A stretch of 64,000 nt of DNA from Microbacterium sp. (lineage in GTDB: Bacteria > Actinomycetota > Actinomycetes > Actinomycetales > Microbacteriaceae): contig JAFKIL010000002.1 in the NCBI GenBank assembly GCA_017306415.1, positions 248,001-312,000 of the forward strand. Reading direction: 5' to 3'. Within the stretch, counting starts at the first letter, position 1, and each line of letters starts with the position of its first letter. Both the position numbers and the translations under genes were made by a program. Under the pieces are notes generated by a model. The model made no database searches. It was given only the letters and a program-made list of their open reading frames with translations, and was not told the DNA's origin. Positions 1 to 64,000 of the stretch are shown here, piece after piece.

Positions 1-183
1 ATGGACCGAGCGATCGCCATCCTCTTCTACCCCGGTCTCGCCATTCTCGTGGTGTCGGTCATCACGGCGAGCGTCGTCCGGATCTGGGAGATCCGCTCGC
101 GGTGGATCGCGGCTGCGGCGTTCGTCATCATCGCCGCCCTCGCCTCGGTGAGCATCTCGATCGCGGTGGGTTCGGTCGCGTGA
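1..183 (+). CDS. Small two-helix membrane protein, possibly cut by window edge
   Basis: A 60-residue open frame starts with ATG at the first base of the window and ends in TGA. It has two hydrophobic stretches (about residues 6-24 and 36-57) separated by a short charged loop, so it is probably an integral membrane protein. The frame may be complete or the tail of a longer gene beginning outside the window. No family is recognised. It converges on the surface-protein gene at 221-3454. Confidence 0.4.
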   Translation: MDRAIAILFYPGLAILVVSVITASVVRIWEIRSRWIAAAAFVIIAALASVSISIAVGSVA

Positions 184-220
184 TGCCTGAACGGGCCCGA
201 AGCGCTCGGCGCCGTGCGGC

Positions 221-3200
221 TCACCGCATTCGCGGCCGCCGCCATCGCCGCGCGAGAGCCGTCCCGGCAGCCAGCATCCCGCCCGCGCCGAGAAGGACGC
301 CGCCGAGGATCCGGATCCAGGCCGTACCGCTCCCGCCCGCCTGAGGCAGGACCAGAGCGGGCACGTCCTGCACGCGAATTGTCGGCACACCCGACACGGT
401 GACGAGTGACACGTTCGAGGGCGACCCGGCCGTGAGCTGAATCGTCCCGGTGGCCGAGATCGTGAACCCGACTCGCCCGGCCAGGAGGGCGAAGCCGGGG
501 GACGCCCGCGTCTCCTCCAGCCAGTATGTGCCCGGCAGCAGCGTGGTGTCGCGGAACAGTCCCGTGATCGTCGCGCCACCGGCATCCGTGGCGGGCGCGA
601 CTGAGCCGACGATCGCCGACCCGCCGGTCGCGGCCCCGTACACCGCCCACGCCGAACCGTCCATCGGGACGACGACGGCGTCGGAATCCTCGCCCACCTT
701 CTGCACCTGCAGGACCGCCGGCGTGACCTGGGTGGTGCTGCATGTCGACGCGCACGGGTCCGGCGCGACGGCGGAGCCGGAGCCCGACACCGTGTTGTGC
801 AGCGTCGCCGACCACGCATCGGCGCCGACCGTGACGCGGTACACGACCACGGCGGCCGCGCCGGCCGGCAGGGTGAACGGGCCGACGGTCAGCACCCCGC
901 CGACCGGATCGGCCACCGCCACCGAGGCCCCCGCGCCGACCGTCAGCGTCGCGGAGCCCGCGACGAACGTCGCCGACCCGAGGACTCCGGACAGGTCATC
1001 GCGGAGCACCGTGCCCGGCAGATCGATCGTCGCCGCGCTGGTCGCCGTCACCCGGTAGGTGATCGTGTCGCCCGGCTGCACCACGGCGCCTTCGGTCAGC
1101 GCCGCCGCGCCGAGCGAGGCGCTCTTGGCGAGGGACCACCGGGTGATCGGGACGACCTGCACGGTCGCCTCCGCGGTGTTCGAGAGCACGGTGAGACCGC
1201 TCGCGGTGCGCCCGGCGGCGGACGCGGTGTCGTCGATCCTGCCGTGGTCGACGTCCGCCTGCGTGGAGACGTAGCTCCCCGTGCACACCATGCTGGTGTG
1301 CGCCGCCAAGGCGGTCAGCGGGCACGACGGGCCGGCCGTCAACGGTCCGGCGGGCTGCCGCTGCACGTCCGTGAGGACGATGCCCTGCACCGCGACATCC
1401 GAGATGTTCGACACGGTGAAGCTGTATGTGACGGTCTGCCCGACACCCGTGATGGTCGTCGGCGTCGGCGTCTTCGTGACCTGGAGCCCGACGCAGGCAC
1501 TCGCATCCTGCACGGAGGAGGCCCCGTAGTACGCGGGCCCACCGCTGCGCACCACCGTGACGGGGAAGGCTCCGACGTTCGTGGTCGGGATGTCTGCGAC
1601 GGCGACCCGGCTCAGGTCCCCGGTCGGCGTGACCATGTACACGTAGCCGCCCGACTGCGCACCTCCGTGCATCCGCGGCAGCGTGCCGACGAAGGTCAGG
1701 CTGCCGTCCGGGTGGATCCGGTACGCGAGCGACGTCGTGATGTCGCCGCTCCCCTGGACGCCGAAGGCCAGGACGTCGCCGTCGGGTAGCTGGAAGAAGT
1801 CTCCGGCCGAAGATATCGTCGCGGGGAACTGCGTCCACAGCGTCGTCTGACCGGTCGCGATGTCGAGACGGTAGATGTCACGCGACGAGTAGCTGCCGAC
1901 GAGCAGGGTGCTCGCGTCGAGCGCCGTCAGAGCGTTCGCGCTGTAGGCGGTCTGTCCCGGCATCGTCGTCTGGGTGAGCATCGGCCCGGTGAGGGGGCGG
2001 ACGCTCAGCTCCGCTCCCGTCGCCGGATCGATCTGCCTCAGGTCCGGGATGACGCCGGTGCCGGCGTCGTAGTCCACCGCGAACAGTCGCGACCCATCTG
2101 TGGACCACGCGATGTCGCCGTACTCTCTGGCGAGCGGAACGTTCGACAGCTCGGCGAAGGTCGTTCCCGAGTACGAGATCAGGCGGTCCGCGGTGTTCGC
2201 CCAGATCGGCACCGGCGCGCACGTGAACGCCGCTGCGGTGAAGGTGACCTGTGCGCAGGCGGGGAGACCGATGCCGACGACGCCGGTGAAGTCGGCGGCG
2301 CAGTTGCGGTACGTCACTGGCGGATCACCGGGGGCGGGCGTCGCGGAGGTCACGGCGACCGTGATCGTGCAGGATGTCACGCCGGCGGCGAGCCGCCCCG
2401 CCGTCACGCCGAGCGTCCCTGCGCCGGCGCCCGCCGTCACCGTCGCCGGACACGTCCCGCCCAGGTTCGGGCTCGGTGCGATGACCAGACCCGCGGGGAG
2501 CCCATCCGTGAACGCCCAGCCGTTCTTCGCGGCGAGCTCGCTCGTGTTCGTGATCGTCAGCGTGAGCGTGGAGGTGCCCCCCGCCGTCACCGTCGTCGGG
2601 GCGAAGGCGATGTCGAGCTGCGGAGTCACGTCGAGCAGCCGCACGTTGTCGAGCGCGGTGTCGTTCCCGTTGCCCGCGCCCTGCTGATTCCGGACGACCA
2701 GGCCGACCGTCCCCCCGTTCGCCAGCACGGAGGAGTTGGCGACGAATCGACCGTAGGCGACGACGTCCCCTCCGATCGTCGTGGTGAGGTGGCGGGTGTC
2801 CGTGCACGGGTTGAGCGTGCCGGCGTTGACGGCGCTCTCCACACCCGCTGCGTTGGCCAGAGACATCCCGAGCTGCGGCGCGCTGACACCGCAGCCCGTC
2901 GCCGCCGCATCCAGCGACATCGTGAGGAATCTGCTGCCGCTCGGAAGGGCGATCTGCGACGAGGCCAGCATCCGTCCCGGCGTTCCCGAGGTCGTCGTGG
3001 CTCCCGCCAGGGCGCGGTTGGTCGACGAGTTCTGCGGGGTGTTGAGCAGTCCGAGAGCGGACGTCTTCGCGGTGAGCGAGGCGAACTCCGTCGCCCGCCC
3101 GCCGCACAGGGCTCCGCCGGGGAAGACGTTGGCGCTGCTCACGACGAAGCCGTTGCAGGCGCTCGTGTCCAACCAGAACGGATCGGCCGTGTAGGTCGTG

Positions 3201-3454
3201 CCCGACGAGGAGGCGTAGGTCGGAAGGGTGGTGATCGCCGCACCCTGCTGGAAGTCCTCCTGGAACAGCACGGTCGGCGCCGACGGCGTGCCCGGCGTCC
3301 CCGGAGCGGCGGTCGCGGGGGACGTGGGCCCGAGGACGGCGACGACCGCGAACGACGGCAGCATCGCGATCGCGGCGCCGGCGGACAGCATCCGGCGCAG
3401 GCGCGAGCGACGTCGCGGGGCGGATGCCGCGGCGGACGGCGGACGAACGGGCAC
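221..3454 (-). CDS. LPxAG-anchored surface protein with beta-propeller-like, DUF11 and SpaA-type domains
   Basis: A 1077-residue secreted cell-wall protein. The GTG start is preceded by a good Shine-Dalgarno (AGGGAGG). An arginine-rich N-terminus and hydrophobic core end in an ATAAP signal-cleavage region near residue 50. Next come an extracellular head, a DUF11-like beta domain, a propeller-like stretch (about residues 410-650, DUF6923 type) and further DUF11-like repeats. A Cna-B/SpaA domain follows, then LPQAG, a membrane helix and an arginine-rich tail. The last ~330 residues closely match the pilus tip-like protein at 10080-13403, while the head differs. The sorting signal has Ala where canonical LPxTG has Thr. 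It probably acts as an adhesin or alternative pilus tip; the ligand is unknown. It is not adjacent to a sortase. Confidence 0.85.
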   Translation of the reverse strand: MPVRPPSAAASAPRRRSRLRRMLSAGAAIAMLPSFAVVAVLGPTSPATAAPGTPGTPSAPTVLFQEDFQQGAAITTLPTYASSSGTTYTADPFWLDTSACNGFVVSSANVFPGGALCGGRATEFASLTAKTSALGLLNTPQNSSTNRALAGATTTSGTPGRMLASSQIALPSGSRFLTMSLDAAATGCGVSAPQLGMSLANAAGVESAVNAGTLNPCTDTRHLTTTIGGDVVAYGRFVANSSVLANGGTVGLVVRNQQGAGNGNDTALDNVRLLDVTPQLDIAFAPTTVTAGGTSTLTLTITNTSELAAKNGWAFTDGLPAGLVIAPSPNLGGTCPATVTAGAGAGTLGVTAGRLAAGVTSCTITVAVTSATPAPGDPPVTYRNCAADFTGVVGIGLPACAQVTFTAAAFTCAPVPIWANTADRLISYSGTTFAELSNVPLAREYGDIAWSTDGSRLFAVDYDAGTGVIPDLRQIDPATGAELSVRPLTGPMLTQTTMPGQTAYSANALTALDASTLLVGSYSSRDIYRLDIATGQTTLWTQFPATISSAGDFFQLPDGDVLAFGVQGSGDITTSLAYRIHPDGSLTFVGTLPRMHGGAQSGGYVYMVTPTGDLSRVAVADIPTTNVGAFPVTVVRSGGPAYYGASSVQDASACVGLQVTKTPTPTTITGVGQTVTYSFTVSNISDVAVQGIVLTDVQRQPAGPLTAGPSCPLTALAAHTSMVCTGSYVSTQADVDHGRIDDTASAAGRTASGLTVLSNTAEATVQVVPITRWSLAKSASLGAAALTEGAVVQPGDTITYRVTATSAATIDLPGTVLRDDLSGVLGSATFVAGSATLTVGAGASVAVADPVGGVLTVGPFTLPAGAAAVVVYRVTVGADAWSATLHNTVSGSGSAVAPDPCASTCSTTQVTPAVLQVQKVGEDSDAVVVPMDGSAWAVYGAATGGSAIVGSVAPATDAGGATITGLFRDTTLLPGTYWLEETRASPGFALLAGRVGFTISATGTIQLTAGSPSNVSLVTVSGVPTIRVQDVPALVLPQAGGSGTAWIRILGGVLLGAGGMLAAGTALARRWRRPRMR

Positions 3455-3720
3455 GGGCCCTCCCTGATCGGTGGTCGAGACGCGAGCCGATCGGCGGCCG
3501 GCACCACACGGCGCACGGCAGTCACTCGATCGGACGCCTCGTCACGATAGGTCGGGGGCGGATGCCGCGGCTACGGCGCCGGGGTTGCGCGTTCGCTACG
3601 CCGGAGAGATCCGCGTCGTTCCGGCGCTGTGACACGCGATCCGCCGATGCGGGTTCGTGCTGCGCCGTGTCCGAACGGAACCGGGGTGGCCGATCCGCCC
3701 CGGCACACCACCGCGAGTCC

Positions 3721-4128
3721 TCAAACGGGTCGGACGGCGCCGGGCCCGAGCCCGAAGTGCTCGAGCTCGGCATCATCGAGCATGCGGGAGCGCACGATGA
3801 ACCTGTTGCCCGTAGGTCCCTCTACGCTGAACCCCGCGCCGCGGCCCGGGACGACATCGATCGTGAGGTGCGTGTACTTCCAGTACTCGAACTGCGCCGC
3901 CGAGATGTATACGTCGAGGGGATCGAGCCCGGCGACCCCTAGGGTCCCCAGGTGCACGTCGCCCGGCCCGGTGAGGAACATCCCGACCGGGTAGCACATC
4001 GGCGCGCTCCCGTCGCAGCATCCGCCCGACTGGTGGAACATCAGCGGTCCATGCTCAGCGGTCAGCGTCCGCAGCAGGGCCGCGGCGGCATCCGTCACCG
4101 CGACCCTGCTGAACGTCGTGTCGGACAT
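3721..4128 (-). CDS. DUF779 domain protein
   Basis: A 135-residue DUF779 protein. The hallmark cysteine-rich segment HQSGGCCDGSAPMC lies at about residues 32-45 and resembles a metal site. DUF779 proteins commonly lie beside aldehyde dehydrogenases of the acetaldehyde/ExaC type. This gene starts 3 nt after the stop of the aldehyde dehydrogenase, so the two are almost certainly co-transcribed. Its biochemical role is not established; an accessory role in aldehyde oxidation is inferred from context. Confidence 0.9.
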   Translation of the reverse strand: MSDTTFSRVAVTDAAAALLRTLTAEHGPLMFHQSGGCCDGSAPMCYPVGMFLTGPGDVHLGTLGVAGLDPLDVYISAAQFEYWKYTHLTIDVVPGRGAGFSVEGPTGNRFIVRSRMLDDAELEHFGLGPGAVRPV

Positions 4129-4131
4129 GGC

Positions 4132-5682
4132 TCAGAAGAAGCCCATCGCGCCTTCGGCGTACGACACGAGGAGGTTCTTCGTCTGCTGGTAGTGGTCGAG
4201 CATCCGGAGGTGGTTCTCCCGCCCGATCCCGGACTGCTTGTAGCCGCCGAACGCTGCGTGGGCCGGGTACTGGTGGTAGGTGTTCGTCCACACCCGTCCG
4301 GCCTCGATGGCACGACCGGCACGGTAGGCGATGTCGCCCGAGCGGCTCCACACGCCGGCGCCCAGCCCGTAGAGGCTGTCGTTGGCGATCGAGATCGCGT
4401 CGTCGAAGTCGCGGAACGACGTCACCGAGACGACCGGACCGAAGATCTCCTCCTGGAAGATCCGCATGTCGTTCGTGCCCTCGAAGACGGTCGGCGCCAC
4501 GTAGTAGCCGCCGCTCAGGTCGCCGCCGAGATCGACGCGCTCGCCGCCCGCGAGCAGCTTCGCGCCGCCTTCCTTGCCGATCTGGATGTACGACAGGATC
4601 TTCTCGAGCTGGTCGTTCGAGGCCTGCGCCCCGATCATCGTCTCCGGGTCGAGCGGATTGCCCTGGCGGATCTTCGCGACGCGCTCCAGGCCGTCGCCGA
4701 GGAAGCGGTCGTAGATCGACTCCTGGATCAGCGCCCGCGACGGGCACGTGCAGACCTCGCCCTGGTTGAGGGCGAAGAGCGTGAACCCCTCGAGCGCCTT
4801 GTCGTAGTAGGCGTCGTCGGTCGACCGGGCGACATCCTCGAAGAACAGGTTCGGGCTCTTGCCCCCGAGCTCGAGCGTCACCGGGATGAGGTTCTGCGAG
4901 GCGTACTGCATGATGAGGCGGCCGGTCGTGGTCTCGCCCGTGAACGCGATCTTGCGGATGCGCTTGTGCGAGGCCAGCGGCGCGCCCGCTTCGATCCCGA
5001 ACCCGTTCACGATGTTCACGACGCCCGCGGGGAGCAGGTCGCCGATGATCTCGAACAGGAACAGCAGGGACGCCGGCGTCTGCTCGGCGGGCTTGATCAC
5101 GACGCAGTTGCCCGCGGCGAGTGCCGGGGCGAGCTTCCACGTCGCCATCAGGATGGGGAAGTTCCACGGGATGATCTGGCCCACCACACCGAGCGGCTCG
5201 TTGAAGTGGTACGCGACCGTGTTCTCGTCGAGCTGGCTGAGCGTGCCCTCCTGAGCCCGCAGCACGCCCGCGAAATAGCGGAAGTGATCGATGGCGAGCG
5301 GGATGTCGGCGGCCAGCGTCTCGCGGACGGGCTTGCCGTTCTCCCACGTCTCGGCCACCGCGATCGCCTCGAGGTTCTCCTCGATGCGATCGGCGATCTT
5401 GTTCAGGATCACCGACCGCTCGGCGGGGGTCGTGTGCTTCCACGACGCGAACGCCTTCCAGGCGACATCCACGGCGCGATCGATGTCCTCCGCGGTGCCC
5501 CGCGCGATCTCGGTGAACGGCTTGCCCGTGACGGGGGTGATGTTCTCGAAGTACTGGCCCTTGATCGGTTCGACGAACTCGCCGCCGATGTAGTGGCCGT
5601 AACGGGAGCGGTACTGGGCGACGGAGCCGCGCTCACCCGGTGCGGCGTAGACGCTCGAGACGCCCTCTTCGACGATGGTCAT
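4132..5682 (-). CDS. NAD(P)-dependent aldehyde dehydrogenase (acetaldehyde dehydrogenase type)
   Basis: A 516-residue cytosolic aldehyde dehydrogenase oxidising aldehydes (probably acetaldehyde) to acids. Catalytic landmarks are visible: oxyanion Asn174 in PWNFP, the FTGETTTG cofactor loop (about 247-254), general-base Glu271 in LELGGKSP and nucleophile Cys311 in NQGEVCTC. The open frame continues upstream, but the start at 5682 is chosen because it has a strong GAAGGAGACACC ribosome site and matches the family N-terminus. It is followed by DUF779 and preceded by a GAF regulator on the same strand, the usual actinobacterial module. A composite repeat and a large palindrome lie in its upstream region. 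Confidence 0.95.
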
Positions 5683-5787
5683 GGTGTCTCCTTCGACGGT
5701 CGCGACCCTCGTGGTCGCTGCAGGTGTGACGACGATAGGTCGCCCCACGTTGCATCCCGTTGCGCGGGCGCACCGGCGGCTGCGCGG

Positions 5788-5993
5788 GATGCCTCGGGGC
5801 GCTGCGTCCCGCGGCCGCCTTCGGCGGGCGCCCGCCAGGCCCGGCCGGCAGCGGGCCGAGGCATCGCGCTCCGCCCAGCTGCGGTTCTCCCGGCTCGGCC
5901 TTCGCCGGTGCGCGTAGGGAACGCAGGAGTGTTGACGTGAACATGGCGTCCCGGAGGGCATGTTCACGTCAACACGCCTGCGAACCCCACGCC
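5788..5993. repeat. Composite palindromic repeat, copy 1
   Basis: It has two parts. A 78-nt block (5788-5865) is bounded by GATGCCTCG and CGAGGCATC. After 45 nt comes a hairpin with outer arms 5911-5929 and 5976-5993. A second copy in the opposite orientation lies at 23813-24037 with the same 78-nt block length and a 43-nt spacer. The inner hairpin sequences differ between copies. Both copies sit in intergenic gaps. It is probably a REP/MITE-like dispersed element; function is unknown. Confidence 0.7.
5922..5982. promoter_or_regulatory. Large inverted repeat upstream of aldehyde dehydrogenase
   Basis: Arms 5922-5945 and 5959-5982 are complementary over 24 nt with one mismatch, around a 13-nt spacer. 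Each arm contains a 14-nt near-palindrome (TGTTGACGTGAACA and TGTTCACGTCAACA), so it could be two operator sites as well as a hairpin. It lies about 240-300 nt upstream of the dehydrogenase start and forms the inner part of the copy 1 repeat. No U-tract follows, so it is not a classic terminator. Confidence 0.5.
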
Positions 5994-6056
5994 TGCGCGA
6001 TCGGAGGCTGCGACCTTCGCCCTGCCGGACGCGGCGACCCGGCCGCGCGGATGCCG

Positions 6057-7385
6057 TCAGGACGCCTCGAGTCGCTCGATCCGTGCCACCAGGCCGGGCC
6101 GCTTCGGGGAGCGGGCCGGCAGCATCTCCAGGCACAGGCGCAGGACCTCGACGTCGTCGGCACCGGCCTGTGTGTCGGCGTAGGCGAGGAGGACCTCGAC
6201 GCTCGCCTCGGAGAGGAGCGCTTCGCGCAGCGCGGTCGCGACCGTGTCGCGCAGCTCCTCGACGCCGGGCGCCGACGACTCCGGCAGGACATCCCCGCGG
6301 TAGGCGGCGAGCGCGACGCGATGCGCCCCGCGATCGAGCAGTGAGAGCAGCTGATGCGCGTCCGTCTCCAAGGGCTCGGTCAGCCGATACGGCCGTGACT
6401 CCGGCACCAGGGCGGGCGCGATCCGCTCCAGCGCCTTGCGGAGGCGCACCATCTCGGCGCGCAGGGTGACGGACGCATCGGGGTCGCCGTAGACGAGCTC
6501 GCCGAGTCGCTCGGCCGACAGCCCCTGGCGGTGGGTCGCGAGCATCAGCAGCAGCTCCGCGTGACGCTGACCGAGCTCGGACACGGTCTCGGACCCGTCG
6601 GCGTCCACCTCGAGGAGCGCGCGGTCGCGACCGAGGACACGCAGGGTCGCACGGGTCTGCGGCGAGCGCGGCACCCTGCGCGGTCGCGGCGCCTGCGGAG
6701 CGGCGGCCCGCGCGCGCAGCCGAGCGAGCAGGAGCTCGCCCTCGACGGCGCGGGCCGTGGCATCCACCAGCAGCTGCGCCTGGGGTGTGACCACCTCGTC
6801 GCCACCCGTGACGTCGATCACGCCGATCAGCCGCCGTGTCTCGGGGTCGTGCACGGGAGCCGCGGTGCACGACCACGGCTGCACGAGCCGGTTGAAGTGC
6901 TCGGCTCCGCGGATCTGCATGGACCGGTCGAGGCGCAGGGCCGTCCCGGGCGCGGACGTGCCCACGGCCTCTTCCGCCCACGACGTCCCCGCCACGAAAC
7001 CCATGTCTCCGGTGAGGGTCCGCACGCGGCGGTCGCCCTCGACCCACAGCAGGCGACCGGAGGCGTCACCCACCGCGACGACCACCCCGGACTCCTCCGG
7101 CGCGCCGGGAATCAGCAGACCGCGGATCATGTCGATCACGTCCGAGAGCGGATGCTCGCGGCGATGCCGCTCGAGTTCCTCGGGCGTGAGCGCGAGCGGG
7201 GGGAGGCCCTCCAGGCCGACGAGGCTGTCGAGCGAACGCCGCCAGCTCTCCCGCACGACGCCGCGCACGTCGCGCACGCGCGCGTCGTCCGGATTTCCCC
7301 GGACGAACTCCTCGTGAGCGCGCTCGATCAGCAGACGTGAGGCATCCGGCGATCCCTCACGTCTCGGCGACCACGGGGAGGACAC
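6057..7385 (-). CDS. GAF-domain transcriptional regulator
   Basis: A 442-residue regulator. A GAF-type sensor domain spans roughly residues 75-205. The C-terminal part from about residue 235 resembles a winged-helix DNA-binding domain followed by a helical segment. The GTG start has an AAGGGA ribosome site. No AAA+ or sigma-54 interaction domain is present. Its position immediately upstream of the aldehyde dehydrogenase suggests it controls that gene, possibly through the inverted repeat in the gap. The inducing ligand is unknown. Confidence 0.8.
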
Positions 7386-7445
7386 GGCGATTCCCTTCTG
7401 CGTCGAAGGATCGATGCGCTGACCGCGCTGCGCCCAGTGTAGTTC

Positions 7446-8375
7446 TCAGAGGACCCGGCCGGTCGGGACCGCTTCCGCCGCGCTCGCGCGCCGCCGCGGC
7501 CACGCGATGACGCAGCCTATCGCGGCTCCCCCCAGGACCGCGACGCCCCACCACGGCGGCCCCGGTGCCGGGGGCGGCGCGACCTTCGCGCTCTCCGAGG
7601 CGGCGGACCGCGCCACCCGCTCGCCGCGGACGAGAAGCCGGTGCGTGTTGACGCCGGTCGGCGTGCACGTCAGGAGCGTCACATAGTCGTGTCCGGGAAC
7701 CTGGCGCAGATCCTCGCCGTCGTCAGGTTTGACGACCTTGATCTGATCGACCCGATAGGCCAGCTCCTCTCCCGCGACGTCGATGAAGAAGAGATCGCCC
7801 TTCCGGACCTCGTCGAGGTGCGTGAACAGCGTCGCGTTCGGGAGCCCCGAATGACCCGTGAGGACGGCGTGGGTGCTGGGGCCGCCGACGGGGAGCCCGG
7901 ATCCGTAGAGGTGACCGATTCCTCTGGCCAGGGTGGCATCGTCCGTGCCGTGGTAGATCGGGAGGTCGACGTCGATGGAGGGGATCCGGATGCGCGCCAT
8001 CGGTGCGCCGGGCGTCGGCGAGAGCAGCGACTCGTACGTCGAGCGACCCGCTGCGATGCTCTCGCCCTCCCCGGAGGCGTTCAGGACGTAGGGATCGCGC
8101 AGCGGACCGTTCGGGAGATGAGCGTTGTAGACCTGCGCGGCCTCGCGCAGGTCGCGCAGCGATGCGGCATCCGTGCCCGCCACATCGCGCACGTACCCGG
8201 AGATCTCGGACGCGTGCGCAAGGTCGCTGAACCAGTCGGCCGCCGTCGGGTAGGTCAGGGTGGCGATTCCGGCGAAGACGACGACGGCCACTGCGATGTT
8301 CGCGACCGACCAGCGTCGCCGGACCGCGACCGGACGGGTCGCCGGCGCCCTGGCCGGCTCAACCGTGACGGGCAT
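7446..8375 (-). CDS. Class C (pilus-polymerising) sortase
   Basis: A 309-residue membrane-bound transpeptidase that polymerises pilin subunits. It has an N-terminal helix (about 25-42), a lid-like DPY motif (94-96), catalytic His175 (LTGHSG), Cys237 (LLTC) and Arg246 (HRLLVRGER), and a C-terminal membrane helix (about 273-292), the class C layout. It is the last gene of the pilus operon, separated from the major pilin by a 155-nt gap with two strong hairpins that may lower its expression relative to the pilin. Confidence 0.93.
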   Translation of the reverse strand: MPVTVEPARAPATRPVAVRRRWSVANIAVAVVVFAGIATLTYPTAADWFSDLAHASEISGYVRDVAGTDAASLRDLREAAQVYNAHLPNGPLRDPYVLNASGEGESIAAGRSTYESLLSPTPGAPMARIRIPSIDVDLPIYHGTDDATLARGIGHLYGSGLPVGGPSTHAVLTGHSGLPNATLFTHLDEVRKGDLFFIDVAGEELAYRVDQIKVVKPDDGEDLRQVPGHDYVTLLTCTPTGVNTHRLLVRGERVARSAASESAKVAPPPAPGPPWWGVAVLGGAAIGCVIAWPRRRASAAEAVPTGRVL

Positions 8376-8409
8376 GGAGTCCTCCGCGCTGGTGCGGTCG
8401 GTGGAAGAG

Positions 8410-8452
8410 GCGGGTGAGGGGCACGCCGCTCGGGAGGCGGCCCCTCACCCGC
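8410..8452 (-). other. Hairpin in the pilin-sortase gap (inner)
   Basis: Perfect 13-nt arms (8410-8422 and 8440-8452, core GGGTGAGGGGC) flank a 17-nt loop that can pair further. It lies in the leader before the sortase start. It has no U-tract, which suggests an attenuator or RNA-processing/stability element rather than a full terminator. Confidence 0.6.
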
Positions 8453-8491
8453 GGTGACGGAAGACACTGGGAGTTCGCTCCCGTCACCGGA

Positions 8492-8521
8492 GAGGGAGGC
8501 GCACGTGGGGGCGCCTCCCTC
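8492..8521 (-). other. Hairpin immediately after the major pilin gene
   Basis: Perfect 11-nt arms (8492-8502 and 8511-8521, GAGGGAGGCGC) close an 8-nt loop. It begins 10 nt after the pilin stop codon. It could stabilise the 3' end of the pilin message or partly terminate transcription so that pilin is made in excess over sortase. Confidence 0.65.
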
Positions 8522-8530
8522 CCACATGGG

Positions 8531-10018
8531 TCACCCCTGGCGGGTGCGACGAAGCCGGATGAGCAGGAACCCGATCCCTCCGACGATCAGCACGATGCCG
8601 GCGAGGTAGAGCAGGCCCGGGCCGGTACCGCCCGTGAAGGGGAGCTCGAACCCGGCGTTGTCCGGGACGTTCGTGACCGTGAGGTCGACACCTGCCGCCG
8701 AGGTCGCCGCCGTGACCGTGAACGGGATGGGCTGCGCCAGCAGCTCGTAGCCGGTCGGTGCGACGGTCTCCACGAGGTAGTACTGGAGGTAGCCGGGATC
8801 GCCCGGCGCCACCGTCGCCCCGTTCGCGAAGTCCGAGTACCGCAGGCCCGAGATGGTGAGCGTGCCGTTCGCGGCCGTCACGGTGAAGGTCGACTGCCCG
8901 GCGATCGTGACCGCGTTGGTCTGCGCCGCGGCATCCGCCGCACTCGTGAACACCTTGAAGGACGCGCCCGTGAGCGGAGTCCCGCTGCCGTTCACCTTCT
9001 CCAGCGTGATGCCGCCCCAGCGCGTCTCGACGGGAGGCGTCACGGTCGGGCCGCCCGGCTGGCCGGGGGTGACGGTGAAGCTCGCCTGGTTGGGGTAGAC
9101 GAGCGCCTCGTTCGAGATCTCGCCGACCGTGTTGACGGTGGTCACGAGGTCGACGACAACGCTCGTGGCGTTGTGGGCGGCGAGGATGGCGCGCCCGGCG
9201 GCGGTGAAGTCGATCGTGACGGCGTTCGTGCCGGCGTCGTGCGTGACGGTGTAGTCGGTGCCCAGCGTGATGGCCGTGCCGTCGGCCAGACTGACCGCCG
9301 TCGACACGTAGGTGAGCTTCGCATCCAGCGGGTCGACGATCCGGAAGCCGTCGATCGGGTCGGCGTTCGGGATGTCGGACGTGATGCGGAACGACACCTG
9401 GTCGCCGAGTTTGACCGCCGCGGCGTCGTTCACCGTCTTGGTGGCGCTGGTCACCGCGTTCTTCGGATACACGTGCACGTCGTACAGCCAGTTGTCGTGG
9501 TTGTTCGGATCGGTGAGCGGGACCGAGACGAGGAACGGAGCCGACGGCGTGACGCCCGCGGGGTAGCTCGTCTCCTGGACGAGGTAGAGGCCGATGGGGA
9601 GGCCCGTGAACGCCGCGGTGCCCGCGCCGCTGGTCACCTGGGACGTTCCGGCGCCGAGGGTGTGCCCGGCACCGGTGATCGAGCCGGCCGGATTGGCCGG
9701 GTCGAACGTGCCGGAGAGCGCCGAGGCTGTCGTCCAGCCCGCGTTGGTCGAGAGGTCGATGTCGGTGACGCGCTGCACCTGGAATGTCACTCCGGCGAGC
9801 GGGGTGAGCCCGGTCGTGTCGACCTGGGTGCCGTCGTTCGGAAGACCTGTCGGTGTGTCAGGCGTCTGGAACTTGTGGACCGTGATCGAGCCGGTCGCGT
9901 TGGGGTCCACCAGCGGCGCCGCCGAGGCGGGCGCCGCGAGGCCCAGGACGGCGACGGCCGCGACGGCCGCTGCGGTGATCCCGGCGCGGATGCCGCGCCG
10001 GACCGATCTGATGTTCAT
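8531..10018 (-). CDS. Major pilin, SpaH/EbpB family, LPFTG-anchored
   Basis: A 495-residue pilus shaft protein. A signal peptide ends near residue 33 (PASA). The pilin motif WLYDVHVYPKN (177-187) supplies Lys186, the predicted isopeptide-forming lysine. E-box-like segments occur at YLVQETSYPAG (about 146-155) and again near the C-terminus (YLVETVAPTGY). The end has LPFTG, a membrane helix and an RLRRTRQG tail. The ATG at 10018 is chosen over an upstream start because AAGGAG lies 5 nt before it; the upstream frame is only the tandem repeat. Class C sortase downstream polymerises it. Confidence 0.95.
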   Translation of the reverse strand: MNIRSVRRGIRAGITAAAVAAVAVLGLAAPASAAPLVDPNATGSITVHKFQTPDTPTGLPNDGTQVDTTGLTPLAGVTFQVQRVTDIDLSTNAGWTTASALSGTFDPANPAGSITGAGHTLGAGTSQVTSGAGTAAFTGLPIGLYLVQETSYPAGVTPSAPFLVSVPLTDPNNHDNWLYDVHVYPKNAVTSATKTVNDAAAVKLGDQVSFRITSDIPNADPIDGFRIVDPLDAKLTYVSTAVSLADGTAITLGTDYTVTHDAGTNAVTIDFTAAGRAILAAHNATSVVVDLVTTVNTVGEISNEALVYPNQASFTVTPGQPGGPTVTPPVETRWGGITLEKVNGSGTPLTGASFKVFTSAADAAAQTNAVTIAGQSTFTVTAANGTLTISGLRYSDFANGATVAPGDPGYLQYYLVETVAPTGYELLAQPIPFTVTAATSAAGVDLTVTNVPDNAGFELPFTGGTGPGLLYLAGIVLIVGGIGFLLIRLRRTRQG

Positions 10019-10029
10019 GAGTGCTCCTT

Positions 10030-10070
10030 GCTGTGGTGGGACGTGCTGTGGTGGGACGTGCTGTGGTGGG
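10030..10070. repeat. 15-nt tandem repeat upstream of the pilin ribosome site
   Basis: The unit GCTGTGGTGGGACGT occurs twice perfectly (10030-10044, 10045-10059), then as an 11-nt partial copy (10060-10070). It fills most of the 61-nt gap between the tip-like gene and the pilin gene, directly beside the pilin Shine-Dalgarno. Copy-number change could alter translation or spacing. Confidence 0.8.
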
Positions 10071-10079
10071 GTTCGATGA

Positions 10080-13000
10080 TCAGCTCCCCTCACGGCGTCT
10101 GCCGGGCTGTCGCCGGGATCGCCTCAGGAAGACGACAGCGCCGTAGGAGAGCGCCGCGATCACGAGCAGGAGACCCACCAGGTAGATCCACCGGGTGCCG
10201 CTGCCGCCGGCTTCCGGGAGGGCGAGGGCAGGGATGTCCTGCACGCGGATCGTGTCGATTCCGCCGACCTGCACGATCGAGGCGTTCGGCGCCGTGCCCG
10301 GCGCGAGCGTGAGGTGACCGTCGGCGGCCACCGTGAACCCGACTCGACCCGCGAGCAACGCGAATCCCGGCAGCGCTCTGGTCTCCTGCAGCCAGTACGT
10401 GCCCGGGCTGAGGGTCGTGTCACGGAAGAGGCCCGTGATCGGCGAGCCCCCCGCATCCACGGCCCCCGCGACCGACGCGATCACCGGGCTGCCCCCCGTC
10501 GCCGCGGAGTAGACGGCCCATTGCGAGCCGTTCATCGGCACGACCATGCCTGCCGAGTCCTCGCCCACCTTCTGCACCTGCAGGACGGTCGGGGTGAGTT
10601 GAGTCGTGGTGCACGCCGTCGGGCACGGATCGGGGGGGATCGGCGAGGCCGGCGTGCCCGCGGTGCCGGTCACGGCGTTGCGGATGGTGGCGGCCCACGC
10701 GTCCGCGCGGACGGTGACGCGGTAGGTGAGCACGGCGGTGGTGCCCGCGGGAAGCGTGAACCCCGTCGTCGTCAGCGTCCCCGCCGCGGGATCCGCGACG
10801 GCGACGGGTGCTGCGGCGCCGATCGCGAGCTGCGCCGACCCCGGGACGAAGGTCGCGTCGTCGAGCACCTGGCTCAGATCGTCGCGCAGCGTCACGCCGG
10901 GAATCGCTGTCGCGGTTGCGTTCGTCGCTGTCACCCGGTAGTCGATCGACGTGCCGGGCTGCACGATGGCGGAGGGGGCGAGCACGACACCCGCGACAAG
11001 CGCCTGCTTGGCCAGCTGCCAGGCGAGGATGGGCGTGTTCTGGAAGGCGCACACGACGTGGATGCCCGCGGCGGGAGCGGCGGGTACGGTGATCGTCCCG
11101 GTGACCCCCGCGCCGGAGGCGAGGACGGTCCCGTTCGCGGTGTTCACGCACTGCCACGTCGTCGTGTAGTGCGCGAGATCCGTCCCCGGTGCGGCCGACT
11201 CGGCGATCGCATACGTGCGACCGGGCACGCCGACCACGGGGCCGGCGGATGCCGACGGCGTCGTCTGCACGCCCGTCGCCGTACCCGAGGTCGTCCCGGT
11301 GTTCCCCTGCGCGACCCCGTTCCCCGTGATCGACACCGTGAACTGGTCGGCGGGACCGAAGCGGCCGGCGACGTCCTTCCGCAGCGTGAGCGTGCTGTTC
11401 AGGCTGCAGGATGCGAGGTCCGCGACGCCGCCGCTCCCGGAGCCCGGAGCTCCGATCGTCACGGTCGAGACCACGGCCCCGGAGTTGGGATCGGTGCGCT
11501 GCAGGCTCCGTACGTTCGCGGTGTTCGCGTACACGACGTAGAGGTAGCCGTCCGCCCCGAAGGCGGCGCCTTCGGGCAGGGCTGTCGTGGGCGCCACGAA
11601 GGCGAGCGGGCGGACCGTCGCCACACTCCCGTCCGAGGGGACCGTCTCGACGATGCCCAGCGGGTTCGCCGCCGCGGTCCCGTTCCCCGTCGACATCGCC
11701 ATGATCAGCCGGCCGGTGCTGTCGAACACGAAGTCGCCGTTCGGCGACGTCGGGGCGGGCGTCGGTGCGGTCATCCGGAACTGCTCACCGCGCGACACCC
11801 CCGCGACGGGGTCGAACGCGTACACGATGTACTGGGAGCCGGAGCGACCACCGACGTAGTACCACCCGTTGACCGGGTTCACGGCGCCGAAGACGAAGTC
11901 GAACGTCGACGTCTGCGGGATCACCCCCATCGGTGTCGCGACCCCGGTCTGGGTGTCGAAGCGATAGGTCATCTTCGTGCCGGTCTGCGCCACCGCGTAG
12001 GCGTAGCGGCCGTCGGGCGACATCCCGAGACCGTTGAGGATGATCGAGGCCCCCGCGGGGAAGTAGCCGACCTGCGTCGCCGCGCCCGTCGTCGCCGAGA
12101 TCGAGGTGAGCTCGCCCGACCGGTTCAAGCCGTACACGTTTCCGGCCGTGCAGCTCAGCGGCGCCGAGAAGAGCGAGGTCGCGGTGCTCTGATCGTTCGT
12201 CGGGTTCGGATCGTGCTCGTTGCCGAGCACCGTCGCCGTATTGGACAGGATGCCCGTCGTACCGGCCGCGACGGTGCCTGTCACCGTGATCGTCGACGAC
12301 GCACCGGCGGCGAGAGGGCCCCGTACGCACGTGAGCGTGCCCCCGGAGACCGCACAGCCCGCCGTCGCCGTCGTGGCGCCGGTCAGCGCGGCGGGAAGCG
12401 GATCCGTGACGACGTACCCCGACGAGCCGACCGCGCTGTTGTTGGTGACGGTGAGCGTGTACGTGAGCGCCCCGCCGGCGCTGTAGGTCGCCGGCCCGGT
12501 CTTGACGATCCCGAGATCGACGTCGGCGCCCGGGATGGCGGCGCCGTCGTTGTTGGCCGACGCCGGTCCGGTCGAGGACGCGACGAGCGTGAATGTCGGA
12601 TTCGGCGTCGCGCTGCCGTCGATGCGCACCTGGTAGACGCGCCCCGTCGCATTTGCCGACAGTCCGATGTTGCCGTTGCCGTAGACCCACTGCGCCCCGA
12701 AGGCGAGATTGAGGCCGAATCCGGTCGCCCACGACGACACCTGCCCGGTGGCGGGATCGATGCGGTACACGCGATCGGTATCGGAGAACCCCCAGACGTA
12801 TCCATCCTTGTAGACGATGTCGGAGATGAGCTGAGGTGTGGCGGAGAGGGCGACGGTCGTGGCCGTCAGCGTTGTGACGTTGACCGCATACATCCGGTTC
12901 GTGGCCCCGGTCTCCCTCACGTACAGGATGTGGGCGGTCGCTCCCGCGCCGAAGGTGCCCTGGTTGTACGTAGCTGTGGAGACCGGCAGCCCGGACACCG

Positions 13001-13403
13001 CGCCCAGGCCGACGACGACGCCCCCCTGCCCGATCCGCTGCAGCGCGTTCGTGAATCCGGTGTCCCGCCTGATCGCGTACAGGTAGTTGTTCGCCGTGTC
13101 GTAGCCCATCGCGTTGTAGCCGCGGTCGGCGGTCGCGCCTTCGGGGGTGAACGTCACCGCGCCGTTGCCTTGAATCGCCGTGTAGAGCCGAGTGGGCACG
13201 TCCTGCGCGACGAACACGCGCGGGACGGACGGGTCGAACGGATCACCCGGCGCCGCGACCGCGGGGGCGATCGTCAGCAGCGAGATCACGAGTCCCACCG
13301 CCGTCGCGATCGCTCCGAGTACGCGCACGCGGGAACGACCGGGACCGCCGGTGCGGCCCTTCGACCGATGACGTCCCGCCTGCGAGTCGAACGACGCGCG
13401 CAT
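10080..13403 (-). CDS. Large pilus tip-like surface protein, LPEAG-anchored
   Basis: A 1107-residue secreted protein, first gene of the pilus operon. The start at 13403 precedes a basic region and signal peptide ending near residue 50 (APAVA). Then come a propeller-like domain (DUF6923 type), a DUF11 domain, a second propeller-like region, a Cna-B-like domain and a C-terminal module shared with the 221-3454 protein. The end is LPEAG, a membrane helix and an arginine-rich tail. No von Willebrand A domain is seen, unlike many pilus tips. It probably caps the fibre and mediates adhesion; the ligand is unknown. A much longer upstream frame exists but is unsupported. Confidence 0.88.
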   Translation of the reverse strand: MRASFDSQAGRHRSKGRTGGPGRSRVRVLGAIATAVGLVISLLTIAPAVAAPGDPFDPSVPRVFVAQDVPTRLYTAIQGNGAVTFTPEGATADRGYNAMGYDTANNYLYAIRRDTGFTNALQRIGQGGVVVGLGAVSGLPVSTATYNQGTFGAGATAHILYVRETGATNRMYAVNVTTLTATTVALSATPQLISDIVYKDGYVWGFSDTDRVYRIDPATGQVSSWATGFGLNLAFGAQWVYGNGNIGLSANATGRVYQVRIDGSATPNPTFTLVASSTGPASANNDGAAIPGADVDLGIVKTGPATYSAGGALTYTLTVTNNSAVGSSGYVVTDPLPAALTGATTATAGCAVSGGTLTCVRGPLAAGASSTITVTGTVAAGTTGILSNTATVLGNEHDPNPTNDQSTATSLFSAPLSCTAGNVYGLNRSGELTSISATTGAATQVGYFPAGASIILNGLGMSPDGRYAYAVAQTGTKMTYRFDTQTGVATPMGVIPQTSTFDFVFGAVNPVNGWYYVGGRSGSQYIVYAFDPVAGVSRGEQFRMTAPTPAPTSPNGDFVFDSTGRLIMAMSTGNGTAAANPLGIVETVPSDGSVATVRPLAFVAPTTALPEGAAFGADGYLYVVYANTANVRSLQRTDPNSGAVVSTVTIGAPGSGSGGVADLASCSLNSTLTLRKDVAGRFGPADQFTVSITGNGVAQGNTGTTSGTATGVQTTPSASAGPVVGVPGRTYAIAESAAPGTDLAHYTTTWQCVNTANGTVLASGAGVTGTITVPAAPAAGIHVVCAFQNTPILAWQLAKQALVAGVVLAPSAIVQPGTSIDYRVTATNATATAIPGVTLRDDLSQVLDDATFVPGSAQLAIGAAAPVAVADPAAGTLTTTGFTLPAGTTAVLTYRVTVRADAWAATIRNAVTGTAGTPASPIPPDPCPTACTTTQLTPTVLQVQKVGEDSAGMVVPMNGSQWAVYSAATGGSPVIASVAGAVDAGGSPITGLFRDTTLSPGTYWLQETRALPGFALLAGRVGFTVAADGHLTLAPGTAPNASIVQVGGIDTIRVQDIPALALPEAGGSGTRWIYLVGLLLVIAALSYGAVVFLRRSRRQPGRRREGS

Positions 13404-14002
13404 CCCAACCCCCGAGCCCTCACGTGTGCGGTCTCGGGGGAGGACGGGCGATACGTGGGCTGCATCGCGACGCATGACCTGAGTGGAGCGTTCCGGAGGC
13501 GACGTCCGCAGCGGAGCGCACCACCCGGAGCCGATGCCTCCTGAGACAGTCGTCCCACGATCGCAAGGCGTGCCGCCCGGGAGTATCCCCAGTTCTGGTG
13601 GTTTTCGGCGCCATATCGGCACCTCCAGCCACCAGAAGTGGTGGCTGCGGTGCTGACGACCCGCCGGAGCACGGCCAGGAGTTCGATGTCTGCGCGTGCC
13701 GGGGCTCGCCGCGCACCGCGCTGGTGCGACCTGCGCGCGGGCGTGGGCGTGCGTGACATGACGATGGTCTCCCCGAGTCGATGCCGACGATGCCCCACAT
13801 GCGGAGCCCACCCTCGGCGGGGAACGACGCTATGGGAGCACCGTGGACGACGGAACGGTGCCGCTACTGCGCCTGGGTTGCGCCGGAGGCGGCGGCGGGA
13901 TCTCGGGGCTCGCACGGGCGCTCCGCCGAGAAGGGGCGTGCCTGCGCCGACTCCCGATGCCGCTGCGCGCGGTCGCTATGCTGTGCTCGGAGAGGCGCGC
14001 GG
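13404..14002. other. 599-nt gap between pilus operon and GntR gene
   Basis: No convincing gene is seen here; the open frames are arginine-rich shadows. The gap must hold the divergent promoters of the pilus operon (leftward) and the GntR gene (rightward). It contains the paired palindromes at 13588-13647. A possible -10 hexamer for the GntR gene is TATGCT, about 20 nt before its ATG. Confidence 0.55.
13588..13647. promoter_or_regulatory. Pair of related palindromes, candidate operators
   Basis: The second site (13626-13647) is a perfect palindrome with 9-nt arms (CAGCCACCA) around GAAG. The first (about 13588-13602) is the same motif in the opposite orientation: its reverse complement CCACCAGAACTGGGG resembles CCACCAGAAGTGGTG of the second. 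Centres are about 41 nt apart, close to four helical turns. Placement between the pilus operon and a GntR regulator suggests operators. Confidence 0.6.
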
Positions 14003-14749
14003 ATGCCGGATTTGAGCGAAGCGGCGGGGGATGCGGCCCGGCGACGACTGACCCTCCTGCTGCGCGCGGCTGTCGAGCGAGGTGATTTCGCCGAGGCCCG
14101 CCTCCCTTCCGACGAGGAGCTCGCCGAGTCCTATCAGCTTCCGCGAGCCGTGGTCCGCGACGCGCTCGCCGCTCTCGCCGAGATGGGGGTCGTGACGCGC
14201 GTCCGTGGCACGGGGACACGGGCGGGCGATCACCACGGCGCGGTCTTCAACCTGCTGTCGTTCCAGGGCACCTCGGGCGTACCGGAGTACCGGCTCCACC
14301 CTCGGGTCGTCGAGCGGACGGTCGTGCGAACCCCCGCGCTCGTCGCGGCACGGCTTCCGACCGCCGGAGACACGGTGCTGCGGGTCGAGTACCTGTCCAT
14401 GCCGGGCGACGACGTCGACGGCATCTCGACCGGATACTTCGTGCTGCCCAAGTCGGAGGCGCTGCGTGACGCGGAGTTCGGCGAGAACCTCTACACGTTC
14501 CTGAGCGCCGGAGGTCTCACCGTGTCGGCCACGGACTTCGTGATCGGCGCGATCGATGCCGACCAGTACACGGCACTCCGGCTGCGGGCGAAGCCGTCGA
14601 GCGCTCTGCTGTTCGTCGAGCAGACGACGTTCGACGAGGCGGGCGACCCGCTGAGCTTCTCGCTCGCGGCGCTGCGGGGCGACCGCCTGGCCCTCTTCTC
14701 GCGGGCCCGTTCCACGGAGCCGGAGTCCCGTCCGTCGATCGCTGGATGA
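14003..14749 (+). CDS. GntR-type transcriptional regulator with UTRA-like domain
   Basis: A 248-residue regulator. The N-terminal winged helix (about 5-72) carries the family pattern LPSDEELAESY, the recognition region and VVTRVRGTGTR. The C-terminal domain resembles UTRA-type ligand sensors. The ATG at 14003 has GGAGAGG 7 nt upstream; a longer upstream frame lacks support. It is divergent from the pilus operon and is a clear paralogue of the regulator at 14946-15728. A role in controlling the pilus operon is inferred from position. Confidence 0.85.
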   Translation: MPDLSEAAGDAARRRLTLLLRAAVERGDFAEARLPSDEELAESYQLPRAVVRDALAALAEMGVVTRVRGTGTRAGDHHGAVFNLLSFQGTSGVPEYRLHPRVVERTVVRTPALVAARLPTAGDTVLRVEYLSMPGDDVDGISTGYFVLPKSEALRDAEFGENLYTFLSAGGLTVSATDFVIGAIDADQYTALRLRAKPSSALLFVEQTTFDEAGDPLSFSLAALRGDRLALFSRARSTEPESRPSIAG

Positions 14750-14945
14750 TCGACGGACGGGGAGGTCGCGCGCCTGGGGGGCGTCGGCGACCGGGCGCGA
14801 TCAGGGCCGATGTTGGGGAAGGTCCGAACGATCGCGGTGTCCGACAGGAGGACGCTATCCGTCCCGGCGCCCCGCGGGAACGGCGCCGCGACTGCGCTCC
14901 GGTTGCGCCGGATCCCGCCCGCGAACCAGCGGCCTCGGCGACCCG

Positions 14946-15728
14946 CTACGCCGGGATGGACGGGCGGTCCGCCGGTTCCGCGACGGGCGGCGCGGCCGGC
15001 CCTGTCCGCGCGAAGAACCGCACCCGGTCCCCTCGCTGCGCGACGGTGGAGAAGCAGATCGGCGCGCCGTCCGCCCCGTACATGATCTGCTCGAGCGTGA
15101 GGAGCGCGGTCCCCGGCTCGGCCTTCAGGCGCGCGGCCGTGTACGGATCCGCCTCGGCCGCCCCGATGAGGAACTCGCTGGCGGAGAGGGTGATCCCGCC
15201 GTTCGCGAGGAAGGCGTAGATGTTGTGGCCGAAGTCCGCCTCCGCCAGTGCGGCGCACGCGGGCAACGTGAAGTAGTTCGTCGACACCGCTCCCGGGAAG
15301 TCGAGCGCGACGGCGATGTACTCGACCCTGAGCACCTCGTCCCCGCAGCCGGGGAGACGGGCCGCGACGACGGGCGGTGTCGGGATGATGCTGCGGTCGG
15401 TGACGGTCGGGTACGTCGACTGCTCCGGGACGCCGTCGACGCCGTGGAACTCGCGCAGGCCGAAGATGGACGGGAGGACGCCGGTGCGCGTTCCGAGTCC
15501 CTGCTCCCGCGTCACGACGCCGGCTGCGGCGAGCTCGCCGAGGGCGTCCCTGACCACCGCGCGCGTCTCGCCCGACGATTCCATCAGCTCCCACTCCCGG
15601 GGGAGCCGATTGCGCGGGTAGTCGCCCCGACCGATCGCGGAGCGCAGGAGGAGCGCGAGCCGGCGCCGCGCGGCGTTGCCGTCCGGCTCGGCCAGCCGTT
15701 GGGAGGAATCCCGGAGCATGCGGCTCAT
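14946..15728 (-). CDS. GntR-type transcriptional regulator, paralogue of the preceding one
   Basis: A 260-residue regulator, convergent with the GntR gene at 14003-14749. It has the same two-domain layout. Shared stretches include RRRLxLLLR, TRAVVRDAL/PRAVVRDAL and YxxLPxxxAL with the FGxNxYxFL segment, pointing to a local duplication. The start is ATG at 15728, with an alternative ATG at 15719; the long upstream frame is spurious. The 196-nt gap between the two genes has no recognisable gene. Confidence 0.85.
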   Translation of the reverse strand: MSRMLRDSSQRLAEPDGNAARRRLALLLRSAIGRGDYPRNRLPREWELMESSGETRAVVRDALGELAAAGVVTREQGLGTRTGVLPSIFGLREFHGVDGVPEQSTYPTVTDRSIIPTPPVVAARLPGCGDEVLRVEYIAVALDFPGAVSTNYFTLPACAALAEADFGHNIYAFLANGGITLSASEFLIGAAEADPYTAARLKAEPGTALLTLEQIMYGADGAPICFSTVAQRGDRVRFFARTGPAAPPVAEPADRPSIPA

Positions 15729-15769
15729 GCTAGCGCCGCGGCGGCATCCTGATCCGGATCCGGCCCGCG

Positions 15770-16111
15770 TCAGACCGCTGCGGGATGACCGAGATTCGCG
15801 CGCGCCCAGTCGGCGAGCCGGGAGAGGACGGGCACCAGCTCCAGCCCGCCCGGGGTCAGCGCGTAGGTGACCGCCACCGGGGGCCCGGCATCGACGTCGC
15901 GGACGACGAGGCCCGCGTCGGCCAGCTCCGCGAGGCGGTCCGAGAGGACGGCGTCGCTGATCCCGGGCACGCCGCGGCGGAGCGCGACGTACGACGCGGG
16001 CCCCGAGCCCAGCACGTCCAGGATCATGCCGTTCCAGCGCTTGCCGAGGATCGAGAACGCGAGCGTCACCGCGCCGTCGCACTGACGGCCCTCGATGTCG
16101 CCCTCTTCCAT
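15770..16111 (-). CDS. HxlR-family transcriptional regulator
   Basis: A 113-residue winged-helix regulator of the HxlR/DUF24 family. The diagnostic N-terminal pattern is present: Cys11 before AVTLAFSILGKRWNGMIL, then ISDAVLSDRLAELADAGLV. HxlR proteins often sense electrophiles or oxidants through this N-terminal cysteine and repress divergent quinone or azo reductase genes. Here it is divergent from an azoreductase-like flavoprotein 73 nt away, fitting that arrangement. Confidence 0.92.
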   Translation of the reverse strand: MEEGDIEGRQCDGAVTLAFSILGKRWNGMILDVLGSGPASYVALRRGVPGISDAVLSDRLAELADAGLVVRDVDAGPPVAVTYALTPGGLELVPVLSRLADWARANLGHPAAV

Positions 16112-16184
16112 CCACCAATTCTATCCGTGCTACGGTTTCCCAAGGCACTCTGTTTTTCTTAGTCACTCTTTCGATCGGAGCACA
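16112..16184. promoter_or_regulatory. Divergent promoter region of HxlR and azoreductase genes
   Basis: A 73-nt gap, unusually AT-rich for this window. It contains TAGAAT (leftward strand, about 16120-16125) as a possible -10 for the HxlR gene. CACTCT occurs twice (16146-16151 and 16164-16169), which could be half-sites for the regulator. The rightward gene has GGAG 4 nt before its ATG. Confidence 0.45.
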
Positions 16185-16820
16185 ATGAGCCTCCCCGCGT
16201 CGTCCGCCAGCCGCGCGCTGGGCGACATCGTCGAGTCCGAGTGGCTCGCCCGCCACCACGACGACGAGATCGTGCGCCGCGACCTGTCGACGCATCCCGT
16301 GGCCGCCGACGCCTGGCCCGCCGCCGTGACCGCGAAGCACACGCCCGAGGGGAGCCGCACCGACGCCCAGCGGGCGGCCGTGGCGGAGGCCGTCAGCATC
16401 GCCGACCAGCTCACCGACGCCGACGCACTTCTCTTCGCGGTGCCGCTGTACAACTTCGGCGTGTCCCAGCACTTCAAGGCCTGGTTCGACCTCGCCTACA
16501 CCGACCCGCGCATCGACCCCCAGGGCACGGCGCTTCGCGGCAAGCCGGCGGTGCTGGTGACGGTGCTCGGCGGCAACTACGGCGAGGGCACGCCCAAGGA
16601 GGGCTGGGACCACTCGACCGGCTGGCTCCGCCGCGTGCTCGAGGACGTGTGGGGCCTCGACCTCACCGTCGTGCAGCGCCAGTTCACGCTCGTGGGAGTG
16701 AATCCCGCGCTCGACCAGTTCGCCGATATCGCCGCCGACCTGAAGACCGCAGCCGAGGCGCAGGCTCACGTCGCGGGTCGCGCGCTCGCCGAGGCCGTCG
16801 CCGAGCGCGCCGCGGCCTGA
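16185..16820 (+). CDS. FMN-dependent NADH-azoreductase-like flavoprotein, N-terminally short
   Basis: A 211-residue flavodoxin-fold reductase related to FMN-dependent azoreductases and quinone reductases. The FMN-contact motif VPLYNFGVSQHFKAWFD (about 85-101) and TVLGGNYGEG are clear. From the start codon the protein reads MSLPASSASRALGD, whereas relatives usually begin with a beta strand of the MSLFRLDASI type before this point. About eight residues of strand beta-1 and part of the phosphate loop seem deleted. Translation from an upstream in-frame codon would not restore them. Activity may be reduced or altered. Confidence 0.8.
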   Translation: MSLPASSASRALGDIVESEWLARHHDDEIVRRDLSTHPVAADAWPAAVTAKHTPEGSRTDAQRAAVAEAVSIADQLTDADALLFAVPLYNFGVSQHFKAWFDLAYTDPRIDPQGTALRGKPAVLVTVLGGNYGEGTPKEGWDHSTGWLRRVLEDVWGLDLTVVQRQFTLVGVNPALDQFADIAADLKTAAEAQAHVAGRALAEAVAERAAA

Positions 16821-16831
16821 CCCCGCGCGGG

Positions 16832-18262
16832 TCAGGCGTCCCGCGTCGCCCACCAGTCGCGGAGCCGGCGCTCGGCCTCGTCCTCCGCGAGGATGCCCTC
16901 GTCCAGCCGCAGGTCCAGGAGGTAGCGGTAGGCCTCGCCGACCTCGCGACCCGGCGGGATACCGAGGACCTCCTGGATGCGGTTGCCGTCGAGCGCGGGC
17001 CGCATGGCCTGGAGCTCCTCCTGGGCCGCGAGCTCGTCGATGCGGCGCTCGATGTCGTCGTAGGCCGCGGCGAGGGTCGCCGCCTTGCGGCGATTGCGCG
17101 TCGTCACGTCCGCCCGCGTGAGGATGTGGAGGCGCTCCAGCTCCGCGCCCGCGTCCCGCACGTAGCGCCGCACTGCCGAGTCGGTCCACGCGCCTTCCGC
17201 GTAGCCGAAGAACCGCAGGTGGAGTTCGATGATCCGTGTCACCGCGTCGATGGTGTCGGAATCGAACCGCAGCTCCTTCAGGCGCTTGCGCGCCATCCGC
17301 GCGCCCTTCACGTCATGGTGGTGGAAGGTCACGCCTCCGCCGGGTTCGAGGCGGCGGGTCGTGGGCTTTCCGATGTCGTGCAGGAGCGCCGCGAGGCGCA
17401 GCGCGACGTCCGGCTCGGCCCCGGGATGGCGCGCGTGCTCGAGCTCGATCGCCTGACGGACGACGGTGAGCGAGTGCTCGTAGACGTCCTTGTGATGGTG
17501 GTGCTCGTCGATCTCCAGCCGCAGGGCCGGCACCTCGGGCAGGAACTCGTCCACGAGCCCCGTGTCGACGAGCAGGCGGATGCCGCGGACCGGGTCGTCC
17601 GTCTGGAGCAGTCGCACCAGCTCGGCCTGGATCCGCTCGACGCTGACGATCTCGAGGGTCTGGCGGAGCTCCGCCATCGCCACCACCGTCGCGGGGTCGA
17701 CGTCGAACCCCAACTGTGCCGCGAAGCGCGCGCCGCGCAGCATCCGGAGCGGGTCGTCCCCGAAGCTCACCCGCGGATCGGCGGGCGTACGCAGGACGCC
17801 GCCGAGAAGGTCCTCGACCCCGCCCGTCGGATCGACCAGAGTGCGCCCTGGCACCCGCAGCGCCATCGCGTTCACCGTGAAGTCGCGGCGGGCGAGGTCG
17901 CCCTCGAGCGTGTCGCCGAACTCGACGGTCGGCTTCCGGCTCGCACCGTCGTAGCTGTCGGCGCGATAGGTGGTGATCTCGACCTGCTCGCCGGCGACGC
18001 GCGCGCCGATCGTCCCGAAGTCGCGGCCGATGTCCCACCGGGCGGTGCTGATGGGCGTGACGATCGCGAGGATGCGGTCGGGCCGGGCGTCGGTGGTGAA
18101 GTCGAGGTCGTGCGTGGGGCGGCCGAGCAGCGCGTCGCGCACGGGGCCGCCGACGATGGCGAGCTCGTGCCCGGCGTCCGCGAAGGCGCGCGCGAGCTGG
18201 GCGACCGGTGCGGTCTCGGCGAGCGCGCCGAGACGCGCGATCCCCTCGGCCATGTTGAGCAT
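16832..18262 (-). CDS. cca: CCA tRNA nucleotidyltransferase
   Basis: A 476-residue enzyme that adds or repairs the 3' CCA of tRNAs. It has the class II nucleotidyltransferase motif GGPVRDALLGRPTHDLDFTT (about 38-57) with catalytic DLD, then RRDFTVNAMAL. An RNA-binding region and a C-terminal HD domain (LLHDIGKP) follow. The start at 18262 (MLNMAEG) is preferred; an alternative is 18253. The longer open frame upstream is antisense shadow. Neither tRNA in this window encodes CCA, so the enzyme is needed for them. Confidence 0.95.
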   Translation of the reverse strand: MLNMAEGIARLGALAETAPVAQLARAFADAGHELAIVGGPVRDALLGRPTHDLDFTTDARPDRILAIVTPISTARWDIGRDFGTIGARVAGEQVEITTYRADSYDGASRKPTVEFGDTLEGDLARRDFTVNAMALRVPGRTLVDPTGGVEDLLGGVLRTPADPRVSFGDDPLRMLRGARFAAQLGFDVDPATVVAMAELRQTLEIVSVERIQAELVRLLQTDDPVRGIRLLVDTGLVDEFLPEVPALRLEIDEHHHHKDVYEHSLTVVRQAIELEHARHPGAEPDVALRLAALLHDIGKPTTRRLEPGGGVTFHHHDVKGARMARKRLKELRFDSDTIDAVTRIIELHLRFFGYAEGAWTDSAVRRYVRDAGAELERLHILTRADVTTRNRRKAATLAAAYDDIERRIDELAAQEELQAMRPALDGNRIQEVLGIPPGREVGEAYRYLLDLRLDEGILAEDEAERRLRDWWATRDA

Positions 18263-18300
18263 GGCTTCGAGCCTAGACGGGGCAACCGGCGGCCCGCGTG

Positions 18301-19824
18301 TCAGGCGAAGCCGAGGAACCCCGTGAAGACGAGCTCGCGCACGCGCGGCAGGATGTCGGCGCGGAGGGCGTCCGCGTCGACGTCCAGCAGCTCCGCGATC
18401 GCCGCGACGAGGACGCCGACCGACAGGTCGCCGTCGCACGCGCCGACGAGCGCGGCGAGCGCCGGGTCCGCCTCGATCGCGCGCCCGAACCCTCCGCCCT
18501 GACGCAGCTCGATGATGCGGGGAGCCTCGATCCCCGGCAGATGGTGCCGTGCCTCGGTCACGTCCGGCGCGACCTGCAGGACGGATGCCGCAAGCGCGAC
18601 GTCGTCGAGCGCCGCGAGCCGGTCGTGCGCGGCGAGGGCCCGGCCGAGGTGCGCGCCGAGGCCGCCGTCCGACACCGGGTGGACGACGCGCTCGTACCGG
18701 GCGAGGGTCGGCGCGCCCGCCGCCGGCCGGCGCAGGAGCACGTATCCGAAGCCGACCTCGGTGACGCCCCGGGCGGCGAAGTCGTCGAGCCACGCCCCGA
18801 GCAGGGCGTCGTAGGCGGGCGTGCCCGGCAGCGTGCCGGCATCCCGGATCCACAGCTCGGCGTACGCGACCGGGTCGAGCACCTCCCTCTCGACGAGCCA
18901 CGCGTCGAGGGGCACGGCGGATGCCTCGACCCAGGCACGGGCCCGGTCGAGTCCCGAGACCCCGTCGCGGTACTCCCAGTTGCCGAGGAGCTGCGCGGTG
19001 CCGCCCGGCTCGAGGTGCTCCCCGACGCCCCCGATGAACTCGGCGACCAGGCCGTCGCCGACGCGGCCGCCGTCGCGGTACTCGTACGCGGGGACGCCCG
19101 CCGTCCGCGGGGTGATCACGAACGGCGGGTTGGAGACGATCCGCGCGAACCGCTCACCGCGCACCGGCGCGAACATGTCGCCGAGCCGCGTCTGCACCGC
19201 GTCCACGCCGTTCAGCAGCGCGTTCAGGCGGGTGAACCGCAACGCGCGTTCGGAGACGTCGGTCGCGACGACCGCCGCGGCTGCGCGCCGGGCCCGCAGC
19301 GACTGGATGCCGCAGCCGGCGCCCACGTCGAGCGCGCGACCCACGGGATCCGTGAGCTGCAGCGCGGCGAGCGTGAGGGAGGCCCCGCCGACCCCGAGGA
19401 CGTGGTCCTCGGGAAGGGGCCCGCCGAGCGCCGCCTCGTCCAGGTCGCTCGCGACCCACCACTCCCCGGCGCCCTCGTCGTCGACGAAGGCCTGCGGTCT
19501 CACCAGCACGAGCGGGAGGACCCGGCCCGCGTCGCGCCGCACCAGCCCGAGCGCCTCGAGGCCGGCGAGTCCGGCGGCCGGAAAGGCGGATGCCGCCTCC
19601 TCGGCCGCGACGTCGTCCCCCAGGCCGAACAGCCGCGCGATGACACCGACCGGGGTCGTCTCGCCGGCGAGGCGCCGACGGGCGGGAAGGGCGTGCCCGC
19701 GTCCCAGGGCTCCGTCCGCGGCGTCGCCCCACAGCTCCCGCAGGCGCTCGGTGCGGAAGCCCGCGGCGCCGAGGTCGGCGGCGAGCGAGCGGACCACGAC
19801 GGCATCGGGCTCGGGCAGCGGCAT
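18301..19824 (-). CDS. Class I SAM-dependent methyltransferase (DUF7059-type N-terminus)
   Basis: A protein of about 507 residues. A helical N-terminal region (DUF7059 type) precedes a Rossmann methyltransferase with DVGAGCGIQSL (SAM loop) and SNPPFV, the NPP[F/Y] motif of N-methyltransferases acting on amide or amine nitrogen such as HemK/PrmA relatives. The substrate is unknown. The start is uncertain: ATG at 19824 or TTG at 19836. It is divergent from the DUF6049 gene. Confidence 0.85.
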   Translation of the reverse strand: MPLPEPDAVVVRSLAADLGAAGFRTERLRELWGDAADGALGRGHALPARRRLAGETTPVGVIARLFGLGDDVAAEEAASAFPAAGLAGLEALGLVRRDAGRVLPLVLVRPQAFVDDEGAGEWWVASDLDEAALGGPLPEDHVLGVGGASLTLAALQLTDPVGRALDVGAGCGIQSLRARRAAAAVVATDVSERALRFTRLNALLNGVDAVQTRLGDMFAPVRGERFARIVSNPPFVITPRTAGVPAYEYRDGGRVGDGLVAEFIGGVGEHLEPGGTAQLLGNWEYRDGVSGLDRARAWVEASAVPLDAWLVEREVLDPVAYAELWIRDAGTLPGTPAYDALLGAWLDDFAARGVTEVGFGYVLLRRPAAGAPTLARYERVVHPVSDGGLGAHLGRALAAHDRLAALDDVALAASVLQVAPDVTEARHHLPGIEAPRIIELRQGGGFGRAIEADPALAALVGACDGDLSVGVLVAAIAELLDVDADALRADILPRVRELVFTGFLGFA

Positions 19825-19940
19825 CCCCCCATTCAACCCGCTGACCGGCTCCGCGGCGCGCGCACGGTGCTCTCCGAGGGAGCGCCCGTAGAATCGGCCA
19901 CGATCGTGCGGTCATCCATCGCGCACGAGCACCTGCCAGT

Positions 19941-22187
19941 ATGACCGTGACCCCTCTCCCTTCGCGCGCGCCGAGATCGCGTCCCGCTCGGCGGATCGGC
20001 GTGCGCCTCGCCGCGCTGGCCGCCGTCGTCGCCCTGGTCGCCGCACCGTGGCGGGCGCCGAGCGCCGGAGCTGCGGACGAGACTCCCAGCCCGTCGCCGT
20101 CGGCCACGCCGACCGGAACGGTGCAGGCCGTGCTCGCACCCGTCGACAGCGGGGTGGTGCGCGACGGCGAGCCCCTCAACGTGTGGGTCACCCTCCGCAA
20201 CGGCACCGCGTACTCGGTGGGCTCGACCGCGGTCACGGTGAGCCTCGGCTCGACCGCCCTCGGGGACCGCGATGACCTCACCGAGTGGCTCGCCGGCTCG
20301 TCCGATGCGCCGGGCCTCGCGCAGGTGGGGTCGGCGACCATCCCCGCGATCGGCCCGGAGAAGGATGGACAGCGGCTCATCCTGATCTCGGCGCAGGACC
20401 CCGCCCTGCAGAACCGTGCGCCCGGCGTGTATCCGCTGAAGGCGACGTTCCGCAGCCCGTCCGCGACGTGGACGGCGACCAGCACCATGGTGATCCCGCG
20501 CACGGATGCGCCCACGACTCCGGTCGGGCTCGTGGTGCCCATCACCGCGGGTCCGCTCACGACGGGTCTGCTCACCGCCGATCAGCTCACCGCCCTCACC
20601 GCCCCGGACGGCGAGCTCACGAGCGAGCTCGACGCCGTCGACGGCACCGACGCCATCCTCGCCGTCGACCCCGCGATCCCCGCATCCATCCGCGTCCTCG
20701 GCACATCGGCGCCCGACTCCGCGACCGCATGGCTCGCTCAGCTGATGGGCTTGTCGAACGAGCGCTTCGCCCTGCAGTTCGGCGACGCGGACACCGCCCT
20801 GCAGACCCAGACCGGCCACACCGCGCTCCTCCAGCCCACGTCGCTGCAGGCGTACATGACCGCCGACGACTTCCTGCCCGTGCGCGGCCAGGCGAACCCG
20901 ACGCCCACGCCGGGCGCGACGCCGGAGCCGACGCATACCTCGCAACCCGGGCAGCCGACCTATCCCGATCTCGCCGCCCTGACCGACATCGGGCCGCATC
21001 AGCGCGGTGCGGTGTACTGGCCGTTCTCCGGCACGGCGGGCCCGCGCGACATCGGTGCACTCGGCAAGCTCTCGGCGGGCGGAGACGCCTCGCTCACGCT
21101 CGTGGGATCGACCTCGACCGCAGGCGGTGCGAACGGCGGTGCGGTGATCGCGCGCGGCACGGCGGCGGGGGCGGCGATTCTCGTCTACGATTCGGCCGTC
21201 TCGACCGCGCTGCGCGCCGCGTCCGTCGAAGACGATGCTGCGTTGAGCGGTGCGCCCCTCAGCGCGGCGGCCGCCTATCTCACCCTGGCGACCGCGAAGA
21301 CCGGCGGTGCACCGCTGCTCGTCGCCGTGGACCGCGCGACGGAGCGCTCGTCGATCGGCCTGAGCGGCGTGGTGGGGGCGATGGCCCGCCTGCCGGGAAT
21401 CCGCTCGGCCACGCTCGCGGAGCTCGCAGGTGCACGTCCCGTCTCGGTGTCGGTGACCGAGGTGGCGACACGCGAGGATCGGGTCGCCGCGATCGGGCGG
21501 CTCGAGGACGACGCGCGCGACCTCACCTCGTTCTCGTCGATCCTGAACGACCCGACCGTCCTCACCGGTCCGCAGCGGGCTGAGATCCTCCAGCTGCTCG
21601 GTGGGGGATGGATCGGCCGCGGCGCCGCGTGGAAGACGGCTGTCACCGCGCACGAGAAGGCTGCCGTCGCCACGCTCGGTGCGGTCAGCATCGCCCCGAC
21701 CAGCTCTGTCAACCTCGTGGGCAGCGCCGCGCCCCTGCGCTTCTGGGTGCGCAACGACCTCCCCTGGCCCGTCAACGTGGAGCTCATCGCCCAACCCGAC
21801 GACCTGCGGCTCGAGGTCGAGCAGACGACGAAGGTCGTCGCCCAGCCGTCGAGCAATACGCGCACCGAGGTGCCTGTCCGCGCCAAGATCGGCAACGGCG
21901 AGGTCACCATAACCCTGCACCTGGAGAGTCCGACCGGCGTCCTCCTCGGCGGCCCGCAGAGCGTGGACGTCAACGTGCGCGCCGACTGGGAGGTGGCCGG
22001 CCTCTGGATCATGGGGGTCCTCGTCGGCGCCTTCCTGATCCTGGGCCTGATCCGCACGATCGTGGCGCGGCGACGCCGGTCCCGAGCGGTGGATGCCGCT
22101 CCCGATGCGGACCCGGATGCGACTTCCGAGGCAGCCGAGGCCGAACCGGGCGAACACGCCGGCGTCGGCGAGAGGACGCGCGAGTGA
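19941..22187 (+). CDS. DUF6049 family exported membrane-anchored protein
   Basis: A 748-residue protein with an arginine-rich start, a signal helix (about 25-47), a long extracytoplasmic region and one C-terminal membrane helix (about 690-713) before a cytoplasmic acidic tail. DUF6049 genes sit directly upstream of murJ in many actinobacteria. Here its stop overlaps the murJ GTG by 4 nt, indicating translational coupling. A role supporting lipid II export or cell-wall assembly is inferred from the neighbourhood only. Confidence 0.85.
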   Translation: MTVTPLPSRAPRSRPARRIGVRLAALAAVVALVAAPWRAPSAGAADETPSPSPSATPTGTVQAVLAPVDSGVVRDGEPLNVWVTLRNGTAYSVGSTAVTVSLGSTALGDRDDLTEWLAGSSDAPGLAQVGSATIPAIGPEKDGQRLILISAQDPALQNRAPGVYPLKATFRSPSATWTATSTMVIPRTDAPTTPVGLVVPITAGPLTTGLLTADQLTALTAPDGELTSELDAVDGTDAILAVDPAIPASIRVLGTSAPDSATAWLAQLMGLSNERFALQFGDADTALQTQTGHTALLQPTSLQAYMTADDFLPVRGQANPTPTPGATPEPTHTSQPGQPTYPDLAALTDIGPHQRGAVYWPFSGTAGPRDIGALGKLSAGGDASLTLVGSTSTAGGANGGAVIARGTAAGAAILVYDSAVSTALRAASVEDDAALSGAPLSAAAAYLTLATAKTGGAPLLVAVDRATERSSIGLSGVVGAMARLPGIRSATLAELAGARPVSVSVTEVATREDRVAAIGRLEDDARDLTSFSSILNDPTVLTGPQRAEILQLLGGGWIGRGAAWKTAVTAHEKAAVATLGAVSIAPTSSVNLVGSAAPLRFWVRNDLPWPVNVELIAQPDDLRLEVEQTTKVVAQPSSNTRTEVPVRAKIGNGEVTITLHLESPTGVLLGGPQSVDVNVRADWEVAGLWIMGVLVGAFLILGLIRTIVARRRRSRAVDAAPDADPDATSEAAEAEPGEHAGVGERTRE

Positions 22188-23779
22188 GCGGCATCGGTCG
22201 CGCGAGCGTCATGATCGGCGCGGGCACGATCGTGTCGAGACTGACCGGGTTCCTCCGCAACATCGCACTCGTCGCCGTGCTCTCGTCGGTCGGTGCGGCC
22301 GGTGACGCGTTCACGGTGGCCAATCAGCTCCCCAACAACATCTACGCGGTGATCTCGACCGGTCTGCTCACCGCCGTGATCGTCCCGCAGATCGTGCGAG
22401 CGGGCACGCACGCGGATGGTGGCCGCGCCTTCATCTCGAAGCTGTTCACGCTCGGAACCGTCGTACTGCTCGTCACGACCGCCGCAGCCGTCGCACTCGC
22501 GCCCTGGCTCGTCCAGCTCTACGCGGAGAAGTTCTCCGCCGACCAGCTGGCCCTCGCAACGGCATTCGCGTACTGGTGCCTGCCGCAGATCCTGTTCTAC
22601 GGCCTCTACGCGCTCCTCGGTGAGATCCTGAACGCGCGCAAGGTGTTCGGGCCGTTCACGTGGGCTCCCATCATCAACAACGTCGTCTCGATCGCCGGCT
22701 TCGTCGCCTTCCTGTTCGTCTTCGGCGGCCCGCGACCCCAGGTCTCGGAGTGGACGCCGCCCATGATCGCGGTCCTCGGGGGAACCGCGACACTGGGGAT
22801 CGTGGTCCAGGCGGGCGTGCTGCTGCTCTTCTGGCGCCGCGCGGGCCTGCACGTGCGGCCGGACTTCCGCTGGCGGGGTGTCGGTCTGCGCCATGTCGGC
22901 AGGCTCGCGGGCTGGACGTTCCTGATGATGCTCGCCGGTCAGCTGGCCGGCGTCGTCCAGTCGCGCGTGATCTCGCCGGCCTCCGGTGACAATCCTGCAC
23001 AGTTCGCTTCCGCGAACGCATGGCTGCTCTTCATGCTGCCGTACTCGATCATCGTGCTGTCGATCGGGACGCCGTACTTCACGCGGCTGAGCGAACACGC
23101 GACCGCCGGTCGCGACGAGGATGTGCGAACCGACGTCGGCCGCAGCATCCGCACCCTCGGCGTGTTCATCGTCATCGCCACGGCAGCGCTGGCAGTGGCA
23201 GCCGTCCCCGCCTCGCGGATCTTCACGACGAAACCCGAGCAGGCGGTCCAGGTCGCCCCGGTGCTCCTGTGCTTCCTCGTGAGCCTCATCCCGCTGGCGG
23301 TCCTCTTCGTCGTGCAGCGGACGTTCTACGCCTACAACGACACCCGCACGCCCTTCTTCTTCACGCTCGTGCAGGCCGCCCTCGTCGTGATCACGGCGCT
23401 GATCGCGGGCGCGACGCTGCCCCTCTCGCAGCTCGCAGCCGGGGTCGCGCTCGGTCAGTCGTTCGCCAGCATCGTTCAGGTGGTGATCGCGACCTGGTTG
23501 CTGCATCGCCGACTCGGCGGCATCCAGACGGTCTCTTGGGTGCTGGCTCTCGGACGATTCGCTCTCGCCGCGGTCCCCGCCGCCGCCGCGGGCTGGCTGG
23601 TCTTCGAGGCGACGGGCGGCATCGGAGGATGGATGGTCGCCGACCGGTGGCTCGGTGCGGTCGGCGCCGCGCTCATCGGCGTCGTCTGCGTCGTGGTGTA
23701 TGTGGTGGTCCTCGCCCTGCTCCGAGCTCCCGAGCTCGGCCCCGCGCTGCAGACGGTGCGCCGACTCATCCGTCGCTGA
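22184..23779 (+). CDS. murJ: Lipid II flippase MurJ
   Basis: A 531-residue polytopic membrane protein of the MviN/MurJ family that flips lipid II for peptidoglycan synthesis. The N-terminus has the typical SRLTGFLRNI motif followed by QLPNNIYAVISTGLLTAV. About 14 hydrophobic helices are predicted. It is near the usual MurJ core length without the long C-terminal pseudokinase extension found in mycobacteria. GTG start overlaps the DUF6049 stop (GTGA). Downstream is the copy 2 composite repeat. Confidence 0.93.
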   Translation: MSGIGRASVMIGAGTIVSRLTGFLRNIALVAVLSSVGAAGDAFTVANQLPNNIYAVISTGLLTAVIVPQIVRAGTHADGGRAFISKLFTLGTVVLLVTTAAAVALAPWLVQLYAEKFSADQLALATAFAYWCLPQILFYGLYALLGEILNARKVFGPFTWAPIINNVVSIAGFVAFLFVFGGPRPQVSEWTPPMIAVLGGTATLGIVVQAGVLLLFWRRAGLHVRPDFRWRGVGLRHVGRLAGWTFLMMLAGQLAGVVQSRVISPASGDNPAQFASANAWLLFMLPYSIIVLSIGTPYFTRLSEHATAGRDEDVRTDVGRSIRTLGVFIVIATAALAVAAVPASRIFTTKPEQAVQVAPVLLCFLVSLIPLAVLFVVQRTFYAYNDTRTPFFFTLVQAALVVITALIAGATLPLSQLAAGVALGQSFASIVQVVIATWLLHRRLGGIQTVSWVLALGRFALAAVPAAAAGWLVFEATGGIGGWMVADRWLGAVGAALIGVVCVVVYVVVLALLRAPELGPALQTVRRLIRR

Positions 23780-23812
23780 CCCCGTCGCCGATCCCGCGGG
23801 GACGCCCTCCTT

Positions 23813-24037
23813 CGCGTACCCAACTCAGGAGATCCGTATCCGCGCGCTCCGAAGGACCCCGGAAAACCGGGCATCACCTTCGCCGGCCCGCCCGCCACTC
23901 CTGCGTTGGGTACGCGGCCACGACCGACACCCAGCGAACGAGCGACAGAGGCGGAGCCGGATGCCTCGTCCCGCCGCTGGTCGGGCCTGGCGGGCGACGC
24001 CCGAAGGGCGCCGCGGGAAGCGGCGGGCCGAGGCATC
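23813..24037. repeat. Composite palindromic repeat, copy 2
   Basis: Outer hairpin arms are 23813-23831 (CGCGTACCCAACTCAGGAG) and 23898-23916 (one mismatch). Nested inner pairs are CGAAGG/CCTTCG and CCCGG-AAAA-CCGGG. A 78-nt block follows (23960-24037) bounded by GATGCCTCG and CGAGGCATC. It is inverted relative to copy 1 (5788-5993). It follows murJ, so the hairpin part might also end murJ transcripts. The 78-nt block encodes a similar peptide in both copies with several synonymous changes. Confidence 0.7.
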
Positions 24038-24115
24038 CGGCGCAGCCGCAGCCGCGGCACGCGCTGCCCAGCCCCCTGCCCCGTTGACCCCCGCCCCGCC
24101 CGCCACCCGTCGCGC

Positions 24116-24142
24116 GGAATGCCGCGCGGTTACGATGTGTTG
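24116..24142 (+). promoter_or_regulatory. Sigma-R (SigR/SigH) type promoter for trxB-trxA
   Basis: GGAAT (24116-24120), an 18-nt spacer, then GTTG (24139-24142) matches the GGAAT-N18-GTT pattern of actinobacterial disulfide-stress sigma factors, whose established targets include trxBA. It lies 46 nt before the trxB start, so regulation by thiol oxidation is likely. Confidence 0.75.
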
Positions 24143-24187
24143 AAGCATCCGGACGGTGGCAAACCGCCCGCTACGAGTGGAGAGAAC

Positions 24188-25183
24188 GTGCGTCAGCTCA
24201 TCATCATCGGCTCCGGCCCCGCGGGCTACACAGCTGCGATCTACGCGGCTCGGGCGAACCTGGCGCCTCTCGTGATCGCCAGTTCCGTCGAGGCGGGCGG
24301 CGAGCTGATGAACACCACCGAGGTGGAGAACTTCCCGGGCTTCCCCGAGGGCGTTCAGGGCCCCGACCTCATGACGAAGATGCAGGAGCAGGCCGAGAAG
24401 TTCGGCGCCGAGATCGTGTACGACGACGTCGTGAACCTCGATCTCGCCGGTGCGACCAAGACGGTGACTCTCGGCAGCGGCCGTGTGGAGGAGTCCGACG
24501 CGCTGATCTTCGCGACGGGCTCGGCGTACCGCAGGATCGGCATCGAGGGCGAGGATCGGCTGTCCGGCCGCGGCGTCTCGTGGTGCGCGACGTGCGACGG
24601 GTTCTTCTTCCGCGAGCGGACGATCGCCGTGGTCGGCGGGGGCGACTCTGCGATGGAGGAGGCCACGTTCCTGACGCGGTTCGCGTCGAAGGTGTACGTC
24701 ATCCACCGCCGTGGCGAGCTGCGCGCGTCGAAGATCATGCAGGAGCGCGCGTTCGCGAACGAGAAGATCGAGTTCGTGTGGAACAGCGAGGTCGTGGACG
24801 TCCTCGGAGAGGATGCCGTGACCGGCGTCGTGCTCGAGTCGACCGTCGACGGCACCCGCAGCGAGCTCGCGCTCGACGGCCTGTTCGTCGCGATCGGCAA
24901 CGACCCACGTACCCACCTCGTCCACGACAAGCTCGATCTGACCCCGGAGGGCACGATCTGGGTGGACGGACGCTCCTCGCGCACGTCTGTCCGTGGCGTC
25001 TTCGCAGCGGGCGACGTGATCGACCCCACCTACCGCCAGGCCGTGACGGCCGCGGGGTCGGGAACGGTGGCAGCGCTCGACGCGGAGCACTTCCTGGCCG
25101 CCCTCGGCGAGGCCGGCGCTCCGGAGGTGGACGCGGACGAGATCGGCGGACGCCCCGAGGCCGACCGCGCGAGCGCGGCCTAG
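24188..25183 (+). CDS. trxB: Thioredoxin-disulfide reductase
   Basis: A 331-residue cytosolic flavoenzyme reducing thioredoxin with NADPH. It has an N-terminal FAD-binding GSGPAGYTAAIYAAR, the redox motif CATCDG (about 137-142), the NADPH loop GGGDSAMEEA and the C-terminal FAD contact GVFAAGDVID. The GTG start at 24188 is chosen for its GGAGAG site and because it gives the family length; the longer upstream frame runs through the repeat. It is followed 60 nt later by trxA. Confidence 0.96.
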   Translation: MRQLIIIGSGPAGYTAAIYAARANLAPLVIASSVEAGGELMNTTEVENFPGFPEGVQGPDLMTKMQEQAEKFGAEIVYDDVVNLDLAGATKTVTLGSGRVEESDALIFATGSAYRRIGIEGEDRLSGRGVSWCATCDGFFFRERTIAVVGGGDSAMEEATFLTRFASKVYVIHRRGELRASKIMQERAFANEKIEFVWNSEVVDVLGEDAVTGVVLESTVDGTRSELALDGLFVAIGNDPRTHLVHDKLDLTPEGTIWVDGRSSRTSVRGVFAAGDVIDPTYRQAVTAAGSGTVAALDAEHFLAALGEAGAPEVDADEIGGRPEADRASAA

Positions 25184-25243
25184 GAACATTTCCCGCCGCA
25201 CCGGCGTTTCATCGATCGAGAGACTTCAGACAAGGAGACACAC

Positions 25244-25567
25244 ATGACCGCCAAGGCGACAACCTCCGCCACGTGGGACCAGGACGTGCTGCAGGCGAAG
25301 GGCCCCGTGCTCGTGGACTTCTGGGCCGAGTGGTGCGGACCGTGCCGTATGGTCGCGCCTGTCCTCGACCAGATCCAGTCGGAGAACCCCGACAAGATCA
25401 CGATCCTCAAGCTCAACGTCGACGAGAACCCCGACCTCGCGATGAAGTACCAGATCACGTCGATCCCGGCGATGAAGGTCTTCGACGGCGGTGAGGTCAA
25501 GACGACCATCATCGGCGCCAAGCCGAAGTTCGCGCTCGAGCAGGACCTGGCCGCGTTCATCGGCTGA
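25244..25567 (+). CDS. trxA: Thioredoxin
   Basis: A 107-residue thioredoxin with the WCGPC active site (about 31-35) and the cis-proline loop SIPAM. A strong AAGGAG ribosome site precedes the ATG. It acts in thiol-disulfide exchange with the reductase encoded just upstream and is probably driven by the same sigma-R-type promoter. A hairpin terminator follows. Confidence 0.97.
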   Translation: MTAKATTSATWDQDVLQAKGPVLVDFWAEWCGPCRMVAPVLDQIQSENPDKITILKLNVDENPDLAMKYQITSIPAMKVFDGGEVKTTIIGAKPKFALEQDLAAFIG

Positions 25568-25592
25568 TCTGCCGGCTCCGTCGGACCTCGAG

Positions 25593-25624
25593 AACCCTGC
25601 GATCCTCCGGGATGGCGGGGTTTT
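25593..25624 (+). terminator. Rho-independent-like terminator after trxA
   Basis: AACCCTGCGATCC pairs imperfectly with GGGATGGCGGGGTT around a TCC loop and runs into TTTT. It lies 25 nt after the trxA stop. Confidence 0.65.
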
Positions 25625-25678
25625 CGCGTATCCGGAGCGCGGCCGCGAAAGATTTCGTCCGACAGATTCGGCCCGATG

Positions 25679-25705
25679 TGTCGATCCGGGCGCTTCCCGT
25701 TCGAC
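25679..25705 (+). promoter_or_regulatory. ECF42-type promoter upstream of the DGPF gene
   Basis: TGTCGA (25679-25684), a 17-nt spacer and CGAC (25702-25705) match the reported ECF42 promoter pattern (TGTCGA at -35, CG[A/T]C at -10). It lies about 50 nt before the DGPF-family gene, whose locus encodes an ECF42-type sigma factor. Confidence 0.7.
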
Positions 25706-25753
25706 GTATCGGATGAGAGGGTCGAACGGGACCCGCCGAATGAGGAGACCGAC

Positions 25754-26173
25754 ATGCGTTACATGATGATCATGCACGTGGATGCCGCTGTCGCGGCCGC
25801 ACCGATGCCGATCGACATGGCCGAGGCCGTCGCGATGATGGGGCGCTACAACGAGGAGATGCAGAAGGCGGGCGTCTTCCTGGGCGCCGAAGGGCTGTCA
25901 CCCGCGGACGAGGGGTTCCGCGTGGACTTCGACAGCGCCCCGCCTGTCGTGACCGACGGTCCGTTCGCGGAGGCCGCCGAGGTGTTCAACGGCTTCTGGA
26001 TCATCGAGGTCGCGAGCCGCGACGAGGCCGAGCACTGGGCGCGGAAGTGCCCGCTCGGACCGGGGACCGCGCTCGAAGTGCGCCGCATCAACGACCTGTC
26101 CGACTTCAGCGAGCTCGGACCGGACAACGAGTGGGTGAAGAAGGAGCAGGAGTGGCGCGCCGCCCACGAGTGA
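25754..26173 (+). CDS. DGPF/YCII-related domain protein
   Basis: A 139-residue protein of the DGPF (YCII-related) family, with the signature TDGPFAE at about residues 58-64. A good GAGGAGACCGAC leader precedes the ATG. DGPF proteins are the hallmark partners and targets of ECF42 sigma factors. The matching promoter lies just upstream and the sigma gene 445 nt downstream. Biochemical function is unknown. Confidence 0.92.
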   Translation: MRYMMIMHVDAAVAAAPMPIDMAEAVAMMGRYNEEMQKAGVFLGAEGLSPADEGFRVDFDSAPPVVTDGPFAEAAEVFNGFWIIEVASRDEAEHWARKCPLGPGTALEVRRINDLSDFSELGPDNEWVKKEQEWRAAHE

Positions 26174-26187
26174 GCCGCGCCCTCGGT

Positions 26188-26553
26188 TCAGGACGCGTCG
26201 GCACGCACCACCGCATCCCAGCGGCGGTGCGTGTTGGCGTCGCCCAGCAGCCGCCAGACAGCGGGTGTGAGCGGCGGGTATTCGAGGGCGATCTGCCGCA
26301 GCACGCGGTAGTGGCGAGCCGCCGTGGGCCGCTGGCCGCCGTTCGCGGCGATGTTCTCCGCTCGCAGGGTGAAGACCACGAGCTCGTCGACGCTCGGCAG
26401 GTCTTCCATGAAGTCCCACGGGTCTTCGCCACCCCGCAGGCGCTCGTGGACGAGCACGGCCAGCTCGTCGGCGGCCTCCGCGCGGAGGAGCTCGAGGCTC
26501 GCACGACGGCGCGGACGCACGTCGCGCGGGTCGCTCGGCTCGGCGCTGCTCAT
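26188..26553 (-). CDS. Conserved hypothetical protein inside the ECF42 locus
   Basis: A 121-residue, soluble, mostly helical and charged protein with no recognised family. It lies on the opposite strand between the DGPF gene and its sigma factor gene, which are normally neighbours in one transcription unit. Codon use is similar to neighbouring genes and the fold-like pattern (hydrophobic periodicity, few arginine runs) supports a real gene. No ribosome site is strong. Confidence 0.65.
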   Translation of the reverse strand: MSSAEPSDPRDVRPRRRASLELLRAEAADELAVLVHERLRGGEDPWDFMEDLPSVDELVVFTLRAENIAANGGQRPTAARHYRVLRQIALEYPPLTPAVWRLLGDANTHRRWDAVVRADAS

Positions 26554-26618
26554 CCATCCAGCCTAAGCGAGCCCCCGGACGGCGGGGGGCGTCCGGCGGC
26601 GCGTCGCCGGGGTCGCGG

Positions 26619-27881
26619 ATGACGGCGGACGAGGCATCCCGCGGCGCCGTCGAAGCCGTGTGGCGGTCCGAATCCCGGCGGATCGTGGCGGGACTCACGC
26701 GCATCACCGGTGACTTCGGCTGGGCCGAGGATCTCGCTCAGGAGGCCCTCGTCGAGGCGCTCGCGAGCTGGCCGGCATCCGGCATTCCGGACAATCCGGG
26801 CGCGTGGCTCCTCGCCGTGGGCCGTCGCCGGGCCGTGGACGGATGGCGGCGCCGGGAGCGGCTCGCTCAGCGCGAGGGTCTGCTCGCGCACGACGCGCGG
26901 ATCGCGGAGGGCGCGAACCCCGTCGAGGATGCCGCGGACCCGGACGACATCGACGACGACGTGCTCCGGCTCGTGTTCGTCGCCTGCCATCCCCTCCTCC
27001 CCCCGCAGGCGCGCCTCGCCCTGACGCTGCGGACCGTGGCCGGCCTCACCACGGAGCAGATCGCACGGGTCCTCCTCATGACGGTCCCGACCGTCCAGCA
27101 GCGCATCGTGCGGGCCAAGCGCGCTCTCGCCGAGGCGGGGGTCCCGTTCGAGGTGCCCGATCGCACCGAGCGCCCCGCGCGGTTGGCGAGCGTGCTCCAC
27201 GTCGTGTACCTCCTGTTCACGGAGGGCTACTCGCCGGCGGCGGGCGACCATCCGATCCGCCCGGAGGTCGCGCGTGAGGCGGTGCGCCTCGCGCGGGTCC
27301 TCGCCGCGCTCGCGCCGGGCGACACCGAGGTCCGCGCGCTCATCGCGCTCATGGAGTTCCAGTCCTCTCGCTTCGCCACCCGGACCGATGCCGGGGGGTT
27401 GCCGGTGCTCCTCGCCGACCAGAATCGCTCCCGCTGGGACAGATCCGCGATTGTGCGTGGTCGTGCCGCGCTCGACCACGCGCGACGCGGCGAGTCGGGC
27501 CTCGGCTATTACGGGCTCCAGGCCGCGATCGCCGAGGTCCATTCCACCGCGCCGACGTTCGCCGACACCGATTGGGCCCTGATCGTTCGGCTCTACGACG
27601 CTCTGCTCCGACTCGCCCCCTCACCGGTGGTCCGGCTCAACCGTGCGGTGGCCGTGTCGATGGCCGATACCCCCGAGAGCGCGCTGCCCCTCGTCGATGA
27701 ACTGGACGGGGAGCTGGCGGGCTTCCGTCCGTACCACGCCGTGAGAGCCGAGCTGCTCGAGCGCGTGGGACGGACGGCGGATGCGGTGGCCGCCTTCGAG
27801 CGCGCGGCGTCGCTTCCCGGCAATGCCGCGGAGGCGATCGCTCTGCGGAGGCGTGCCGCCCTGCTCCGCGACGAATCCTGA
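26619..27881 (+). CDS. ECF42-group RNA polymerase sigma factor with TPR-like C-terminal extension
   Basis: A 420-residue sigma factor. The sigma-2 domain is at about 12-80 (WAEDLAQEALVEAL) and the sigma-4 domain at about 125-175 (LTTEQIARVLLMTVPTVQQRI). A long C-terminal extension of helical repeats carries YLLFTEGY, NRAVAVSMADTPE and ALPLVDEL, typical of the ECF42 group. In that group the extension, rather than an anti-sigma factor, controls activity. No anti-sigma gene is seen here. It presumably drives the DGPF promoter at 25679-25705. Confidence 0.9.
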   Translation: MTADEASRGAVEAVWRSESRRIVAGLTRITGDFGWAEDLAQEALVEALASWPASGIPDNPGAWLLAVGRRRAVDGWRRRERLAQREGLLAHDARIAEGANPVEDAADPDDIDDDVLRLVFVACHPLLPPQARLALTLRTVAGLTTEQIARVLLMTVPTVQQRIVRAKRALAEAGVPFEVPDRTERPARLASVLHVVYLLFTEGYSPAAGDHPIRPEVAREAVRLARVLAALAPGDTEVRALIALMEFQSSRFATRTDAGGLPVLLADQNRSRWDRSAIVRGRAALDHARRGESGLGYYGLQAAIAEVHSTAPTFADTDWALIVRLYDALLRLAPSPVVRLNRAVAVSMADTPESALPLVDELDGELAGFRPYHAVRAELLERVGRTADAVAAFERAASLPGNAAEAIALRRRAALLRDES

Positions 27882-27897
27882 CGAGATCTCGGCGGTC

Positions 27898-28881
27898 TCA
27901 GCGGGTGGTTCCGAAGTCGGATTCGCCGAGCTCGCCGAGGATCCTGTTGAGATCCTGGATGGTGGCGAAATCGATCATGACCTGGCCTTTTCTTGCACCC
28001 AGCGTCACTCTGACCTTGGTGTTGAGGCGGTCACCCAGGCGATCGGCGACTTCGTCCAGGTAGGCGCGCCGCGCACCTGCCTTGGGAACGACGCGTCGAC
28101 CGCCGGCGCTCCCGCCCGCCTTCGCCGCCGCTTCCGCCGCCCGGACCGAGAGGTCCTCGTTGACGATCTTGTCGGCCAGCCGCTGCATGGCCTCGACATC
28201 GTCCAGCGACAGGATGGCGCGCGCGTGGCCGGCACTCAGAACACCGGCCGCGACCCTCTGCTGCACGGGCATCGGCAGCTTCAGCAGCCGGATCGTGTTG
28301 CTGATCTGGGGACGCGAGCGACCGATGCGGGTCGCGAGCTCCTCCTGGGTGATGCCGAAGTCCTCGAGGAGCTGCAGATAGGCGGATGCCTCTTCCAGCG
28401 GATTCAGCTCGGAGCGGTGCAGGTTCTCGAGGAGGGCGTCGCGCAGGAGGTGCTCGTCGGCGGTGTCGCGCACGACGGCGGGGATGGACGCCAGTCCCGC
28501 CTCGCGCGCTGCGCGCGTGCGGCGCTCCCCCATGATGAGCTCGAACGTGCCGTCGCCCGTCTCGCGCACCACGACGGGCTGCAGGACCCCGAATTCGCGG
28601 ACGCTGTGGACGAGCTCCGCCAGATCCTCGGGGTCGAAGACGCTGCGGGGCTGACGTGGGTTCGGCACGATCGCGTGCGGGTCGATCTGCACGAGCCGCG
28701 CACCAGGGACGGCGACGAGCTGGGCGTCGGCGTCGCTCGGTGTGCCGGGCTCGGCGCGCGCGCCATCCGGCGTCCGCCCCTGACCGCCGGGGAAGAACAC
28801 GTCGACAGGCCGCTCGGCGGCCTCCGTGGTCGGGATGAGTGCTCCGATGCCGCGTCCGAGGCCCGTGCGCTTGGCCGCCAT
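27898..28881 (-). CDS. parB: Chromosome-partitioning protein ParB
   Basis: A 327-residue CTP-dependent clamp that loads at parS and spreads. It has the N-terminal MAAKRTGLGRGIGALIP motif (ParA-stimulating), the CTPase motif MGERRTRAAREAG, a helix-turn-helix with ELATRIGRSRPQISNTIRLL and a C-terminal dimerisation domain. Its ATG overlaps the parA stop by 1 nt (TGATG). Its binding sites cluster 1-2.6 kb upstream. Confidence 0.97.
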   Translation of the reverse strand: MAAKRTGLGRGIGALIPTTEAAERPVDVFFPGGQGRTPDGARAEPGTPSDADAQLVAVPGARLVQIDPHAIVPNPRQPRSVFDPEDLAELVHSVREFGVLQPVVVRETGDGTFELIMGERRTRAAREAGLASIPAVVRDTADEHLLRDALLENLHRSELNPLEEASAYLQLLEDFGITQEELATRIGRSRPQISNTIRLLKLPMPVQQRVAAGVLSAGHARAILSLDDVEAMQRLADKIVNEDLSVRAAEAAAKAGGSAGGRRVVPKAGARRAYLDEVADRLGDRLNTKVRVTLGARKGQVMIDFATIQDLNRILGELGESDFGTTR

Positions 28882-29813
28882 CAGCTCTCCCCTTCGCTGT
28901 CAGGCGCGGTCTCGCGCCGGATGATCTCCACCGCAGCCTCGCGATAGGCGACGGCACCCGCAGACTGCCCATCGTAGGCGATCACCGTCTGGCCGAAGCT
29001 CGGCGCCTCCGACACGCGGACGGATCGCGGAATGACCGTGGCCAGCACCTCGTCCGGGAAGTGCTGGCGAACCTCGTCTGCGACCTGCTGCGCGAGGCGC
29101 GTGCGACCGTCGTACATGGTGAGCAGGATCGTCGACACATGGAGCCGCGGGTTGAGGTGCTTCTGGATCATGCTCACGTTCCCGAGGAGCTGGCTGAGCC
29201 CCTCCAGGGCGTAGTACTCGCACTGGATCGGGATCAGAACCTCGCTCGCCGCCGTGAATGCATTGATGGTGAGCAGTCCCAGCGACGGGGGGCAGTCGAT
29301 GATGACGAAATCCGGCCGATGGGGCGCCGACTCCAGGTAGCCGTCCAGGGCCGTCCGCAGCCGATGCTCCCTCGCCACCTGGGATACGAGCTCGATCTCG
29401 GCGCCGGCGAGGTGGATCGTGCTCGGCGCGCACAGGAGGAGTTCGGACTCCGGACTCGTCTGCACGACGTCGGCGAGCGCGAAGTCGTCGATCAGCACGT
29501 CGTAGATGCTCGGGGTGTCGGCGGTGTGCGGCACACCGAGCGCGGTTGAGGCGTTGCCTTGCGGATCGAGATCGATCACCAGTACGCGCGCCCCCACCGC
29601 CGCCAGGGCGGCTGCCAGGTTCACGACGGACGTCGTCTTTCCGACCCCACCCTTCTGGTTCGAGACCGTGACGACGCGGGTCGTTCCACTGAGCGTGACG
29701 TCCACGTTCTCCAGTGCGCGGCGACGAGCGGAGAGGTCGGCGAGTTCGCGAGCGATGGGGCTGTCATCGAGAGGATCGGATGCCGTGTGCTCCGAGTTCT
29801 CGGACTGTTTCAC
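28881..29813 (-). CDS. parA: Chromosome-partitioning ATPase ParA (Soj)
   Basis: A Walker-type ATPase of about 310 residues that moves ParB-parS complexes. It carries the deviant Walker A motif KGGVGKTTS, then DLDPQGNAST and DCPPSLG. The start is uncertain: GTG at 29813 has AGGAAG 10 nt upstream, while GTG at 29822 is too close to it. A parS site (29806-29821) overlaps the start codon, so ParB binding could repress parAB translation or transcription. Confidence 0.93.
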   Translation of the reverse strand: MKQSENSEHTASDPLDDSPIARELADLSARRRALENVDVTLSGTTRVVTVSNQKGGVGKTTSVVNLAAALAAVGARVLVIDLDPQGNASTALGVPHTADTPSIYDVLIDDFALADVVQTSPESELLLCAPSTIHLAGAEIELVSQVAREHRLRTALDGYLESAPHRPDFVIIDCPPSLGLLTINAFTAASEVLIPIQCEYYALEGLSQLLGNVSMIQKHLNPRLHVSTILLTMYDGRTRLAQQVADEVRQHFPDEVLATVIPRSVRVSEAPSFGQTVIAYDGQSAGAVAYREAAVEIIRRETAPDSEGES

Positions 29814-29821
29814 GTGAAACA
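29806..29821. other. parS site 1
   Basis: TGTTTCACGTGAAACA, a perfect 16-nt parS palindrome, overlapping the parA start codon. Confidence 0.95.
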
Positions 29822-29909
29822 CACTTCCTGTCGGGGGGCGGCCGGGCTCTCCTTCCACTCTAGCCGCGGCGTGCGCGACCGACCTCTCGCCGAGAGCCCG
29901 GGAGAGGGG

Positions 29910-29925
29910 TGTTTCACGTGAAACA
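29910..29925. other. parS site 2
   Basis: TGTTTCACGTGAAACA, a perfect parS palindrome about 100 nt upstream of parA. Confidence 0.95.
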
Positions 29926-30080
29926 GCCACCGGACGAGACGGGGGAGGAGGCAACGCCGGCGTCCCTGTAAGAGTTGCATACGTTGCCACGCGGGCCGGA
30001 GTTCAACAAACACGTCGCGCCCTCACGCCCAGGTGACGCGAGCTCCGCTTCGGCGTGACGGACGCGGCGCTCCTGATCCT

Positions 30081-30096
30081 CGTTTCACGTGAAACA
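30081..30096. other. parS site 3
   Basis: CGTTTCACGTGAAACA, the core palindrome intact with one outer-base difference. Confidence 0.9.
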
Positions 30097-30268
30097 TCGA
30101 GGTATCGCGGGCGCCTCGGTCGGGTGGACGAGCGACCGATTGACCCCGGCCACGACAGATCCTCGCCGGGCCGACGAGCATGCCGACGACTCGCCGGTCG
30201 TCGCCTTGGAGCCGAGGCTCGCGCAGCGCACGCGTGCGAGCCGTCCCGTCCAGAGGGTGCCGGAGCTC

Positions 30269-30284
30269 GGTTTCACGTGAAGCA
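30269..30284. other. parS site 4, degenerate
   Basis: GGTTTCACGTGAAGCA, with two changes from consensus (first base and the third-last base); probably weaker. Confidence 0.7.
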
Positions 30285-30846
30285 AGCGCCCCTCGCGGAC
30301 GCTGCGGCATCGGCTGCGGACGACCCGACTGACGCCGAACACGCAATCCGCCGCGCGAAGCGGCCACCGTTGCGTGTGAGTCGTCGGCCGTCGCCGTGGT
30401 GTACGGAGATGCCACGGCGCAAAGAAGAGGCCGCGCACCCATCGCGTCCGCACCACTCGGGACGGGGAACGAGTCTCCCACCGACGGCGCGTCGACCGAG
30501 TCGAGTGGACGCCACCCCGGGCATCCCCGCCCGGGCAGGCGACCGCCGTGGCGCGACGAAGTCGCCCGATCCCACTCTCGCCGCCACGCCCCGAGAGAGC
30601 GGCCGGTCCATGCAACACGTGGGGTGGCGAGTGCACCTCGTGCCGGCCCCGCGCTCTCCTGCGCTGTGATCGTCGCGCGACGGCAATCCTGCTGCCACAC
30701 CTCGAGCACCCGTCCCCCGGTCGCGCACCGCGGGACGTTCCGCACCTCCCAGGAATCCGCGGCACCTCGCAAAGGCCTCCGCCGAAGTGGCGTCCACACG
30801 GAACGGCATCCCCTGTCCACCCCCGTCTCGTCAGCCGGGGCCTGGA

Positions 30847-30862
30847 TGTTTCACGTGAAACG
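30847..30862. other. parS site 5
   Basis: TGTTTCACGTGAAACG, one outer-base difference, ending exactly at the rsmG stop codon. Confidence 0.9.
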
Positions 30863-31507
30863 TCAGCCGCGAACGCGCGCCCTCACCACGCGGGTCGGCT
30901 CCGGAAGAATCCGTTCGCCGATCAACTCGACCCTGATGTCGGACAGACGGAAGCGTCGGATCTGCTTCTCCGCCGCATCGATCTCGGCCGGCGCACCCGC
31001 ACCCTTCAGCAGCACCAACTCACCGCCGTCTCGCACCAGCGGGGCAGTGAGGGGGATGAGGGTCCGGAGTGCGCTGACGGCTCGTGCGGTCACGGTGTCG
31101 AAGACGGCGCCGCCCTTCCACTCCTCGGCGCGAGCACGAACGACCTGGACGTTGGACAGCCCCAGGGACGCCACCTGCTCCGTCAACCAGTTCACCCTGC
31201 GCTCCATCGGTTCGATGAGCGTCCACTCCACGTCCGGACGGGCGATCGCGAGCACGAGTCCCGGCAGACCCGCCCCGGAGCCGACGTCGGCCGCACTGCC
31301 CTCGAACAGCGGGGCCACGATCGCGCTGTTGAGCACGTGGCGGGACCAGAGCCGAGGACGCTCCAGCGGACCGATCAGTCCGCGCTCTTCGCCGTGCTCG
31401 GCAAGTGCAGCGGTGAAGCGACGCGCGACGTCGATGCGGTCTCCGAAGACCGTCACCGCTTCGCTCGGCTCAGGCTCGAGGGCGTTCTCGCCGGCGTGTT
31501 CGCTCAT
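30863..31507 (-). CDS. rsmG: 16S rRNA (guanine527-N7)-methyltransferase
   Basis: A 214-residue SAM-dependent methyltransferase (RsmG/GidB) modifying G527 of 16S rRNA. Visible motifs are LWSRHVLNSAIV, the SAM loop ADVGSGAGLPGLVLAI (about 93-108) and ARAVSAL. It sits in the conserved rpmH-to-parB string, between khpB and parA. It is flanked by parS sites on both sides. Confidence 0.95.
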   Translation of the reverse strand: MSEHAGENALEPEPSEAVTVFGDRIDVARRFTAALAEHGEERGLIGPLERPRLWSRHVLNSAIVAPLFEGSAADVGSGAGLPGLVLAIARPDVEWTLIEPMERRVNWLTEQVASLGLSNVQVVRARAEEWKGGAVFDTVTARAVSALRTLIPLTAPLVRDGGELVLLKGAGAPAEIDAAEKQIRRFRLSDIRVELIGERILPEPTRVVRARVRG

Positions 31508-31510
31508 CGA

Positions 31511-31526
31511 TGTTTCACGTGAAACG
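31511..31526. other. parS site 6
   Basis: TGTTTCACGTGAAACG between khpB and rsmG, lying immediately upstream of the rsmG start codon. Confidence 0.9.
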
Positions 31527-32045
31527 TCAGGAGCGGCGGATCACCGTGTGGCGGTCCGCGGCCTCGCCGTACGACTCCGACACGAACCCGCGAGCGGCGA
31601 CGATGTCGTGCACCAGCTTGCGCTCGTAGCTGGACATGGCCGGGAGAGATGCCTGCGACGCGCCGCCCTCGAGTCGGACGATGGCGCGGTCGACGAGCTG
31701 CTCGAGCTCCTGCTGGCGCGCGTCCCGGGAACCACCGATGTCGAGGATCAGCCTCGAGAAGCGGCCGGTGCGGTTCTGGACCGCGAGGCGCGTGAGCTCC
31801 TGCACCGCCTGGACGGTGTCGGGGTCGGAGAGCAGGGACAGCGAGTCCTCATCGCCCGATGCCTCGACCGAGACGTAGGCCCGGCCACCGCGCACATCCA
31901 GTGCGAGGTCTCCGTCGATGTCAGCGATGTCGAGAAGGCCCTCCAGGAAGTCCGCGGCGATGTCGCCTTCCTGCTCGAGCTGCTCGACCGTGCTCTCACG
32001 GTCGCTGGTCTCCTCCGGGGAGGTGGTCTCAGGCGTGGTCATCAT
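31527..32045 (-). CDS. khpB: RNA-binding protein KhpB (Jag/EloR family)
   Basis: A 172-residue RNA-binding protein. An acidic N-terminus is followed by a KH-like domain (about 40-105) and a C-terminal R3H domain with SSYERKLVHDIVAARG. The family is involved in post-transcriptional control of cell-wall growth. It sits directly downstream of yidC as is usual. Two adjacent ATGs (32045, 32042) are possible starts. Confidence 0.92.
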   Translation of the reverse strand: MMTTPETTSPEETSDRESTVEQLEQEGDIAADFLEGLLDIADIDGDLALDVRGGRAYVSVEASGDEDSLSLLSDPDTVQAVQELTRLAVQNRTGRFSRLILDIGGSRDARQQELEQLVDRAIVRLEGGASQASLPAMSSYERKLVHDIVAARGFVSESYGEAADRHTVIRRS

Positions 32046-32063
32046 GATCCTCTGCGTCGGATG

Positions 32064-33146
32064 TCAGGACTGCGAAGGTGCCGAGTCGCCGGGCTTCCCC
32101 GGGGGCCGACCGGCGGTCGGGTTCTGCTTGCTCGTGGACTGCTTCTTGGCGCGCTGCTTGCTCACGGGCTGCTGACGCTTGGGAGCCGCGGCGCGGGCGG
32201 CCTCCGCCTCCTCCAGGAGGCGCTGCTGCTCGGCCTGGTACTTCTCCATCGGCACGATCTTGCCGTTCGCGTCGATGGCCTTGCCCTTGCGGGCCAGGCG
32301 CTCCTCGCGTTCCTTCGCCGCCTGCGAGCCCGGAGTCGGGAGATTGCGGATGACCAGGAACTGCTGCACCGCCGTCCACAGGTTGCTCGTGAACCAGTAG
32401 ATGACCACACCGAGCGGGAAGAAGACGCCGGAGAAGACGAAGGCGAACGGCAGGATGTACAGCATGACGCGCTGCAGCTGGTAAGCCTGCCCCTGCTTGG
32501 CCTCGGGGGACAGGTTCTTCGAGACGATCTGGAGCTGCGTGAAGAACTGCGACGCGATCATCAGCACGACCAGGGTCACCATGATCGCGACGGTCGCCTC
32601 CCAACCGGCGGGCTTGAAGTTGATCGTGTCGACCAGCGACTCGTGCAGCGAGGCGACACCGAACAGCTTGGCGTCGTAGAACTCCTTGGTGAGGTCGGGG
32701 GTGAGCCAGAACACCCCGCCGTGCCCGGCCACCGCGTTCGTCTTGATGGAGGAGAGCACGCTGTAGAGCGAGAAGAAGACCGGCATCTGGATCAGCAGCG
32801 GCAGACAGCCCGACACGGGCGATGTGCCGTTCTTCTTGTACAGCGCCATCGTCTCGCGGCTCATCGCCTCGCGAGACAGCTGATCGCGCTTGCCTTTGTA
32901 CTTCTCCTGGATTTTCCGCAGTTCAGGAGCGATTTCCATCATCTTGCGCTGGCTCTTGATCTGCCGCACGAAGATGGGGATCAGCGCGGAGCGCACCACG
33001 ATGACGAGGCCGACGATCGAGAGCACCCAGGTGATGCCCTCCGCGGCTCCCATCCCCAGGAAGGTGAAGATCGCGTGCCACGCGACCAGGAGGAACTCGA
33101 CCACCCATTTGAGTGGCCAGAGGATGATTCCGATGATGTCCGGCAC
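32064..33146 (-). CDS. yidC: Membrane protein insertase YidC
   Basis: A 360-residue Oxa1-type insertase with a GTG start. Five hydrophobic helices are predicted, with the cytoplasmic coiled region KSQRKMMEIAPELRKIQEKY between the first and second core helices. The groove region CLPLLIQMPVFFSLYSVL is clear. A long basic C-terminal tail (about 290-360, rich in K, R, Q) probably contacts the ribosome. Confidence 0.96.
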   Translation of the reverse strand: MPDIIGIILWPLKWVVEFLLVAWHAIFTFLGMGAAEGITWVLSIVGLVIVVRSALIPIFVRQIKSQRKMMEIAPELRKIQEKYKGKRDQLSREAMSRETMALYKKNGTSPVSGCLPLLIQMPVFFSLYSVLSSIKTNAVAGHGGVFWLTPDLTKEFYDAKLFGVASLHESLVDTINFKPAGWEATVAIMVTLVVLMIASQFFTQLQIVSKNLSPEAKQGQAYQLQRVMLYILPFAFVFSGVFFPLGVVIYWFTSNLWTAVQQFLVIRNLPTPGSQAAKEREERLARKGKAIDANGKIVPMEKYQAEQQRLLEEAEAARAAAPKRQQPVSKQRAKKQSTSKQNPTAGRPPGKPGDSAPSQS

Positions 33147-33149
33147 GGA

Positions 33150-33506
33150 TCAGTCCTTTCTCAGGGGCACGACGAAACCGTGCGGAGTCAGCTCGTGACG
33201 GAAGTCCCGGTGGAGCGGCACGTCGTCGACACCGCCGGCGGCCCAGGGGTGGCACCGGGCGATCCGGGCGGCGGCCATCGCCGCGCCCTTGATGGCGCCG
33301 TGCTGCTGGACGGCGCCGACGGCGTACGCCGAGCACGATGGGTAGTAGCGGCACACGTCGCCGTACGTGTGCGAGATCGTCGCTCGGTAGCCGTGCAGCA
33401 GCGCGAGCAGCGCGTTCCGGGGGAGCAGAGGCACAGAACGCCCGAGTGACGAGGCCTCGAAGTGTCCCTCGCCGACAGATGCCATCGGGAGAGTCGCACT
33501 GCTCAT
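33150..33506 (-). CDS. yidD: Membrane protein insertion efficiency factor YidD
   Basis: A 118-residue YidD protein with the family signature CRYYPSCSAYAVGAVQQHG and RCHPW. The ATG at 33506 overlaps the rnpA stop (ATGA); the longer upstream frame lies over rnpA and is rejected. It acts with YidC, encoded 3 nt downstream. Confidence 0.94.
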   Translation of the reverse strand: MSSATLPMASVGEGHFEASSLGRSVPLLPRNALLALLHGYRATISHTYGDVCRYYPSCSAYAVGAVQQHGAIKGAAMAAARIARCHPWAAGGVDDVPLHRDFRHELTPHGFVVPLRKD

Positions 33507-33838
33507 GCAGCCCTCCGGGCCAGACACCGGACCACTTCGGAGCGGAGTTCCTGGAAGTCGGTCGCGGCGGATCCGGGAAGCGCGCGGATCACCACGTCCG
33601 CACCGCTGCGGATGCCGGGGAGGGCTCCAGCGCACACCGCCTTGAGCCGACGACGCACGGAGTTGCGGTCCACGGCATGACCGACCTGCTTGCTCACGAT
33701 GAATCCGAATCGGGCCGCGCGGTCCTCGCCGGACTGGACGACGTAGGTCACCGTATGCGGACCGGCGCACCGGTCACCCCGACGGACGACGGCCTTGTAA
33801 TCCGCTCCGCGGGTCAATCGATTCGGCCTCGCGAGCAC
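33503..33838 (-). CDS. rnpA: Ribonuclease P protein component
   Basis: A 111-residue basic protein that assists RNase P RNA in tRNA 5' maturation. The RNR motif region is seen as RNSVRRRLKAV (about 59-69), preceded by FGFIVSKQVG. GTG start, 9 nt after rpmH. Confidence 0.96.
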   Translation of the reverse strand: MLARPNRLTRGADYKAVVRRGDRCAGPHTVTYVVQSGEDRAARFGFIVSKQVGHAVDRNSVRRRLKAVCAGALPGIRSGADVVIRALPGSAATDFQELRSEVVRCLARRAA

Positions 33839-33847
33839 CGGATCGGC

Positions 33848-33985
33848 TCAGGCCGAGAGCTCGGTGCGGCCCTTGGCGCGACGGGCCGAGAGGATGGCGC
33901 GGCCGGCACGCGTGTGCATGCGGGCACGGAAGCCGTGCTTCTTGGCCCGGCGGCGGTTGTTGGGCTGGAACGTGCGCTTGCTCAT
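33848..33985 (-). CDS. rpmH: 50S ribosomal protein L34
   Basis: A 45-residue L34 beginning [20 protein letters not shown] and ending in TELSA. It is the first gene of the leftward rpmH-rnpA-yidD-yidC operon and divergent from dnaA. Confidence 0.98.
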
Positions 33986-34283
33986 GGGATCACTCCGGAT
34001 CAGGTTTCACGGGTCGCTGCACCCGGGGACGAGGAATGGGACGATGCCGCGAGGGCATAAGTCAACCGACTAAGGCTACGTCGTGTGACGGGATATCTCA
34101 AACCGGAAGGAATCGGAACCGGCATTATCCACAAACGCGTCTCGAGGCCTGGCAGTGACACGCCGCCCGGTCCTACAGTGGAGTTTGCTCCCGAGGCGGC
34201 TCCTGGCTAGCGTGACTCGGACAGTTTTCCACAGTCCGGCGTGAGTTCTTCGTCGCTCGTGACGAGTACACCCCGGGAGGGAC
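33986..34283. promoter_or_regulatory. Divergent rpmH/dnaA promoter region with DnaA boxes
   Basis: This 298-nt gap contains a perfect DnaA box TTATCCACA (34125-34133) and a relaxed box TTTTCCACA (34225-34233). DnaA autoregulation of its promoter is plausible. The dnaA ribosome site is GGGAGGG just before 34284. Confidence 0.75.
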
Positions 34284-35690
34284 ATGGCACAGCAGGACAT
34301 CCCCGATGTGCCGATCTGGACCGCGGTGCTCCGATTGCTCGACGTCGACGATCGGATCACGCCGCAGATGCGCGGATTCCTCAATCTCGCCGTTCCCCAG
34401 GGGATCATGGGCGGCATCCTCTATCTCGACGTCCCGAACGACCTGACGGCCGCGCAGATCCACAAGCGGATGCGGGCGCCCGTGATGGAGGCCCTCGAGC
34501 ACTCCGGCGACGAGGTGACCTCGTTCCGGGTCGTGGTGAACCCCGAGTTGACCGACGCGCATCTCACGGCGGCGATCCCCACGCAGAGCGCATCCGCCCC
34601 CGCCCCGGCGCCCGCCCCCGTGGAAGAGATCGTCGAGACGCCGTCCCCGGCGCGCAACGACACGCGGCTCAACCCCAAGTACAGCTTCGACAGCTTCGTC
34701 ATCGGCCAGTCCAACCGCTTCGCGCACGCCGCGGCGGTCGCCGTGGCCGAGGCACCCGCGAAGGCCTACAATCCCCTGTTCATCTACGGTGACTCCGGGC
34801 TCGGCAAGACCCACCTCCTCCACGCCATCGGCGACTACGCGCAGAGCCTGTACACCGGCATCCGCGTCCGATACGTCTCGAGCGAGGAGTTCACGAACGA
34901 CTTCATCAACTCGATCGCGAACAACCGCGGTTCGGCATTCCAGGCGCGCTATCGCGACGTCGACATCCTCCTGATCGACGACATCCAGTTCCTGCAGGGC
35001 CGGGCCGAGACGCAGGAAGCCTTCTTCCACACCTTCAACACGCTGCACGACCACGACAAGCAGGTCGTCATCACGAGTGATGTGCCGCCCAAGCACCTGA
35101 CCGGCTTCGAGGACAGGATGCGCAGCCGCTTCGAGTGGGGCCTGATCACCGACGTCCAGGCTCCCGACCTCGAGACCCGCATCGCGATCCTCCGCAAGAA
35201 GGCGCAGAGCGAGCGTCTTCAGATCCCCGACGAAGTCCTGGAGTACATCGCGACCGTCGTCTCCTCCAACATCCGCGAGCTGGAAGGGGCGCTGATCCGG
35301 GTGTCCGCCTTCGCGAGCCTCAATCGGTCGACGCTCGACATGTCGCTCGCCCAGACGGTCCTACGCGACATCATCGACCAGGACGACGCCAACGTCATCT
35401 CGCCGACGGACATCATCACGGCCACCGCGCAGTACTTCAAGCTCTCGGTCGACGATCTGTACGGTTCCAGTCGTTCGCAGGCCGTCGCGATCGCCCGGCA
35501 GATCGCCATGTACCTGTGCCGGGAGCGGACCAGCCTGTCGCTGCCGAAGATCGGCCAGCTCTTCGGCAATCGCGATCACACGACCGTGATGTACGCGTAC
35601 AAGAAGATCAGCGATCTCATGAAGGAGCGCCGGTCGATCTACAACCAGGTGACGGAGATCACCACTCTTCTCGGCCGCGCCGCGCGCTGA
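34284..35690 (+). CDS. dnaA: Chromosomal replication initiator DnaA
   Basis: A 468-residue AAA+ initiator that binds DnaA boxes and opens oriC. Domain I is at about 1-90, a short proline-alanine linker (domain II) at about 91-125, then Walker A GDSGLGKTHLL and Walker B LLIDDIQFLQ. The C-terminal DNA-binding domain shows GNRDHTTVMYAYKKI. Domain II is short compared with Streptomyces. Confidence 0.98.
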   Translation: MAQQDIPDVPIWTAVLRLLDVDDRITPQMRGFLNLAVPQGIMGGILYLDVPNDLTAAQIHKRMRAPVMEALEHSGDEVTSFRVVVNPELTDAHLTAAIPTQSASAPAPAPAPVEEIVETPSPARNDTRLNPKYSFDSFVIGQSNRFAHAAAVAVAEAPAKAYNPLFIYGDSGLGKTHLLHAIGDYAQSLYTGIRVRYVSSEEFTNDFINSIANNRGSAFQARYRDVDILLIDDIQFLQGRAETQEAFFHTFNTLHDHDKQVVITSDVPPKHLTGFEDRMRSRFEWGLITDVQAPDLETRIAILRKKAQSERLQIPDEVLEYIATVVSSNIRELEGALIRVSAFASLNRSTLDMSLAQTVLRDIIDQDDANVISPTDIITATAQYFKLSVDDLYGSSRSQAVAIARQIAMYLCRERTSLSLPKIGQLFGNRDHTTVMYAYKKISDLMKERRSIYNQVTEITTLLGRAAR

Positions 35691-36189
35691 CCCGCCTGCT
35701 GCCGCGGCCGTCCCGCACCCCACAGCGTTGTCCACAGGGACGGATGCCGCGTGCCGCACGCGTCGTGCGACGGAATATGCCCATTCCGTGCTTGACAGAC
35801 CTCGCGGGGATGCCTGATCATCCGGAATCCCACAGTGTGGATAACTTGTGGAAAACCCTCCGACACGCCGGAATCGCTGTGAACGGGGAGCGGATGCCTG
35901 TGGATAGATGTCTCGTCGCCGTCCGGTCGCCTCGACCTTCGGCAGGGATCCCTCCTCAGCCGGTCCACATCTCACAGCGATGTAGTTCCGGTGCGCGGAC
36001 AGCGATCCACCGAGTTATCCACAGTTCCCACAGCGGTTAAGAAGATGACAGATATCCATCGAAGAGAACATCATCCGATCACCTCGACGGTCCAGGCTGT
36101 GGGCAACCCGTCGCGGCAGAGAGGGCAGTGGCAACTGCGGCGGCGGGCACTAGCATGAGAAAGCCCACGCCCATGTCAAGGGAGCGCAA
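35691..36189. other. Origin of replication, oriC
   Basis: This 499-nt gene-free gap between dnaA and dnaN contains DnaA boxes TTGTCCACA (35728-35736), TGTGGATAA (35836-35844), TGTGGAAAA (35847-35855), TGTGGATAG (35899-35907) and TTATCCACA (36015-36023). A relatively AT-rich stretch (about 36036-36080) next to the last box is a candidate unwinding element. Flanking gene orientation diverges here. Confidence 0.92.
36129..36156 (+). promoter_or_regulatory. Possible dnaN promoter
   Basis: TGGCAA (36129-36134), a 16-nt spacer and TAGCAT (36151-36156) lie 33 nt before the dnaN start. The match to housekeeping consensus is moderate. Confidence 0.35.
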
Positions 36190-37341
36190 GTGAAGTTCCA
36201 CGTCAACCGCGATGTGTTCAGCGAGGCCGTCTCGTTCGTCGTGAAGCTCCTCCCGCAGCGGAACCCGCAGCCGATCCTCGCCGGAGTGCTGATCGAGGCG
36301 ACCGACGCCGGCCTCTCGCTGTCCGCCTTCGACTACGAAGCATCCGCCCGCACCACGATCGAGGCGACGGTCGACGAGCCGGGCACGATCCTCGTCCACG
36401 GTCGACTGCTCTCCGACATCGCCAGCCGCCTGCCGAACGCTCCCATCCAGGTCGAGGTCGAGGAGGACGGGGGCATCGCACTCACGTGCGGCTCCGCCCG
36501 ATTCACCCTGTCGTCCATGCCGGTGCAGGAGTACCCCGCCATCCCCGAGGTCAGCGGCGATTCCGGGCTGGTGCCGGCCGACGACTTCGGGACGGCGATC
36601 TCGCAGGTCGCTTTCGCGGCATCGCGCGATGACGTCACCCCCGTGCTCACCGGTGTCCAGCTCGAGGTCACCGGCACGCAGTTGAGCCTCGTCGCCACAG
36701 ACCGTTACCGCGTCGCGCTGCGGCAGATCCCGTGGGACGGCGGCGCGGCAGCCTCGGACGACGCGACGACCGCTCTCGTCCCCGCCCGCACCCTGACCGA
36801 GGTGGGCAAGACGTTCGCACACAGCGGCGACATCTCCATCTCCTTCTCCGGCTCGGGTGACCGCGAGATCATCGCCTTCACGTCGGCGAACAAGACCGTC
36901 ACGTCGCTGCTGATCAAGGGCAACTTCCCGCCCGTCCGTCGGCTGTTCCCCGAGCAGACCGAGCACCACGCCGTGGTCAACACCGCCGATCTGGCCGAGG
37001 CCGTTCGACGCGTGTCGCTGGTCCTGGACCGCTCCGCGCCGCTGCGCTTCACGTTCACCGCCGAGGGCGTGTCGATGGACGCCTCCGGGACCGAGCAGGC
37101 GCGGGCGTCCGAATCCGTCGACGCCACGCTCGTCGGCGAGGACGTGACGCTCGGGCTCAACCCGCAGTACCTTCTGGAGGCGCTGTCGGCCGTCCGCAGC
37201 GAGTTCACGCGGATCACCTTCACCTCCAGCGACAACGCGAACAAGCTCAGCCCGGTGCTGATCACGCCGCAGACGTCGGTCGACAAGGCCGGCGAGGACT
37301 CCTTCCGTTATCTGCTCCAGCCGAACCTGCTCCTGCGCTGA
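36190..37341 (+). CDS. dnaN: DNA polymerase III beta subunit (sliding clamp)
   Basis: A 383-residue processivity clamp made of three similar beta-clamp domains (about 1-120, 130-250, 255-383). The GTG start gives MKFHVNRDVFSEAV. The hydrophobic peptide-binding pocket region is near the C-terminus (SPVLITPQ). First gene after oriC. Confidence 0.98.
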   Translation: MKFHVNRDVFSEAVSFVVKLLPQRNPQPILAGVLIEATDAGLSLSAFDYEASARTTIEATVDEPGTILVHGRLLSDIASRLPNAPIQVEVEEDGGIALTCGSARFTLSSMPVQEYPAIPEVSGDSGLVPADDFGTAISQVAFAASRDDVTPVLTGVQLEVTGTQLSLVATDRYRVALRQIPWDGGAAASDDATTALVPARTLTEVGKTFAHSGDISISFSGSGDREIIAFTSANKTVTSLLIKGNFPPVRRLFPEQTEHHAVVNTADLAEAVRRVSLVLDRSAPLRFTFTAEGVSMDASGTEQARASESVDATLVGEDVTLGLNPQYLLEALSAVRSEFTRITFTSSDNANKLSPVLITPQTSVDKAGEDSFRYLLQPNLLLR

Positions 37342-37399
37342 CCCGCTCCTCGCGCACGGGCCAGGGTCCGCCGTCCGCCCACCGGAATAGGGTGGCTGG

Positions 37400-38587
37400 G
37401 TGATCGTGGAGCAGCTGAGTCTCGTCGACTTCCGCAACTATGCGGTCGCCGACGTGGCACTGTCGGCTGGTCCCACGGTGTTCGTCGGACGGAACGGCCA
37501 GGGCAAGACGAATCTCGCAGAGGCGATCGCCTATTTCGCGACCCTCGGATCTCATCGGGTGTCCGGCGATGCGCCCATGGTGCGGGACGGGGCGGAGGCG
37601 GCGATCGTCCGCGCCCGGCTCGCGCACGGAGACCGTCGTGTGCTCCTCGAGGTCCAGGTCAACAAGCAGGGGTCCAACAAGGCGCGGGTGAACGGGGCTG
37701 CCGTCAAGCCCTCCGAGCTCCCGCGCTATGCGCAGGTCGTGCTGTTCGCGCCCGAGGACCTCCAGATCGTCCGCGGCGATCCGTCGGCCCGCCGTCGTTT
37801 CGTCGATCAGCTGCTCGTGCAGCGGACGCCGCGCCTCGCGGGCGTGCTCTCCGACTACGACCGGGTGCTCCGTCAGCGCAACGCGCTGCTGAAGTCGGCG
37901 CGCGCACGCGGCATCCGGGGCGACGCGCTGTCGACGCTCGACGTGTGGGACGAGAAGCTCGTGGCACTCGGTTCCCAGCTCATCGACGCGCGCGCCGCGC
38001 TGAGCGACGAACTGTCGACTCCGATGCGCCACGCCTACGCCGCGATCGCGGGCGACGACCATTCCCCGACCCTCGCGTGGTCGCTCTCGATCCGCGGCGC
38101 CGACCCGGACGACGAGACCGGTGCCGACGAGCTCGAGCCGGGGTCGTCTGCGGGGAGCACCGCCGACATGTTCCGCGCGGCGCTGGCCGCGCGACGTGCG
38201 GCGGAACTCGACCGCGGGCTGACCCTGGTCGGCCCGCATCGCGATGACCTCGTGCTGCGGGTGCGCGGGCTCCCCGTCAAGGGATACGCGTCGCACGGCG
38301 AGTCGTGGTCGGTCGCGCTGGCGCTGCGGCTCGCGTCGGCGGAGCTGCTGCGAGCCGAGTCGCGCGTGGGCGATCCGCTGCTGATCCTCGATGACGTGTT
38401 CGCCGAGCTCGACGCGGACCGCCGCGAGCGGCTGGCGGGGATCGCCGCCGGCTACGAGCAGGTCATCGTGACGGCAGCCGTGGAGGCCGACGTGCCTCGC
38501 GCGCTGCGCGCGCGGAGCGTCCGCGTCGAGGCGGGCACCATCGTCTCCCCGGCGCCCGTCGGCGAGGAGGCGGGAGCGGATGCCTGA
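37400..38587 (+). CDS. recF: DNA replication and repair protein RecF
   Basis: A 395-residue SMC-like ATPase acting in recombinational gap repair. Walker A is GRNGQGKTNL (about 30-39). The signature stretch GYASHGESWSVALALRLASAELL is followed by Walker B LLILDDVFAELD. GTG start. Its end overlaps the DUF721 gene by 8 nt. Confidence 0.97.
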   Translation: MIVEQLSLVDFRNYAVADVALSAGPTVFVGRNGQGKTNLAEAIAYFATLGSHRVSGDAPMVRDGAEAAIVRARLAHGDRRVLLEVQVNKQGSNKARVNGAAVKPSELPRYAQVVLFAPEDLQIVRGDPSARRRFVDQLLVQRTPRLAGVLSDYDRVLRQRNALLKSARARGIRGDALSTLDVWDEKLVALGSQLIDARAALSDELSTPMRHAYAAIAGDDHSPTLAWSLSIRGADPDDETGADELEPGSSAGSTADMFRAALAARRAAELDRGLTLVGPHRDDLVLRVRGLPVKGYASHGESWSVALALRLASAELLRAESRVGDPLLILDDVFAELDADRRERLAGIAAGYEQVIVTAAVEADVPRALRARSVRVEAGTIVSPAPVGEEAGADA

Positions 38588-39065
38588 GCCCGCAGACGTC
38601 CCCGAGACGATCGCGACGTACCTGCGCCTGCGCGGTCTGGAGCCCTCCGCCCGCGGCGCGCGCCGTCAGCGCCGGGTCGTGGACGACGACAACGCCCCCT
38701 TCGGTGCCGGCCGCGACCCGCACGGGATGGGGGACGTGCTCAAGGCGCTCACGAAGGACGCGGGCTGGGACCCCCAGCTCGCGCGGGAGGATCTCGTGCG
38801 CCAGTGGGACGAAGTGGCCGGGGAGGAGACGGCGCGGCACACCCGTCCGGTCGCCCTGACCGGAGGACTGCTCACCGTGCAGTGCGACTCCACCGCCTGG
38901 GCGAAGCAGCTCCAGTACATGCGCGGGCAGATCGTCACCGAGATCCTGCGCAGGTACCCCGAGGCGGGCGTCGAAGACATCCGTTTCGTCGGGCCGGACG
39001 TCCCCTCATGGAAATGGGGCCCCAGAGCCGTTCCAGGGCGTGGTCCGCGCGATACCTACGGTTGA
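38580..39065 (+). CDS. DUF721 (DciA-like) protein
   Basis: A 161-residue protein with a basic N-terminus and a DUF721 domain (about 55-145, including [20 protein letters not shown]). DUF721 includes DciA, which helps replicative helicase loading in bacteria lacking DnaC. Its place between recF and gyrB is the normal actinobacterial one. The role here is inferred from the family. Confidence 0.88.
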
Positions 39066-39189
39066 ACCACCTCCGGGATCATCCAGAGCAGTTTCAGGCC
39101 GCCACAGGGGCGTACATGCCGCCACGGAGGCAGTCTCCTTGATAGGATGGGAGTGCACCCAGCTGGATGATTCGGAGCGCTGCACACCT

Positions 39190-41247
<2,058 letters not shown>

Positions 41248-41312
41248 TCCGTCTCGTCGCGGCCCGGCCGCGGATCGAGCGACAACGAGACGACACGAAG
41301 AGAGAATGACGA

Positions 41313-43886
41313 ATGGCTGACGACGACCGCCCTACCGAGGCCGCGGAGCACAATCACGGGAAGATCGACCAGGTCGACCTCCAGGTGGAGATGCAGCGCA
41401 GCTACCTCGACTACGCGATGAGCGTCATCGTCGGGCGCGCGCTGCCCGACGTCCGCGACGGCCTCAAGCCCGTGCACCGCCGCGTGATCTACGCCATGTA
41501 CGACGGCGGCTACCGTCCCGACAAGTCGTTCTCCAAGTGCGCGCGCGTCGTCGGCGAGGTGATGGGTCAGTACCACCCGCACGGCGACTCGGCGATCTAC
41601 GACACCCTCGTCCGGCTCGTGCAGCCGTGGTCGCTGCGCTACCCGCTCGCCCTCGGCCAGGGGAACTTCGGCTCGCCCGGCAACCAGGGCGCCGCCGCGC
41701 CACGGTACACCGAGACGAAGATGGCTCCGCTCGCGCTCGAGATGGTGCGCGACATCGAAGAGGAGACCGTCGACTTCCAGGACAACTACGACGGCCAGAC
41801 GCAGGAGCCCGTCGTCCTGCCGGCGCGGTTCCCGAACCTGCTGGTGAACGGGTCCGTGGGCATCGCGGTGGGCATGGCCACGAACATCCCGCCGCACAAC
41901 CTGCGCGAGGTGGCCGCCGGAGCCCTGTGGGCGCTCGAGCACCCGGAAGCGACGCGCGAGGAGCTCTTCGAGGCGCTGGTCGAGCGCATCCCCGGTCCGG
42001 ACTTCCCGACCGCCGCGCAGATCCTCGGCACGCGGGGCATCAAGGATGCCTATCGCACGGGCCGCGGGTCCATCACGATGCGCGCCGTCGTCAACGTCGA
42101 GGAGATCCAGGGCCGCACGTGCCTGGTGGTCACGGAGCTCCCGTACCAGGTGAACCCCGACAACGTCGCGGTGAAGATCCGCGACCTCGCCAGGGACGGC
42201 AAGATCTCCGGCATCGCCGACATCCGCGACGAGACGAGCGATCGCACCGGTCAGCGGCTCGTGGTCGTGCTCCGCCGGGATGCCGTCGCCAAGGTCGTGC
42301 TCAACAACCTGTACAAGCACACACAGCTGCAGGAGAACTTCGGCGCGAACATGCTCGCGATCGTGGATGGCGTGCCCCGCACGCTCGCGATCGACGGATT
42401 CATCTCGTACTGGGTCGAGCACCAGATCGAGGTCATCGTCCGGCGCACGCAGTATCGCCTGCGCAAGGCCGAGGAGCGCATGCACATCCTGCGCGGCTAC
42501 CTCAAGGCGCTCGACGCGCTCGACGAGGTCATCGCGCTCATCCGCCGGTCGCCGACCGTCGACGAGGCCCGCGAAGGACTGAAGCAGCTCCTCGACATCG
42601 ACGCCGATCAGGCTGACGCGATCCTGGCGCTGCAGCTTCGCCGTCTCGCCGCCCTCGAGCGCCAGAAGATCATGGATGAGGCCGCGGAGCTCGAGCTGCA
42701 GATCGCCGACTTCCGGGCGATCCTCGCGGACCCGAGCCGCCAGCGCTCCATCATCCGCGACGAGCTCACTGAGATCGTGGCGAAGTTCGGCGACGACCGC
42801 CGGACGCAGATCCTCCCGGGCTACGACGGCGACATGTCGATGGAGGACCTCATCCCCGAAGAGGAGATGGTGGTCACCGTCACGCGCGACGGCTACATCA
42901 AGCGCACGCGCAGCGACAACTACCGGTCGCAGCACCGCGGCGGCAAGGGCGTCAAGGGAGCGCAGCTGCGCGCGGACGACGTCGTCGAGCACTTCTTCGT
43001 CACGACGACCCATCACTGGCTGCTGTTCTTCACGACGAAGGGCCGGGTCTACCGCTCGAAGGCGTACGAGGTCCCCGAAGCGGGTCGCGACGCGAAGGGA
43101 CAGCACGTCGCGAACCTCCTCGCGCTGCAGCCGGGCGAGGAGATCGCTCAGATCCTCGACATCCGCGACTACAGCGTCGCCACGTACCTCGTGCTCGCCA
43201 CGCGCGACGGCAAGATCAAGAAGACGCGGCTCACCGAGTACGACACGAACCGCCAGGGCGGCGTGATCGCGATCAGGCTCCGCGGCCAGGAGGAGGAGGA
43301 CGGCGACGAGTTGGTCAGCGCGCTCCTCGTGAACGACGATGACGAGATCCTCCTCATCAGCAAGCACGGGATGTCGCTCCGCTTCACGGCCACCGACGAG
43401 TCGCTCCGCCCGATGGGCCGGTCGACCGAGGGCGTGAAGGGCATGTCGTTCCGCGGCGACGACAGTCTGCTGTCGGCGTCGGTCGCCCGCGAGGACGGCT
43501 ACGTGTTCGTCGTGACCGAGAACGGCTACGCCAAGCGGACGGATGTCTCGCAGTACCGCGGCCAGAGCAGGGGCGGACTGGGCATCAAGGTGGCCAAGCT
43601 GAGTGACGATCGCGGCGACCTCGCGGGCGGACTCATCGTCGGCGAGGACGACGAGGTCTTGGTGGTTCTTGCCAGCGGCAAGGTGGTACGCTCTGCCGTG
43701 GCCGAGGTGCCCGCCAAGGGACGTGACACCATGGGTGTCGTGTTCGCCAGGCCCGACGACGATGACCGGATCATCGCGATCGCGCGCAACGGCGAGCGGG
43801 GATTGGCCGAGTCAACCGAGGCGGAGCCCGAAGAGGGCGCTTCGATCGCCTCCCCCGAGACCCCCGAAGAAGGTACTGACGCATGA
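41313..43886 (+). CDS. gyrA: DNA gyrase subunit A
   Basis: An 857-residue breakage-reunion subunit of gyrase. The quinolone-determining region [14 protein letters not shown] (about 86-99) has Ser92 and Asp96-like wild-type residues in the HGDSAIYDT context. The catalytic tyrosine lies in [11 protein letters not shown]. Six C-terminal beta-pinwheel repeats follow, then an acidic tail. The C-terminus overlaps the DUF3566 gene by 4 nt. Confidence 0.97.
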
Positions 43887-44287
43887 GCACCGTAGCCGAC
43901 AAGCTCGCGAAGAAGTCCAGCCACAAGACCAGCGCCAAGCAGGTGCGCCTGCGCCTGGTCTACGTCGACTTCTGGTCCGCCGTCAAGCTGTCGTTCCTGG
44001 CGGCCGTGGCATTGGCGATCGTGACCGTGGTGTCGTTCTTCCTCATCTACATGGTCGTCTCCGCCACGGGCCTGATCGGCAAGATGGACGACCTCTTCAA
44101 GAGCTTCTCGGATGGCGGGGTGTCGCTCACGTCCTTCGTCGGCCTCCCGCAGGTCATGGCGATCGCGGCGATCATCGCGATCCTCAACCTCGTCGTCGTC
44201 ACGGTGCTCGGTGCCGTCATCGCGGGCATCTACAACCTCGCGGTCAAGGTCACCGGCGGCCTGCTGGTGGGCTTCACCTCGAACTGA
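43883..44287 (+). CDS. DUF3566 membrane protein
   Basis: A 134-residue membrane protein with a basic cytoplasmic N-terminus and two to three hydrophobic helices (about 35-60, 86-110 and a short one after). It belongs to DUF3566, found next to gyrA in most actinobacteria. The ATG overlaps the gyrA stop (ATGA). Function is unknown. Confidence 0.92.
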
Positions 44288-44369
44288 TCCGGGTCGGCAC
44301 CCGATTCGAGAAAAGGTCTCGCGTCGGGTAAAGTCTTGGAGGTTGACGGCACTGGTGCCGCAGCAATCC

Positions 44370-44443
44370 GGGGGTATAGCTCAGGCGGTTAGAGCGCTTC
44401 ACTGATAATGAAGAGGTCCCAGGTTCAAGTCCTGGTACCCCCA
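44370..44443 (+). tRNA. tRNA-Ile (GAT)
   Basis: A 74-nt cloverleaf. Acceptor stem GGGGGTA pairs with TACCCCC; the anticodon stem CTTCA/TGAAG closes loop CTGATAA with anticodon GAT; the T arm contains GTTCAAGTC. CCA is not encoded. A possible promoter is TTCGAG-N18-TAAAGT (44305-44334). Confidence 0.97.
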
Positions 44444-44454
44444 CCGAAAGCCCC

Positions 44455-44527
44455 GGGGCCTTAGCTCAGTTGGTAGAGCGCCTGCTTTGCAAGCAGGATG
44501 TCAGGAGTTCGAATCTCCTAGGCTCCA
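44455..44527 (+). tRNA. tRNA-Ala (TGC)
   Basis: A 73-nt cloverleaf. GGGGCCT pairs with AGGCTCC (one G-U); anticodon stem CCTGC/GCAGG with loop TTTGCAA gives anticodon TGC. CCA is not encoded. It lies 11 nt after tRNA-Ile, the usual pair downstream of gyrA. Confidence 0.97.
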
Positions 44528-44536
44528 CAGACGTAC

Positions 44537-44565
44537 GAAGGGCCGTCCCGCAGGGGCGGTCCTTC
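44537..44565. terminator. Hairpin terminator after the tRNA pair
   Basis: GAAGGGCCGTCCC (44537-44549) pairs with GGGGCGGTCCTTC (44553-44565) around GCA, followed by TCTC. It may serve both the tRNAs and the convergent gene ending at 44568. Confidence 0.75.
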
Positions 44566-44567
44566 TC

Positions 44568-45659
44568 TCATCCACTCGGCAGGCAGCGCGAGAGGATCGT
44601 GAGATGGATCGATCCGTCGATCGTGGTGGTGTCGTGCAGAGTGAGGGACTCGACGCTTCTCGTGCTGCTGTGCCGGATGTCGGACCCCATTGCCCGGTCT
44701 TTTCGGTAGCCGACCGCGCTCCAGGCGGCGAGGATCTGCGTCGCTGAGCGCGCGTTGTCGCCCGTGCGGAGCTCCAGGGTCACCACTCGACGCGAGCCGG
44801 AGGCATCGCAGGCTCCGGCCGTAGCGGTCACGGCAGCGGGATCGACGGGCACGCGCCCCGCATCCGTGACAGGTCCGACCGCCGACGCGATCGTGAGCGA
44901 GGTCATCCGCGCCATCTCTTCATCGACAGCTCGGGCGGCCTCGGTAGTGGATGTCGGGGAGGGGGTCACCGAGCCGGCCCCGATCTGGCCACCAGAGAGT
45001 CCGCACGAAGCGTGTCGATGGGTGAGCTTCGCCAGCGTGAACGAGGGCGGCCGTGCGGAGGCGTCGATCGGCCGCCCGCTCGCGTCGCCGATGTCGTACC
45101 AGACGCGGAGATCCGTTCCGTCGTCGCGTACGACATAGGCGTCGTTCGCGAACGGGGCGAAGCCGTCGTCTCCTCCGGTGGAGGCGACCTTCGTCACCAG
45201 GATTCCGTCCTGTCGATAGACCGTTCCCCAGCCCGAGAGCAGGAAGGAACTCTCGGCCACGATGTAACCCGTGTCGCATCCCTCGCTGATGATGGGCGAG
45301 ACGGTGACCGGACGCAGGACGATCAGACCGATCGCGACGGCCAGGCTCGCCGTCGCGATCGCGGCGAGCCGGATCGGGATCATTAGTGCGAGCCAACGGC
45401 GGCGCACGGGGATCACACACAGGCCCACAGTCACGACGACGACGGCGACGACGACGGCGACGGTGACGATCCCTTCGGAGTCCAGAGGTCCCATGAGAAC
45501 CGATGCGCGGCCTCCTGTCCATGTCGTCACACCGACGACGAGGGAGAGCGTCAGCACGACGACGGCCAGGAGAACACTTCCCGCCACGCCGATGCGACGA
45601 CGCGCGACCACCGATCGCCCGGGAACCGCACCGGGGGCGGGCGGCGAGACGTCGGGCAC
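44568..45659 (-). CDS. Hypothetical membrane protein with extracytoplasmic domain
   Basis: A 363-residue protein not recognised. Three hydrophobic helices lie in the first ~120 residues (about 25-47, 64-83 and 95-113); a valine-rich helix is encoded by a GAC/GTC-like simple stretch. A predicted outside domain of about 245 residues follows, with possible paired cysteines. The gene converges on the tRNA pair and is separated from the Tes-like operon by 73 nt. GTG start. Confidence 0.7.
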   Translation of the reverse strand: MPDVSPPAPGAVPGRSVVARRRIGVAGSVLLAVVVLTLSLVVGVTTWTGGRASVLMGPLDSEGIVTVAVVVAVVVVTVGLCVIPVRRRWLALMIPIRLAAIATASLAVAIGLIVLRPVTVSPIISEGCDTGYIVAESSFLLSGWGTVYRQDGILVTKVASTGGDDGFAPFANDAYVVRDDGTDLRVWYDIGDASGRPIDASARPPSFTLAKLTHRHASCGLSGGQIGAGSVTPSPTSTTEAARAVDEEMARMTSLTIASAVGPVTDAGRVPVDPAAVTATAGACDASGSRRVVTLELRTGDNARSATQILAAWSAVGYRKDRAMGSDIRHSSTRSVESLTLHDTTTIDGSIHLTILSRCLPSG

Positions 45660-45732
45660 GCATTCGACCCTAAGCCGCGGGGCTCGGGATCCACTGTGAT
45701 GCGCGACCCGCGTCGCCCGCCGAGGACCTCGA

Positions 45733-46215
45733 TCAGCCGCCGGTCATCCCGTTCAGAATCGCGAGACAGGGCCCGAGCACGACGATCCATGCTGCGGCCG
45801 AGGCGATCAGGATGCCGGTCGCGATCCCGCGGGTCCTCCGGAAGAACATCATCACGATCGCGACGGCGGCGATCGTGAGGAAGGGCCACAGCCAGCCGTA
45901 GGCGTTGCCGATGATCCCCGCCGTCGCGAAGAGGAGCACCACTCCGAGGACGTAGGCGCCGCAGCCGATGCCGACGCCGATGCCGATGCGCCCGCCGAGA
46001 CTCGGCCCGCGGGTCGCCGGGGCGGGCTGCATCGGAGCGGGAGGAGGAACCGGCCCGGCTGCGTCATACGGCGGCGTCGCGGCCGGCTGGAGGGGCGGGA
46101 TCATCCCTTCCGGCGACACCGCGCCCGCCGGTGGGATCGGCGCGGGCGCGGGATCCGGCGTCGAACGTTCGGGGTCTGCGGGGCCCTCGTCGGGCTCATC
46201 GGGCGTGCTGCTCAT
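45733..46215 (-). CDS. Proline-rich small membrane protein
   Basis: A 160-residue protein. A long proline- and alanine-rich N-terminus (about 1-72) precedes three hydrophobic helices (about 78-100, 105-125, 133-155). Its ATG lies inside the end of the Lgt-like gene (20-nt overlap), so it is probably the last gene of the Tes-like operon. No family is recognised; similar short Pro-rich membrane proteins are common in actinobacteria. Confidence 0.72.
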   Translation of the reverse strand: MSSTPDEPDEGPADPERSTPDPAPAPIPPAGAVSPEGMIPPLQPAATPPYDAAGPVPPPAPMQPAPATRGPSLGGRIGIGVGIGCGAYVLGVVLLFATAGIIGNAYGWLWPFLTIAAVAIVMMFFRRTRGIATGILIASAAAWIVVLGPCLAILNGMTGG

Positions 46216-47035
46216 CCGGCACCGTCCTCTCGGGGCTTTCCTCGGTCTCCGTCGCGTCGAGACGGGTCATGCGGAGGTCACCGCGCCGCGCCATCCAGAC
46301 GAGGCGCGCCAGCACGAGCGGGATCGTCACCATCAGGAACAGCTGCGGTCGCGTGAACCCCAGCCATGCCACATCGTTCCCGCGGACGAACTCGATGAAG
46401 AAGCGGAAGACGCCGTACGTGGCGATGTACAGCGTGAGCGTCTCGCCCGCCGCGATGGGCCGATGGCGCAACCAGAACCACAGCAGGATGAACGCGACGA
46501 CATGGAACGCGATCTCGTACACGAAGCTCGGGTGCAGGGGCACCCCCGCGAGCGAGCCCACCCGCGCCGCCGTCGCGGGATCCAGCACGATGCCCCAGGA
46601 CGTCTCCGTCGGCGTGCCCGGGCGCTCCGTCAAGAGGCAGCCGATCCGGCCGATCGCCATCGCGAGCGCGACCGCCGGCGCGAACAGATCGCCGGTGCGG
46701 AGGGGGTAGCGCGCGATCCGCTTGGCGACATGCACACCGAGCCAGGCGCCGACGAGCGCCGACAGCATCGACGCGTTGCCGTAGGCGAGCTGATCGACGA
46801 GGCTCAGATTCTTGGTGGGGTCGAGGTGCTGAGCCCACGTGCCGAGGCGTGAGAGGAGGGCGGCACCGGCGAGGGCGCCCAGCACGATGTACGGGATGCG
46901 CGGATCACGGACGCCCCGCCGCCGCTTCTCGATGAGGAACACGACACCGGCCGCGACGAGGCCGAGCGCGACGAAGACCGAGTGCGTGCCAAGCGGCGGG
47001 AGCCACGGCACGAGGTCCTGCAGCGTGGGGAACAC
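46196..47035 (-). CDS. Divergent Lgt-like prolipoprotein diacylglyceryl transferase
   Basis: A 279-residue polytopic membrane protein of the Lgt superfamily, about seven helices. The canonical Lgt signature GRxGNFxNxE is replaced by GRIGCLLTERPG (about 149-160). The substrate-loop segment HPSFVYE resembles canonical HPTQLYE, and a late arginine region FFIEFVRGND is present. Canonical Lgt uses phosphatidylglycerol to modify lipoprotein cysteines. The altered motif and the position beside a Tes-type radical-SAM gene suggest a specialised lipid substrate. GTG start. Confidence 0.85.
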   Translation of the reverse strand: MFPTLQDLVPWLPPLGTHSVFVALGLVAAGVVFLIEKRRRGVRDPRIPYIVLGALAGAALLSRLGTWAQHLDPTKNLSLVDQLAYGNASMLSALVGAWLGVHVAKRIARYPLRTGDLFAPAVALAMAIGRIGCLLTERPGTPTETSWGIVLDPATAARVGSLAGVPLHPSFVYEIAFHVVAFILLWFWLRHRPIAAGETLTLYIATYGVFRFFIEFVRGNDVAWLGFTRPQLFLMVTIPLVLARLVWMARRGDLRMTRLDATETEESPERTVPDEQHAR

Positions 47036-47038
47036 GGC

Positions 47039-47356
47039 TCAGCCCAGCACTCGCATCCAGAGCACGACCCAGAACGGGACGGCGGCGGCCGCCAGTACAG
47101 CGACGACCGAGAGGTAGACGAGGACGTTTCGGGTGGCGCCGAGCTTGCAACGCGAACGCAGCAGACCCGCGCGCCGTGCGCGTGCGTACCCGGCGATCGC
47201 GACGATCGCGAACCCGAGCACCGCGATCGGTCCGAGGAGGCACGCGATGACGGCGATCGTCGTGAACACGCACAGCCGCAGCGGATCGAACGGTGCGACC
47301 GGGTCGCCGACGGACTCGTCCCGCTGATTGAGATGGGCGTAATCGGCGGCGCTCAC
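47039..47356 (-). CDS. Small two-helix membrane protein
   Basis: A 105-residue protein with hydrophobic helices at about 29-54 and 79-101 and a basic loop between. It is unrecognised. Its GTG start overlaps the stop of the radical-SAM gene by 4 nt (GTGA), showing translational coupling, and it ends 3 nt before the Lgt-like gene. It may be a membrane partner of the operon. The longer open frame upstream is a shadow of the radical-SAM gene. Confidence 0.75.
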   Translation of the reverse strand: MSAADYAHLNQRDESVGDPVAPFDPLRLCVFTTIAVIACLLGPIAVLGFAIVAIAGYARARRAGLLRSRCKLGATRNVLVYLSVVAVLAAAAVPFWVVLWMRVLG

Positions 47357-48948
47357 GACGCCACCGTCACGGGGATCTGTCGCCGCCCGCCGGTGGCCGT
47401 GGAGATGCGCGTGCGCGAGAGCGGTGCCCACGCCTGAACGGCGCAGAACGGCGCGCACTGGTGCGCATCCGTCGACTCGTTCACCGTCGCGACGTGCACG
47501 CAGCACTGCGTGAGGCGCTCCTCGATCATCGTGTTGATGTCCATGAACGGCTTGATCGTGACGCGAAGGACGCGGTCGGCGAGCATCCGTCGCAGACGCT
47601 GGTGCTGTCCGGGCAGCCGGGAGGCGGCGAGGGTCGCCAGCGTGCCGATCCCGAGATCGCAGTTCAGGCAGATGTCGCGCCAGATGTCGCTCATCGATGG
47701 ATGCGAGAGCGACGACTGCTCGCTCAGGAGGTCGAGCAGCGAGTTCTTCACGACGCCGCGGATCGCGGCGTTGACATTCGAGTCGGCGATCCGGTTCGCC
47801 AGGAGGTCGGGGTTGAGGTCGAGGAACTCCTTCAGCCGCTCGTGTCCGATCAGACCGACGAGGGACTTCCACTCGTCGGCGTCGTCTTTGAGGAAGTACC
47901 CGACCGAGCAGCAGTGCGGATGGCTGCAGGGCAGAGCGGTGAGGTCGCGCCACGTGATCAGGTCGTCGGTCTGCGGGCCGAGCCTGGCCAGCACCCCCGT
48001 GTGCGTGAGGCGGTCGTCCGGATCGATGCCGGCCGACCGACCCGAGCCGAACACGGGCTGGACGGTGACACCCCCGACGTACGGCGTCGCCATGGCGCGG
48101 CGGATCACGGCGCCGATCTCGCCGTCGTTCACGCCGAGAGCGGCGGTCATGGTCAACGTCGTGAAGACGCCCGCCTCCGACAGCCGGGCGATCGCGCGCT
48201 CCTTGAACCGGCGGATGTCGGCACCGCGATGGTAGGCGGATGCCTCGGCCGACTCTCCGTCGTACTGCAGGTAGACCTCGACGCGCTCCCGATGTCGCTT
48301 GAGCGTCTCGACGAGGCCGTCGTCCTGCGCGATGCGCAGTCCGTTGGAATTGAGCAGGATGCGGACGATCGGACGGGCGACCAGGTGCTCGAGGAGCTGC
48401 TCGAGCCACGGGTACAGGGTCGGTTCCCCGCCGGAGAGCATCAGCACGTCGATGCGGTCGTTCTCCTTCGCCAGGCGCGCGTCGACCGAGGCGAGCACCT
48501 CCGCGAGGGGCGCGATCGCCGATGCGGCCGGGCCGGACTCCGCGAAGCACGTGGGGCAACGCAGGTTGCAGTGGTCGGTGAGGTCTTCGAGCAGGATGCA
48601 CGTGTGCTGAGTCTGCATCTGCGGGAGGCCGTCCTCATAGGCTGACGGCACCGGCTTGAAGTTGCCGGCGGTGTCGGGTCCGTGCACCTTCGTCGGTGCC
48701 GTCCACTGCTCCAGATACGCGAGGAGCTCGGCCGACTCGTCGTACAGCGTGCGGACGAGGCCGTGGTCCGGGCAGCCGCGCTCCAGCCACACGACGCCGT
48801 CCCGATCGGCGAGCCACCCCGACAGGCGCCGGACCTCCGAGAGCGGACGCTCCGGGTCCTCCTCGTGGCAGCGGGGGCAGAAGGCGTTCACGTAGCGGTG
48901 GATGCGATAGTCGCGCAACGGCATCCCGGTTCCGGCGGCGGGCGTCAT
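47353..48948 (-). CDS. Radical-SAM protein of the Tes (tetraether lipid synthase-like) family
   Basis: A 531-residue radical-SAM enzyme. The N-terminus has a cysteine cluster CPRCH (24-28) and GCPDHG (58-63). The radical-SAM cluster motif is CNLRCPTC (Cys127, Cys131, Cys134), with the SAM-binding GGE at 173-175. Additional cysteines lie at CSHPHCCSVGY, ICLNCD, LTQCCVHV and APFCAVQAW. This pattern matches the COG1964/MJ0619 family, in which the archaeal enzyme Tes joins lipid tails by C-C bonds. The extra cysteines could bind further Fe-S clusters, as in Tes. The substrate here is unknown; a membrane lipid is inferred from the Lgt-like neighbour. Confidence 0.85.
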   Translation of the reverse strand: MTPAAGTGMPLRDYRIHRYVNAFCPRCHEEDPERPLSEVRRLSGWLADRDGVVWLERGCPDHGLVRTLYDESAELLAYLEQWTAPTKVHGPDTAGNFKPVPSAYEDGLPQMQTQHTCILLEDLTDHCNLRCPTCFAESGPAASAIAPLAEVLASVDARLAKENDRIDVLMLSGGEPTLYPWLEQLLEHLVARPIVRILLNSNGLRIAQDDGLVETLKRHRERVEVYLQYDGESAEASAYHRGADIRRFKERAIARLSEAGVFTTLTMTAALGVNDGEIGAVIRRAMATPYVGGVTVQPVFGSGRSAGIDPDDRLTHTGVLARLGPQTDDLITWRDLTALPCSHPHCCSVGYFLKDDADEWKSLVGLIGHERLKEFLDLNPDLLANRIADSNVNAAIRGVVKNSLLDLLSEQSSLSHPSMSDIWRDICLNCDLGIGTLATLAASRLPGQHQRLRRMLADRVLRVTIKPFMDINTMIEERLTQCCVHVATVNESTDAHQCAPFCAVQAWAPLSRTRISTATGGRRQIPVTVAS

Positions 48949-48995
48949 GCGCTCACCCTATCCGGGGCGCTCGCGGTGCCACCGGGGTCTCCGAG

Positions 48996-49220
48996 TCAGT
49001 TGGGGACAACCGGCGGATCGACCGTCCGACCGGCGAGGATGTGCCATCCCAGCCACCACCAGATCACGACGATCGCGACCCGGATGACTCGATCGGCCAT
49101 GAGCCGGTCGAACATCGCGGTGACGGTCGCCGCCGGATAGCGGCGGCCGATCACCCACCCTGTGACCGCCAGCGCGGCGCCGCACAGCACGAAACAGGAC
49201 ACGCTGACGAAGAAGATCAC
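48996..49220 (-). CDS. DUF6186-like small membrane protein
   Basis: A 74-residue protein with two hydrophobic helices (about 2-24 and 48-63) and the segment WWWLGWHILAG, resembling DUF6186 proteins. The GTG start overlaps the stop of the upstream gene (GTGA). It precedes the radical-SAM gene by 47 nt. Confidence 0.7.
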   Translation of the reverse strand: MIFFVSVSCFVLCGAALAVTGWVIGRRYPAATVTAMFDRLMADRVIRVAIVVIWWWLGWHILAGRTVDPPVVPN

Positions 49221-49858
49221 GGTCGCCTCCCGCGTCGCACGAGGAACACGCCGGCAACGACCCAGGCGGCGATGAAGAGAACGCGCCCGGGGAGGCTCGA
49301 CACGAGCGGGTCGACGAGGTCGCTGAGCGCGAACCACTGCAGGCGCGGCTCGACTCGTCCGAGGATGAACTGGAGGAGCTCCCACAGGCAGCCCGCGACG
49401 AGGATGACGCTCCACGCGATCGCGAGACGCTGCAGACCGCGGGACCAGGGCGCCGCGGGCGGACCGTCCGGCTGCGACCATGCCAGGGCCAGCGCGGTCA
49501 CGCCGGCCGCGATCACGACGGCGGCCATCCATCCTCCGTGTCTCGGCGCGACGCACATCGCCGCACCGAACACGGCGGCGCTGGCGATCAGCCGACGCAG
49601 CCTCGGCCGCACGCGCGAGCGGAAGCGCGGCATCAGCCCTGCGGCGTCCGCGCCGAGAGCCAGGACGACGACGAGGAAGACGGAGGAGTCGAACCACTGC
49701 GCGCGCACGACCTGCACGATGCCGATGGCCAGGAGGATCGCGAGCCAGGCCGCCTCGGACCAGCGCAGACCGCGGCGGCGCCCTGGCGAGACGCCGGTGT
49801 CACCCGCATCCGCAGCGGCATCCCGGTGCGTGCCACCGGCCTCCTCGCGCGGATCCAT
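49217..49858 (-). CDS. Multi-helix membrane protein, first gene of the Tes-like operon
   Basis: A 213-residue protein with about six hydrophobic helices after a charged N-terminus of ~35 residues. It is unrecognised. A strong GGAGGGAGGATGGG leader precedes the ATG at 49858. It is the first gene of the leftward run to 45733 and is coupled by a 4-nt overlap to the DUF6186-like gene. Confidence 0.72.
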   Translation of the reverse strand: MDPREEAGGTHRDAAADAGDTGVSPGRRRGLRWSEAAWLAILLAIGIVQVVRAQWFDSSVFLVVVLALGADAAGLMPRFRSRVRPRLRRLIASAAVFGAAMCVAPRHGGWMAAVVIAAGVTALALAWSQPDGPPAAPWSRGLQRLAIAWSVILVAGCLWELLQFILGRVEPRLQWFALSDLVDPLVSSLPGRVLFIAAWVVAGVFLVRRGRRP

Positions 49859-49964
49859 CCCATCCTCCCTCCCGCACTCTAGCCACGTCGGGACCGGTGC
49901 GGGCGGTGCGGCGCCGGAGCCGCCGTTGCGGGGGGACGCACGACGCGGGCCATAAGGTGAAGGG

Positions 49965-50393
49965 ATGGATATGCGGGTCGCAGCCTACGCCGTGATCGTC
50001 GACGACGATCAGCGCATCCTGCTCTCGCACTGGATCGAGGGCCGTCGTCCCGCATGGACCATGCCCGGTGGCGGACTGGAACCGGGGGAAGACCCCGAGC
50101 GAGCGGTGAAGCGCGAGGTGCGGGAGGAGACCGGGTACCGCGCCCAGGTGGGTGAGCTGCTCGGGATCCACTCCCGTGTGATCCCGCCGGGTCGGCGCAT
50201 CCCCGACGGCGCGACGGAGCCGTTGCACACCCTGCGGATCGTCTATCGCGCCACCATCGTGGGCGGTCGGCTGCGCAACGAGATCGACGGGTCGACGGAC
50301 CGCGCCGACTGGTTCCCGCTCGCGACCGTGCGTTCGCTCCAGCGCGTGCGTCTCGTCGACATCGCGCTCCGGCTGGCGAAGGTCTCCTACTGA
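49965..50393 (+). CDS. Nudix hydrolase
   Basis: A 142-residue pyrophosphohydrolase. The Nudix box is complete: GGGLEPGEDPERAVKREVRE followed by ETG (about 37-59). Substrates of this family are nucleoside diphosphates linked to another moiety; the specific one is not evident. Divergent from the Tes-like operon. Confidence 0.93.
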   Translation: MDMRVAAYAVIVDDDQRILLSHWIEGRRPAWTMPGGGLEPGEDPERAVKREVREETGYRAQVGELLGIHSRVIPPGRRIPDGATEPLHTLRIVYRATIVGGRLRNEIDGSTDRADWFPLATVRSLQRVRLVDIALRLAKVSY

Positions 50394-50409
50394 CCGAGAT
50401 CCCGCGCCG

Positions 50410-50892
50410 TCAGGCGTCCGCGTCCATCGGCTGAGAGATGTCGGCGACGACGGCGTCGTAGGCGGAGATGAGCGCGTCCGCGTCGACGAACAGGCTGAAG
50501 CCGTGCGCGCCGGCACCCATCGCCACACGCCGGCCCACGATCGCGGTGTCGGCGAACACCGGCCAGTCGTTCGTGCTCCCGATCGGGACGATCGTCCCGC
50601 GCTCGTAGCCCGTCGCCTCCAGCGCGCGCTGCTGATCGGGGAGCTGCAGGCGATTCACGCCCACGACCGTGCGCAGCTTGGGCCACGAGATCGAGCGGTC
50701 CCCGGGGACCAGGGCGAACAGATACGTGTCGTCGCTCCGCTTGACCACGAGCGTCTTGACGATGTCCGCCGGTTCCAGGCCGAGGAGGCCCGCGGCCTCC
50801 GCAAGGTTGCGGGCGGCGGGCCGCTCGCGGATCTCCACGTCGAGACCTCGAGCGGATGCGGCAGCCCGCACCCGCTCCGTGGGGTCGGTCAC
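50410..50892 (-). CDS. YbaK/EbsC-type aminoacyl-tRNA deacylase
   Basis: A 160-residue protein of the YbaK/prolyl-tRNA-editing fold, with the conserved IVKTLVVKR stretch (about 43-51) and the GAHGFSLFVDAD loop. Family members hydrolyse mischarged Cys- or Ala-tRNAs. The GTG at 50892 overlaps the previous gene's stop (GTGA). Confidence 0.88.
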   Translation of the reverse strand: MTDPTERVRAAASARGLDVEIRERPAARNLAEAAGLLGLEPADIVKTLVVKRSDDTYLFALVPGDRSISWPKLRTVVGVNRLQLPDQQRALEATGYERGTIVPIGSTNDWPVFADTAIVGRRVAMGAGAHGFSLFVDADALISAYDAVVADISQPMDADA

Positions 50893-51464
50893 GCGTCGGG
50901 TGCGCGCAGCGGGTCGTCCGCGACCCACAGCTCGTCGTCCGCGCGCAGCGTCTGCCACGCGGCGTACAGGACGCCGACGGCCGCGGCGACGCCGAGGAGG
51001 ATCGCGATCACCCCGCCCGCGCCGATGCCCTTGCGCTTCGGCTCGACGGCGGCGGCGAACGAGCGCGTCGCGCTCTTGCCGTACTTCTTCGCGTTCTTCG
51101 CGAGGGTGGCGGCCGCCGGCAGCGAGAGACCGCGGTCCGCGGCCAGCTTCGCGCGCGTGTCGTTCGCGGCGTCCCACACGGAGAGCGCGCCGCCCACGAC
51201 GGCACCGGCGGCGGGAACGAGCCGGTCGTTGAGGACGTGCTGGGAGTACTTCACTCCCTTGTCGACGTACGGGGCCGCGTACTTCTCGTAATTGGCCTGC
51301 ACCTGGGGCACGACCTGCTCACGGCTGTAGTGGCCGAGCTGCCTGCCCGCCTCGCGGGCGACACTGGTCGCTTCACCGACCAGCACCTGCTGGGAAGCCC
51401 AGAGCTTGTTCGCCTGATCCTGCAGTCGGCGGAGTTCCTTCTTGCGCTTGCGGCTGAGACTCAC
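50889..51464 (-). CDS. Hypothetical protein with a single membrane helix
   Basis: A 191-residue protein with a strongly basic N-terminus (SLSRKRKKELRRLQ), a helical central region and one hydrophobic helix near the C-terminus (about 153-173). No family is recognised. The GTG at 51464 is chosen for its GGGAGGGC site 8 nt upstream; a longer frame to 51623 would run over the divergent cyclophilin promoter. Coupled to the YbaK gene. Confidence 0.75.
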   Translation of the reverse strand: MSLSRKRKKELRRLQDQANKLWASQQVLVGEATSVAREAGRQLGHYSREQVVPQVQANYEKYAAPYVDKGVKYSQHVLNDRLVPAAGAVVGGALSVWDAANDTRAKLAADRGLSLPAAATLAKNAKKYGKSATRSFAAAVEPKRKGIGAGGVIAILLGVAAAVGVLYAAWQTLRADDELWVADDPLRAPDA

Positions 51465-51564
51465 GGGGGTGCCCTCCCTGTAGATGGGGATAGTGTGCCT
51501 CCCCATCTTGCCAGACGCGGTCGGCGGCGGGCGTGGATGCCCAGAACTCTGAAAGAATGTCCGC

Positions 51565-52122
51565 ATGCCCACGCACACCGCTGTCGCCACCCTGCACACG
51601 AACCACGGCGACGTCGTCGTCAACCTGTACGGGGATCACGCGCCCCGGACCGTCGAGAACTTCATCGGACTCGCGAACGGCACGGGCGCGTGGACCGATC
51701 CCGCAACCGGCAAGCCGGGTGAAGGTGCGCTCTACGAGGGCGTCATCTTCCACCGCATCATCCCCGGGTTCATGATCCAGGGCGGCGATCCGCTCGGTCA
51801 GGGCACCGGCGGCCCGGGCTACACCTTCAACGACGAGATCCACCCCGAGCTGACGTTCGGTGCGCCGTACATCCTCGCGATGGCGAACGCCGGTCTCCGC
51901 CGCAACGCCATCACCGGCGCGGTCGAGGGCACCAACGGCTCGCAGTTCTTCATCACCACCGACCCCACCCCCTGGCTCCAGGGCAAGCACACGATCTTCG
52001 GCGAGGTCGCCGACGACGCGTCGCGCGCGGTCGTGGACGAGATCGCCTCCGTTCCGACCGGAGCCGGCGACCGCCCGATCGACCCGGTCGTCATCGAGTC
52101 CATCGACGTCGCGGCGGTCTGA
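51565..52122 (+). CDS. Cyclophilin-type peptidyl-prolyl isomerase
   Basis: A 185-residue cyclophilin. It has the family motifs FHRIIPGFMIQGGDP, GTNGSQFFITTDPTPWL and GKHTIFGEV. No signal peptide, so it is likely cytosolic. It is in the usual actinobacterial position upstream of a rhomboid gene. Confidence 0.96.
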   Translation: MPTHTAVATLHTNHGDVVVNLYGDHAPRTVENFIGLANGTGAWTDPATGKPGEGALYEGVIFHRIIPGFMIQGGDPLGQGTGGPGYTFNDEIHPELTFGAPYILAMANAGLRRNAITGAVEGTNGSQFFITTDPTPWLQGKHTIFGEVADDASRAVVDEIASVPTGAGDRPIDPVVIESIDVAAV

Positions 52123-52142
52123 CCCGGCCGCAGGCCACCCCC

Positions 52143-53048
52143 ATGACCTCGGCCGCCTTCGCGGGCAACCGCGACAACTTCTGCTATCGGCATCCCGACC
52201 GGCAGAGCTTCGTGCTGTGCCAGCGGTGCCTGCGGACGATCTGCCCCGAGTGCCAGACACCGGCGGCCGTGGGGGTCATCTGCCCGGAATGCCTCGCCGA
52301 GCAGCGCGGCGCCGCGTCGCCCGCCCAGCGCACGGCCGAGCGGCGATGGGGACGGCAGCGCTCCGGCACGGTCGCGGCGGCCTACGACACGCGTCCGCTG
52401 ATGACCTACGGGATCATCGCGGTGACCGTGGTCGCCTACCTGATCGAGTGGGCGACGGGCAGTCTCCAGGGATGGTTCGCCAACCTCCTGGCCTTCAACA
52501 GCGTCTTCGTCGACCCGGTCCACGGGGCTTTCGAGCCGTGGCGCCTGCTCACCGTGCTGCTCATCCACTCGAGCATCCTGCACATCGGCCTGAACATGCT
52601 CGCCCTCTGGATGATCGGGCGCAGCCTGGAGCCCCTCGTGGGACGCTGGCGCTTCCTCGTGCTCTACCTGATCGCGGGGCTGGGCGGATCCGTCGCCGTC
52701 GCCCTCATCGCTCCGGGCACCTGGGTGGTCGGGGCGTCGGGAGCGATCTTCGGCCTGTTCGGGGCGCTACTCGTGATCGGTCGCCATATCGGCGCGGACA
52801 TCGCGGGCATCGCGATCGTCATCGGCATCAACCTGGCGTTCCCCTTCGTGGTGGCCCTGCTCTCCGGCGGGAGCTCCGGGATCTCCTGGCAGGCGCACGT
52901 GGGCGGACTGATCACGGGTGCGGCCGTCGGCCTTGTCTACGCGCGCACCCGGAGCGTACGCAGGAGAGGGCTGCAGATCGGCCTGCTCATCGCCGTGACG
53001 GTCGTGCTGCTGGCCCTGCTCGCCGTGCCCGTGCTGGTGTACCGATAG
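52143..53048 (+). CDS. Rhomboid-family intramembrane serine protease with zinc-finger N-terminus
   Basis: A 301-residue polytopic protease. The N-terminal ~55 residues carry eight Cys/His-rich zinc-type ligands (CYRHP, CQRC, CPEC, CPEC). A membrane core of six or more helices follows. Catalytic Ser199 lies in GASGAIFG and His252 in WQAHVGG; Asn151 (HIGLNML) is the conserved oxyanion residue. Substrates are unknown. Starts 20 nt after the cyclophilin gene. Confidence 0.93.
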   Translation: MTSAAFAGNRDNFCYRHPDRQSFVLCQRCLRTICPECQTPAAVGVICPECLAEQRGAASPAQRTAERRWGRQRSGTVAAAYDTRPLMTYGIIAVTVVAYLIEWATGSLQGWFANLLAFNSVFVDPVHGAFEPWRLLTVLLIHSSILHIGLNMLALWMIGRSLEPLVGRWRFLVLYLIAGLGGSVAVALIAPGTWVVGASGAIFGLFGALLVIGRHIGADIAGIAIVIGINLAFPFVVALLSGGSSGISWQAHVGGLITGAAVGLVYARTRSVRRRGLQIGLLIAVTVVLLALLAVPVLVYR

Positions 53049-53058
53049 TTATCCACAG

Positions 53059-53082
53059 ATTCATCCCCACCTGGGGATGAAT
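53059..53082. terminator. Bidirectional hairpin between rhomboid and crgA genes
   Basis: ATTCATCCCC (53059-53068) pairs perfectly with GGGGATGAAT (53073-53082) around ACCT. It lies between convergent genes. A DnaA-box sequence TTATCCACA (53049-53057) adjoins it. Confidence 0.6.
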
Positions 53083-53119
53083 CACACGCGTGTAATTCCC
53101 TCTGTGGGGAGGTGCGAAC

Positions 53120-53356
53120 TCAGCGCCAGCGTGTGGTCATCAGGAAGCCGACGAAGGCGATGCCGAACCCGATGATGAGGTTCCACGCGCCGATGCCGGG
53201 GATCGGGAACTGCTGCGTGCTGAGGTAGAAGACGAGCACCCAGACCAGGCCGACGAGCATGAGGCCGATCATGATCGGCTTGAACCACACGGGGTTGGGC
53301 GCCGCTTCGCCTTCGCTGCGCTCCGTGACGGTGTCGTCCTTGCCAGATCGTGCCAT
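53120..53356 (-). CDS. crgA: Cell division protein CrgA
   Basis: A 78-residue division regulator with two membrane helices (about 26-46 and 57-75), ending TTRWR. CrgA helps recruit peptidoglycan synthases to the septum in actinobacteria. It is convergent with the rhomboid gene, close to the pknB/rodA block. Confidence 0.95.
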   Translation of the reverse strand: MARSGKDDTVTERSEGEAAPNPVWFKPIMIGLMLVGLVWVLVFYLSTQQFPIPGIGAWNLIIGFGIAFVGFLMTTRWR

Positions 53357-53478
53357 GCAAGCATTCTAGGCGGAGGGCGCGCCCGCACCGCACCCCGAAT
53401 CGAGCGCACTGCCAGGCGGGGCATAGGTGCGATCGCTAGAATCGCCGTGTAAGGGGTTCGACTGCGGCTGGGGGGCCG

Positions 53479-54249
53479 ATGGGGCAGGATTCAGCGGTGA
53501 CGCGCGAGCGCACGCGACCGCGGCGACGCGTGACGTTGTTCGGCGTGCTCGGAGAGCTCCTGATCACGGTGGGCGCGATCACGCTGCTCTTCGTCGCCTG
53601 GCAGCTCTGGATCGGCGACTGGATCATCGGCGCGCAGAACAACGCGGCCGGTCAGTCCCAGTCGCAGCAGTGGGAGAAGAGCTACGGCGGCGACGCGACG
53701 GGCTCTCCCTCGCCGTCGTCGACGCCGACCCCCGCGGCCACGACGGCACCGCCCGCGATGGCTCAGCCGGCGAACGCCCAGGTGTTCGGCGTCATGCACA
53801 TCCCGCGCTTCGGCTCGGACTACGCGGTCAAGATCGCCGGCGGCGTGACCCGCGCGGGGACTCTGGACCCGATCGGCATCGGGCACTATCCCGGAGCGCC
53901 GATGCCCGGCGCCGTCGGCAACGTCGCGCTCGCTGCCCACCGGACCACGTTCGGCAAGCCGTTCAACCGCATCGCCGACCTGCACATCGGCGACGCCATC
54001 GTGATCGAGACCCCGCAGGGTTGGTACACCTACCGGTTCCGTACGCTGGAGTACGTGAAGCCCGACGCCGTCGATGTGCTCCTGCCCGTGCCGCAGGAGT
54101 CCGGCCTCTCCGCCGACGGCCGGTACCTCACCATGACCAGCTGCAGCCCGATGTACTCGAAGGCCGAGCGCATCGTCGCCTACAGCTCCTTCGAGTCGTT
54201 CACCCCTCGTGCGGCCGGTGCGCCGGCGTCCCTCGCGGCGGTGAGCTGA
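53479..54249 (+). CDS. Class E sortase
   Basis: A 256-residue sortase. An N-terminal membrane helix (about 22-44), a Ser/Thr/Pro linker (75-95) and a catalytic domain follow. His154 is in AAHRTT, Cys222 in TMTSC and Arg231 in ERIVAY, all class E-like. Class E sortases usually anchor LAxTG-type proteins as the housekeeping sortase of actinobacteria. It overlaps the next small gene by 1 nt. Confidence 0.93.
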   Translation: MGQDSAVTRERTRPRRRVTLFGVLGELLITVGAITLLFVAWQLWIGDWIIGAQNNAAGQSQSQQWEKSYGGDATGSPSPSSTPTPAATTAPPAMAQPANAQVFGVMHIPRFGSDYAVKIAGGVTRAGTLDPIGIGHYPGAPMPGAVGNVALAAHRTTFGKPFNRIADLHIGDAIVIETPQGWYTYRFRTLEYVKPDAVDVLLPVPQESGLSADGRYLTMTSCSPMYSKAERIVAYSSFESFTPRAAGAPASLAAVS

Positions 54250-54410
54250 TGTACGCGGCGCTGTGGCGTGTGCTTCCGGGTCCGTGGTGGGTGCGGGTCG
54301 TCATCCTCCTCGTGCTCGCGGCCGCAATCGTGTACGCGCTCTTCTTCTTCGTGTTCCCATGGGTGAGCGCGATCATCGACCCGCAGGACGTGACGGTCGG
54401 CGGGCAGTGA
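54249..54410 (+). CDS. 53-residue membrane peptide between sortase and pabA
   Basis: A single hydrophobic helix (about 16-40) with tryptophans near its ends. Its ATG overlaps the sortase stop (TGATG), and its TGA is overlapped by the GTG of the next gene. The tight coupling on both sides argues that it is a real translated gene. Function is unknown. Confidence 0.78.
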   Translation: MYAALWRVLPGPWWVRVVILLVLAAAIVYALFFFVFPWVSAIIDPQDVTVGGQ

Positions 54411-55057
54411 GCCGCATCCTCGTCGTCGACAACCACGACAGCTTCGTCCACACGCTCGTCGACTATCTCGTCGAGCTGGGCGCCGCGGTGGATCTCGTGG
54501 AGGCCGACGAGATCGAGCCGTCCGCGGCCGCGGCAGCGCTCGGCGGCTACGACGGTGTGCTCATCTCACCCGGTCCCGGGAACCCCGCCCACGCGGGCGG
54601 ATCGATCGCCGTCGTCCACGCGGCCGCGAACGCCCGCATCCCGCTCCTGGGTGTGTGCCTCGGACACCAGGCGATCGCCGAGGCGTTCGGGGCGACCGTC
54701 GGCCACGCGCCGGAGCTGATGCACGGCATGACGTCGGAGGTGGGGCACGCGACGAGCGGACTGTTCGAGGGGATGCCGCAGCCGTTCACCGCGGGGCGCT
54801 ATCACTCGCTCGCGGTGGACGCCGGGACCCTCCCCGACGACCTGATGGTGACGGCCTGGACCGACGCGGGCATCGTGATGGGCATCGCGCACCGGTCGGC
54901 GCCCATCGCCGGCGTGCAGTTCCACCCGGAGAGCGTGCTCACCGAGGGCGGGTACCGCATCCTCGGCAACTGGCTCGCGCTGACGGGCATGCCGGATGCA
55001 GCGGTGCTCGCCGTCGGGCTCTCACCCCGCCGTGGCGAGACGGCGCGCGGCGCCTAG
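54407..55057 (+). CDS. pabA: Anthranilate/aminodeoxychorismate synthase glutamine amidotransferase
   Basis: A 216-residue class I glutamine amidotransferase giving ammonia for anthranilate or aminodeoxychorismate synthesis (TrpG/PabA). Nucleophile Cys is in LLGVCLGHQAI (about 80), the His-Glu pair in QFHPESV (about 176-182). GTG start overlaps the previous stop. No synthase partner gene is adjacent; in many actinobacteria this gene sits alone beside pknB. The trpG or pabA role cannot be settled here. Confidence 0.92.
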   Translation: MSRILVVDNHDSFVHTLVDYLVELGAAVDLVEADEIEPSAAAAALGGYDGVLISPGPGNPAHAGGSIAVVHAAANARIPLLGVCLGHQAIAEAFGATVGHAPELMHGMTSEVGHATSGLFEGMPQPFTAGRYHSLAVDAGTLPDDLMVTAWTDAGIVMGIAHRSAPIAGVQFHPESVLTEGGYRILGNWLALTGMPDAAVLAVGLSPRRGETARGA

Positions 55058-56754
55058 CTGCCCGAGCAGGACGTGAGGGTGATGGTCGAGTGGATCGGGG
55101 CCTCGCCCGGCGCGATCGACTGGGACCGCACCGTCCGCGGATTCTCCGCCGGGCAGCTCGCATCGTCCTGAACCGTGACGGTCAGCTTGAGCTCGCCGAA
55201 CGCGCTCTTCGCGTCGTCGACCGTCCAGCCCGTGACGTCGACGATCGTCACCGTGCCGGTGGCCGCGACGATGTTGACCGCCGTCCCCTTCGGCACGGTC
55301 GCGCCGGGCTCCCGGTCCGCCGCGATGACGATGCCCGCCGCGAGGTCGGGATCGTCGCGCGGGGTGACCGCGCCCAGCATGAGACCGGCGTCGTCGAGCG
55401 CCTGCTGCGCGGCGGCCTGCGTCAGCCCGACCAGCTTCGGCACCGCCACGACGTCAGGGCCGCTCGACACGTAGATCGTGATCTGCTGGCCCTTCGCGAC
55501 CGAGACGCCCTTGCCGGGATCGGTGCGGATCACGTCGCCCTTGGCGGTCGAGTCGTCCGGCTGGTCGACGCGGTCCGCGAGCAGGTCCTCTGCGGCCAGC
55601 TTCTGCTTGGCCTGATCGAAGGTGAGTCCCGCGACGTCCGGCACGATCCGCGCTCCCGACGGCACGCCGCTGCCGGGATGGATCGTGACCACCCAGAACA
55701 GGACCGAGATGAGGAGCACGGCCAGGAGCGCGACGCCCGCCCAGATCCAGGCGACGGGAGGGCCGGACTGGGTGCGCTTCATCGTGGTGTCCGTGCTGAG
55801 CTGCCGCAGCGACCGCGCGGTCTCGGCCGCCTGCCGCGGATTCGGACCATAGAGCTCGCTGGTCAGTGCGCCCACTTCGCGCTTCGTCGGCGCCTTGCCG
55901 TCCGTCGCGGCATCCAGGGCGTCGCGGAAGGTCGCGGCATCCGGGAACCGCTGGAACGGGTCCTTCGCGAGAGCCCGCAGCACCACCGCGTCGAGGGCGC
56001 GCGGCAGCGAATCGACCACCTCGGTCGGCGGAACGGGCGTCTCGCTGACGTGCTGGTAGGCGACCGCGACGGGCGAGTCGCCGCGGAACGGCTGGCGCCC
56101 GGTGAGCAGCTCGTAGAGCACGACGCCGGTCGAGTACAGGTCCGCGCGGGCGTCGACGGCCTCGCCCTTCGCCTGCTCGGGCGAGAAGTAGGCGGCCGTG
56201 CCGAGGATCGTGGTCGTCTCGGCGACGGTCGAGGACGAATCCGAGACCGCGCGCGCGATGCCGAAGTCCATCACCTTCACCTGGCCGGCATCCGTGACCA
56301 TGACGTTGCCCGGCTTGATGTCGCGGTGGACGACGCCGGCGCGGTGCGAGTACTCGAGCGCCTCGAGGATGCCGTCGGTATAGCGGACCGCATCGGCCAC
56401 CGGCACCGGGCCTTCGGTCAGGATGTCCTTGAGCAGCCGGCCGTGGACGAGCTCCATGACGATGTAGGGGATGTGCGAGATCGTGCCGTCCATCGCGGCC
56501 TCGCTGTCCTCGCCGGCGTCGTACACGCGCACGATCGCCGGATTCGACATCCGAGACGCCGCCTGCGCCTCGAGCCGGAACCGCGTGCGGAACGCGCTGT
56601 CCTCGGCCAGTTCGCGCTTCAGGATCTTGATGGCGACATCGCGGCCGAGTGTCAGGTCGTACCCGCGATACACGCTGGCCATGCCGCCGCGGCCGATGAG
56701 TTCGTCGACGCGATAGCGCCCCGAAAGCACGCGCGGCTCAGCTGTCACGGTCAC
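55054..56754 (-). CDS. pknB: Ser/Thr protein kinase PknB with PASTA domains
   Basis: A 566-residue membrane kinase. The kinase domain has GRGGMASVY, Lys43, HRDIKPGNV and DFG motifs. A transmembrane helix follows at about 340-360, then three PASTA domains that sense muropeptides or lipid II. GTG start with GGGAGT. Its stop shares CTAG with the convergent pabA gene. Last gene of the growth operon. Confidence 0.96.
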   Translation of the reverse strand: MTVTAEPRVLSGRYRVDELIGRGGMASVYRGYDLTLGRDVAIKILKRELAEDSAFRTRFRLEAQAASRMSNPAIVRVYDAGEDSEAAMDGTISHIPYIVMELVHGRLLKDILTEGPVPVADAVRYTDGILEALEYSHRAGVVHRDIKPGNVMVTDAGQVKVMDFGIARAVSDSSSTVAETTTILGTAAYFSPEQAKGEAVDARADLYSTGVVLYELLTGRQPFRGDSPVAVAYQHVSETPVPPTEVVDSLPRALDAVVLRALAKDPFQRFPDAATFRDALDAATDGKAPTKREVGALTSELYGPNPRQAAETARSLRQLSTDTTMKRTQSGPPVAWIWAGVALLAVLLISVLFWVVTIHPGSGVPSGARIVPDVAGLTFDQAKQKLAAEDLLADRVDQPDDSTAKGDVIRTDPGKGVSVAKGQQITIYVSSGPDVVAVPKLVGLTQAAAQQALDDAGLMLGAVTPRDDPDLAAGIVIAADREPGATVPKGTAVNIVAATGTVTIVDVTGWTVDDAKSAFGELKLTVTVQDDASCPAENPRTVRSQSIAPGEAPIHSTITLTSCSGS

Positions 56755-56808
56755 TCCCTGGGTGGAACAGATGCCAGCCTAACCGACCGGCCTGAACGTC
56801 GAAGCCGC

Positions 56809-58530
56809 TCAGGGAGTGGGTGACGAGTCGGGTCCGGGATTCGGGCTGCTCGCGGGCTGGATGACGGTCGTCAGCGTCGGCGAGTTCGGCGAGTTGCGGT
56901 CCTCCCCGCTGCCGCCGCACACCGCCGAGTACGTCACGGTCAGGTTCTGACCTGCCGCGCCCGCCACCGTGACCTGCGCGTTCGTGGCCGTCACCGTGTC
57001 CTGGCTCGTGCCGTTCGAGAACAGCGCGTTGGTCACCTGCACCGTGTAGCCCGTGACGGTGCTGCCGGCCGGGCAGCCCGCGAATGCGGTCCAGCTGATC
57101 TGCGCCGATCCCCCCGCGACGACCTCGCCGGACGGACCGCTGCCGCTGATCTGCGGGGTGGACGGTGCCGGGATGCTCGTCTGCGCGGTGTAGCACGTGA
57201 TCGTGATCGGCGCGCCCTTGTCGACATTGCCCGCACTCGGGTTCGTCGACTGCACGGTGCCGACCTGCGCCTGCGTCGTCGCGGCCGGGCCGTCCTTCTG
57301 CGTCGGGACGAGACCGGCCGCGCTGGCCGTCTGCATGGCGGCGTCGCAGTTCTTGCCGACCAGGCCGAGCGCGGCCACGTCGACCGGGGTCGGGGTGGGG
57401 GACGGCGTGTCGCTCGGAGAGGCGGAAGAACCGGAGTTCGTGGGCGTGGGCGTGCCGCCCTGATTGGCGACCAGCGCCCACACGGTGCCGGCCAGGACGA
57501 CGAGCAGCAGCACGATCAGAGCGATCAGCGGCCAGGTCCAGGGGCTGCGCTTCTTCTTCTCCTCCGGCTCCTCGGCCGTAGCGAGCGCTGCCGTCGCGGG
57601 GAGCAGCTGCGTCGCGGCGGCGGTCGCCCCGGGGCTGAGCAGCTGGGTTGCGGCATCCGCCCCCACGGCACCCCCGGCGATCGCCGGGACCGCGGCCGCC
57701 GCCGCAGCGAGATCGCCGCGGCGCAGGGCCGTCGCCGCACGTGCGACGGCGGCGGCGGATGCGGGACGCTCGTCCGGCTTCTTGGCGATCATCGCCATCA
57801 CGAGGTTCTGGACGGGCTGGGCGACGGTGGGCGGGAGCGGGGGCGCCTGCTCGTTGATCTGCGCCATCGCGATCGCGACCTGCGACTCGCCGGTGAACGG
57901 ACGCTTGCCGGCGAGGCACTCGTAGGCGACGATGCCGAGCGAGTAGATGTCGGTCGCGGGCGACGCGGGGTGGCCGGACGCCTGCTCGGGCGACAGGTAC
58001 TGGACGGTGCCCATGACCTGACCCGTCGCGGTGAGCGGAACCTGATCCGCGATCCGGGCGATGCCGAAATCGGTGATCTTGACGCGGCCGTCCGGGGTGA
58101 TGAGCAGGTTGCCCGGCTTGATGTCGCGGTGGACGAGGCCCGCGGCGTGCGCGGCCTGAAGCGCCGCCGCCGTCTGCGCGACGATGTCGAGCGTCTTGTC
58201 GGTGGAGAGCGATCCGTCCCGTTCGAGGATCGTGGACAGCGCCTCACCGGGCACGAGCTCCATCACGAGGAACGCGGAGCCGTTCTCCTCGCCGTAGTCG
58301 AAGACGCTCGCGATGCCCTCGTGGTTGACGAGCGCGGCGTGGCGGGCCTCGGCGCGGAAGCGCTCGAGGAAGCCCGGATCGCCCATGTACTCGTCTTTGA
58401 GGATCTTGATCGCGACGGTGCGGCCGATGACATGATCGGTCGCCTCCCACACCTCGCCCATGCCGCCGATGGCGATCCGCGAGTCGAGCTCGTAGCGGCC
58501 GCCGAAGGTCACACCCTGCGTCGGTCTCAT
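56809..58530 (-). CDS. pknA: Ser/Thr protein kinase PknA-like with extracytoplasmic domain
   Basis: A 573-residue kinase. The N-terminal kinase domain has [28 protein letters not shown] and DFGIA. An alanine-rich juxtamembrane stretch contains two ATQLL repeats. A helix (about 325-350) leads to a Ser/Thr/Pro linker, one PASTA-like domain and a fibronectin-III-like C-terminal domain (about 480-550), a larger exterior than that of mycobacterial PknA. ATG overlaps the pbpA stop. Confidence 0.93.
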
Positions 58531-59984
58531 TTGCCCAGCACCGCCTCCATGACCTTCTTCGCGATGGGCGCCGCGATCGTGTTGCCGCTGCCCGACTGGC
58601 CCTTGCCCCCGCCATTCTCCACGACGACGGCCACCGCAACCTGGGGGTCTTCTGCGGGGGCGAACCCGGTGAACCAGAGTGTGAACGGCTTGTCGTTGCC
58701 ATTCTGGGCCGTTCCGGTCTTGCCGCCCACGTCGACTCCGTCAATTCTTGCATTCGTGGCGATGCCGCTGCTGACATTGGCGACCATCATCTGCACCATC
58801 TCCGCATCAAGGTTCGCGTCGAGGGCACGGCCGTACTCCTCGTCCTGGTAGGTCTGCTGCACGGAGAGGTCCGGGCCGACGATGCGGTCCACCATGCGCG
58901 GCTTCATCACCACACCCCCGTTCGCGATGCCGGCCGACACCATCGCCATCTGGAGCGGGGTCGCGGTCACCTGCCCCTGGCCGAAGCCGGTGAGCGCGGT
59001 CTGCGCGTCGTCGAGCGCCCGCGGGTAGCTCGACTTCGTCGACGTGAGCGGCAGGTCGAACGACGAGTTGAAGCCGTACTTCTCGGCCTCCTTGCGGATC
59101 GTGTCGTCGCCGAGCTTGGCGGCGAGCTCCGCCATCGGGATGTTGCAGCTCAGGCGCAGCGCATCCGCGATCGTCACGGTCGCGCCTGGTCCGCAGGTCC
59201 CGCCGGTGTCGTTGCTGATAGGGGTGTTGCTGCCAGGCAGCACGTAGCGCGCGAGGTTCGGGAGCGTCGACTGCGGCGTGTAGTCGCCGGTGGCGAGCGC
59301 TGCGGAGGCCACGACGAGCTTGAAGGTCGACCCCGGGGGGTTCGTGTCGCCCGCGATCGCACGGTTGTAGAGGGGGTTGGTCTTGTCGGCGACGAGCCTG
59401 TCGTACGCGGCGTTGACCTTGTTCGCGTCGTGCGCGGCGAGCGTGTTGGTGTCGTAGCTCGGACTCGTCACCATGGCGAGGATGCGGCCCGTCTTCGGCT
59501 CGATCGCGATGACGGCGCCCTGCAGGTCGCCGAGGGCGTCGAACGCGGCCTTCTGGACGTTCGCGTCGAGGCTGAGCATCACGTTCGAGCCGCGCGGCGG
59601 CTGGCCGGTGATGATCCGCTCGATGCGGGAGAGGAACTGCGAACCCGCCGTGCCACTGAGCTGCTGATTCAGCGCCTGCTCGATGCCCGTGGACGACCCC
59701 AGCACCGGATTGATGTAGCCGGTGACGGGCGCCCACATGTCGGGGTCGGTGTACACCCGCTGCCAGCTGTACACGTCCTTCGACGGCACGGACGAGGCGA
59801 TGGCCGCGCCGCTCGCGATGATCGACCCCCGCTGCACCTCGAACGAGTCGTACAGCGCGCGCTTGTTCGCCGGGTTCTGCGCGAGCGATTCCGCCTGCAC
59901 CACCTGGATCACGCTCGTCGACCCGAACAGGGCGAGGAACATGACCAGCATCAGGATGCTGAGGCGTCGGAGCTCCTTGGTCAT
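58527..59984 (-). CDS. pbpA: Penicillin-binding protein (class B transpeptidase)
   Basis: A 485-residue cell-wall transpeptidase with an N-terminal membrane anchor (about 8-29) and a penicillin-binding domain. Active-site motifs are STFK (Ser219, Lys222), SCN (279-281) and KTG in GGKTGTAQ. It cross-links peptidoglycan with RodA, encoded 1 nt upstream. Confidence 0.96.
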
Positions 59985-59985
59985 G

Positions 59986-61380
59986 TCAGCCGATCACCAC
60001 CCGGGGCCGGCTGCGGACGGCATCCGAGATCCGCAGCAGGATCGCGACGATGAGCCAGTTCGCGACCAGCGAGGAGCCGCCCGCGGCGAGGAAGGGCGTC
60101 GTGAGGCCGGTCAAGGGGATGAGACGCGTCACGCCGCCCACCATGATGAACACCTGCAGCGCGATCGTGAAGGCGAGGCCGGTGGCGAGGAGCTTCCCGA
60201 AGTCGTCCTGACCCGCGAGCCCGATCCGGACCCCGCGGCTCGTGAACACCATGTAGAGGCAGAGGATGGCGAAGACGCCGATGAGCCCGAGCTCCTCGCC
60301 GAGACTCGGGAAGATGTAGTCGCTCTCGGCGAGCGGTGTCAGGTACGGGCGCCCCTGGCCGAGTCCCGTTCCCACGAGGCCGCCCTGTGCGAGCCCGAAG
60401 ATCCCGTTGACGAGCTGGTAGCTGCTGCCGTCCATCAGCTTGGGGTTGAACGCGTCCAGCCAGTTGGTGAACCGCCCCTGGACGTACGGCAGCACGCGCG
60501 ACGCGAGGAACGCGCCGCCCACCGCGAGCACGACGCCGATCAGCACCCAGCTGGTCTTGCCGGTCGCGACGTACAGCATCGCGACGAACATCCCGAAGAT
60601 CAGGAGGCCCGTGCCGAGGTCGCGCTGCATCACGATGATCCCGAGCGAGACGAGCCAGATCAGCAGCAGCGGCCCCAGCTCGCGTGCGCGCGGCCACGTC
60701 ATGCCGAGGAAGCGCGTGCCCGCCGAGGCGAGGCTCTCCCGCGTCCGGACGAGGTATCCGGCGAAGAAGATGCCCAGCGCGATCTTCGCGAGCTCGCCGG
60801 GCTGGAAGGAGAAGAAGCCCAGCGACACCCACACGTCGGCGTTCGCGTTCGTGCCCAGCCCAGGGACGATCGGCAGGAGCAGCAGGGCGATCCCGACGAA
60901 CCCGAAGATGTACGTATAGCGGAAGAGGACGCGGTAGTTCCGCAGCAGGATCACGATGAGGATCGCCCCGACGAGCGCGATCCCCGCCCACGCCAGCTGG
61001 CGCGTCGAGTACGCCGCCCACCCGTGCCGGTGCCAGTGCACGTCGAGGCGGTAGATCTCGGCGAGACCGAGCCCCGTGAGGAGCGTCGCGATCGGCACCA
61101 CGAACGGATCGGCATCCCTTGCCCGCAGTCGCAGCACGATGTGGAGCGCCAGCACGAGCGCGGTGAGGCCGCCGAGGTAGATGAGGAACTTGGGGTCGAT
61201 GACGCCCGCGGCCCCCAGCTGCACGAGGGCGACGGCGGACCCGTTGATCGCGAACGCGAAGATCAGGAGGGCGAGCTCGCGGTTGCGCTGCGTCTGCGGC
61301 ACGCGGATACGCCGCAGCGCGCGCAGCACCGCGGTGTCTGTCGACGGGCCGTCGGCCGCCGGTCGGGTCGTGGTGGTCAT
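59986..61380 (-). CDS. rodA: Peptidoglycan polymerase RodA (SEDS family)
   Basis: A 464-residue SEDS glycosyltransferase with about 12 membrane helices. It carries the conserved extracellular-loop stretch FNPKLMDGSSYQ, GLGQGRPYL, AESDYIFPSLGEELGL and GLTTPFLAAGGSS. The ATG at 61380 overlaps the pstP stop (ATGA); the longer open frame is rejected. Confidence 0.95.
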   Translation of the reverse strand: MTTTTRPAADGPSTDTAVLRALRRIRVPQTQRNRELALLIFAFAINGSAVALVQLGAAGVIDPKFLIYLGGLTALVLALHIVLRLRARDADPFVVPIATLLTGLGLAEIYRLDVHWHRHGWAAYSTRQLAWAGIALVGAILIVILLRNYRVLFRYTYIFGFVGIALLLLPIVPGLGTNANADVWVSLGFFSFQPGELAKIALGIFFAGYLVRTRESLASAGTRFLGMTWPRARELGPLLLIWLVSLGIIVMQRDLGTGLLIFGMFVAMLYVATGKTSWVLIGVVLAVGGAFLASRVLPYVQGRFTNWLDAFNPKLMDGSSYQLVNGIFGLAQGGLVGTGLGQGRPYLTPLAESDYIFPSLGEELGLIGVFAILCLYMVFTSRGVRIGLAGQDDFGKLLATGLAFTIALQVFIMVGGVTRLIPLTGLTTPFLAAGGSSLVANWLIVAILLRISDAVRSRPRVVIG

Positions 61381-62615
61381 CCGCCGCCTCCCGCGGTCGT
61401 GCGCAGGTTCGAGACGATCTGCTCGGCCTCCTGCAGCGAGCCGGCGTTGATCGTGCCCTCGACCGTCTGGCGATCGAACTCGGTCAGGGAATCCAGCGGA
61501 ACGTCGGTGTCCTCGTATACGGACGAGAGCGAGATCGGGCCGATGTTCTGCTGGATGCCGCGGAAGATGACCACGGTGTCGTCGTCCGCCCCGACGAAGT
61601 AGCGGGTCTGGGTCCAGGAATAGGCGGCGAACAGCAGACCGGCGATGAGCGCCAGCACGAGCAGGAGCCCGACGAACCACCCGACGCGACGCCGTCGGGC
61701 GCGACGCCGGTCCTCCTCGATGAGCTCCTCGAGGAACTCGGCGGCCGGCTCGAAGTGGGTGGGTTCGTTCGCGGCCTGACGATTCGGGTGCAGCCAGGAG
61801 CTGCGGCCCGGACGGGCGGCGGGGACGTCGATGCCCTTCGGGGTCGATGCGGCGCCGACGATTGTCGGGGTCCCCGAGAACAACGGATGCTGTCCGCCGA
61901 CGTCGACGATGACGATCGTCACGTTGTCGGGCGCGCCGCCGTCCAGAGCCTGCTTCAGGAGCAGATCGGCGGTGCGGCCGGGCGCGAGTCCGAGCGAGAG
62001 CGCCTTGGCGGTGTGGGCGTCGTCGACGACGCCGGAGAGGCCGTCGGAGCACAGCAGCCACCGGTCGCCCGGCTGCGTCGGCATGATGAAGGTGTCGAGC
62101 TCGGGATCGGCATCCATGTCGCCGAGGACGCGCATGAGGACCGATCGGCGCGGGTGGTAGCGGGCCTCCTCCGGCGTGATCCGCCCGGAGTCCACCAGGC
62201 GCTGGACGAACGTGTGGTCGGTCGTGATCTGGGTGAGGGCGTCGTCGCGGTAGAGGTAGATGCGCGAATCCCCGATATGGGCGATGACGGCGTAGTCGTC
62301 GACCATGACGATCGCGCTCACCGTCGTGCCCATGCCGGCGAGCTCCGGACGGACCTTGACCGTGTCGATCAGGTCGCCCGCGGCATCCGCGATCGTCTGG
62401 CGCAGCTCGCGCTCCGCCTCGGACGTCGACGCGAACGGCTGGTCGAGCGCTTCGATGCGGGCGATCGCGAGGCTCGACGCGACGTCGCCGCCCGCGTGCC
62501 CGCCCATTCCGTCGGCGACGACGAACAGATTCGACCCGGCATAGCCCGAATCCTGGTTGTTGGCGCGCACCTTGCCGGTGTGCGAGAGCGCGGCGCTCGA
62601 CCCTTGGAAGACCAT
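61377..62615 (-). CDS. pstP: PP2C-type Ser/Thr phosphatase PstP
   Basis: A 412-residue phosphatase reversing PknA/PknB phosphorylation. The metal-binding motifs VADGMGGHAGGD, AHIGDSRIYL, LLCSDGLSGVV and GAPDNVTIV are present. A membrane helix (about 312-334) leads to a short extracytoplasmic domain. Confidence 0.96.
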   Translation of the reverse strand: MVFQGSSAALSHTGKVRANNQDSGYAGSNLFVVADGMGGHAGGDVASSLAIARIEALDQPFASTSEAERELRQTIADAAGDLIDTVKVRPELAGMGTTVSAIVMVDDYAVIAHIGDSRIYLYRDDALTQITTDHTFVQRLVDSGRITPEEARYHPRRSVLMRVLGDMDADPELDTFIMPTQPGDRWLLCSDGLSGVVDDAHTAKALSLGLAPGRTADLLLKQALDGGAPDNVTIVIVDVGGQHPLFSGTPTIVGAASTPKGIDVPAARPGRSSWLHPNRQAANEPTHFEPAAEFLEELIEEDRRRARRRRVGWFVGLLLVLALIAGLLFAAYSWTQTRYFVGADDDTVVIFRGIQQNIGPISLSSVYEDTDVPLDSLTEFDRQTVEGTINAGSLQEAEQIVSNLRTTAGGGG

Positions 62616-62628
62616 CGTCCTCTGGTGC

Positions 62629-63162
62629 CTACGTCCGCAACTCGAACGTCGTGGCGCCGACCTTGATCGGCGCGCCGACGCGCACCGGCGTGGGGGCGGA
62701 GACGCGCGTGCCGTCGTGCCAGGTGCCGTTCGTCGAGTCGAGGTCCTGGATCATCCACTGATCGCCCCACAGCACGAGACGGGCGTGGTGGCTCGAGGTG
62801 TAGTCGTCACGGATCACCAGCCCGGACTCGCTCGACCGGCCGATGGTGAGCGGCTCGCTGCCCAGCGGCAGCTCCAATCCGGCCTTCGGGCCGCTCGTGA
62901 TGACGATGCGGGACACGCGGTCGGTCGTGGCGGGGCCGCCGGATGACGCGGGGGCCGACGGCTTCGCCGCGGCCACGGGGGCCGTGGCGGCGGTCGCGGA
63001 TGCGACGATCGGCGCGGGCGCCGCCGCGGGCGCGGGCTCCGGCATCCGCCGCACCCGCACGCCGAACAGGTCGGCCCGGAGCGAGTAGACGACGGCGAAC
63101 ACGAAGAACCACATCAGGACGAGGAACCCGATGCGTAGGAGGAGCAGAGTGAGTTCGCTCAC
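62629..63162 (-). CDS. fhaB: FHA-domain protein FhaB/FipA
   Basis: A 177-residue protein with an N-terminal membrane helix (about 5-28), an alanine/proline linker and a C-terminal FHA phosphothreonine-binding domain (TIGRSSESGLVI and SSHHARL, LDSTNGTW). It acts as a phospho-signal reader in division. GTG start overlaps the fhaA stop (GTGA). Confidence 0.94.
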   Translation of the reverse strand: MSELTLLLLRIGFLVLMWFFVFAVVYSLRADLFGVRVRRMPEPAPAAAPAPIVASATAATAPVAAAKPSAPASSGGPATTDRVSRIVITSGPKAGLELPLGSEPLTIGRSSESGLVIRDDYTSSHHARLVLWGDQWMIQDLDSTNGTWHDGTRVSAPTPVRVGAPIKVGATTFELRT

Positions 63163-63893
63163 GAGTCGTCTCTCCTGACGTCGAAGACGCGCGTCGCGTC
63201 GGCGGCGGAGGTCTTCGGGACAGGCGGAGCCGCCTGCGGCACGACCCGGAAGACGATGTCGGTCCGGCCGATCGTGACCGTCGAGTCCGGCGCGAGCGCC
63301 GCCTCGGTCACCGGCCGGCCGTTGAGCTTGGTCCCGTTCGTGGACTTCAGGTCGCGCACCATGGCGCGCTCACCGTCCCACAGGATCTCGACGTGCCGGC
63401 GGCTGGTGCCCGAGTCCGCCACGGTGATGTCGGCGTCGCTGCCCCGCCCGATCACGGTGCGGGCCTTGGTGAGGGGATGACGCCGGCCCTCGACGTCGAG
63501 CACGCCGCGCCACGCGACGCGACCCTCGACGGTCTGCGAGTCGACGCCGAGTGTGCCCGTCGCGAGCTGGTCGTCGCGACGGAGCGTGACCGACACGGGA
63601 CCCGCGAACGCGTAGTGCTGGGCCGTCGCGTGCTTCTGCACCAGCGAGAGGAGCTCGTCGATCAGCGTCGGCCCGATCGCGCTCATCTTCTCGTCGTCGG
63701 ACGGCGAGAGCCGCACGGTGAACGTGTTCGGGGCGAGGATGCGGTCGCGCGAGACGACCGCCGCCTTCTTGTCGAGCTCGCTGCGCAGCGCGGAGGCGAT
63801 CTCCACCGGCTGGATGCCACTGCGGAAGGTCCGAGCGAACGCGCCGTTCACCGCGCGCTCGAGACCTTTCTCGAAGCTGTCAAGTAGTCCCAC
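63159..63893 (-). CDS. fhaA: FHA-domain protein FhaA (DUF3662)
   Basis: A 244-residue protein with an N-terminal DUF3662 domain (about 1-115, GLLDSFEKGLERAVNGAF) and a C-terminal FHA domain (IGRGSDADITV, TSRRHVEI, LKSTNGTKLN). It reads kinase phosphorylation signals in envelope growth. The GTG at 63893 has a GGAGGAG site; the upstream frame to 63938 is unlikely. First gene of the operon running to pknB; about 100 nt of promoter region remains to the window edge. Confidence 0.93.
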   Translation of the reverse strand: MGLLDSFEKGLERAVNGAFARTFRSGIQPVEIASALRSELDKKAAVVSRDRILAPNTFTVRLSPSDDEKMSAIGPTLIDELLSLVQKHATAQHYAFAGPVSVTLRRDDQLATGTLGVDSQTVEGRVAWRGVLDVEGRRHPLTKARTVIGRGSDADITVADSGTSRRHVEILWDGERAMVRDLKSTNGTKLNGRPVTEAALAPDSTVTIGRTDIVFRVVPQAAPPVPKTSAADATRVFDVRRDDS

Positions 63894-64000
63894 GCGACTC
63901 CTCCGGCAGGCAGACCAGTGCGTACATGCTAATTGCACCGGCTGTGCGGACCGTGAATTCGTCCTCTGGGGGGCGTCGGGGCGGGTTCGGGCGCCGCCGG

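Follow-up and report, generated by a model that had tools for sequence, protein, structure and literature searches.

A Tes-like radical-SAM enzyme paired with a divergent Lgt-like transferase in a probable four-gene unit of actinobacteria

Our analysis centered on six leftward open reading frames between 49858 and 45733 of the window, a 64,000-nucleotide stretch of a Microbacterium sp. contig (Table 1). Their positions agree with the original prediction, as do the GTGA overlaps at 49217-49220 (213- and 74-residue genes) and 47353-47356 (radical-SAM, here rSAM, and 105-residue genes) and the 20 nt (46196-46215) shared by the Lgt-like gene and the proline-rich one. Every cysteine motif that had been named for the rSAM protein is present in its translation.

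Table 1. Features of the locus, in window coordinates
Feature	Position	Strand	Basis
rSAM enzyme, 531 aa, Tes fold	47353..48948	-	profile, alignment, Foldseek
Membrane protein of 105 aa carrying the motifs DPLRLC and SxCxL; 4-nt overlap with the rSAM gene	47039..47356	-	
Lgt-like transferase, 279 aa, GTG start; GRIGC replaces the Lgt signature GRxGN	46196..47035	-	
160-aa protein with proline-rich N terminus, three hydrophobic stretches and C-terminal GPC; 20-nt overlap with the Lgt-like gene	45733..46215	-	
TAGGGT, -10-like box beginning 12 nt 5' of the rSAM ATG; putative leaderless-type promoter	48955..48960	-	
74-aa DUF6186 protein; neighbor outside the conserved unit	48996..49220	-	
213-aa membrane protein; neighbor outside the conserved unit	49217..49858	-	

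These genes had been described as a coupled six-gene operon with four small membrane proteins. While the reading frames and overlaps stand, the 213- and 74-residue genes fall outside the conserved unit, as no tblastn relative of either (E 1e-3) was found in the flanks (up to 6 kb) of 80 related loci or in 20 further stretches (L113-L132). Furthermore, a TANNNT box lies 11 to 13 nt before the rSAM start at 37/44 loci with the rSAM gene first, versus 0.24% of random places, and before the Lgt start at 4/29 loci with the Lgt-like gene first. With no relatives of the two upstream genes in the regions searched and a -10-like box directly before the rSAM gene, this gene is most likely the first of the unit, and we reject a six-gene operon on the same grounds. 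The conserved unit most likely consists of four genes, encoding the rSAM enzyme, the 105-residue membrane protein, the Lgt-like transferase and the 160-residue membrane protein; of the four small membrane proteins, two conserved ones remain. Neighbor-gene clustering yielded no further conserved family near most loci, the next one occurring at 12/81.

The proposed pairing of the rSAM gene with a divergent Lgt gene was confirmed far above chance. Within the clade, an Lgt-like gene adjoins the rSAM gene at 91/94 loci, the three misses lying at contig ends, and the match holds genome by genome: the two genes occur in the identical 4 of 299 genomes of the family and in the identical ten genomes of the phylum sample, and among 178 mycobacteria the rSAM gene is carried by 47, all 47 of which also carry the Lgt-like gene. 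The pairing is kept across two main gene orders. We reject chance neighborhood or plain synteny, because the lineages differ in gene order and the genes are patchily distributed. Distances among the rSAM and among the Lgt-like proteins are correlated (Mantel r 0.87, 0/2000 permutations), although shared ancestry alone would produce a correlation, too. Homologs outside the genus without the partner had been named as a refuting finding; for close relatives the outcome was the opposite, and among more distant ones (about 30% identity) 13/14 have no Lgt-like neighbor. In the tree, the paired rSAM rows form one side of a 100/100 branch, and the Persicobacter rSAM appears as sister, an unsure placement with 90/90 support and long branches. 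One Bacteroidota plasmid carries a related pair, its rSAM gene overlapping an Lgt-like gene in which GRIGC recurs. No viral carriage was found in the viral_contigs set searched with two peptide patterns. We read the four genes as a patchily distributed system that may move horizontally.

The rSAM protein had been called Tes-type, and its kinship with Tes (GDGT-MAS; MJ0619, PDB 7TOL) is supported by a phmmer match to 7tol (E 3e-32) and by Foldseek, which matched the predicted structure to 7tol (E 1.1e-23) and 7tom (2e-23) with the next match at 2e-5. The superposition on 7TOL gave TM scores of 0.61/0.65 and an rmsd of 7.4 over 567 columns, for a model of middling quality (mean pLDDT 70.6) with low-confidence cluster loops. 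Shared with Tes are the fold, the CxxC...CxxH site, CX3CX2C, the C-terminal CC...PFC and the equivalents of Q268 and R275. The corresponding ligands are C24/C27/C59/H62 (rubredoxin type), C127/C131/C134 (radical SAM) and C482/C483/C498/C502 (C terminal), and those of the first two sites are kept in 90/90 paired rows, including the residues aligned to C9, C12, C33 and H36 of Tes, with a rubredoxin-type loop of 31 residues versus 20 in Tes. In the [Fe4S4]C region, the C455 equivalent is present in 90/90 rows and that of C470 in 89/90, with one gap.

Membership in the Tes family, however, is rejected on both score and residues. The Tes model NF045702 (NCBIfam) gave 147.7 bits against a cut-off of 450, and the [Fe4S4]N ligand motif (C73, C77 and C80 plus a His) occurs in 0/90 paired rows versus 13/15 other rows, MJ0619 included; V100, D106, P109 and Q112 occupy the aligned window. 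Met439 of Tes is Lys in 90/90 rows, although the M439A variant is reported to be still active (PMC9433317), and Tyr459 is Val in 88/90. Conversely, four additional cysteines (C341, C346, C427 and C430), invariant in 54/54 aligned rows, are missing in MJ0619, and the constant Lgt-like neighbor is a further difference from Tes. A structure lacking the extra Fe-S sites and the lipid channel had been named as a finding that would count against the prediction; given the missing [Fe4S4]N ligands, one extra Fe-S site is absent, so that this objection half applies.

The top NCBIfam score of the rSAM protein, above that of Tes, belongs to the TrsS model NF045646 (191.3 bits), which gave 182 to 205 bits for three relatives from the paired clade. 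This would fit a TrsS-like system for selenium, redox or methyl transfer in which the Lgt-like gene is secondary, as would the haloarchaeal and Mycolicibacterium (plasmid) relatives of the rSAM gene, which have a methyltransferase gene as neighbor and, close by, genes of redoxin-like or disulfide-oxidoreductase type. We consider such a system most improbable: the score is far under the cut-off of 490, the rSAM frame has no internal stop, the paired unit has neither a methyltransferase partner nor a further conserved gene, and its rows are set apart by the branch described above. Nevertheless, the neighbors of these relatives indicate that the superfamily is not solely a lipid family.

The Lgt-like protein exceeds the cut-off of PF01790 (101.9 versus 24.9 bits) and falls short of that of TIGR00544 (NCBIfam; 64.5 versus 118.9 bits). 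In Foldseek, the sole match of its model at E of 0.001 or below was E. coli Lgt (5azb, E 8e-7), with a moderate superposition (TM 0.57). Besides the fold, the two proteins share the positions of R143, Y235, R239, E243 and R246 (R130, Y207, R211, E215 and R218 here), which are invariant in 43/43 rows. Unlike E. coli Lgt, the protein has Cys at N146, His at Y26 and Leu at the His position of HGGL; GRxGC is found in 43/43 Lgt-like rows and GRxGN in 0/43. N146 is reported to be essential in E. coli Lgt, the N146A variant being inactive, and the Lgt of L. interrogans, with Cys at this position, is reported to work partly in E. coli (PMC13251419). The same source describes a second Lgt homolog of M. 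smegmatis, MSMEG_5408, as carrying Y26H plus N146C and presumes its Lgt activity to be low; by this description it resembles our protein in both substitutions and may belong to the same family. A duplicate housekeeping Lgt is unlikely, as two canonical Lgts are encoded elsewhere in the genome. The missing counterpart of H103 of E. coli was dropped as a mark of altered function, since canonical actinobacterial Lgts lack this His as well (PMC13251419). For the Lgt family, phosphatidylglycerol is described as the diacylglyceryl donor and the outer face of the membrane as the site of action (PMC4728403).

With respect to the small membrane proteins, relatives of the 105-aa protein lie beside 75/80 related loci, and its C29 and C70 are invariant in 31/31 aligned rows. 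Five mycobacterial loci (L114-L116, L133 and L134) and loci L063, L079 and L081 yielded no match to it, although a MAG labelled Mycobacterium (L076) has it. Profile relatives of the 160-aa protein occur near 73/80 related loci; they diverge strongly, and a C-terminal G-x-C is found in 79/81 frames resembling it. By the positive-inside rule, C29 and C150 (of the 160-aa protein) would be placed close to the outer face, the side on which Lgt acts. Together with the conserved cysteines, this placement is consistent with a dedicated lipidation system, wherein the Lgt-like protein would put diacylglyceryl on C29 or C150 and the rSAM enzyme would modify the protein or its anchor. We regard this scenario as unlikely: the cysteine contexts differ from the lipobox consensus, the loci without a detected 105-aa protein and the divergence of the 160-aa-like proteins argue against it, and the need for a Tes-fold enzyme is left unexplained.

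Small cysteine-containing proteins encoded beside an rSAM gene also bring to mind peptide maturation, rSAM peptide maturases being common. Here, the enzyme would act on a small membrane protein, which the Lgt-like protein would help to process or export. This is very unlikely in our judgment, as the peptide maturase SkfB is only the distant next Foldseek match (E 2e-5), the small proteins look membrane-type and have no leader-core layout, and no further gene family accompanies most loci.

We favor radical chemistry on the acyl tails of a diacylglyceryl lipid, that is, a membrane-lipid modification system, and judge this nearly as probable as its negation; Tes, well ahead of every other structural match, is a lipid-tail enzyme (PMC9433317), and the constant partner comes from a phosphatidylglycerol-using family. 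In this scenario, the rSAM enzyme would generate a 5'-deoxyadenosyl radical at the C127/C131/C134 cluster and abstract hydrogen from an acyl tail at an unactivated C-H position, whereupon the C-terminal auxiliary cluster (C482/C483, C498 and C502 region) may retain the carbon radical until a bond forms, by analogy with Tes. The Lgt-like protein would bind phosphatidylglycerol via its retained arginine network and transfer or present the diacylglyceryl unit, with the two small membrane proteins as docking partners or acceptors. What our data show are the gene unit, its co-occurrence, the folds and the conserved residues; the lipid substrate, the step order and the product, which could be a coupled, cross-linked or otherwise changed tail, are inferred. 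A more specific version is possible but doubtful: a Tes relative one cluster short bonds or cross-links the tails of a diacylglyceryl unit that the N146C Lgt-like enzyme has taken from phosphatidylglycerol; the resulting lipid or lipid-protein would span the membrane or be anchored twice and might be held by invariant cysteines of the small proteins, and the actinomycetotal and Bacteroidota pairs would be two branches of an older radical-SAM/Lgt partnership.

Several observations sit uneasily with the lipid-tail reading. The rSAM enzyme is expected to be cytosolic, in contrast to the outer-face activity of Lgt; the [Fe4S4]N ligands and Met439 of Tes are missing, Tyr459 is replaced and TrsS outscores Tes; and both structure models are limited, in the match to E. 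coli Lgt in one case and in mean pLDDT in the other.

Bacterial homologs of Tes were reported in 2022, with membrane-spanning lipids as their proposed role (PMC8941075). Following this proposal by Zeng et al., the rSAM enzyme might, like the bacterial membrane-spanning lipid synthase (Mss), perform tail-to-tail coupling to diabolic-acid-like membrane-spanning lipids, with the Lgt-like protein helping with head groups only. Mss is reported to resemble Tes in architecture and to use acyl lipids of bacteria, and the description mentions no Lgt-like partner (PMC13274423); Mss homologs are reported in 17/146 Black Sea Actinobacteriota MAGs (PMC11868695). We nevertheless find this quite unlikely, as neither the [Fe4S4]N ligands nor Met439 are retained here, and none of the 12 papers listed by a literature search on Microbacterium membrane lipids names both Microbacterium and diabolic acid.

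Our data identify one Tes-like clade whose near-constant partner belongs to the best-studied family of diacylglyceryl transferases, and this limits where the substrate of the clade should be sought. The gene set, scattered among actinobacteria, may point to an undescribed bacterial membrane-lipid remodelling. Should the preferred tail chemistry hold true, radical lipid chemistry would extend to common Gram-positive soil bacteria, and Lgt paralogs would gain a role beyond lipoproteins. The carriers include named Microbacterium, Agromyces, Nocardioides and Knoellia genomes, and the presence of the unit in culturable strains makes lipid analysis feasible.

Our check on the window sequence confirmed the coordinates and overlaps of all six leftward open reading frames, but the proposal that they form one six-gene operon was not borne out. 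The unit comprises four genes, and no tblastn relative of the 213-, 74-, or 363-residue neighbors was found in the flanks of the best 80 of 282 related loci. A TANNNT box starts 11 to 13 nt 5' of the radical-SAM gene in 37 of the 44 loci in which this gene comes first, against 0.24% at random places; as such a box fits a leaderless promoter, the unit most likely starts at position 48948. The overlapping genes just upstream are a separate pair. To the left of the unit in this 3.76-Mb, 13-contig genome lie gyrA and a tRNA pair that is a possible landing site, and the intervening 363-residue frame had no Pfam or NCBIfam match at an E value of 1.

Coordinates of the unit, its flanks, and features at related loci
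Feature	Location	Remark
tRNA-Ile and tRNA-Ala	window 44370-44528	downstream of gyrA, ~1.2 kb from unit end
363-aa open reading frame	window 44568-45659	hydrophobic stretches at N terminus
Proline-rich protein, 160 aa	window 45733-46215 (-)	unit
Lgt-like protein, 279 aa	window 46196-47035 (-)	unit
105-aa membrane protein	window 47039-47356 (-)	unit
Radical-SAM enzyme, 531 aa	window 47353-48948 (-)	unit
DUF6186 gene and 213-aa membrane-protein gene	window 48996-49858	overlap by GTGA, just upstream of unit
Persicobacter psychrovividus Lgt-like gene	L137 3265-4011	
Persicobacter psychrovividus Tes/TrsS-like radical-SAM gene	L137 4001-5395	
M. avium plasmid pS2b	L133 5225-8545	Lgt-like gene, two small genes, radical-SAM gene
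M. branderi plasmid pJCM12687	L134 5355-8548	Lgt-like gene, two small genes, radical-SAM gene
G162 (distant actinobacterial genome) radical-SAM enzyme	L120 7068-8810	inside a 900-codon open frame
Haloarchaeal and Mycolicibacterium plasmid Tes/TrsS-like radical-SAM enzymes	L138 3890-6168; L139 4007-6210; L136 3902-6270	each with a methyltransferase-domain gene directly after it

A single scan across named genomes yielded 282 stretches encoding a relative; the radical-SAM enzymes closest to that of the window are from Microbacterium (up to 92% identity). Among the best 80 loci, which were retained, the Lgt-like gene adjoins the radical-SAM gene in 78, and both misses (L064 and L065) have a contig edge on the expected side. 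Relatives of the 105-residue protein adjoin 75 of these 80 loci, while those of the proline-rich protein lie near 73 by profile at a low threshold of 12 bits and near 37 by tblastn. A profile search of gene order covered 108 loci, 94 from the paired clade (two being pieces of one genome) and 14 distant. The Lgt-like gene is present in 91 of the 94, with all three misses (L064, L065, and L121) at contig ends; 13 of the 14 distant loci show no such neighbor, four of these 13 being stretches of 8 kb or less. The order radical-SAM enzyme, 105-residue protein, Lgt occurs in 45 of the 108 loci, the window included, and the Lgt-like gene precedes the radical-SAM gene in 47, among them the distant Persicobacter locus.

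The two genes also coincide across whole genomes. Within the family, four of 299 genomes carry the radical-SAM gene and the same four carry the Lgt-like gene (at least 54% identity), the next-best Lgt match scoring 67 bits. A radical-SAM relative of some kind is encoded in 24 of 396 phylum genomes. Ten of the 24 belong to the close class, comprising that of the window and nine with 50 to 66% identity; at an E value of 1e-40, the Lgt-like profile matched 10 of 386 phylum genomes, identical to these ten. Genome G203 was excluded from the phylum count: it gave no Lgt-like match and only fragments of the radical-SAM gene, one with an internal stop and the other at 74% identity across 46 residues. 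The genus of G038 was taken to be Mycobacterium, as the radical-SAM gene of G796 has coordinates identical to those on the M. branderi plasmid. Of 178 genomes in this genus, 47 carry the radical-SAM gene, and in all 47 an Lgt-like gene lies no more than 1 kb away on that contig. The Lgt-like gene occurs in 50 of the 178; of the three additional genomes, one (G770) has a broken copy with an internal stop, and in the others (G695, 70% complete, and G820) the downstream side stops at a contig edge. Because the spread of the unit is patchy, joint gain or loss is the simplest reading, with genomes of one family counting as non-independent. Distances of the two proteins correlate (Mantel r of 0.87, 68 loci, 0 of 2,000 permutations), which common descent alone would also give. 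The unit is also found on Mycobacterium plasmids; on pS2b and pJCM12687, a transposase gene, with or without a TnpB gene, lies within ~1.5 kb of it.

The Tes structure 7TOL (MJ0619) is the best solved relative both by sequence and by fold, but the ligands of the N-terminal cluster are missing. Radical_SAM and the HMPTM zinc ribbon scored above the Pfam cutoffs; among 14 control genomes, the zinc ribbon matched only M. jannaschii, S. acidocaldarius, and M. acetivorans, and the Tes model exceeded its cutoff in three. With residue roles taken from the available text of PMC9433317, C9, C12, C33, H36, C98, C102, C105, Q268, R275, and C455 of MJ0619 are kept in 90 of 90 paired rows, whereas the cysteines at 73, 77, and 80 and the histidine at 83 are kept in none of the 90. 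Met439 is replaced by Lys in all 90 and Tyr459 by Val in 88; Tes M439A is described there as remaining active. The N-terminal cluster motif is kept in 13 of 15 other rows. Tes and TrsS models gave 285 to 355 bits for seven distant rows and 139 to 205 bits for four paired rows, and a tree of 46 rows places the 31 paired ones on one side of a long-stemmed branch (100/100), although neither its root nor the position of Persicobacter is sure. An additional cluster might be bound by four cysteines at residues 341 to 346 and 427 to 430 (PCSHPHCC and CxxC). They are present in every one of 54 rows and missing from MJ0619; 11 of 15 other rows show a comparable PC..P.C. The G162 enzyme matches the query as two segments separated by a gap.

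The predicted model of the Lgt-like protein (mean pLDDT of 90) had E. coli Lgt as its only structural match at an E value of 0.001 or better (TM of 0.57). R143, Y235, R239, E243, and R246 of E. coli Lgt have invariant counterparts, whereas Y26 is replaced by an invariant His (H18) and N146 by Cys in 43 of 43 rows; both canonical Lgts of the window's genome have GRLGN. In the portions of PMC13251419 available, E. coli Lgt N146A is inactive, Cys at 146 is found in some distant Lgts, and the L. interrogans Lgt, with Cys at 146, restored cell shape in E. coli but viability poorly. That this enzyme partly works argues against a changed function of the Lgt-like protein. MSMEG_5408, the second Lgt homolog of M. 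smegmatis, is described in PMC13251419 as having Y26H and N146C and a presumed low Lgt activity; from this description we infer that it is of the same type.

A Persicobacter psychrovividus plasmid carries a counterpart of the pair in Bacteroidota, a single case in which a 464-codon radical-SAM gene and a 248-codon Lgt-like gene overlap by 11 nt. Its Lgt-like protein reads GRIGC, as in the window; its radical-SAM enzyme keeps the N-terminal cluster motif and has PFE where others read PFC. At the haloarchaeal and Mycolicibacterium plasmid loci, redoxin-like or disulfide-oxidoreductase genes lie near the radical-SAM gene.

Judging by its fold and its Lgt partner, the enzyme would most likely carry out radical reactions on acyl chains, linked to the handling of diacylglyceryl groups. 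The lipid part leans on the partner, since the superfamily also has members beside methyltransferase and redox genes. Among the papers listed in text searches of the open-access literature, none was on the pairing; bacterial Tes homologs as a group have been published (PMC8941075, as far as its available text goes), and Actinobacteriota are discussed as carrying Mss homologs in the accessible part of PMC11868695.

Neither small protein of the unit, nor any of five relatives of the proline-rich one, matched a Pfam family over cutoff. All 31 of 31 rows of the 105-residue protein have C29 and C70. In the proline-rich protein, three stretches are hydrophobic, and 79 of 81 relatives carry G-x-C at the C terminus. 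The charge distribution suggests that C29 and C150 of the respective proteins face outward.
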